Below are positions 1-24,329 of a stretch of DNA of 24,329 bases, piece after piece. The stretch spans positions 1-24,329 of the IMG/VR virus record IMGVR_UViG_3300047551_000060, one strand, 5' to 3'. A model generated the notes under the pieces. It saw only the letters and a list, made by a program, of their open reading frames with translations, was not told the DNA's origin and made no database searches. This stretch comes from a virus. A program made the translations under genes and the position numbers. How positions within the stretch are numbered: the stretch's first letter is position 1; every line of letters begins with the position of its first letter.

Positions 1-198
1 ATCTTCGCACTTCTGCAGCGTCCAGACCGTACCTGGCTGGATCTCAGGCCCAGTAGATCCGTAGCCTATCGTCCAAGGATGGCCTCGCGTTCCAGGATCG
101 GGATAGGAGGTTACGTTTCCATCAGGCAGAAGCTTAGCTAGCCCTTCAAAGGGCTTGATGAGTACATCTTTTGCTAGCAGTTTTGCCTCTTCATTCAC
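1..198 (-). CDS. GH24 lysozyme (endolysin), 5' part only, cut by window edge
   Basis: N-terminal 66 residues of a phage endolysin that would cleave the glycan strands of peptidoglycan at the end of infection. Visible are KPFEGL with the likely catalytic Glu at residue 18, then YPDPGT (residues 32-37) and PWTIGYGSTGP (residues 41-51), the T4/lambda-type GH24 active-site signature. The frame stays open to base 1, so the C-terminal part is outside the window. The start is GTG at 196-198: an in-frame TAA lies two codons upstream, and no ATG in this frame could replace it. The GTG overlaps the TGA of the HNH gene (GTGA), with only a weak purine-rich SD, so translation is probably coupled. No N-terminal signal-anchor is seen, so it should depend on a holin for export. 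Confidence 0.88.
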   Translation of the reverse strand, partial: MNEEAKLLAKDVLIKPFEGLAKLLPDGNVTSYPDPGTRGHPWTIGYGSTGPEIQPGTVWTLQKCED

Positions 199-677
199 GA
201 CTTACGGTTCTCTTCTGTTGCTAATTGCTTGCGTTTTTGCCACCAGATTTTGATGGATTCAGATTGTTTTTTCACCGACTCTTCAGATCGTGTTTTTCCA
301 AGCCAGTGGCGTGATGATCTGCCTTTTTTAGCCTTGTCTTGCATATTATCTGCATCAGTCCCAAGAAACAGATGGTTTGGATTAACGCACTTGCGATTGT
401 CACACTTATGCAAAATCAATAGCCCAGATGGTATTGATCCGTTGGTAAGCTCCCATGACATGCGATGTGCGTTTACAGGGGTTTTTGAATTTAGTGCAAA
501 TTGCCCGTATCCTGTTTGCGTAAATACAGACCACTGCCATTCCCAACATCCGCTCTCCACGCGACTTACCTTAGACCAAAACCGACATGCTATTGAACAC
601 TGTTTTTCTCTGCCCCCATTTTTTCTTTCAAACAGTTTGCCGCAGTGACTGCAATTGATTGGAATTTTTTTGCTCAT
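195..677 (-). CDS. HNH endonuclease with zinc-finger and NUMOD3-like motif
   Basis: 160-aa free-standing homing-type endonuclease. Residues 9-31 hold a C-x2-C ... C-x3-C set (C9, C12, C27, C31) that should bind zinc. Residues about 68-115 are a typical HNH_3 core: AHRMSWELTNG, LILHKCDN, then CVNPNHLFLGT, with H90, N99 and H102 in the catalytic beta-beta-alpha-metal region. Residues about 126-142 (LGKTRSEESVKKQSESI) resemble the NUMOD3 DNA-binding motif of group I intron and phage homing nucleases. Expected role: nick or cut a cognate intron-less or gene-less phage site and spread by repair. Its ATG overlaps the stop of the 3-TM gene (ATGA) and its TGA overlaps the GTG of the lysozyme. No intron boundary is visible around it. 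Confidence 0.88.
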   Translation of the reverse strand: MSKKIPINCSHCGKLFERKNGGREKQCSIACRFWSKVSRVESGCWEWQWSVFTQTGYGQFALNSKTPVNAHRMSWELTNGSIPSGLLILHKCDNRKCVNPNHLFLGTDADNMQDKAKKGRSSRHWLGKTRSEESVKKQSESIKIWWQKRKQLATEENRKS

Positions 678-1159
678 GATTTTTGATACTTCTCTATCGG
701 CCGACCGATAAAATAGAAACTCACCACCATCATAAACAAACTAAAATCGTTTTCATTCCAGTTGGACGTTAAAACTTCGTGCCACGGTGCATCCGATAAG
801 AACGCCAAATAGATTGCACAAACCTTAACGGCAGCATACATACCGAAAAGACACCATGTAATGCCTGGGCGAACCAGTGCCGAGATTGCAGATACGAACC
901 ATCCGGCTGATTTTGCTGTTTCTGATTGCTCACGAAATGCCTCTTTGATTGCGTCTAATTGAGTAATACTATAGTCAACGTATTTTTCTTCTACGCGAAA
1001 CTCACCGCGCATCTTCTCTAAATCGGTCTGGAGCCTAAACATATTCAACTCATGAGCGCGTTCATTCCCTTTATCTAGGAATTTCAGCACTTCCGGTGCG
1101 AGCCTGAATAAGCCACCGAAGATGGAACCTAATAAGCCGCCAGATAGTAAGTCAAACAT
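674..1159 (-). CDS. Putative holin of the 3-TM (GTA-type) family
   Basis: 161 aa. The N-terminus is a glycine-rich amphipathic stretch (GGLLGSIFGGLFRL), followed by a charged helical middle (KGNERAHELNMFRLQ, residues about 30-80). The C-terminal part has two hydrophobic spans (about 86-120, containing VRPGITW, and about 138-152, ending FIGRPIEKYQ). This order matches the phage/gene-transfer-agent family called 'holin of 3 TMs', known to be linked to release of particles. Start ATG has GAGG five bases upstream. It lies 10 nt after the metallophosphoesterase gene and overlaps the HNH gene by 4 nt, in the lysis region. An alternative is a virion membrane or internal protein: family membership is good, but the holin role is inferred from family and position. 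Confidence 0.68.
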   Translation of the reverse strand: MFDLLSGGLLGSIFGGLFRLAPEVLKFLDKGNERAHELNMFRLQTDLEKMRGEFRVEEKYVDYSITQLDAIKEAFREQSETAKSAGWFVSAISALVRPGITWCLFGMYAAVKVCAIYLAFLSDAPWHEVLTSNWNENDFSLFMMVVSFYFIGRPIEKYQKS

Positions 1160-1169
1160 AAAGCCTCAC

Positions 1170-2126
1170 TTAAACAACAGCACCGCGAAAATAAGCATGA
1201 CCTTCGACAACCTCGCACAGCTCAGGCGGCAGCAGGCTTCCATCTTCATCGAAATGCAAGACCGCTAACCCCGAGCACCACGGCACTGGGTTGTCTTCTA
1301 AATAGTGAAATGCCTCGGATAGTGGATCAGCAAGCATCCCAGTCGATATACCCCAGCGCCTGCCAGTGTAATCTGTCCAGCCTTTGATCTCCAGCAAATG
1401 CGTATGACCCGAGCATGTTGACAAACCGCTTTTCAAGACGTTGTTATAAGAACTGTGAATGCCTGAGTGTTGCAATCTGTGTTTAATCATGCAAACGTCA
1501 TTGACCAGGAGCGACCAGCTCTCGGACCATTCAGGAATGTGATCGCTTAGTCGTGTGCCGCCAATGTCCCGGTATTCAGGCACCAGTCCAGCAAGACGCT
1601 TGTCGAATCGAATATCATGGTTTCCAACAGTGCGATGCAGAATCGTTCCAAGACCCTTGCAGGCTTTTACGATCTGATCCATGTGCCACTGCACAGCCTC
1701 TAATTCTTGTTTCAAACTTGGCTTGTTTTGCCAACCCTGCTCAGGCCCGTACCGAGATATAAGAGCACCATCAAGGATGTCGCCATTGGCAACGATCATG
1801 CTAGGTTTTAATTTTTTGATTAGTTTTAACATCGCAGTAAACGCAACGCTTGGCTCACCAGGCATGAAATGTGCGTCAGAAAAAACAAGTACGCAGCCCG
1901 TGATGTTTGCAATCGAACGAACTTTGTTTTCTGTGTGCTGGATCTTGATAACACCACGCTGATCGTTGGTGGTATTTAACGGGATATTGCGCTTAGCTTC
2001 AATGCGCCTGCGTCTATCGTGAACCCAGCGGAGGGCCATTCCAAGCTCTTCTGAAACAAGACTTGCACTACCAAGACGCCGCCAGACCGCTATAAACTCG
2101 TCGTCTGTACACTTTGCCTGAGGCAT
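1170..2126 (-). CDS. Calcineurin-like metallophosphoesterase with N-terminal HTH-like segment
   Basis: 318 aa. Metal-binding motifs appear in canonical order: D84-x-H86 (SDAHFMPG), GD116 (ANGDILDG), GNHD (residues 168-171), H216 (IKHR) and GHTH (240-243). This is a complete two-metal phosphoesterase centre. Residues about 7-47 look like a helix-turn-helix (SLVSEELGMALRWVHDRRR), so it may bind nucleic acid. Substrate is unknown; family members are nucleases, phosphatases or cyclic-nucleotide phosphodiesterases. Start ATG has GGAGCG five bases upstream and a possible promoter further up. It sits between two holin-like genes, an odd place for an enzyme of this kind. No signal peptide, so it should act in the cytoplasm. 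Confidence 0.9.
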   Translation of the reverse strand: MPQAKCTDDEFIAVWRRLGSASLVSEELGMALRWVHDRRRRIEAKRNIPLNTTNDQRGVIKIQHTENKVRSIANITGCVLVFSDAHFMPGEPSVAFTAMLKLIKKLKPSMIVANGDILDGALISRYGPEQGWQNKPSLKQELEAVQWHMDQIVKACKGLGTILHRTVGNHDIRFDKRLAGLVPEYRDIGGTRLSDHIPEWSESWSLLVNDVCMIKHRLQHSGIHSSYNNVLKSGLSTCSGHTHLLEIKGWTDYTGRRWGISTGMLADPLSEAFHYLEDNPVPWCSGLAVLHFDEDGSLLPPELCEVVEGHAYFRGAVV

Positions 2127-2155
2127 GATCGCTCCAAAAAATTGAAGACAGATGG

Positions 2156-2183
2156 CTTATATCACAGCCGCGATCAAGATCAA
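2156..2183 (-). promoter_or_regulatory. Possible sigma70-like promoter before the metallophosphoesterase
   Basis: In the largest gap of the window (2127-2213), read on the minus strand, TTGATC (2183-2178) is followed after 16 nt by TATAAG (2161-2156). These match the -35 consensus at 4 of 6 and the -10 consensus at 5 of 6 positions. Transcription would begin about 20-25 nt before the ATG at 2126. It may give separate expression of the metallophosphoesterase/3-TM/HNH/lysozyme group. A chance match is possible. Confidence 0.35.
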
Positions 2184-2213
2184 AGTGTTCTGCGCAATTC
2201 CTCTGAAAATTGT

Positions 2214-2429
2214 TTAACTTTCTTCAGAGGCCTTGTCTTTTCGTTCTTTTATTGCGTGATACCACTTCCAGATTAGCCATCCGGATTGCAATACAACATA
2301 GAGCAATGTTGCAATCGCAACCCATTCGTTCAGAGTCAAGCCGCCAATGGTCACCGCCGTTGTGATCGCAATAGGCGGGGCTGCTTTTGCGGCCTCGCTG
2401 AGTACATCAGATTTTTGTGCAGGTGACAT
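2214..2429 (-). CDS. Small phage holin
   Basis: 71 aa. Hydrophilic N-terminus (MSPAQKSDVLSEAAKA), a first hydrophobic segment (PPIAITTAVTIGG, residues 18-30), then a strong membrane helix (LNEWVAIATLLYVVLQSGWL, 33-52) ending in WKWYHAIKERKDK. The string PP..VT..G.TLNEWV..ATLLYVVLQ..WL.WKWY is typical of a widespread small holin family of podoviruses. It would make the membrane lesion that lets the lysozyme reach peptidoglycan. Start ATG has no clear SD. The 44-nt leader carries a 9-bp direct repeat. It follows the last ejection protein gene and opens the lysis region. Short charged C-terminus as in class II/III holins. Confidence 0.82.
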   Translation of the reverse strand: MSPAQKSDVLSEAAKAAPPIAITTAVTIGGLTLNEWVAIATLLYVVLQSGWLIWKWYHAIKERKDKASEES

Positions 2430-2473
2430 GACGGTTTTATGTGTGAATGATGACGGTTATTTATCGTAAGGTT

Positions 2474-4852
2474 TTATTCAGACAACGCCCTTTCGGTTTG
2501 CAATGCGCTGATAATAAATTGTAGTCGTCCATCTAAAGTTCTTGGTAATCCTACAGCTTTTGAATAAGCATCAAATGCTCGGCTGCGAGCAAGCAATTGT
2601 GCACCAAGATCGTTTTGGCCTTGAGCCACAGCACGAATGGATCGCAAAAAGTCTGGGCTGCTCAATAGATCGTCAGCCGCCTTTTGCATGTTTGTTTTGT
2701 TTTTTGTCAACGCAGATGCCACGGCGACAGACAATCCAGCGCCAGGAACTCCCATAGCCCTTGCTCCCATTTCTAAGCCAGTTGCAATTGCCCCTTTTTG
2801 CGCTGTTTGTAGAATGGTGCTCATCAGCGACTCTGCGCTAAAAAGTTGATCTTGTATCGCCTGAATGCGACCGGTTGTAATTCTTTCCCTTGTTGCAGAT
2901 GAAATGCCTTTTGAAACCTTGTACAAATCTGCAAGTTGCGTTCTTGTTGCGCTTGGAAGGTTAGTCATAAGCGCGTTAAACGCTGGCTTGTTTTCCATCA
3001 AACCTTCATAAAATCTAGCGTAGCCGCCGAAATCTACTGCGCCGTCTCCAGCGGCCTTGCCAAATGCTGTTCGCAAACCAGAAGCAACAACCTCTTGGCG
3101 CATGTCTGATGGGACGATTTTAAGAAGACCAATAAGTTGCTTTTCATCGCCCTTTGCTAGCGCGTTAATCGAACCATCTAATAGCGGAACCATCGAGCGA
3201 TGAAGATTTTTTCCAAACAACGCAATCATGTCGTCTTGCACAGCAATTCTTTGCTTTACCGCTGCATTTGCCGCTTCTAAAGCATTACGAACTCCGAACT
3301 GACCAGCAACAACTTTTTGATCTTCAGACAAAGCCTTGTATAGCTGCTTTACATCACCCTGAGACGCATCACGGAACGGGCCTTTGCCACGTAATGATTC
3401 GCCAATATCTTTGCGCAACTGATCGAGCAACCCATAGGTTGGCAACTTATCAACTTCTTGGCCATCAACCTTTACTTTTCGTGGCGATAACTTAGCAAGC
3501 AAATCCTTTTCAATAGGGCTTAAATTTTCTCGACCACCAAGATTTATACTTTTTTGCTGAAGATAGTCTAATAAGTTTGTCGCGTTAATTTCAGTCGTTA
3601 GTGGAATTGATGGGTTAATAGTATTTGTAAACAAATCATCAGATTTCTGCGCTAGGCGATCAACCTCTGCTTGTAATTTCGTCTCTATTTTTTGGCCTAA
3701 TGATGCGTAGTCTCTTGAGCCTCCAGCTTGATCGATAATTTCGTTGATTTTTTTACTTGAGTCTGCCAAACCCTGAATTTCTTGCGCACGGAGCTGCGAA
3801 CCTGGAATTGACTTTACTGCTTGAGATAATTCTCTAAAAGGCTGGCTTGTCGTAATGTGATCTGGTTGTAAAAAATCTAAAATGCCAAGTCGTGATGCGG
3901 CTTCTTGCGTTGCAAGATCTGGCCTTGCTTCGCTTGCTAAAATCTGTTGCGCTCTTGTTTGCCTTCCAGGAACTATTGATGGCGTAGCAGCTCTGCGTGC
4001 CGCTTCGGCCAATTCCTGTGCGCTCGCAGGCGGTGTTGGCGCTGCGGCTTGCGGCGGTCTTGCGCCTAATGGTTCAGCCATTCCAGCGCCTAATGGCTGT
4101 CCAGCGCCTGGTACGGTTGGCTCTACACGAGGTCTTGCGGCAGGCTGCGCGAACATACCCTTGCCTGCCTCGCGCATTGCACTAATGCCTCTTGAAATGG
4201 CTTGTCCAGCGCCTCCGGTTGCGCCAGCTAGCAGCGTTTCGCCAACATCAAATTCGCCACCAGCCATTTGTTGCGTTGCTTCAATACCTGCCTGTGTTCC
4301 AGCACCAGCTAATGTAGCCCCAGTTACGGTTGCAGCTCTACCCGCTGGAGTAAATGCAGCAAGACCGCCAAGAACTCTTGGAATGTCGCCCATCGTAACG
4401 CCAGGAGGGATTACATAGTCACGGCCATTGATTGATGACCGCATAATGTAATTTCCACTGTCGTCTTGAAACACCTCTGTATTCGGAAAGTTTGTTTTTA
4501 CAACGCGAGTAATTTCTTTTGGCCCTGCCAGCATTGTTCCAAGACCAGTTAAAGCCGATTGGAATGTAAATGAATTTAATTCCGGCATTGTCGTCCACTC
4601 GGGCAATGTTCTTGTTGCCTCTGTCTGCCTTAGCTCTCCCGTGAATGGATCTCTAATTTGTTGCAGTAATGATGGTTCCTGTTGTATTGGAGCCGGTTGT
4701 ATTAGAGCCTGTTGCATTGGAGCTGCTTGCGCCGGTTGGTTTTGAGCGCGTATTTCTGCAACACGAGCTTTTAATTCAGGCGAATCAGGCGGCACATCGT
4801 CTGGAATGTTATCTATAGTGATGCCATCTTTAGTGGTGATCGAATAAGCCAT
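2474..4852 (-). CDS. Large ejection / DNA transfer protein (P22 gp16 position)
   Basis: 792 aa. The N-terminus YSITTKDGITIDNIPDDVPP resembles the short domain that begins many podovirus DNA-injection proteins. Residues about 38-62 are a Q/P-rich stretch with pentapeptide repeats; about 160-290 is rich in A, G and P; the rest (about 300-790) is mainly helical with charged segments, and about 680-720 (GLEMGARAMGVPGAGLSVAV) is hydrophobic and might contact a membrane. Third of three consecutive genes (271, 472, 792 aa) directly before the lysis region, matching P22 gp7-gp20-gp16 (229, 471, 609 aa) in order. Such proteins are packed in the virion and leave with the DNA to cross the cell envelope. 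One base separates it from the previous stop. Role inferred mostly from position and composition. Confidence 0.62.
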   Translation of the reverse strand: MAYSITTKDGITIDNIPDDVPPDSPELKARVAEIRAQNQPAQAAPMQQALIQPAPIQQEPSLLQQIRDPFTGELRQTEATRTLPEWTTMPELNSFTFQSALTGLGTMLAGPKEITRVVKTNFPNTEVFQDDSGNYIMRSSINGRDYVIPPGVTMGDIPRVLGGLAAFTPAGRAATVTGATLAGAGTQAGIEATQQMAGGEFDVGETLLAGATGGAGQAISRGISAMREAGKGMFAQPAARPRVEPTVPGAGQPLGAGMAEPLGARPPQAAAPTPPASAQELAEAARRAATPSIVPGRQTRAQQILASEARPDLATQEAASRLGILDFLQPDHITTSQPFRELSQAVKSIPGSQLRAQEIQGLADSSKKINEIIDQAGGSRDYASLGQKIETKLQAEVDRLAQKSDDLFTNTINPSIPLTTEINATNLLDYLQQKSINLGGRENLSPIEKDLLAKLSPRKVKVDGQEVDKLPTYGLLDQLRKDIGESLRGKGPFRDASQGDVKQLYKALSEDQKVVAGQFGVRNALEAANAAVKQRIAVQDDMIALFGKNLHRSMVPLLDGSINALAKGDEKQLIGLLKIVPSDMRQEVVASGLRTAFGKAAGDGAVDFGGYARFYEGLMENKPAFNALMTNLPSATRTQLADLYKVSKGISSATRERITTGRIQAIQDQLFSAESLMSTILQTAQKGAIATGLEMGARAMGVPGAGLSVAVASALTKNKTNMQKAADDLLSSPDFLRSIRAVAQGQNDLGAQLLARSRAFDAYSKAVGLPRTLDGRLQFIISALQTERALSE
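4680..4724. repeat. Three imperfect 15-bp tandem repeats in the ejection protein gene
   Basis: Units at 4680-4694, 4695-4709 and 4710-4724, differing from each other at two to four bases. On the minus strand they encode a five-residue period (APMQQ, ALIQP, APIQQ) near residues 45-58 of the 792-aa protein. The unit is a multiple of three, so copy-number change would keep the frame. Confidence 0.8.
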
Positions 4853-4853
4853 C

Positions 4854-6272
4854 TTAATAATCCACTCTTATGTTTCGCTGTGGCATTGTTGGCTGCGATC
4901 CGGCTGCTGGCTGCGTTGCTTGTGGTCTATATGGCTTTGGTGCTCCACCAATTAAAGCCTTAATATCATCATCAAACAATGACCCAAGCGAATTATCATA
5001 GGTGGCAATTGCTTCAAGAGAATATTGATTTTTTCTCAACAAATCTCTTGCTCTATCACCAAGTTTTCTTTGTCGTTCTGCAAATTTTCCAGCATATTTT
5101 GCAAGTAGTTTTCGACCATTCTCTGTTTGGCTTAACTGCGGGAATGCATCCAAAAATGCTCGCATTTCAAAATCAGTAGTTGATCCAGATCCAGGTGCTC
5201 GTAACTGTGTTGCGCCTCTTGTTTGCAAGGATTTGGCCAAAGTGTCAGCAGTTACAGTATCGCTTTCTATACCTAAATTTGATTTCAAAGTTGTGCTTAA
5301 TTGAACTAATTTCCCACCGCCTTTGCCGCGCAGCAATTGTTCAATAGCGCTAGCATCTCTTGCAAAATTAGATGCAACATTTGCGTTTCCAACAAGACTA
5401 GCAACTTGGTCTTCATCTATTTTTAATAGGGCTTTTTCTGGCTCTGGTAATTTTACGCCAGCGCTTGCTGTAGCCGTAGCCATTGGTCCTATATTTTGAA
5501 CTTTTATTTCGCCTGTTTCTTTGTTTTGTTGCACCACGGCTTTAGTAGGGTCAACAGAAATTCCTAATTCTTTTTGTTGAGCAGGATTAAGAATTTCGTA
5601 CCCTGCTTTTGGAGCAACAACTTGAACCGGCTTGTTATCTGGGCCAACACCCCACACACCCTTAACATCAGGGCCAAGCATTGTTTTTGTTTCTTCCGTG
5701 GAAAGAATTCTAAATGCTTGTTTCCCAGCATTTAATAACTCCTTGCTTAGGTCTGGAAATCCAGCTTGATTTGCTAGCAATGCTGTGCTTGCAATAACAG
5801 CATTGGGGCTAAGTCCTGCAAGTTTTCGCATGTCTCGCAATGCTGTAGCATCTTGGCCAGAATTTTCAGTAGCCTCAATTAAACGATCAATCTCAGACAT
5901 GGCGACTTCTTGATTGCCACTGCGTAATGCGCTAGCAATTGGAAGCGCAGATATAAGCTGTTGCCTTACTTTTTCTTTCCCAGTTCTTTCTGTCAATGCC
6001 ATTAGATTTTGGCCGACTTTTTCTGGTGTTACCAGCAATAAAGGGGCAAGCGTTTTTTCTGACGGGTCGTTCAGATATGCAGCAGATCGCTCTGCATAAA
6101 GTTGCTGCTGTTGCTGCGCCTGCTGTAAAGCCAGCGCCCTTTGCTCTTGTTGAAACTGCCGCTCTTGCTGCGCTGCTTGAATATCAGCAATCCCAGCGCC
6201 AAACTTTAAGCCGCTGATAACCGATGCAAACGGATCTAGCGGTGTTACTCCATAATCGTACGGTGCTGGCAT
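4854..6272 (-). CDS. Ejection / DNA transfer protein (P22 gp20 position)
   Basis: 472 aa, close to the 471 of P22 gp20. Start chosen at ATG 6270-6272 (MPAPYDYG), one base after the previous TAA and behind GGAGG at a spacing of 8; the frame is open further upstream but that part overlaps the previous gene out of frame. Residues about 30-60 are a glutamine-rich helix (QQERQFQQEQ, QQAQQQQQLYAER) likely to form a coiled coil. The remainder is helical and moderately charged with no enzyme motif, ending in a proline/glutamine-rich tail (YRPQATQPAAGSQP). No direct family signature is recognised. The job is inferred from its place between the gp7-like and gp16-like genes, its size and its composition. 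Confidence 0.6.
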   Translation of the reverse strand: MPAPYDYGVTPLDPFASVISGLKFGAGIADIQAAQQERQFQQEQRALALQQAQQQQQLYAERSAAYLNDPSEKTLAPLLLVTPEKVGQNLMALTERTGKEKVRQQLISALPIASALRSGNQEVAMSEIDRLIEATENSGQDATALRDMRKLAGLSPNAVIASTALLANQAGFPDLSKELLNAGKQAFRILSTEETKTMLGPDVKGVWGVGPDNKPVQVVAPKAGYEILNPAQQKELGISVDPTKAVVQQNKETGEIKVQNIGPMATATASAGVKLPEPEKALLKIDEDQVASLVGNANVASNFARDASAIEQLLRGKGGGKLVQLSTTLKSNLGIESDTVTADTLAKSLQTRGATQLRAPGSGSTTDFEMRAFLDAFPQLSQTENGRKLLAKYAGKFAERQRKLGDRARDLLRKNQYSLEAIATYDNSLGSLFDDDIKALIGGAPKPYRPQATQPAAGSQPTMPQRNIRVDY

Positions 6273-6273
6273 G

Positions 6274-7089
6274 TTATACGCCTCCAGGTGGTAAACCGAA
6301 CGGTGTTGGCATATTCCCGCCGAGATATTCTCCGCGCTCAATAATTGGCGCAGGCGGCTGCTGACCAAAGACGCTACCAAAACCAGGCACTTGCCCCGTA
6401 GCCATTTGGTAGCCCACGAACTGGCCAGGCAAATTAAATAGCCCACCAAAAGCACGACCCTGTGCAATTTCAGATCCTGCGCGAGCAGCTCCTTGCTGGC
6501 CAAGCAATCCGCTAATGCTTTCACCTAGCCCCATGCCCGATGCTGCCTGCCTCGCAGCCGCAGCCTGACCGACGCCAGTAAGATATTGCTGTACACCAAG
6601 ACCAGCACCAGCCAAGCCACCAAGCCTTCCATATTGGCTTTCAATTTCACGGGCAAGCATGGCTGGCCGAAACTGAGCAAGCGCTGCTTGTATGTTGCCG
6701 CCTCGCAAACCACCCGTGGCCGACGCCCTAGCAAGCAATGCCTCCTCGCCTTTTTGCACTTGCGCCTGAAATCCTGGGCGTCGCTCCAGCGCTGCAATAG
6801 CGGCCTGCTCTGCCTCTGGGCCTCTTAAACCAAGCAAAGCCTGCTGCTGCTCGAATGCTCGCTCTCCAGCCTGCGTAAACGGCGCAAGACCGGCCATTGC
6901 CGCCCCGCCTGCCTGCACATAAGGCGAGAGCAGTTTCGTCATCTCATCGAACTGTCTTTGCTGCTCCGCAATGCCCATTTGGGCGGCTTCAACTTGCGCC
7001 CCAGCAGCCTTGCTTGCCGCACGAGACTGCATTGCCGAACCGACAAGTTGCGATCCAGCGACAACCAGTGCTGTTGTTGGCTCAGGCAT
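6274..7089 (-). CDS. Ejection / DNA transfer protein (P22 gp7-like)
   Basis: 271 aa, A/G/Q-rich. It shows the pattern common to podovirus gp7-type proteins: an N-terminal hydrophobic/helical segment (ALVVAGSQLVGSAMQ), a Q-rich helix (QVEAAQMGIAEQQRQFDEM), LLSPYVQAGGAAMAGLAPF (about 53-71), RPGFQAQVQKGEEALLARAS (about 104-123) and GGLRGGNIQAALAQF (about 126-140), then IESQYGRLGGLAGAG. The family is carried in the capsid and ejected with DNA. Start ATG has AAGGAG eight bases upstream; it overlaps the previous gene's stop by 8 nt. P22 gp7 is 229 aa and processed at its N-terminus; I see no clear cleavage signal here. The C-terminal 60 residues are G/P/Q-rich and probably flexible. Confidence 0.7.
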   Translation of the reverse strand: MPEPTTALVVAGSQLVGSAMQSRAASKAAGAQVEAAQMGIAEQQRQFDEMTKLLSPYVQAGGAAMAGLAPFTQAGERAFEQQQALLGLRGPEAEQAAIAALERRPGFQAQVQKGEEALLARASATGGLRGGNIQAALAQFRPAMLAREIESQYGRLGGLAGAGLGVQQYLTGVGQAAAARQAASGMGLGESISGLLGQQGAARAGSEIAQGRAFGGLFNLPGQFVGYQMATGQVPGFGSVFGQQPPAPIIERGEYLGGNMPTPFGLPPGGV

Positions 7090-7513
7090 TATGAAACTCC
7101 TTGATGTAATCCTTAAACTCTTCTCCGTACAAACGCATGATTTTTTCTGAAATTTCTGTTGTCTTCAGCGAGCCGTGCGTCAGCAAAACCGCCATGAGCA
7201 CTAAATCGTAATATCCAGCTCGCCACATATAGGCTCGCTCATCTGCACGGCCCTCGCGCTCTGCCTGATCCGATGCCTGCCATTTTAATATGGCCATCGC
7301 AATAACGGGCAAGAGCATCCCAGCGTGTTGCATGAAGAACGCATTACCAGGCAGTGCAACCAGCGTATTCCAGATCAGCGCATCGAGGTCTTTACGCTCA
7401 ACTTGCTCACCGTCCGCAAAATCATCCAGCGTCTGGATAACATCGAACATCGTCATTAGCCAGTTTACCGCTGGCTCTGGCAATAAAGCTTCCAGATTTT
7501 CACGCAGTTTCAT
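7082..7513 (-). CDS. Helical protein of unknown function before the ejection genes
   Basis: 143 aa, almost entirely predicted helix. An acidic N-terminal part (FDVIQTLDDFADGEQVERKD, residues 23-42) is followed by two hydrophobic stretches (NTLVALPGNAFFMQHAGMLL and VIAMAILKW) and later YYDLVLMAVLLTHGS. It could be membrane-associated or have a greasy core. I do not recognise a named family. It overlaps the upstream gene by 14 nt and the gp7-like gene by 8 nt, with GGGAAG as SD. Its place between the needle-like gene and the gp7-like gene corresponds to P22 gene 14 (172 aa), so an assembly role for ejection proteins is possible, but no sequence likeness is visible. Confidence 0.55.
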   Translation of the reverse strand: MKLRENLEALLPEPAVNWLMTMFDVIQTLDDFADGEQVERKDLDALIWNTLVALPGNAFFMQHAGMLLPVIAMAILKWQASDQAEREGRADERAYMWRAGYYDLVLMAVLLTHGSLKTTEISEKIMRLYGEEFKDYIKEFHNA

Positions 7514-7889
7514 ATTCTTCCCACGCTTGGCATGATCTCATGTCGTGGCAAATGAAATCAAAGTTGCGGCAATAGCCGCGATACCCAGCGTCCTTATCCC
7601 AAGCGTTCACGGGTATGCGCTCCATCTTAATCTGCATATCCGGTGAATTATCGAAATATTCACAATTTGAGCAGCGACGACGGCGAGCCTCGGCTTCATC
7701 CACTTGCATTGCCCTAGCTAGCGCTATCCAGTAAGGCTTATTCGCTCCGCGTTCATTAGAAGGATTCTCAGGCCCAAGCATCCAATCCTCGATGACCATT
7801 TCTGTGTTATCTCGGTTTTCAGCGACCGTGATAAACGTATCTTCAGGAATACCTGAAAGAATGAACGTAGGCATCTTTGCGTCCATCAT
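7500..7889 (-). CDS. Five-cysteine protein of unknown function
   Basis: 129 aa. The first 70 residues include acidic and aromatic segments (MVIEDWMLGPENPSNERG) and an alpha-helical stretch (YWIALARAMQVDEAEARRRR). The C-terminal half holds C73-x2-C76 (CSNCEYFD) and C107-x6-C114-x5-C120 (GYCRNFDFICHDMRSCQAWE). Five cysteines in this spacing could bind zinc or an iron-sulfur cluster, or form disulfides in the virion. ATG ATG at the start behind AGGGAGAG; ATGA overlap with the previous gene. Phage proteins of this general look exist, but no function is known to me. It is not an enzyme by any motif I can see. Confidence 0.6.
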   Translation of the reverse strand: MMDAKMPTFILSGIPEDTFITVAENRDNTEMVIEDWMLGPENPSNERGANKPYWIALARAMQVDEAEARRRRCSNCEYFDNSPDMQIKMERIPVNAWDKDAGYRGYCRNFDFICHDMRSCQAWEEYETA

Positions 7890-8221
7890 GTTATTTCTCT
7901 CCCTGATACGCGAAGCGTAAGAGCTGTCGCCGCGCTTGCAATCGTGCTGATAAATGCGCCTGGATCAAGTTCGTGTCCGACCAGCTCTGGGCAGAGATAA
8001 GTTTCACCAGGCACTACAGTTCGGTCATCAATAATGAGGTTTGCATTGCCTGCTGTACCTCCTGATTGCACAAGGTTTACGCTAAACGAGCGATTCACGG
8101 TATCGGTGTTCGTCACCGTGGCTTTGTCAATCAACGCTTTCGCTAGTGTCGCGGTATATTGTGTCGTCTGCGTTGCCTGCATCTGCAAAGGCGCAACGAG
8201 TGTCTTAACAGTCACAGTCAT
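7886..8221 (-). CDS. Small beta-rich virion protein (unknown)
   Basis: 111 aa, rich in T, V and A, few charged residues, predicted mainly beta. Features: KTLVAPLQMQATQTTQYTA at the N-terminus, KATVTNTDTVNRSFSVNLV (33-51), VVPGETYLCPELVGHELDPG (68-87), and a C-terminal LTLRVSG. This reads like a small beta-sandwich structural protein, and a similar pattern (turn with V-P-G, then a strand and G-x-x-I) is seen in the 116-aa protein at 11015-11365. ATGA overlaps on both sides link it to the needle-like gene and the cysteine-rich gene. Possibly a tail or decoration protein; no certain family. Confidence 0.55.
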   Translation of the reverse strand: MTVTVKTLVAPLQMQATQTTQYTATLAKALIDKATVTNTDTVNRSFSVNLVQSGGTAGNANLIIDDRTVVPGETYLCPELVGHELDPGAFISTIASAATALTLRVSGREIT

Positions 8222-9084
8222 GACGGATAACTCCTGATGTTATTCGAGACAGTCAAAATAATGCTCGGAACTGCTGGATGCACCCCTGTCGCCGGAAATG
8301 CCGCAATAGTCGCAGCAGTGTTTGCGACCTCCCACATAATCTCAACGTAGTCGCCAGCTTTCATGTCAACCAATAGGTTAAACGCCTGAAGCAGCTCTGA
8401 GTTGGCATTTTGAATTGTAAGGTAGAACGCGGAATTTGGAATGTTGGTTCCGTTTTTTCGCATCCAAACCCAGACTTCACGATTTGCGCCACCCGTCGAA
8501 TCAAACTGAATCGATACCTGGAAGTTATACACGCCCTCGGTATCGACGACAATATGCGAGGTCGGCGTTCCGATAAATACGCCTTCGCTCAAATCGGTGC
8601 TGTTAAAAGTGATCGGATACGCGGTATTAATTGCCGCTGCGGTCTGTGTCGTTGTGTCATAAAACTGCCCGAACCTTGTGCGCTTAGGCGGCACACGAGC
8701 CGGAGCCATTTGCAGCCCGTCAACCACGGTGGCAAGGCTTCCCAGCAATGCCATAGCCTGGTTCACTTTGTTTTCAGTGGATGCAATGCTGACCGACGTG
8801 CTTTGAGCTAGCGCAGAAATCTGATCGAGCGCTTGCATTGCTTTGTTTTCACTGATCGAGCAACAAACCGCAACCTCTTGCGCGAGCGTAGCAATCATGC
8901 CAAGTGCTTGCACGGCCTTTTGCTCGGCATTGCCAGCGGAGATTGTGGTTGCTTGTATCGCATCTGGCGCAACTTCAGCGACCACTGCAAACAGATTCTC
9001 AAACTGCTTGATCTGCTCGAAATCATCTAAAAACGATGCTAGCTGATCTCGCGTCAACCCTAGCGGTGGCACTGGCCTTGGCAT
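8218..9084 (-). CDS. Probable tail needle: repeat-built helical stalk with C1q/TNF-like knob
   Basis: 288 aa. Residues 1-38 are an N-terminal helical region (DQLASFLDDFEQIKQFENLF). Residues about 41-125 are a long helix, much of it built from 25-residue repeats (KAVQALGMIATLAQ, KAMQALDQISALAQ, KVNQAMALLGSLA), as expected for a trimeric coiled coil. Residues about 136-288 have the C1q/TNF jelly-roll pattern: FYDTTTQT, GVYNFQVSIQFD, VWMRKNGTNIPNS, AGDYVEIMWEV, ending in SIILTV. P22 gp26 plugs the tail and pierces the envelope; the related Sf6 needle (about 282 aa) carries a TNF-like knob. The gene directly follows gp10, the P22 gene 26 position, with a 1-nt gap. The N-terminus is unlike gp26, so homology is inferred from architecture, length and order. 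A short fibre is the alternative. Confidence 0.6.
   Translation of the reverse strand: MPRPVPPLGLTRDQLASFLDDFEQIKQFENLFAVVAEVAPDAIQATTISAGNAEQKAVQALGMIATLAQEVAVCCSISENKAMQALDQISALAQSTSVSIASTENKVNQAMALLGSLATVVDGLQMAPARVPPKRTRFGQFYDTTTQTAAAINTAYPITFNSTDLSEGVFIGTPTSHIVVDTEGVYNFQVSIQFDSTGGANREVWVWMRKNGTNIPNSAFYLTIQNANSELLQAFNLLVDMKAGDYVEIMWEVANTAATIAAFPATGVHPAVPSIILTVSNNIRSYPS
8713..8922 (-). repeat. 25-residue (75-bp) tandem repeats in the needle-like stalk
   Basis: Three units starting at residues 55, 80 and 105 of the 288-aa protein. Conserved positions are K2, Q5, A6, L/M7, I/L10, L13 and A14 of each unit, with S/T-E at the end of units 1 and 2. Twenty-five residues equals 7+7+11, a period that fits a helical bundle of mixed heptad and hendecad type. 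DNA identity between units is partial, so the duplication is not recent. Confidence 0.72.
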
Positions 9085-9085
9085 G

Positions 9086-10489
9086 TCATGCCGCCAGTGG
9101 CTCGATCTGAGCCTCTAATCGAGCGATAGAGATATGCGCGTCTGTATCGCCTCTAAAACGCTGTATACGCCAATTTCTCATGTTGCCCATCTGAAACCAT
9201 GTAATTCGCTTTTGCGTCGCTCCTGTGGTTCCTACGCTTGTAAAGCGATCTTGACTCCAAGATGATCCATCTTTGGAATATGACGTAGAGATTTGCGGAT
9301 TGAGACCGACTTGCACACGACCCGTCAGGCTGACCAGCTCCATCTGGTGGAATATCGCACCTAAAGATTGGTTGTAGACGATGATCGTTGAAAACTCCCA
9401 ACGTACTGTCTGGCCCCAATGACTTCCGATGGTGTTATCAAAGTAGCCAATGCTTGAGGATTGCGGATCTCCGACGAGCCATTTGTCGTAAGCCCAGACA
9501 AAGTTTTTTGCACGATATTGTGAAAATCCGACGACAGTGCTCGTGAGCGTGAACCAGACCAAGGACTTAAGTTCCCGCGATGCTTGTTCATCGAAAACAA
9601 TGGTTCTATCGGGAAGATGAACGTAGAGGTGTTGATGCGCTCTGTCATTTCGAGCCTCCAGCTTAACAACCGCGAGCTGCGCTTCCGTGTAGGTCAGCAA
9701 GAGCATATCAATCTCTTGCGAGCTAATCTTTTCGGTTGTTGCGTTTGCGCCTAAGTAAATTCCTGGCGCTTCGTTTCGTCCTGATCCAAGAAACGCAATG
9801 CGCTGAACAAATTCACAGCAAGCAAAAGTGCCAACAACGCCTTTTTGAATCTGAGCGCCATCAATGCGCTGGAACGGGAAAAACTCAGCGCCAACGTTAT
9901 CAAATACCTCAATTGTATTTCGATTAAGAGCATAGACTTCGTTTCGCAGTTTAATGAGAGCAACAATCGGATCTGGATCGACCTCCGACGAGCCATACTT
10001 CAACGGGTCAACTTGCAGCGGATTGCTCAGTTCTGTAATAACAAGACTCGTTCCGTCAGTGGTCATGAAATAACCATCGATCCAACACACATCAATAACA
10101 ACACCAAGATCTGGATCTGTAACTTGTGTCAGCACTCCGTTCCAATAGTAAAGCCTGCCACCAGAAGCAATCGCTAGTCGATCAAAGCTGTAATCAAACG
10201 TCACAAGCGTATTAACTGGCCCACCAACGTCTCCAAGAATTGTCACGGCTCCATTAGACGCAACAGTAACTAACTTGGTTCCCATCACGCGATAGCAGAT
10301 GCCGTTCCAGTTGATGCCACCGCGATCAATACCTGGGCCTGTTCCATTTGCCACGATGCCATCGGCTGGGCGCAAGTATTCCGAGCTGATCCCAGAACCT
10401 TTTGGCGTTGGAACTAAATTGACCGGATAAGCCGTGCGAATGTCTGGCCCATTATCCGTATAAATGCCTGAAAGAATCGGGATTTGCAT
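9086..10489 (-). CDS. P22 gp10-like packaged DNA stabilisation / tail hub protein
   Basis: 467 aa, close to the 472 of P22 gp10. The N-terminal motif IPILSGIYTDNGPDIRTAYP and PVNLVPTPKGSGIS is typical of the gp10 family. Through the body are repeated beta-propeller-like strands (DYSFDRLAIASGGRLYYWNG; DVCWIDGYFMTTDGTS; RNTIEVFDNVG; GVVGTFACCEFVQRIAFLGS; HLYVHLPDRTIVFDE). The C-terminal part is also beta (RITWFQMGNMRNWRIQRFRG). In P22, hexameric gp10 sits below gp4 on the portal, keeps the packaged DNA in and helps bind tailspikes. Start ATG behind AGGTTA; one base separates its TGA from the needle-like gene. Confidence 0.85.
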   Translation of the reverse strand: MQIPILSGIYTDNGPDIRTAYPVNLVPTPKGSGISSEYLRPADGIVANGTGPGIDRGGINWNGICYRVMGTKLVTVASNGAVTILGDVGGPVNTLVTFDYSFDRLAIASGGRLYYWNGVLTQVTDPDLGVVIDVCWIDGYFMTTDGTSLVITELSNPLQVDPLKYGSSEVDPDPIVALIKLRNEVYALNRNTIEVFDNVGAEFFPFQRIDGAQIQKGVVGTFACCEFVQRIAFLGSGRNEAPGIYLGANATTEKISSQEIDMLLLTYTEAQLAVVKLEARNDRAHQHLYVHLPDRTIVFDEQASRELKSLVWFTLTSTVVGFSQYRAKNFVWAYDKWLVGDPQSSSIGYFDNTIGSHWGQTVRWEFSTIIVYNQSLGAIFHQMELVSLTGRVQVGLNPQISTSYSKDGSSWSQDRFTSVGTTGATQKRITWFQMGNMRNWRIQRFRGDTDAHISIARLEAQIEPLAA

Positions 10490-10491
10490 TT

Positions 10492-10737
10492 TTAACCTAA
10501 AAACAATAAAGCAATCCAGCCTGGCGTTGCCGTTGCAATCGCATCTAGGATCTCGACCTTGCCGCTTTTTCTAATGTATTGATTTACTTCATATCCTATG
10601 CCAACCAATGTTGTTGAGTAGGCAAAAAACCATCCAATCCCAAAATGCAAGAAAATCTTTATCCCTACAAATGCAAAAATTGTCACGATAAGACCTAATA
10701 CTACATGTGCTAATTTATCTTTTTGAAAATTCACCAT
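10492..10737 (-). CDS. Small membrane protein (unknown)
   Basis: 81 aa from ATG at 10735-10737, which overlaps the previous gene's stop; an earlier TTG in the same frame (10755) is less likely. Two or three hydrophobic segments: about 10-30 (HVVLGLIVTIFAFVGIKIFL), about 33-50 (GIGWFFAYSTTLVGIGYE) and about 66-80. The pattern DKLAH...GIGYEVNQ...EILDAIATATPG (conserved DK-x-x-H, G-x-E, D-A-x-A-T) is like small YfiM/VanZ-like phage membrane proteins, whose role is not established. It precedes gp10 by 2 nt. It could be a further lysis-related or superinfection-exclusion membrane protein, but nothing in the sequence decides this. Confidence 0.6.
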   Translation of the reverse strand: MVNFQKDKLAHVVLGLIVTIFAFVGIKIFLHFGIGWFFAYSTTLVGIGYEVNQYIRKSGKVEILDAIATATPGWIALLFLG

Positions 10738-11009
10738 TTTGTTTTTGCCGCCCAAAATGCCGCGCTTAATTTGCCCTTGGCGATATTCTTTGCGTGCCGA
10801 GCCATAAATGATTTTCTTCTTGCAGCGTCGGCCTGTGATTCGCCCTCCCGCTTAGGCGAGCCTGTTACACCTTGCTGACCAAAGCGAATCGTCTTAATCT
10901 CATCGCCAACTTTAGCCACCACCACGTGGCTTTTTGTAGGATGGCTTGGCGTTTTCTTCGGCTTGTTGTAGCCAGAAACTCCGACTCTAGCAAGCCTCGG
11001 ATCTTTCAT
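10731..11009 (-). CDS. Conserved small basic phage protein (unknown)
   Basis: 92 aa, strongly basic. Segments: KDPRLARVGVSGYNKPKKTP (2-21), HPTKSHVVVAKVGDEIKTIR (23-42), FGQQGV, then a helical RRKSFMARHAKNIAKGKLSA and AFWAAKTKW at the end. Proteins with the same run (HPTKSH..VAK, IRFGQQGV, F.ARHAKNIAKGK.SAA.W) are widespread in environmental tailed phages, without assigned function as far as I know. The ending on FWAAKTKW and the high K/R content suggest nucleic-acid or capsid contact. It lies five bases after the 116-aa gene. Confidence 0.6.
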   Translation of the reverse strand: MKDPRLARVGVSGYNKPKKTPSHPTKSHVVVAKVGDEIKTIRFGQQGVTGSPKREGESQADAARRKSFMARHAKNIAKGKLSAAFWAAKTKW

Positions 11010-11014
11010 GGCTT

Positions 11015-11365
11015 CTACAAACCTTGGCCTGGCGTGATGTATACATCAGCAGGGCTGGTTGCAAAGCCAGTGAAAAACGCATTATTACTCAGGCGCAAAA
11101 TCTCTACGGCCCCAGGAACAAGCACGATTGTATTCTGTGCTGTTCCAGCAACGATTACCGCTGCGCGAGCTGTTGCTTGCGTTGCTGTTGCGCCAACGCC
11201 TAAAAATACTGTGTACTGCGAATTATTGATGATGCGATATTGCCCATAGCCTTGCGTTATCTCGTTAACAATAACTTGCAAAGGCGTTGGCGGCGCTGCG
11301 TTCGCAACGAAATAAGCAGTTGGCCCTAGCGGCTGAAATGCAAATTGTGATGCTGCGTTACTCAT
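11015..11365 (-). CDS. Small beta-rich virion protein (unknown)
   Basis: 116 aa, only a handful of charged residues, rich in A, T, V, F and P. Predicted beta strands: AYFVANAAPPTPLQVIV (17-33), YRIINNSQYTVFLGVGA (43-59), VIVAGTAQNTIVLVPGAVEI (70-89), FFTGFATSPADVYITPGQG at the C-terminus. This composition is typical of tail or capsid surface proteins. No named family is recognised. SD AGGA eight bases before the ATG. It begins a group of small genes running up to gp10. Confidence 0.55.
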   Translation of the reverse strand: MSNAASQFAFQPLGPTAYFVANAAPPTPLQVIVNEITQGYGQYRIINNSQYTVFLGVGATATQATARAAVIVAGTAQNTIVLVPGAVEILRLSNNAFFTGFATSPADVYITPGQGL

Positions 11366-11394
11366 TTCTTCATTCCTATAAATAACATCTTAAT

Positions 11395-11658
11395 TTACCT
11401 GTTTTCCGCTTCTCTTGCTTCAATCTCATAGGGATTGTTACGGTATCCGTATCGCAAGCTCCACCACAAGTATTGCACCGCGAACTTTAACTTGCCATCC
11501 CGCTTCATTTGCTCTAAGTGCTCAAGCTCATGCTTAATCAAACGCTCGTTTGTTTCCCAACCCGGTGCAACATAAACAACATTCCAAAACAAAGCCATGC
11601 CTTTAAATCCCGTAAGACGGAACCACCAAAGAATCGGGCCTGATGCAGTTTGGATCAC
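11395..11658 (-). CDS. Mini-protein with HExxH zinc-metallopeptidase motif
   Basis: 87 aa. Contains KHELEHLEQM with H43-E44-x-x-H47, the zinc-binding and catalytic motif of metallopeptidases, and downstream NPYEIEARE (75-83), where E78 or E80 could be the third ligand as in gluzincins. Aromatic and hydrophobic stretches flank it (GMALFWNVVYVAPGW; LKFAVQYLWWSLRYGYR), and the N-terminus has ILWWFRL. Small phage proteins with HELEH and NP-E-E-A are known but not characterised. Start is GTG overlapping the TGA of the 81-aa gene (GTGA). It sits between the tailspike-linked gene and small structural genes. A peptidase role is inferred from the motif; cleavage has not been shown for such short forms. 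Confidence 0.65.
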   Translation of the reverse strand: MIQTASGPILWWFRLTGFKGMALFWNVVYVAPGWETNERLIKHELEHLEQMKRDGKLKFAVQYLWWSLRYGYRNNPYEIEAREAENR

Positions 11659-11900
11659 AGCCGTTCAGCTTGAGCTGTTTGATACGCCGCAATCACTTCA
11701 GGCGTATGCACGGCAGCGCAAACGGCTTGCACTTTGGCATCTTCGCCGCTGTAGTCATCGCCAGGGGCAACAACGTGGCGGTGAAAATTGCTACTAATTT
11801 CAACACCATTTTCTTTGATGGCGGTCTTTGTGCGGACTTGGACGCTACCGTTTTCAACTACCTCAATACGGTCAACCACAATTACTTTTTCAAGTGCCAT
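11655..11900 (-). CDS. Small protein following the tailspike (unknown)
   Basis: 81 aa from ATG at 11898-11900, which has GGAG nine bases before it; a TTG 12 nt further upstream in frame is less likely because it would overlap the SD. The N-terminal half is beta-like (EKVIVVDRIEVVENGSVQVR), then KENGVEISSNFHRHVVAPGD, and the C-terminal half is helical (DAKVQAVCAAVHTPEVIAAY). Short proteins of this kind recur next to spike or fibre genes in environmental phages. A link to the spike (assembly factor or accessory) is only a guess from position. Confidence 0.58.
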   Translation of the reverse strand: MALEKVIVVDRIEVVENGSVQVRTKTAIKENGVEISSNFHRHVVAPGDDYSGEDAKVQAVCAAVHTPEVIAAYQTAQAERL

Positions 11901-11918
11901 TACTATCTCCAAAAAATA

Positions 11919-13649
11919 TTACATTCCTTCGGCCCAAACAGTGAGCGTTGAAGACGCAAGATCAACCGGCGATCCTGTGTTGTTAGTCAGCGTTGCTGTG
12001 ATTTGACCGGGACTTGCTTGACTAACCGCCGCCGTCAACGTCAAGCCTGATGTGCTGATGCTCAACACAGCGTAGCACACCATCTTAAACTCAACGCCGG
12101 GAACAGACACCACAACGCTTTCGCTTGCACCATCAGCTATGCTGCCAGGATCCCATGTTTGCGACACGCCAAACGGACTCGGACTTACATTGCGAATCGT
12201 TGTGCCCAACACGCCAGATACAAAACTCATTACATTTTGATAATTAAAATCAGATGATGCAGCTTTTGCTAATACATTGCTGATAAATCTAGGAACACCA
12301 CTGTTAAAAAGAATTCCGATAAAATTTGCAGGCCTTGCGCCAGTAAACAAAATATCCACGTTTCTAACAATTGCATTTGCTGCATCAAATTGAATTGCGC
12401 GTGAATTTGCCGCGCCACAGTTAACCAGATGAATACCATCTAATGTGACGTTTGCACCACCAACATAAATGGATCTACCGGTGCAATTATTTAATTGGAC
12501 ACTCTTTAGACTTGAATATGGCTGCAGTATTGTAATTGCCAGGTCGGGTACAAAATTACCGTAAACGCTATCAATGTCTGATCGAATATCTGCATACAAA
12601 ATAGAACAACTTATTGATACAGCGTTGATGTTTTTAACAGTTGGAACGCCTGTGATTGATCCATGCAAATAAATGCACACGTTGTTTGCGTTTGAAGCAC
12701 TGATGTCAATAAAATCAGCTCCATCAATAATTGGACTCGTAATTTGCGTTCCAACATCAATAATTCCACGATCTGCGGTTGGGTGATCGTATGCAATAAC
12801 ATTCCTAATTGACGGGTTTTCGCAAGATGCAATGTTCAAAAACCCGAGATCATTGTTTTCACCAGTAACATTGGTGATTAGTATGTTTTGATTTAATCCA
12901 ATTGGCCCACCAAGAGCTAAACCGTATCCATCGTTGTTAAAGAGCCGTGCGCCATCGACGACTGTAAACCTATTTCCAAACGTATATCCGGCATCCGGCT
13001 CAATATCAATGCCGCACTTAGGCAAAGTGCCGTTTGTGTTTTTATATTCGCCGCCGTTTACGGTCAAACGTAAACTGCCAATGACTGACAATCCATTTCT
13101 GTATGCGTTGTCTGCAATGCAATTGTTTAGAACAATATCAGTTGGATAACTGGCTTGCGTTCCCAAGACCGTGGTACTGACATACAGACCGTCGGACGTG
13201 GAATTTTTACAAACAACATCATTAACTACGATGTTGCTGCAATAATCCGTAATTGACAAACAATGCGACGCTGTTTGCATTGTAATGGTTCGGTTTGCTC
13301 TATTTCCATCAATTGTCAAACCATTGATTGCGCCATTTTGACAGTTAATAAAAAACATAACTTCGTGATTTGTTGTTACCGGCGCACTATTTTTCACTTT
13401 AATCGTTGCACCGTATCCTTCAACAACAAAGTTTGATTTGCCGTTAAACTTTAGTCCGTTTACATTATCTGAATTAACAATGTACGTTCCAGCCGGAAAA
13501 AACAATGCGCTACCGACGGATGGCATGGCGGCAATCGCATCTAAAATGGCATCTGTGTCATCCGTTATACCGTCACCAGTTGCACCGTAATCCAAGACAT
13601 TGATTGGTGCCCCAGTAATCATCGAATACGAAACTTTTGTCAGCGCCAT
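11919..13649 (-). CDS. Tailspike: beta-helix, pectate-lyase-like fold, without head-binding domain
   Basis: 576 aa. It begins MALTKVSYSMITGAPINV and goes straight into DYGATGDGITDDTDAI (residues 20-35), the start signature of Pectate_lyase_3 beta-helix tailspikes. Residues about 60-480 show repeated short strands with N- and G-rich turns (FVVEGYGATI, INGLTIDGN, NIVVNDVVCKNS, LTVNGGEYKN), as in a right-handed parallel beta-helix. Residues about 497-576 form a separate C-terminal beta domain (DPGSIADGASESVVVSVPG ... NTGSPVDLASSTLTVWAEG), common as a trimer cap. Spikes of this sort bind and often cleave or deacetylate surface polysaccharide; a catalytic set cannot be named from sequence. SD GAGGAA. 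The P22 head-binding domain is absent here and encoded two genes upstream. Confidence 0.83.
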   Translation of the reverse strand: MALTKVSYSMITGAPINVLDYGATGDGITDDTDAILDAIAAMPSVGSALFFPAGTYIVNSDNVNGLKFNGKSNFVVEGYGATIKVKNSAPVTTNHEVMFFINCQNGAINGLTIDGNRANRTITMQTASHCLSITDYCSNIVVNDVVCKNSTSDGLYVSTTVLGTQASYPTDIVLNNCIADNAYRNGLSVIGSLRLTVNGGEYKNTNGTLPKCGIDIEPDAGYTFGNRFTVVDGARLFNNDGYGLALGGPIGLNQNILITNVTGENNDLGFLNIASCENPSIRNVIAYDHPTADRGIIDVGTQITSPIIDGADFIDISASNANNVCIYLHGSITGVPTVKNINAVSISCSILYADIRSDIDSVYGNFVPDLAITILQPYSSLKSVQLNNCTGRSIYVGGANVTLDGIHLVNCGAANSRAIQFDAANAIVRNVDILFTGARPANFIGILFNSGVPRFISNVLAKAASSDFNYQNVMSFVSGVLGTTIRNVSPSPFGVSQTWDPGSIADGASESVVVSVPGVEFKMVCYAVLSISTSGLTLTAAVSQASPGQITATLTNNTGSPVDLASSTLTVWAEGM

Positions 13650-13679
13650 ATAGATTCCTCGTCGTAAGTTTTTAACAAT

Positions 13680-14480
13680 TTATGTCATGTAATTGATACT
13701 GAAATATATGTATCTGTTGTTATCCCAATCTTCGACATTAACAAAATTGTTTGTCGTGCCGGTAAGAGGAAACAATATTTCGGTTCCGTTTGTATAACTA
13801 AAACTTCTAATGTCTGTGCTTGTGGCGTTGTCGAACCAAGCGCCGCCACCAATTTGAGCCTCGTTCGTGTAACCCGTAAATGGCATTCCGGTCATGTACA
13901 TCGTTCCAGTATGAGCTGTTGCATCATTTCTAACGATATAACCCTCTAACCGCACCAAACGTCCTATTTTGGTGTATTTGGCTGTCGTGGTAGTTGTAGT
14001 AACTTGAGTTCCTGTTCCAGATCCGACTCGTACAATTGGCGTCCAGTTGCCTTCTTCATAATCATTAAGCAACTCGCTTGTGCCTGTTCCAGCAGTAGCA
14101 GAAAAATCAATCCCATTTCCATTTGCCACCACCAGGTTACCGCTCGTCAACACCGCGTTCCCCGTGCCCTTCGGGGTCAGCGTAATTCCGATGTTTGTGT
14201 CGCTGCCGGTAGCCGAAATCACAGGGTTTGCGCCTGTCGCGGAATTCGCTACCGTCAGCTCATTGACTGCCGAGGCGGTCGTTGTGATCGTAATGACTTC
14301 GTTGTTGTTGTTATCGTTGATTCCCGTGGTCTGAATGGTGCGACCTTTGGTGAGGTTTGCAACCGTGACCTTTTTGGCTCCGCTTTGATCAATCGGAACC
14401 GTCTCTGTGCCTGCAAGAGGCACAGTTGCATTGGCCAAACTAGATATTTGGCTGATGAGCGTAGAAATGGCTTTTAACAT
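13680..14480 (-). CDS. Fibre/spike-like virion protein
   Basis: 266 aa, T/N/G/V-rich. Residues about 18-46 (VPLAGTETVPI, KKVTVANLTKG) form a short attachment-type module. Residues about 50-130 look like repeated beta strands (GITLTPKGTGNAVLTSGNLV). Residues about 133-200 hold a module frequent in phage fibres: LLNDYEEGNWTPIVRVGSG, YTKIGRLVRLEGYIV and MYMTGMPF. The end is beta (YIYFSINYMT). It lies 2 nt after the head-binding gene and 30 nt before the beta-helix spike, so it may be a middle part or companion of the spike complex, or an independent short fibre. Frame differs from both neighbours. The N-terminal third (14160-14280) is about 60% GC by hand count against about 37-52% further on, a sign of modular exchange. 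Confidence 0.65.
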   Translation of the reverse strand: MLKAISTLISQISSLANATVPLAGTETVPIDQSGAKKVTVANLTKGRTIQTTGINDNNNNEVITITTTASAVNELTVANSATGANPVISATGSDTNIGITLTPKGTGNAVLTSGNLVVANGNGIDFSATAGTGTSELLNDYEEGNWTPIVRVGSGTGTQVTTTTTTAKYTKIGRLVRLEGYIVRNDATAHTGTMYMTGMPFTGYTNEAQIGGGAWFDNATSTDIRSFSYTNGTEILFPLTGTTNNFVNVEDWDNNRYIYFSINYMT

Positions 14481-14482
14481 AA

Positions 14483-14974
14483 TTACACCACAAACTCGAT
14501 GATTGCGTTTAACGGAGGAGCCTGCGTAAACGTTACATTGCCACTTGAAACAGAATAAGTATTCTGGTTTTGATATACGCCGTTAATGTAAATTGCAGAC
14601 GGAACAAATGTCACTGCAAACACAGTTTGTGACCCAGTTCCGGTTGCATTTGAAGTAATTGACCCACCACCACCAGAATATAAATTATCTTGCAATGATG
14701 TATAAACAACGGTTCCATTTTTATTTTGAACCTGAATACTATAATTAGCTGCAACATATAACCTGACTGGTGTTCCAGCAGAAACTGGGTATCCAGCTAG
14801 TGTTCTAATTGGCAATGTTGCTGAAATTGTCTGTGCCGCATTTAAATAAACATTGATTGGATTACCAATGGGTTGCAGCCCCGCAACGCCAATCCATATA
14901 TATCCATCTTCCAGCGGCTGACCATCAATATCAGCAAATGCTGGATATGGAGGCTGAACTAATACGGTTCCCAT
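14483..14974 (-). CDS. Stand-alone P22-type tailspike head-binding domain (adaptor)
   Basis: 163 aa. Residues about 3-100 follow the P22 tailspike head-binding pattern: VLVQPPYPAFADIDGQPLED, GYIWIG, NPINVYLN, LAGYPVSAGTPVRLYVAANY, SIQVQNKNGTVVYTS. After a glycine-rich linker (SGGGGS, about 99-104) comes a small beta domain (SAIYINGVYQNQNTYSV ... VTFTQAPPLNAIIEFVV) that could serve as a docking or trimerisation unit. In P22 this domain is the first 108 residues of the tailspike and fixes it to the gp4/gp10 tail hub; here it is a complete gene with its own SD (AAGGA, spacing 8) and TAA. It probably anchors one or both of the following spike/fibre proteins. Confidence 0.78.
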   Translation of the reverse strand: MGTVLVQPPYPAFADIDGQPLEDGYIWIGVAGLQPIGNPINVYLNAAQTISATLPIRTLAGYPVSAGTPVRLYVAANYSIQVQNKNGTVVYTSLQDNLYSGGGGSITSNATGTGSQTVFAVTFVPSAIYINGVYQNQNTYSVSSGNVTFTQAPPLNAIIEFVV

Positions 14975-14984
14975 TATTTTATCC

Positions 14985-15443
14985 TTACGCTATGCGATAC
15001 CAAGAATTAGTTGGCTGATAGAAACGAATGCGAAACTGATCGCCAGCAGCCAATACGCTTAATCCATTTCCATAAACAGCCGTCGCTCCGTTTAGACCAA
15101 GTGTAAACGCTACGATCTGCTGAGTTGTTGTCACCAAAACCTCTGTTCCATCTGGCGTTGCCGTATTCAGCGGAAGCGTCACCGTTCCCGTTGCCAATCC
15201 AGATGCCGGTTGCAATAAAATCCACTGTTGCTGCGAAACGGGCGTTGGCACAGCGATATTAAAGCCTGTGCCTGGTGTGTATAGATTTGTTGCAAGCGTT
15301 GGAGCTGCAAACGTCTGCTGGAAATACTGCAACAGCGCCGATACCGGAAGCCTGCGTGAGTCGCCGTTATTTGGCGTGAACAGCACAAACTGATCGCCAG
15401 CAGAGACCTGAGATAAGAGCGGAAGCTGATTGATATATGGCAT
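14985..15443 (-). CDS. Beta-rich virion or fibre protein (unknown)
   Basis: 152 aa, few charged residues, rich in T, L, Q and P. The N-terminus (QLPLLSQVSAGDQFVLF, then DSRRLPVSALLQYFQQ) resembles in pattern the attachment-type N-terminus of the 266-aa protein at 13680-14480. The C-terminal 80 residues are a beta module (GTVTLPLNTATPDGTEVLV, IVAFTLGLNGATAVYGNG, FRIRFYQPTNSWYRIA), of a kind found at the ends of many phage surface proteins and also seen loosely in the 204-aa protein at 16779-17393. SD GAGG. It lies 7 nt after the gp4-like gene. Likely a virion surface or fibre component. Confidence 0.58.
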   Translation of the reverse strand: MPYINQLPLLSQVSAGDQFVLFTPNNGDSRRLPVSALLQYFQQTFAAPTLATNLYTPGTGFNIAVPTPVSQQQWILLQPASGLATGTVTLPLNTATPDGTEVLVTTTQQIVAFTLGLNGATAVYGNGLSVLAAGDQFRIRFYQPTNSWYRIA

Positions 15444-15450
15444 AACGGCC

Positions 15451-15948
15451 TCAGTAGTATCGATTTGTCATGATCGGCAACAGCGGCCCTTCTGGGCCTG
15501 TCAGAACCGGATCAACAGGCGGCGCAACAAACGGATCATCGACGCGCCACGGCTTATTACCAGCACCAGCAGGCATTGTAGATGGGAGCTGTTTCTCTAG
15601 CGGTGCAGCAGCTCTTTGGAGCAACACATCAAACGCAGCCTTTGCTGCCGCCTTTGTTTCTGCAGATACCGTCTTCCCAAACGCAGGACCAATCCTTATA
15701 CCTAAATTGGTATAAATTGCCTCATTCGCTGAATCAGGCACAAAGGTTTCTTCATCAAGATCAGAGTTCTGCGGATAATTCGGCAGCGGATAACCGAGCC
15801 TGATGCCCATGCCGTTCCATGTCGCCATCATCGAATCGAGACGGCGCAGCGCTGATTGCAATTGCTCTGGCGTTAAATCGAAAACGTATGAGGCAAGACC
15901 AATCTCCTCAAACGCTTGAACAACAAACTGTCGCTTAGTCCACGCCAT
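15451..15948 (-). CDS. P22 gp4-like head completion / tail accessory factor
   Basis: 165 aa, against 166 for P22 gp4. N-terminal helical part: WTKRQFVVQAFEEIGLASYV, LTPEQLQSALRRLDSMMATW (25-44), GIRLGYPLP, then NEAIYTNLGIRIGPAFGK and AKAAFDVLLQRAA. The extended C-terminus is P-rich (RVDDPFVAPPVDPVL) and ends TNRYY. This is the characteristic pattern of the gp4 family, which binds as the first tail ring below the portal and, in P22, also has peptidoglycan-hydrolysing activity reported. Start ATG behind GAGGAG; it overlaps the previous gene by 14 nt. Confidence 0.82.
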   Translation of the reverse strand: MAWTKRQFVVQAFEEIGLASYVFDLTPEQLQSALRRLDSMMATWNGMGIRLGYPLPNYPQNSDLDEETFVPDSANEAIYTNLGIRIGPAFGKTVSAETKAAAKAAFDVLLQRAAAPLEKQLPSTMPAGAGNKPWRVDDPFVAPPVDPVLTGPEGPLLPIMTNRYY

Positions 15949-16237
15949 GCCCCAGCTCCTCGCTAATCATTTGCAGCAACCTCTTATCAGATGTTCTGCC
16001 ATCGAACTTGATTTTAAGCGAGTTTGCTTTTTCCTCAAGTTCTTGACGAGTCGGTGGTGCATTGTCTGCTGGAATCTTGTTCGGATTGAGCGCTTCGGCC
16101 TTTGTAAGAAACCATCCATTTGCCAGCGCCTGATTGAGTTCGGCCTCGTCATAAACAGACTTCAGCCCCCACGATTTCGCATTCTTGTGCTCGATATACT
16201 CGCCAGGCGACTTAAAAACGTGCATCGGAAAGATCAT
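15935..16237 (-). CDS. Small protein with C-terminal LEM/HeH-like helix motif
   Basis: 100 aa. The N-terminal half (MHVFKSPGEYIEHKNAKSWG, then VYDEAELNQALANGWFLTKA) resembles a short phage head-associated unit with the 'E-A-E-L-x-x-A-L-x-x-G-W' helix pattern. Residues about 63-95 (PTRQELEEKANSLKIKFDGR, then DKRLLQMISEEL) look like a HeH/LEM/SAP-type fold, a small helix-extended-helix motif in DNA- or protein-binding phage proteins. ATGA overlap with the upstream gene and 14-nt overlap with the gp4-like gene. Function unknown; possible head or head-tail joining accessory. Confidence 0.58.
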   Translation of the reverse strand: MIFPMHVFKSPGEYIEHKNAKSWGLKSVYDEAELNQALANGWFLTKAEALNPNKIPADNAPPTRQELEEKANSLKIKFDGRTSDKRLLQMISEELGHGVD

Positions 16238-16605
16238 GTGTATCTCGCTACTTTCTTTGCAATCTTAGCAGGCTGCTTGACCGTTTTGCCTACGCCGCCA
16301 CCCGCTCGCTTGGCCCTGCTGGTCGCCGCATACTCTGCTGGACTTAGTGCTTGAATTGCTTTGGCTGGCAGATAACGCTCGCCGGTTTCTTTGCTTGGCT
16401 TGCCGGACTTGGTGCGCCAATCCTGTTTTGTCCACTGCGATAACGCGTTGGAAGGCGATTTCTCGCCTTTGTATCCACCGCCTTTTTCTTTGTAAATCTT
16501 TACCGCTAACTGCATTGCCCTAGCTGAGTGACCGCCCAGCTTTGAGACGGCTTGTTTTTTAGCAGCCTCCCAAAGTCTGGGCTTGGTCTTTACAGCCTCG
16601 CTCAT
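16234..16605 (-). CDS. Small basic protein (DUF5872-like)
   Basis: 123 aa, very basic and rich in K, A, G. Pattern: KPRLWEAAKKQAVSKLGGHS (8-27), ARAMQLAVKIYKEKGGGYKG (28-47), LSQWTKQDWRTKSG (55-68), ERYLPAKAIQALSPAEYAAT (76-95), then a basic tail. The run 'GGHSARAMQ.A...Y...GG.Y', 'W..QDWRT.SG', 'RYLP..A...L' is typical of DUF5872, found in phages and giant viruses without known biochemical role. Its ATG shares the A of the previous TAA (TAATG). Likely a virion or DNA-associated protein. Confidence 0.68.
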   Translation of the reverse strand: MSEAVKTKPRLWEAAKKQAVSKLGGHSARAMQLAVKIYKEKGGGYKGEKSPSNALSQWTKQDWRTKSGKPSKETGERYLPAKAIQALSPAEYAATSRAKRAGGGVGKTVKQPAKIAKKVARYT

Positions 16606-16775
16606 TACATCTTTTTCTTGGCCGGAGCCTTGGAAGGCTTTCCGGCTTTCATGGCAGACTCACGAGCTGAAGACAGCGCCATTGCCACAGCCTGCTTTTG
16701 TGGCTTGCCGCGCTTCATTTCCATCGAGATATTCTTCCCGATGGTCTTTTCACTGTAGCCTTTTTTCATAGGCAT
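16605..16775 (-). CDS. 56-aa lysine-rich protein (unknown)
   Basis: Very short gene, easily missed. ATG at 16773-16775, three bases after the TAA of the 204-aa gene, with AGGATG as SD in the end of that gene; it stops at 16605-16607 in a TAATG junction with the next gene. Product: MPMKKGYSEKTIGKNISMEM, KRGKPQKQAVAMALSSARES, then a K/A/P-rich tail (PSKAPAKKKM). The motif RGKP-K-QAVA-A is common in short phage proteins of unknown function. The tight spacing on both sides, the SD and the recognisable motif support a real gene. Probably DNA- or capsid-associated given the charge. Confidence 0.72.
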   Translation of the reverse strand: MPMKKGYSEKTIGKNISMEMKRGKPQKQAVAMALSSARESAMKAGKPSKAPAKKKM

Positions 16776-16778
16776 GGT

Positions 16779-17393
16779 TTACATCCTGTAAGTAAAGAAT
16801 GTCGCCGCAGCGGTTTTGATAGTCACAAATGAACCCGATGTGGTTGCAGCAACTCCACCAGCACCAACAAGCGTATTGCCAGAGCCTGCCGAGCTTACAG
16901 TCGCAGCGTTAGTTGCACCTGTATTCACGACGCTCCACTGGATGGCATCACCAACGTTGAGCTGAAGCGCTGCGTCAAGAGTTGCGCCCGTGGGCAGAAC
17001 CAAAGAAACAGCGGCAGCAGTTGTTGTGGTGATAACGCCGTCCAGAATCGCGCCAATCATTGCAGCATCGGTAGCCGCACCCGTAGTGTTAAGCGCTACA
17101 GCAGCCGTGCTAGCACGAACGCCTGTCAACTCAGGAATCGTTGGATCGGTTCCTGCGTTATAAAGCAATACCGTAGCGCCTGCGCTGAACTGGATGGTTG
17201 CGCCTGAAGCAAACGGACCGTAAACGGTGATCGCATTGCCAGAAGGCGTACCAAGCAGATCCTGCTGATACGGGAAGTTGGGGAAGCCAACAAGCTGATA
17301 AACCTGGGCTTCAGCGATAGTCGCAACCGCAATGCTCTGACCAGCGGTCAGGGTTACGGTTGCATCGCCAAACGGATAAACAATCTGAGACAT
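16779..17393 (-). CDS. Beta-rich virion protein, possible decoration or head fibre
   Basis: 204 aa, dominated by A, T, V and G with very few charged residues. Predicted strands throughout: DATVTLTAGQSIAVATIAEA (10-29), AITVYGPFASGATIQFSAGA (54-73). Residues about 95-125 are helical/turn (NTTGAATDAAMIGAILDGVI). The C-terminal module (LVLPTGATLDAALQ, NVGDAIQWSVVNTG, TVSSAGSGNTLVG, FVTIKTAAATFFTYR) is a beta fold seen in many phage surface proteins. Directly after the coat gene, where phages often encode decoration proteins, with SD AAGGA. P22 itself has no decoration gene here, so this is an accessory addition. Exact role unknown. Confidence 0.6.
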   Translation of the reverse strand: MSQIVYPFGDATVTLTAGQSIAVATIAEAQVYQLVGFPNFPYQQDLLGTPSGNAITVYGPFASGATIQFSAGATVLLYNAGTDPTIPELTGVRASTAAVALNTTGAATDAAMIGAILDGVITTTTAAAVSLVLPTGATLDAALQLNVGDAIQWSVVNTGATNAATVSSAGSGNTLVGAGGVAATTSGSFVTIKTAAATFFTYRM

Positions 17394-17410
17394 TTTTTAA
17401 TCCTTTCCAA

Positions 17411-18712
17411 TTATGTCTGATTGAACAGGATGATCCCGCTCATCTCAGGCTGCTTGTTGACCACACCGAACAGCGTATCAAGACGGAACTTGATTTTCAT
17501 CGTGTTGATGTCGTAAAACTTCTGCATTACCAACTCGATACCCTGGTCGGTCGTGCCACGCATAACAGCAGTGCCAGCATCCGAAGGAACCGCAAAACGG
17601 CCAGGAAGAATTTCAAGAGCGTCTTTCTGCCAGAATGGGTTGATTGCCGATGCAGCGACGTTAAGGTAGTTGATGTTTGCAGCAGCAGAAGGCGTAACTT
17701 GTACGTTCTGATACTGCGCCGAAGCATCGCTACCATCAAGGCCAGAAATGATCGGCGGCGAAATCACCAGAGACGTTGCGCTGGGAACCGAAATCACACG
17801 GAAAGTCTTGAGACGACCCGTTGACTGCTTGGTGATGTGATGCACAGCATTAACGCCGTTGATCGTAAAGCAATCACCAGCGACTACGCCCGTCGTATTG
17901 CTGACGGTCACAGTCTGGAAGCGGTTATCGACATTTGAAACCTCGCCGGTTGCAGCAACCGAGGTGGCCTGCGGAACGTAGTTATTGCCACCAGCAAGCG
18001 TCGTGTTGATCGTGTCGCCAGATCCACCAGCCGCTGCAATACGGTTTGCATAATCAAGCTTGTAGGTCTCGAAGTTTGCAACCATACCGACAAAGGCTCT
18101 TTCATAAGCAATATTGCTCTTATTGCCTGCAAAGGAGCGTTGCGCGATACCAACAGCAGCGGCAGTTGCACCCTGGAGGTTCGATGCCATGTTGTTGTAG
18201 TCGCGGCTCGAAAGCGCAGCGTAGCGGTCAAACATCTGAACGCCCTGCTCGTTCATTAGCGCATCGGCTTCTGCAAGATCATCGAAACCGGTTGCAGATC
18301 CGGTGCGGATCACAACCAGCGTACCTTGCGCAGCAGCAACATTCATGATCTGGATGTTGATGTCCGATGCAAGTTTCTGTTTTGCAGATTCGCCCAGGCG
18401 CTGCTCTTGCAGTGCGTCGCGCAGCTCAACAGCGCTCATAATCCAAGGCACGGAGCGGTTAAAACCAATCGTTGACGGCACGGAAAGCTGTGTGTAGTCC
18501 TTAAAGTTTCCCGTCATATCGAGCGTAAACGAACCGCCGAATGACTGAGAAATATAGGGCTGCGGACGCCAAATGACGTTGTTCGCCCGTTCCATCATGG
18601 TTTGGTCGGTGTTATAGACGGTCACATTGCGCGAAAGCACAAGTGCGTCATTAAAACCTTCGAGGATGTCCTCAAAGGCGACGATTTCTTCTTTACTAAA
18701 TGCGTTACTCAC
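17411..18712 (-). CDS. P22 gp5-like major capsid (coat) protein
   Basis: 433 aa, against 430 for P22 gp5. The N-terminus (FSKEEIVAFEDILEGFNDAL, then LSRNVTVYNTDQTMMERANN) and IWRPQPYISQSFGG are typical of the P22 coat family, as is the HK97-type fold that follows; IMNVAAAQGTLVVIR and QGATAAAVGIAQRSFAG are in the conserved core. Residues about 230-345 (TSVAATGEVSNVDNRFQTVT; GVVAGDCFTINGVNAVHHIT; TFRVISVPSATSLVISPPII) are beta-rich, in the place of the P22 inserted (I) domain. Start is GTG at 18710-18712 with AAGGGG six bases upstream; the scaffolding gene ends 12 nt earlier. Forms the icosahedral shell on the scaffold. Confidence 0.88.
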   Translation of the reverse strand: MSNAFSKEEIVAFEDILEGFNDALVLSRNVTVYNTDQTMMERANNVIWRPQPYISQSFGGSFTLDMTGNFKDYTQLSVPSTIGFNRSVPWIMSAVELRDALQEQRLGESAKQKLASDINIQIMNVAAAQGTLVVIRTGSATGFDDLAEADALMNEQGVQMFDRYAALSSRDYNNMASNLQGATAAAVGIAQRSFAGNKSNIAYERAFVGMVANFETYKLDYANRIAAAGGSGDTINTTLAGGNNYVPQATSVAATGEVSNVDNRFQTVTVSNTTGVVAGDCFTINGVNAVHHITKQSTGRLKTFRVISVPSATSLVISPPIISGLDGSDASAQYQNVQVTPSAAANINYLNVAASAINPFWQKDALEILPGRFAVPSDAGTAVMRGTTDQGIELVMQKFYDINTMKIKFRLDTLFGVVNKQPEMSGIILFNQT

Positions 18713-18724
18713 TTTTTACCCCTT

Positions 18725-19525
18725 TTAGGTTTTTTGGCGAAGCTGCTGCTTGTATTTGAAGACCTTGCTCATATCGCCAGTCCTTGCAGCCTCTTCACGC
18801 AAGCGTTCTAATGTCGAATCCACCGACCCACTGACAGGCCCAGTCCCACTGACGGTTTTCATCACAGGCGGCGGTGTTTTACGATTTACTTTCAACTGCG
18901 TCTCCAATTTGGCGACGGCAAATGCAAACTTCACAGGGTCTGTAATCGCTGCGAGTTCCTTCGCCTTTTTCGGGTTCTTTCCAAGTGCGTAAACGACCAG
19001 TGCTGGATTCTCACACCCTGCGATCAACACGCCTTGCTGTGTGACCGAGAGCATCTCCTGCGCGATTGCCTCTGCATCTTCGTAATCGTTGACGCGAAGT
19101 GTGGTTTTCGATTCGTCGTAGGTTCTAAGTTTATCCGCCCACGCTTTGTGCTGGTTCTCTTCCTCAGCTCGCCGTGCAGCGTTTATTCGCTCGACCTCGT
19201 CACGCTTTCGATACCAATCCTCTAACGCAGTTTCAAATCGTTCAGTATCGTAGTCAAAATCGCTCAGTGCTGGCTTTTGCCCTAAAGCAACCGGTTTTGG
19301 CTCAGTTGTTTTTAGCCTATCTTCCAGCTCTCGGTTCTTGCGCTGCAATTCCCGATGCGACTTACGCAGTTCTCTAACCCAATCTGGCGCTCGGTTTTCC
19401 TCCGGAGGTGGCGACTCCTCCCCGATTGTGATCGTAACTTCTTCCGGTGTTTGCTCCTCGATTTGAGGCGCTTCTACTTCTGGAATCGGTTGCTCAATAA
19501 TCGGCGCTACTGCCTCTTCACTCAT
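18725..19525 (-). CDS. Scaffolding protein (P22 gp8-like)
   Basis: 266 aa (P22: 303). Acidic, proline-rich N-terminus (EQPIPEVEAPQIEEQTPEEV, 11-30), a long charged helical centre (WVRELRKSHRELQRKNRELE; DWYRKRDEVERINAARRAEE), then a middle segment (AEAIAQEMLSVTQQGVLIAG) and a basic C-terminal helical end (LERLREEAARTGDMSKVFKY). In P22 the C-terminal helix-turn-helix binds coat, and the scaffold leaves after assembly. Directly before coat and after portal, as gene 8 in P22. SD AAGGGG six bases before ATG, the same core as the coat gene. Confidence 0.82.
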   Translation of the reverse strand: MSEEAVAPIIEQPIPEVEAPQIEEQTPEEVTITIGEESPPPEENRAPDWVRELRKSHRELQRKNRELEDRLKTTEPKPVALGQKPALSDFDYDTERFETALEDWYRKRDEVERINAARRAEEENQHKAWADKLRTYDESKTTLRVNDYEDAEAIAQEMLSVTQQGVLIAGCENPALVVYALGKNPKKAKELAAITDPVKFAFAVAKLETQLKVNRKTPPPVMKTVSGTGPVSGSVDSTLERLREEAARTGDMSKVFKYKQQLRQKT

Positions 19526-19537
19526 TTTAACCCCTTC

Positions 19538-21598
19538 TCACGACATAGGCTGCGTGGTTGCCATTTCAGGCGACATCATACTCCGAATTGCCCTTATATT
19601 GTCAATATCCTTCCCAGTGGTTTCCGCTTCGGTTTTAGCAAGCGTCTCAATCGTTTTTGCCTGCGACAAATCAGCATCCGCTAAAACCTTAATCGTATCG
19701 GCTCGCGCTCTTGCGGCTTTGGCCTGCGCCTCTTCTGCGGCTGCGGCCAAGAATATCGAGTTTGGATCTTGTCCCTTGCCTTGCAGCTCGGCCATGAGTT
19801 CTTGCATTTCTTCGTCTGTTGGTTTTACAACACCCAGGCGCACCAGTTTTTTGCGGAAGAAGTCTCTGACTTCAGTAATGCCTTCGCCTTCCATATTCAT
19901 CATCGCCATCGCCTGCAAAACCTGTTGCGTCTCTGGGTCAGATGTTATCGCCATCATCCCAGTGAGCGCACGAACCGTCGCAGCGCGACGCGAAGTCGAC
20001 GAAGGCCCAACATCAACCGCCACATCAAACTCTGCTTTTGAAAGATCATTTTCCATCTCCACCGCGCCAGTTGGCGACAACACGGGTTTTGAAAGCTGAA
20101 TCGTTTCCATTTCGCCCTGCAAGCCAAGGCCCTTCATCTTGCGGCCTTCTTCGACATAAACATCTTTTGCCATCGAAAGCCAGATCTCACCGCAACGGCG
20201 AATTGCCTTAGACATATTCGACATGTAAATAAACGTCTGCATGTCCATGCGCGTCTGAATCATCTCGACGGCTTTGCCGGATATATTGCTGACCATCTTA
20301 TCGGCTTGTTGCTGGTTGCCGAGAATATCTGCCATGTCTTGCTCGGTAACTTGCATCAGCCCAGCCAATGCTGGAGGAATTGCAGCAGACCTTGTGTAAG
20401 CCAAAGGCCCAGCGGCTTGCACTTGGCCATTGGCATCTGTAAGCGGATTCAAAAGCAAGTAAGGATAATTCCTAAGATTATCCTCAGCCCACATTACTTG
20501 GTGACCCGCAACCTGTTCAGGCATCACAATTGGCTTTTCAATGCTCGAATATGCGCTGATCTCGCCGAGCTTGCTCAATTGCATGTTCTTGAGCCTCTGC
20601 GCGTCTTTAGCCAATCTCACATGGCCCATGCAACGCTCGACGTTATCAATAAACCACCTCTTTCCATACACCGGCACCACGGGAATGCAGCGGCCTGGAA
20701 TGCGTCCCAAGTCTTCAAGAATCCGTGAGCCTGACATAATATAAGCGTGAACTGTTTTCTTTCTGACCCGCTTTTGTCTTACCTCACGGCTGCCAATCGC
20801 AATCAGCCTTGTTTCTAATTCCTCGTCTTGCAGAAAGTCTGATTGTGTATATCTCTCTTCATCGCCTGCAATGGTTTCGAATATTCTGATCGTCTCGGTT
20901 TTGTCCTCGACGCGATAATATTCGGCAACATAAACGACATCCGGTGTCGCCCAATCAAATTCATACTGGTGAATCTCTTTGGGCCAGGTCGCCGGATCAT
21001 CGCCATACTGGTCTTTGTAGGCATCGCGTGACATCGCGGTAATCACAAAGCAACGCTTTGCATCGGCCTTGTCTTGTCGTTTCGCGTTTAAGTCAAAGAA
21101 CACACTGGAGTCAGCATCGAAGATCGGCTCCATCGCAATGCGCTGCCGCTCGTCCTCGTTATCCTCTTCGTTTACATAAGTCGTTTTAAGCCGCCAGGCT
21201 CCAAAGCCACCGCCGACCGCTTCCTCGAAAGCATTGTCGTATGCTTCTTCAGCTCCTGAGTCTTGCTCATCTGCTCGATAGAGTTTGTCGCAAGTGTCGG
21301 CTAACTTGTCGTCTCTGGTTCCGTCTTTGCTAACAAAATCCACCGTGATTCGGTTGTTTCGGTATTCGTTCACAATCCGCATGACAGCCAACATGATTTT
21401 GTTGACCTCAAACTTAGGCTTGTTCGCGTATTGATCTCGCAGCGGTCCTTCCCATTGTGCCCCTGAGATGGAGTAAAACCGTCGGTCTTGCAGGCACTGA
21501 AGGCGCTCGTCCCTGAGTGCCTCTTGGATTTTATCGAACTCCGCTAACGCCTCGCCGTGGATTCGCCGCAGTCGTTCTTCTAAAGTTTCTCGCGCCAT
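19538..21598 (-). CDS. P22-like portal protein
   Basis: 686 aa from ATG at 21596-21598, four bases after the terminase stop, with GGTGAG upstream; the longer frame would start inside the terminase gene. Conserved features: RRFYSISGAQWEGPLRDQY, FEVNKIMLAVMRIVNEYRNN, EEAVGGGFGAWRLKT, FDLNAKRQDKADAKRCFVIT, GKRWFIDNVERCMGHVRLAK and MQLSKLGEISAYSSIEKPIV; the C-terminal third is helical (AEEAQAKAARARADTIKVLA, then KTEAETTGKDI), similar to the P22 barrel but shorter (P22: 725 aa). It forms the dodecameric DNA gate that binds terminase, scaffold and gp4. Confidence 0.9.
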   Translation of the reverse strand: MARETLEERLRRIHGEALAEFDKIQEALRDERLQCLQDRRFYSISGAQWEGPLRDQYANKPKFEVNKIMLAVMRIVNEYRNNRITVDFVSKDGTRDDKLADTCDKLYRADEQDSGAEEAYDNAFEEAVGGGFGAWRLKTTYVNEEDNEDERQRIAMEPIFDADSSVFFDLNAKRQDKADAKRCFVITAMSRDAYKDQYGDDPATWPKEIHQYEFDWATPDVVYVAEYYRVEDKTETIRIFETIAGDEERYTQSDFLQDEELETRLIAIGSREVRQKRVRKKTVHAYIMSGSRILEDLGRIPGRCIPVVPVYGKRWFIDNVERCMGHVRLAKDAQRLKNMQLSKLGEISAYSSIEKPIVMPEQVAGHQVMWAEDNLRNYPYLLLNPLTDANGQVQAAGPLAYTRSAAIPPALAGLMQVTEQDMADILGNQQQADKMVSNISGKAVEMIQTRMDMQTFIYMSNMSKAIRRCGEIWLSMAKDVYVEEGRKMKGLGLQGEMETIQLSKPVLSPTGAVEMENDLSKAEFDVAVDVGPSSTSRRAATVRALTGMMAITSDPETQQVLQAMAMMNMEGEGITEVRDFFRKKLVRLGVVKPTDEEMQELMAELQGKGQDPNSIFLAAAAEEAQAKAARARADTIKVLADADLSQAKTIETLAKTEAETTGKDIDNIRAIRSMMSPEMATTQPMS

Positions 21599-21602
21599 TT
21601 GC

Positions 21603-22832
21603 TCACCATTTGTTTGTGACGGGCAGAACATCGACCATGACGGGCTTTGCCTTTTGCACTCTTCTCACGCCCTCGCAAGCGTATCTGAGCGCGTCAATCA
21701 CATGATTGTTTCTGTCATCTAGCCGAGGCGTTACCTTTTGCGTCAGTGGATCGATTTTATACGAATAATGGGTTAATTCGTCAATCGTGTGTTGACATCT
21801 CGGATGCACAATAATCTCAAACGATTTCAGCCACTCGACGCCTTCCTCAACTGAGTTCGGACCTTTGATTGCTGGCATGATTTTCTGAAAGCCATTTCGC
21901 CTCATATAACTGATCGTCTCAGGTCTACTTGAATCCGCAACGATAGGCCATTTCTCAGACTCTGGAACCGTTAAGAACAAACTCGGCGTGTCGGTAATCT
22001 CGCAACCAACCATATACGCCTCGTAATCCACATAAAGTTTTCGCCCTACTATGTGACAGCGAATCAAAACCGTTGGATCAATCGCAAAACCCCAATCCGC
22101 TCCGAGTCTGTGAACCGCATCATCTGGCGTATCAAACTCCTCGATCTTCCAATTTTTGAACACCCTCGATGAGCTGTTCGCCACATAACCACCGCGCCAG
22201 ACATGCGCGTACTTATCTGGATCTCGGCTGCGATCGTATTCCATTTCGTGCTTAAGCACATCAGGAAACCACGGATTGTCTTCAAAGTTTACTTCCACCA
22301 CAATTGCATTCGGCGGTGGATTTTCGCCTCTCAGTAAATAGTTCACCGGATCGCTAATATGGTTCGGATTCCATGTGAACCAGAGTTCTGAACCAGGCTT
22401 GCGGATCGTCGGCCTGAGCAGATCCAGGCTGCGCTGGGAAAGGCTCTGCGCCTCCTCAACCCAAGCCCTATCGTAGCCTTCTAAGGACTTTATGCTGTCA
22501 GCCGTGTGATTCTGCATACCTTGGAAAATAATCGCGCCATCGCCCTTCTTGGCCTTAATGACGGCCTCTTGCACCTCGAAATAAGCACCGGCATTCATCG
22601 CCTCGATCTTCAGCTCAAGCAGGCGTTTCACTGATTGCGAAAGCGACTTCTGCACTTCTCGGACACAAACCGAGCGGCTTGCAGGGTCCATAATGTGCGC
22701 CTCGATCATCAGCTCCGCAAAGAAATGACTTTTCCCGCTGCCGCGACCTCCGAAGGCTCCTTTGTAGCGAGCAGGCTTAATCAACGAAGCCGCCCAGCCT
22801 GGCGTCTCAATCCTTAAGGTTGTTTGCGCCAA
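21603..22832 (-). CDS. terL: Terminase large subunit (PBSX-type, packaging ATPase/nuclease)
   Basis: 409 aa. ATPase: Walker A GGRGSGKS (28-35), Walker B with WVEEAQ (acidic pair 126-127) and the coupling segment LWFTWNP (150-156). RNase H-like nuclease: ADWGFAIDP (D246), IVADSSRP (D300) and NHVIDALRYA (D380), the three acidic metal ligands. It cuts the concatemer and drives DNA into the head. The start must be TTG at 22832: an in-frame TAA lies two codons earlier, and the next Met is past the Walker A motif. The gene overlaps the small subunit by 26 nt and SD is weak, so translation is probably coupled. The nuclease and ATPase residues appear intact. Confidence 0.92.
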   Translation of the reverse strand: MAQTTLRIETPGWAASLIKPARYKGAFGGRGSGKSHFFAELMIEAHIMDPASRSVCVREVQKSLSQSVKRLLELKIEAMNAGAYFEVQEAVIKAKKGDGAIIFQGMQNHTADSIKSLEGYDRAWVEEAQSLSQRSLDLLRPTIRKPGSELWFTWNPNHISDPVNYLLRGENPPPNAIVVEVNFEDNPWFPDVLKHEMEYDRSRDPDKYAHVWRGGYVANSSSRVFKNWKIEEFDTPDDAVHRLGADWGFAIDPTVLIRCHIVGRKLYVDYEAYMVGCEITDTPSLFLTVPESEKWPIVADSSRPETISYMRRNGFQKIMPAIKGPNSVEEGVEWLKSFEIIVHPRCQHTIDELTHYSYKIDPLTQKVTPRLDDRNNHVIDALRYACEGVRRVQKAKPVMVDVLPVTNKW

Positions 22833-23265
22833 CGATTACTCGCTCGATCTTCTTAAACTCAATGGGCAAACCATCGATGCCGCTATGCTCGTGGCGCTGC
22901 ACTTCCTTCCATCCCATTTGACACTTTGACCACCAGATTTGCGCCGTCGTATCGCCTGCCATAGCCTTTTGGAAGATACCCTTGCCGACCTGGGCGTTTG
23001 CTTTAGCCTTGCCATTTAGCAGCTCAGCAGAGAACTTATCGCGCAGCGTGTCAACGTGAATGCCATCTCGAACCAGCGCCGCGATCTGCTCAAACGGCAC
23101 ACCATAGCCAGACAGCGCCTCTACTTGTTTTCGCTCTGAATCTGTCGGCTCAAACGGCTTGCGACCAGCGCCAGCCCGTGCGCCACCGTAGTTTCTAGAC
23201 TCAGTTTCATCTTTTTTAGGCGTTCGGGTTGATTTTTCAGGATCTAATTTCTTCGTTGCTTTCAT
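22807..23265 (-). CDS. terS: Terminase small subunit (probable)
   Basis: 152 aa from ATG at 23263-23265, chosen for the strong GGAGGT SD; the longer open frame runs into the methyltransferase gene. Basic N-terminus (MKATKKLDPEKSTRTPKKDE), GGARAGAGRKPFEPTDSERK (a common phage terminase N-terminal motif), then a helix-turn-helix region (VEALSGYGVPFEQIAALVRD, IHVDTLRDKF), a conserved FQKAMAGDTTAQIWWSKCQM (A-x-G-[DN]-x-x-A-x-x-[FW]-x-x-K pattern) and a C-terminal tail (FKKIERVIVG). Small subunits recognise pac or cos and load the large subunit; the order just before terL agrees. Overlaps the methyltransferase by 29 nt. Confidence 0.82.
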   Translation of the reverse strand: MKATKKLDPEKSTRTPKKDETESRNYGGARAGAGRKPFEPTDSERKQVEALSGYGVPFEQIAALVRDGIHVDTLRDKFSAELLNGKAKANAQVGKGIFQKAMAGDTTAQIWWSKCQMGWKEVQRHEHSGIDGLPIEFKKIERVIVGANNLKD

Positions 23266-24329
23266 TTGTAACCTCCGCGAAAGGTTCTCCTGTTTCTGCG
23301 TGCGTTGCAATTTTACCCGTAAAGTTCTGCCATCGCTTGACGATGACATCGCAGTATTTTGGGTCTAGTTCCATCAGATATGCAATACGGCCATTCTTTT
23401 CTGCCGCTACTAAAGTAGTGCCCGACCCTCCAAAACTATCCAAAACGATGTCACCGCCTTTAGTGTTGTTGAGCATTTGATATTCAAACAACGCGACAGG
23501 CTTCATTGTTGGATGCTCGCCGTTTCGACTAGGCTTATCAAATTCTAAAATAGTCGTTTGCTTTCTATCTGCTGCCCAAAGGTGGCCAGCGCCTTCTTTC
23601 CATCCGTACAAACAAGGCTCGTGCTTCCAGTGATAGTCCTGGCGTCCCATGACCATGCTGGACTTTTCCCAGATCAGGCACTGGCGGACAGTCCAGCCAG
23701 CGTCCTTGGCCGCGCCTCGGAAGTTGTAGCCTTCGGAATCAGCGTGCCAGATGTAGAACACAGCGCCAGGCTTCATGACCGTGTCGGCTGCCGTGTAAGC
23801 ATCGCGCAAGAATTGTCGGAATTGGTCGTCGCCCATCTCGTCGTTCTTGATCTTGAGCGCGTCCTTGGTCTTGCCCTCGTAGGCCACGTTGTAAGGTGGG
23901 TCGGTCAGCCACATGTCCACCAGCTGCTCTTTGCAGAGCTTGGCCAGGTCGTCCATGCTGGTGCTGTCGCCGCACAAGAGGCGGTGCTTGCCCATCACCC
24001 AGATGTCACCGGGCACGGTGCGCGGGGTTTCTGGCAGCGGTGGTGCGTCGTCTGGGTCGGTCAGGCCCTCCGTTCCGACGGGTGCCAGCAGCTCCTTGAT
24101 CTCGTCCAGGTCGAAGCCGGTCAGCTCGAGGTCAAAACCAAGTTCCTGCAAATCAGCAAACTCCACCTTGAGCATCTCAGTATCCCAGCCCGAATTGAGT
24201 GCAAGCCGATTGTCTGCAATTACATACGCTCGCTTTTGCGCTTCCGTAAGATGCTCGAGTCGAATGCACGGAACTTCGCTTAAGCCCAGCTTGCGAGCGG
24301 CAAGCACTCGTCCGTGGCCTGCAATGATT
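23237..24329 (-). CDS. ParB-like nuclease domain fused to beta-class DNA methyltransferase, 5' end outside window
   Basis: At least 363 residues in frame to the edge. The first visible residues read IIAGHGRVLAARKLGL, the ParB/sulfiredoxin-type motif, then RAYVIADNRLALNSGWD, so the gene starts beyond base 24329; a GTG at 24307 lies within this domain and is not the start. The methyltransferase follows: DPPY at residues 136-139 (counting from that GTG), then HPTMKPVALFEYQ (265-277) and VLDSFGGSGTTLVAAEKNGR (288-307), a IV-X-I order as in beta-class amino-methyltransferases (N6-adenine or N4-cytosine; DPPY favours N6-adenine). ParB-methyltransferase fusions are common in phages and may protect DNA or mark packaging sites. 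The central third is much richer in GC than its flanks. Confidence 0.9.
   Translation of the reverse strand, partial: IIAGHGRVLAARKLGLSEVPCIRLEHLTEAQKRAYVIADNRLALNSGWDTEMLKVEFADLQELGFDLELTGFDLDEIKELLAPVGTEGLTDPDDAPPLPETPRTVPGDIWVMGKHRLLCGDSTSMDDLAKLCKEQLVDMWLTDPPYNVAYEGKTKDALKIKNDEMGDDQFRQFLRDAYTAADTVMKPGAVFYIWHADSEGYNFRGAAKDAGWTVRQCLIWEKSSMVMGRQDYHWKHEPCLYGWKEGAGHLWAADRKQTTILEFDKPSRNGEHPTMKPVALFEYQMLNNTKGGDIVLDSFGGSGTTLVAAEKNGRIAYLMELDPKYCDVIVKRWQNFTGKIATHAETGEPFAEVTNESNEEIRS

Follow-up and report, generated by a model that had tools for sequence, protein, structure and literature searches.

The locus raises the question of how a short-tailed phage holds its tailspike when the domain that should anchor the spike is encoded by a gene of its own. 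P22 has the textbook single-chain tailspike. In the window, by which we mean the whole stretch of DNA analyzed here (a linear virus record of 24,329 bases), three open reading frames for proteins of 163, 266, and 576 residues were found on the minus strand at the positions given by the original prediction, which had read them as one tailspike split into three genes. We refer to them as adaptor (14483..14974), fibre (13680..14480), and spike (11919..13649). On this strand, they are preceded by the gene of a P22 gp4-like tail accessory factor (15451..15948; Pfam P22_Tail-4, 4.2e-14) and that of a 152-aa tail protein, and they are followed by small genes and the gene of a P22 gp10-like tail hub or DNA stabilisation protein (9086..10489, minus strand; Pfam Phage_stabilise, 1.2e-32; PHROG 578, 1.5e-100). 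The gp4-like factor and the gp10-like hub protein are both part of the seat that would be expected for a P22-type head-binding domain (HBD). The 152-aa protein was considered as a further member of the system and dropped, as only 2 of 73 loci have a homolog of it ahead of the adaptor.

The adaptor gene has its own Shine–Dalgarno sequence, read as AAGGAT at 14981..14986, and its own stop codon, and the protein contains all motifs that had been pointed out, namely GYIWIG, NPINVYLN, GTPVRLYVAANY, and IYINGVYQNQ...IIEFVV. Its residues 1–97 (14684..14974) correspond to the HBD. A profile of 61 relatives matched the structure of the P22 head-binding domain (1lkt, E=3e-5) as well as Sf6 gp14 (E 5.7e-5), and 48 of the 61 family members matched Pfam PF09008 Head_binding (best 1.5e-6). 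The adaptor of the window itself gave no match to Pfam Head_binding at E<=1, and a direct phmmer search against the PDB returned nothing; P22 was reached only by the family profile, and the HBD has a low identity of about 26% with that of P22. The AlphaFold2 model of the adaptor, which was built as a monomer (pLDDT 84.8), shows the dome fold of the P22 HBD and matched 1lkt with E=1.5e-5, a target TM-score of 0.76, and a probability of 1.00. In Foldseek searches, the model matched the N-termini of the P22 and Sf6 tailspikes at E about 1e-5 and, weakly, the branching tailspike TSP4 of CBA120. The HBD assignment exceeds chance, and the profile, Pfam, and model matches agree with the view that the gene encodes a stand-alone P22-type HBD. 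Genes of gp4- and gp10-like proteins are present, and the HBD would sit on such a hub, probably as a trimer. The HBD and a C-terminal domain (CTD) fill the 163 residues, and the adaptor has no receptor-binding domain. Tails of Pan3 and Pam1 were also among the Foldseek matches of the model.

In P22 gp9 and Sf6 gp14, which share the fold and the sequence profile of this N-terminal domain, the HBD is fused to the beta-helix, whereas here it is encoded alone with a docking domain. We found 445 relatives of the adaptor in IMG/VR and fetched the closest 80 (63–100% identity). In all 80, a set picked by similarity and thus biased toward stand-alone forms, the adaptor is an ORF of its own with 156–165 codons for amino acids, and HBD and beta-helix lie on separate ORFs, as in the window. 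A broken tailspike gene or a sequencing error could also leave separate frames, and it would fit this explanation that some P22-type HBDs are part of longer fused chains (PfAn1, ct76p945, 5P1a, and BFVD matches), that complete chains of HBD, CTD, and beta-helix exist, and that the fibre and spike genes lie in one frame. However, a contig from another record (L007) is identical to the window over 10,111 bases, the 80 relatives are split without exception, and the ORFs are intact and the tags described below conserved in relatives wherever the contig is long enough. We give this explanation practically no probability and regard it as excluded, so that the earlier view that a recent break of one gene is unlikely stands.

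The argument from reading frames, which had been put forward for the same view, was correct only in part. The adaptor stop and the fibre start are 2 nt apart and the two frames differ, but the spike gene is in frame with the fibre gene, their starts being 831 nt (3x277) apart with TAA plus 30 nt between the genes. This common frame was found in 34 of 53 relatives, while the frames differ in the other 19, and a fibre–spike gap of 9 was found in 25 of the 53. The frequency of the common frame probably results from a fixed spacing of stop codon, Shine–Dalgarno sequence, and start codon. Since a common frame is so widespread, the frame argument against a gene break is weak, and the relatives are the real evidence. 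Stop-codon read-through from fibre to spike was considered as well and rejected on the basis of the 19 relatives with differing frames. A scan of bacterial and archaeal genomes found no relative there, and queries with the HBD proteins of Sphingopyxis phage VSN-002 and ct3Oc712 returned only 1 and 4 contigs, with other C-termini and no tag.

The C-terminal 60 residues of the adaptor are a separate domain. This CTD (residues 105–163, 14486..14662) resembles Pfam DUF4183 (PF13799), which was matched by all 61 family members at E<=1 (best 8.6e-6); the copy in the window scored 23.0 bits against a cut-off of 25.1 (E 7e-5) and hence stays below the curated threshold. When the CTD was compared with 50,697 phage records by tblastn, the largest group of matches consisted of SP6/K1E-type gp37 adaptors, each match being marginal (E 0.01–0.6). 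With a CTD profile, hmmsearch against an ORF set from 15 loci found gp37 of K1E (5.9e-11), gp37 of SP6 (1.4e-9), and a protein of Proteus phage PM93 with the record title 'tail protein/adaptor protein' (1.7e-10). The match in gp37 comprised a strong repeat at residues ~261–310 and a weak one at ~190–234, and hhalign aligned the CTD with gp37 residues ~264–310 with a probability of 88–94% (E 3e-6 to 1.2e-7). Judged by these profile comparisons, the CTD and the docking region of SP6/K1E-type gp37 are homologous.

The spike was identified as a beta-helix tailspike by matches to Pfam Pect-lyase_RHGA_epim (1e-12) and a PHROG tail spike family (4.4e-14), and a polysaccharide-degrading function is putative. 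Its gene is preceded by GAGGAA (13655..13660), which we read as its Shine–Dalgarno sequence. The protein starts with MALTKVSYSMITGAPINVLDYGATGDGITDDT, and as only about 15 residues lie ahead of the beta-helix, there is no room for an HBD in the spike, in agreement with the previous description of a beta-helix gene that begins directly. Residues 1–11, MALTKVSYSMI (13617..13649), form a candidate docking tag that is conserved on otherwise unrelated bodies: over 52 nonredundant loci, the adaptors have a mean identity of 75% and the first 12 spike residues one of 77%, while the spike bodies gave no BLAST match in 96% of the pairs. Where such an ORF was found (65 loci), the start of gene 3 reads M[SAP]LT[KR]; in most of the remaining loci the contig ends too early, and a few (e.g., L039 and L067) were left unassigned. 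Several synonymous codons are used at tag residues L3, T4, and S9, and the tag codons differ per pair by 1.85 nonsynonymous and 3.87 synonymous changes, with 5.14 and 1.02 being expected for random placement. Nonsynonymous changes are thus far below the random expectation, indicating that the peptide and not the DNA is conserved.

The tag, with the consensus M[SA]LTKVSYSMI, also goes together with the CTD. We scanned for the tag with a DNA pattern and counted the loci with at least 2.5 kb of upstream sequence (n=40). A CTD protein is encoded in 34 of these, and in 32 of the 34 it is a small adaptor. A broader CTD profile, which had no hit in 3,435 reversed decoy ORFs, raised the number to 38, the 4 additional loci having the CTD in a chain of 600–805 aa. 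Regarding the last two loci, visual inspection of L195 shows a CTD-like sequence, and the spike of L249 is that of L066, a contig that has the adaptor. No tagged spike was seen in nine loci without CTD (L002–L005 and L179–L183), eight of which have a P22-type HBD. In Vibrio phage 5P1a, a single fused chain comprises HBD, CTD, and beta-helix, and the spike that comes after it, the second one, has a related tag.

Instead of docking, LTKVSYSMI could serve as a cap for beta-helix folding and be conserved for that reason. The peptide does directly precede the common beta-helix entry NVLDYGA, and related N-termini are found in many Vibrio phages. Yet the first spikes of 5P1a and 1.253.O, which are fused chains sharing this beta-helix entry, have other residues at this position, the tag sits at the protein start in 137 of 137 occurrences, and the loci that have an HBD without a CTD have no tag. 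We therefore consider a folding cap quite improbable. A docking role of the tag is favored by a sister lineage of adaptors, in which the same CTD is combined with another anchor; this lineage was found via phage DSL-LC05 and has 396 relatives in IMG/VR. The gene order in DSL-LC05 is a 170-aa adaptor, a 205-aa fibre, and a 483-aa tagged spike. In the sister lineage, the CTD was present in all 80 fetched members, and a tagged spike came next in nearly all members with enough flanking sequence. Between the two adaptor lineages, the mean identity is 27% for the anchors and 51% for the CTDs. From the homology to gp37 and the association of tag and CTD, we infer that the tag docks on the CTD.

The middle gene does not fit the idea of a tailspike split into three. 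Its product, a fibre of 266 residues (PHROG 17970, 6.6e-13), was modeled by AlphaFold2 with an N-terminal helix (residues 2–16), a shaft of low confidence, and a confident head (residues ~141–266; 13683..14060). Foldseek assigned the head to virus fibre-head folds, with matches to Noumeavirus NMV_189 (E 1.3e-4) and the 'Dettilon' tailspike gp208 and weaker ones to the reovirus sigma1 head and the receptor-binding protein of TP901-1. The middle gene is best read as encoding a second receptor-binding protein with a predicted knob-like head and not a fragment of the tailspike, and at least 10 sister-lineage loci lack it, the tagged spike there directly following the adaptor. It is conceivable that the adaptor carries only this fibre and that the tagged spike has another attachment site, either on the hub itself or on the fibre. 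The fibre gene adjoins that of the adaptor, and the fibre start, MLK in 71 of 76 loci, tracks the adaptor type, as MLK accompanies the P22-type adaptor in 60 of 63 cases and KISxL mostly the other type, while the spike tag does not differ between the two. This arrangement is nevertheless unlikely, if slightly less so than a folding cap: the loci without a fibre gene have the tagged spike right after the adaptor, the tag goes with the CTD in different anchor types and phage groups, and the gp37 homology points to spike docking. With one CTD per chain, the CTD must serve both fibre and spike, or the fibre attaches elsewhere.

We thus consider it likely that the locus encodes an adaptor-and-tag system of the K1-5/SP6 type that has a P22-type anchor and spikes that can be exchanged. 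The HBD of the adaptor, probably a trimer, would seat on the P22-like gp4/gp10 tail hub, the CTD would be the socket that holds the N-terminal tag of the spike, and the fibre encoded between them would act as the second receptor-binding protein. From the original prediction, the stand-alone anchor, its C-terminal docking domain, and the spike tag are retained, whereas the partition of one tailspike into three and the differing frames of fibre and spike are not. As in our case, the gp37 adaptors that go with gp46/gp47 in SP6, K1-5, and K1E are small, lack a receptor-binding domain, and have homologous C-terminal docking repeats, and their tailspikes are anchor-less with a short conserved N-terminal peptide. 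According to Leiman 2007 as cited in PMC6872550, the K1-5 tailspikes bind gp37 via N-terminal peptides, MAKLTKP and an undecapeptide. The tag of the window has the LTK core in common with MAKLTKP of K1-5 and with MSLTKP, the start of the SP6 gp46 tailspike record. The literature places the site of the LTKP heptapeptide in the middle of gp37, but the CTD matches the last gp37 repeat best and the middle one only weakly, so that the pairing of tag and socket does not correspond one-to-one to K1-5. Moreover, the anchor is P22-type here and T7 gp17-type there, the adaptor has 163 residues and one CTD in contrast to about 320 residues and two in gp37, the genes are adjacent in one cassette, and a knobbed fibre, which differs at its N-terminus, takes the place of the second protein.

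T4gp10-like docking domains are part of the branched systems of G7C (gp66/gp63.1), CBA120 (TSP2/TSP4), and KP32 (RBP1/RBP2), in which the docking domain of the anchor protein holds a second spike via a short conserved N-terminal sequence (PMC6872550). In these systems, the anchor protein usually has a spike body of its own, unlike the adaptor described here. By its published description, the receptor-binding protein of Kayfunavirus CLB_P1 is alike, as it was reported to consist of separate adapter and receptor-binding chains and was likened to K1-5, SP6, K1E, and KP34 (PMC10408124). This kind of system is hence already known, and, as far as the literature searched shows, what is new is the P22-type anchor, the presence of just one small socket, and how far exchange extends in this environmental group. 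The papers on Vibrio phage Peru-2, Xanthomonas phage PBR31, and DepoCatalog describe no stand-alone P22-type adaptor, and in the literature searched there was no description of such separate adaptors for this virus group, whose environmental members number in the hundreds.

We lean toward the view that tag and CTD constitute a general plug-and-socket standard, in which one docking domain goes with different anchors and one LTK-type tag with unrelated spikes, and that in this P22-like group the genes are stably split as a rule. If so, whole spike cassettes pass among otherwise distant short-tailed phages, which would be a concrete and testable route for exchanging receptor-binding proteins without protein fusion. 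In addition, the CTD and the N-terminal tag M[SA]LTK..SMI could serve as a simple marker for adaptors and receptor-binding proteins in viral contigs that lack annotation, in which such proteins currently are labelled 'DUF4183' or 'pectate lyase'.

As spikes would only need a fitting tag, whole spike cassettes could move between viruses and between adaptors that differ in their anchors. The relatives do show exchange of spikes and adaptors as had been proposed, and sequence comparison supports well that spikes are exchangeable modules. Loci L057 and L190 have spike bodies with 91% identity and adaptor anchors with 22% identity, and L187/L245 (spikes 81%) and L166/L256 (73%) are similar cases. 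For the pairs with 91% and 81% identical spikes, the anchors have 22% and the CTDs 47–59% identity. Conversely, similar adaptors also adjoin unrelated spikes, and the search for the same adaptor with different spikes was successful, both in the pairs of bodies without BLAST match and in L008. A blastn comparison of the window with L008 showed flanks of 94–95% identical DNA with breaks at 14038, which is within the fibre gene, and at 11367. The block replaced in L008 (11367..14038, minus strand) comprises the fibre head, the spike, and the small downstream genes, and both N-terminal tags persist as protein.

The modular pairing of the adaptor with separate receptor proteins appears to extend to a different anchor. 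At locus L184, a stand-alone adaptor of 170 aa (8085-8597) has an unrelated N-terminus and the C-terminal docking domain (CTD), and is followed by a fibre with the KISxL N-terminus and then by a tagged spike. This adaptor appears to be a further kind of anchor joined to the same putative socket. In the jumbo Vibrio phage 2.275.O (L301, positions 225000-262000 of its record), the tag and the beta-helix start were matched at 11 places and the CTD once, weakly, which suggests that this phage carries a many-branched spike set.

The spike gene lies in the same reading frame as the fibre gene, with a single TAA between them (13650-13682). In many relatives, the distance from the fibre stop to the spike ATG is exactly 9 nt, and TAAGGA then overlaps both stop and SD.

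The spike is followed by an 85-aa gene (11655-11912, minus strand; PHROG 6228, unknown). In relatives, this slot holds either the 85-aa family (VDRIEVVENG..QVRTKTAI) or an unrelated family of ~82-95 aa (NAYIKV.S.SGNK). Some proteins of the latter begin with MALTK, as the spike tag does.

Of 73 relatives, only 2 have a homolog of the 152-aa tail protein (14985-15443, minus strand) upstream of their adaptor; in PfAn1 and ct76p945, phages with fused P22-like spikes, homologs are found near the hub gene. The 288-aa protein (8218-9084, minus strand) adjoining the gp10-like hub gene has a weak C1q-like match at its C-terminus and may be a knob-bearing tail needle. Two further ORFs were judged by eye: one at 23237-24328 (minus strand) is DNA methylase-like and neighbours the terminase genes; the other, at 195-677 (minus strand), is small and HNH-like and lies next to the endolysin-like ORF at the window end.
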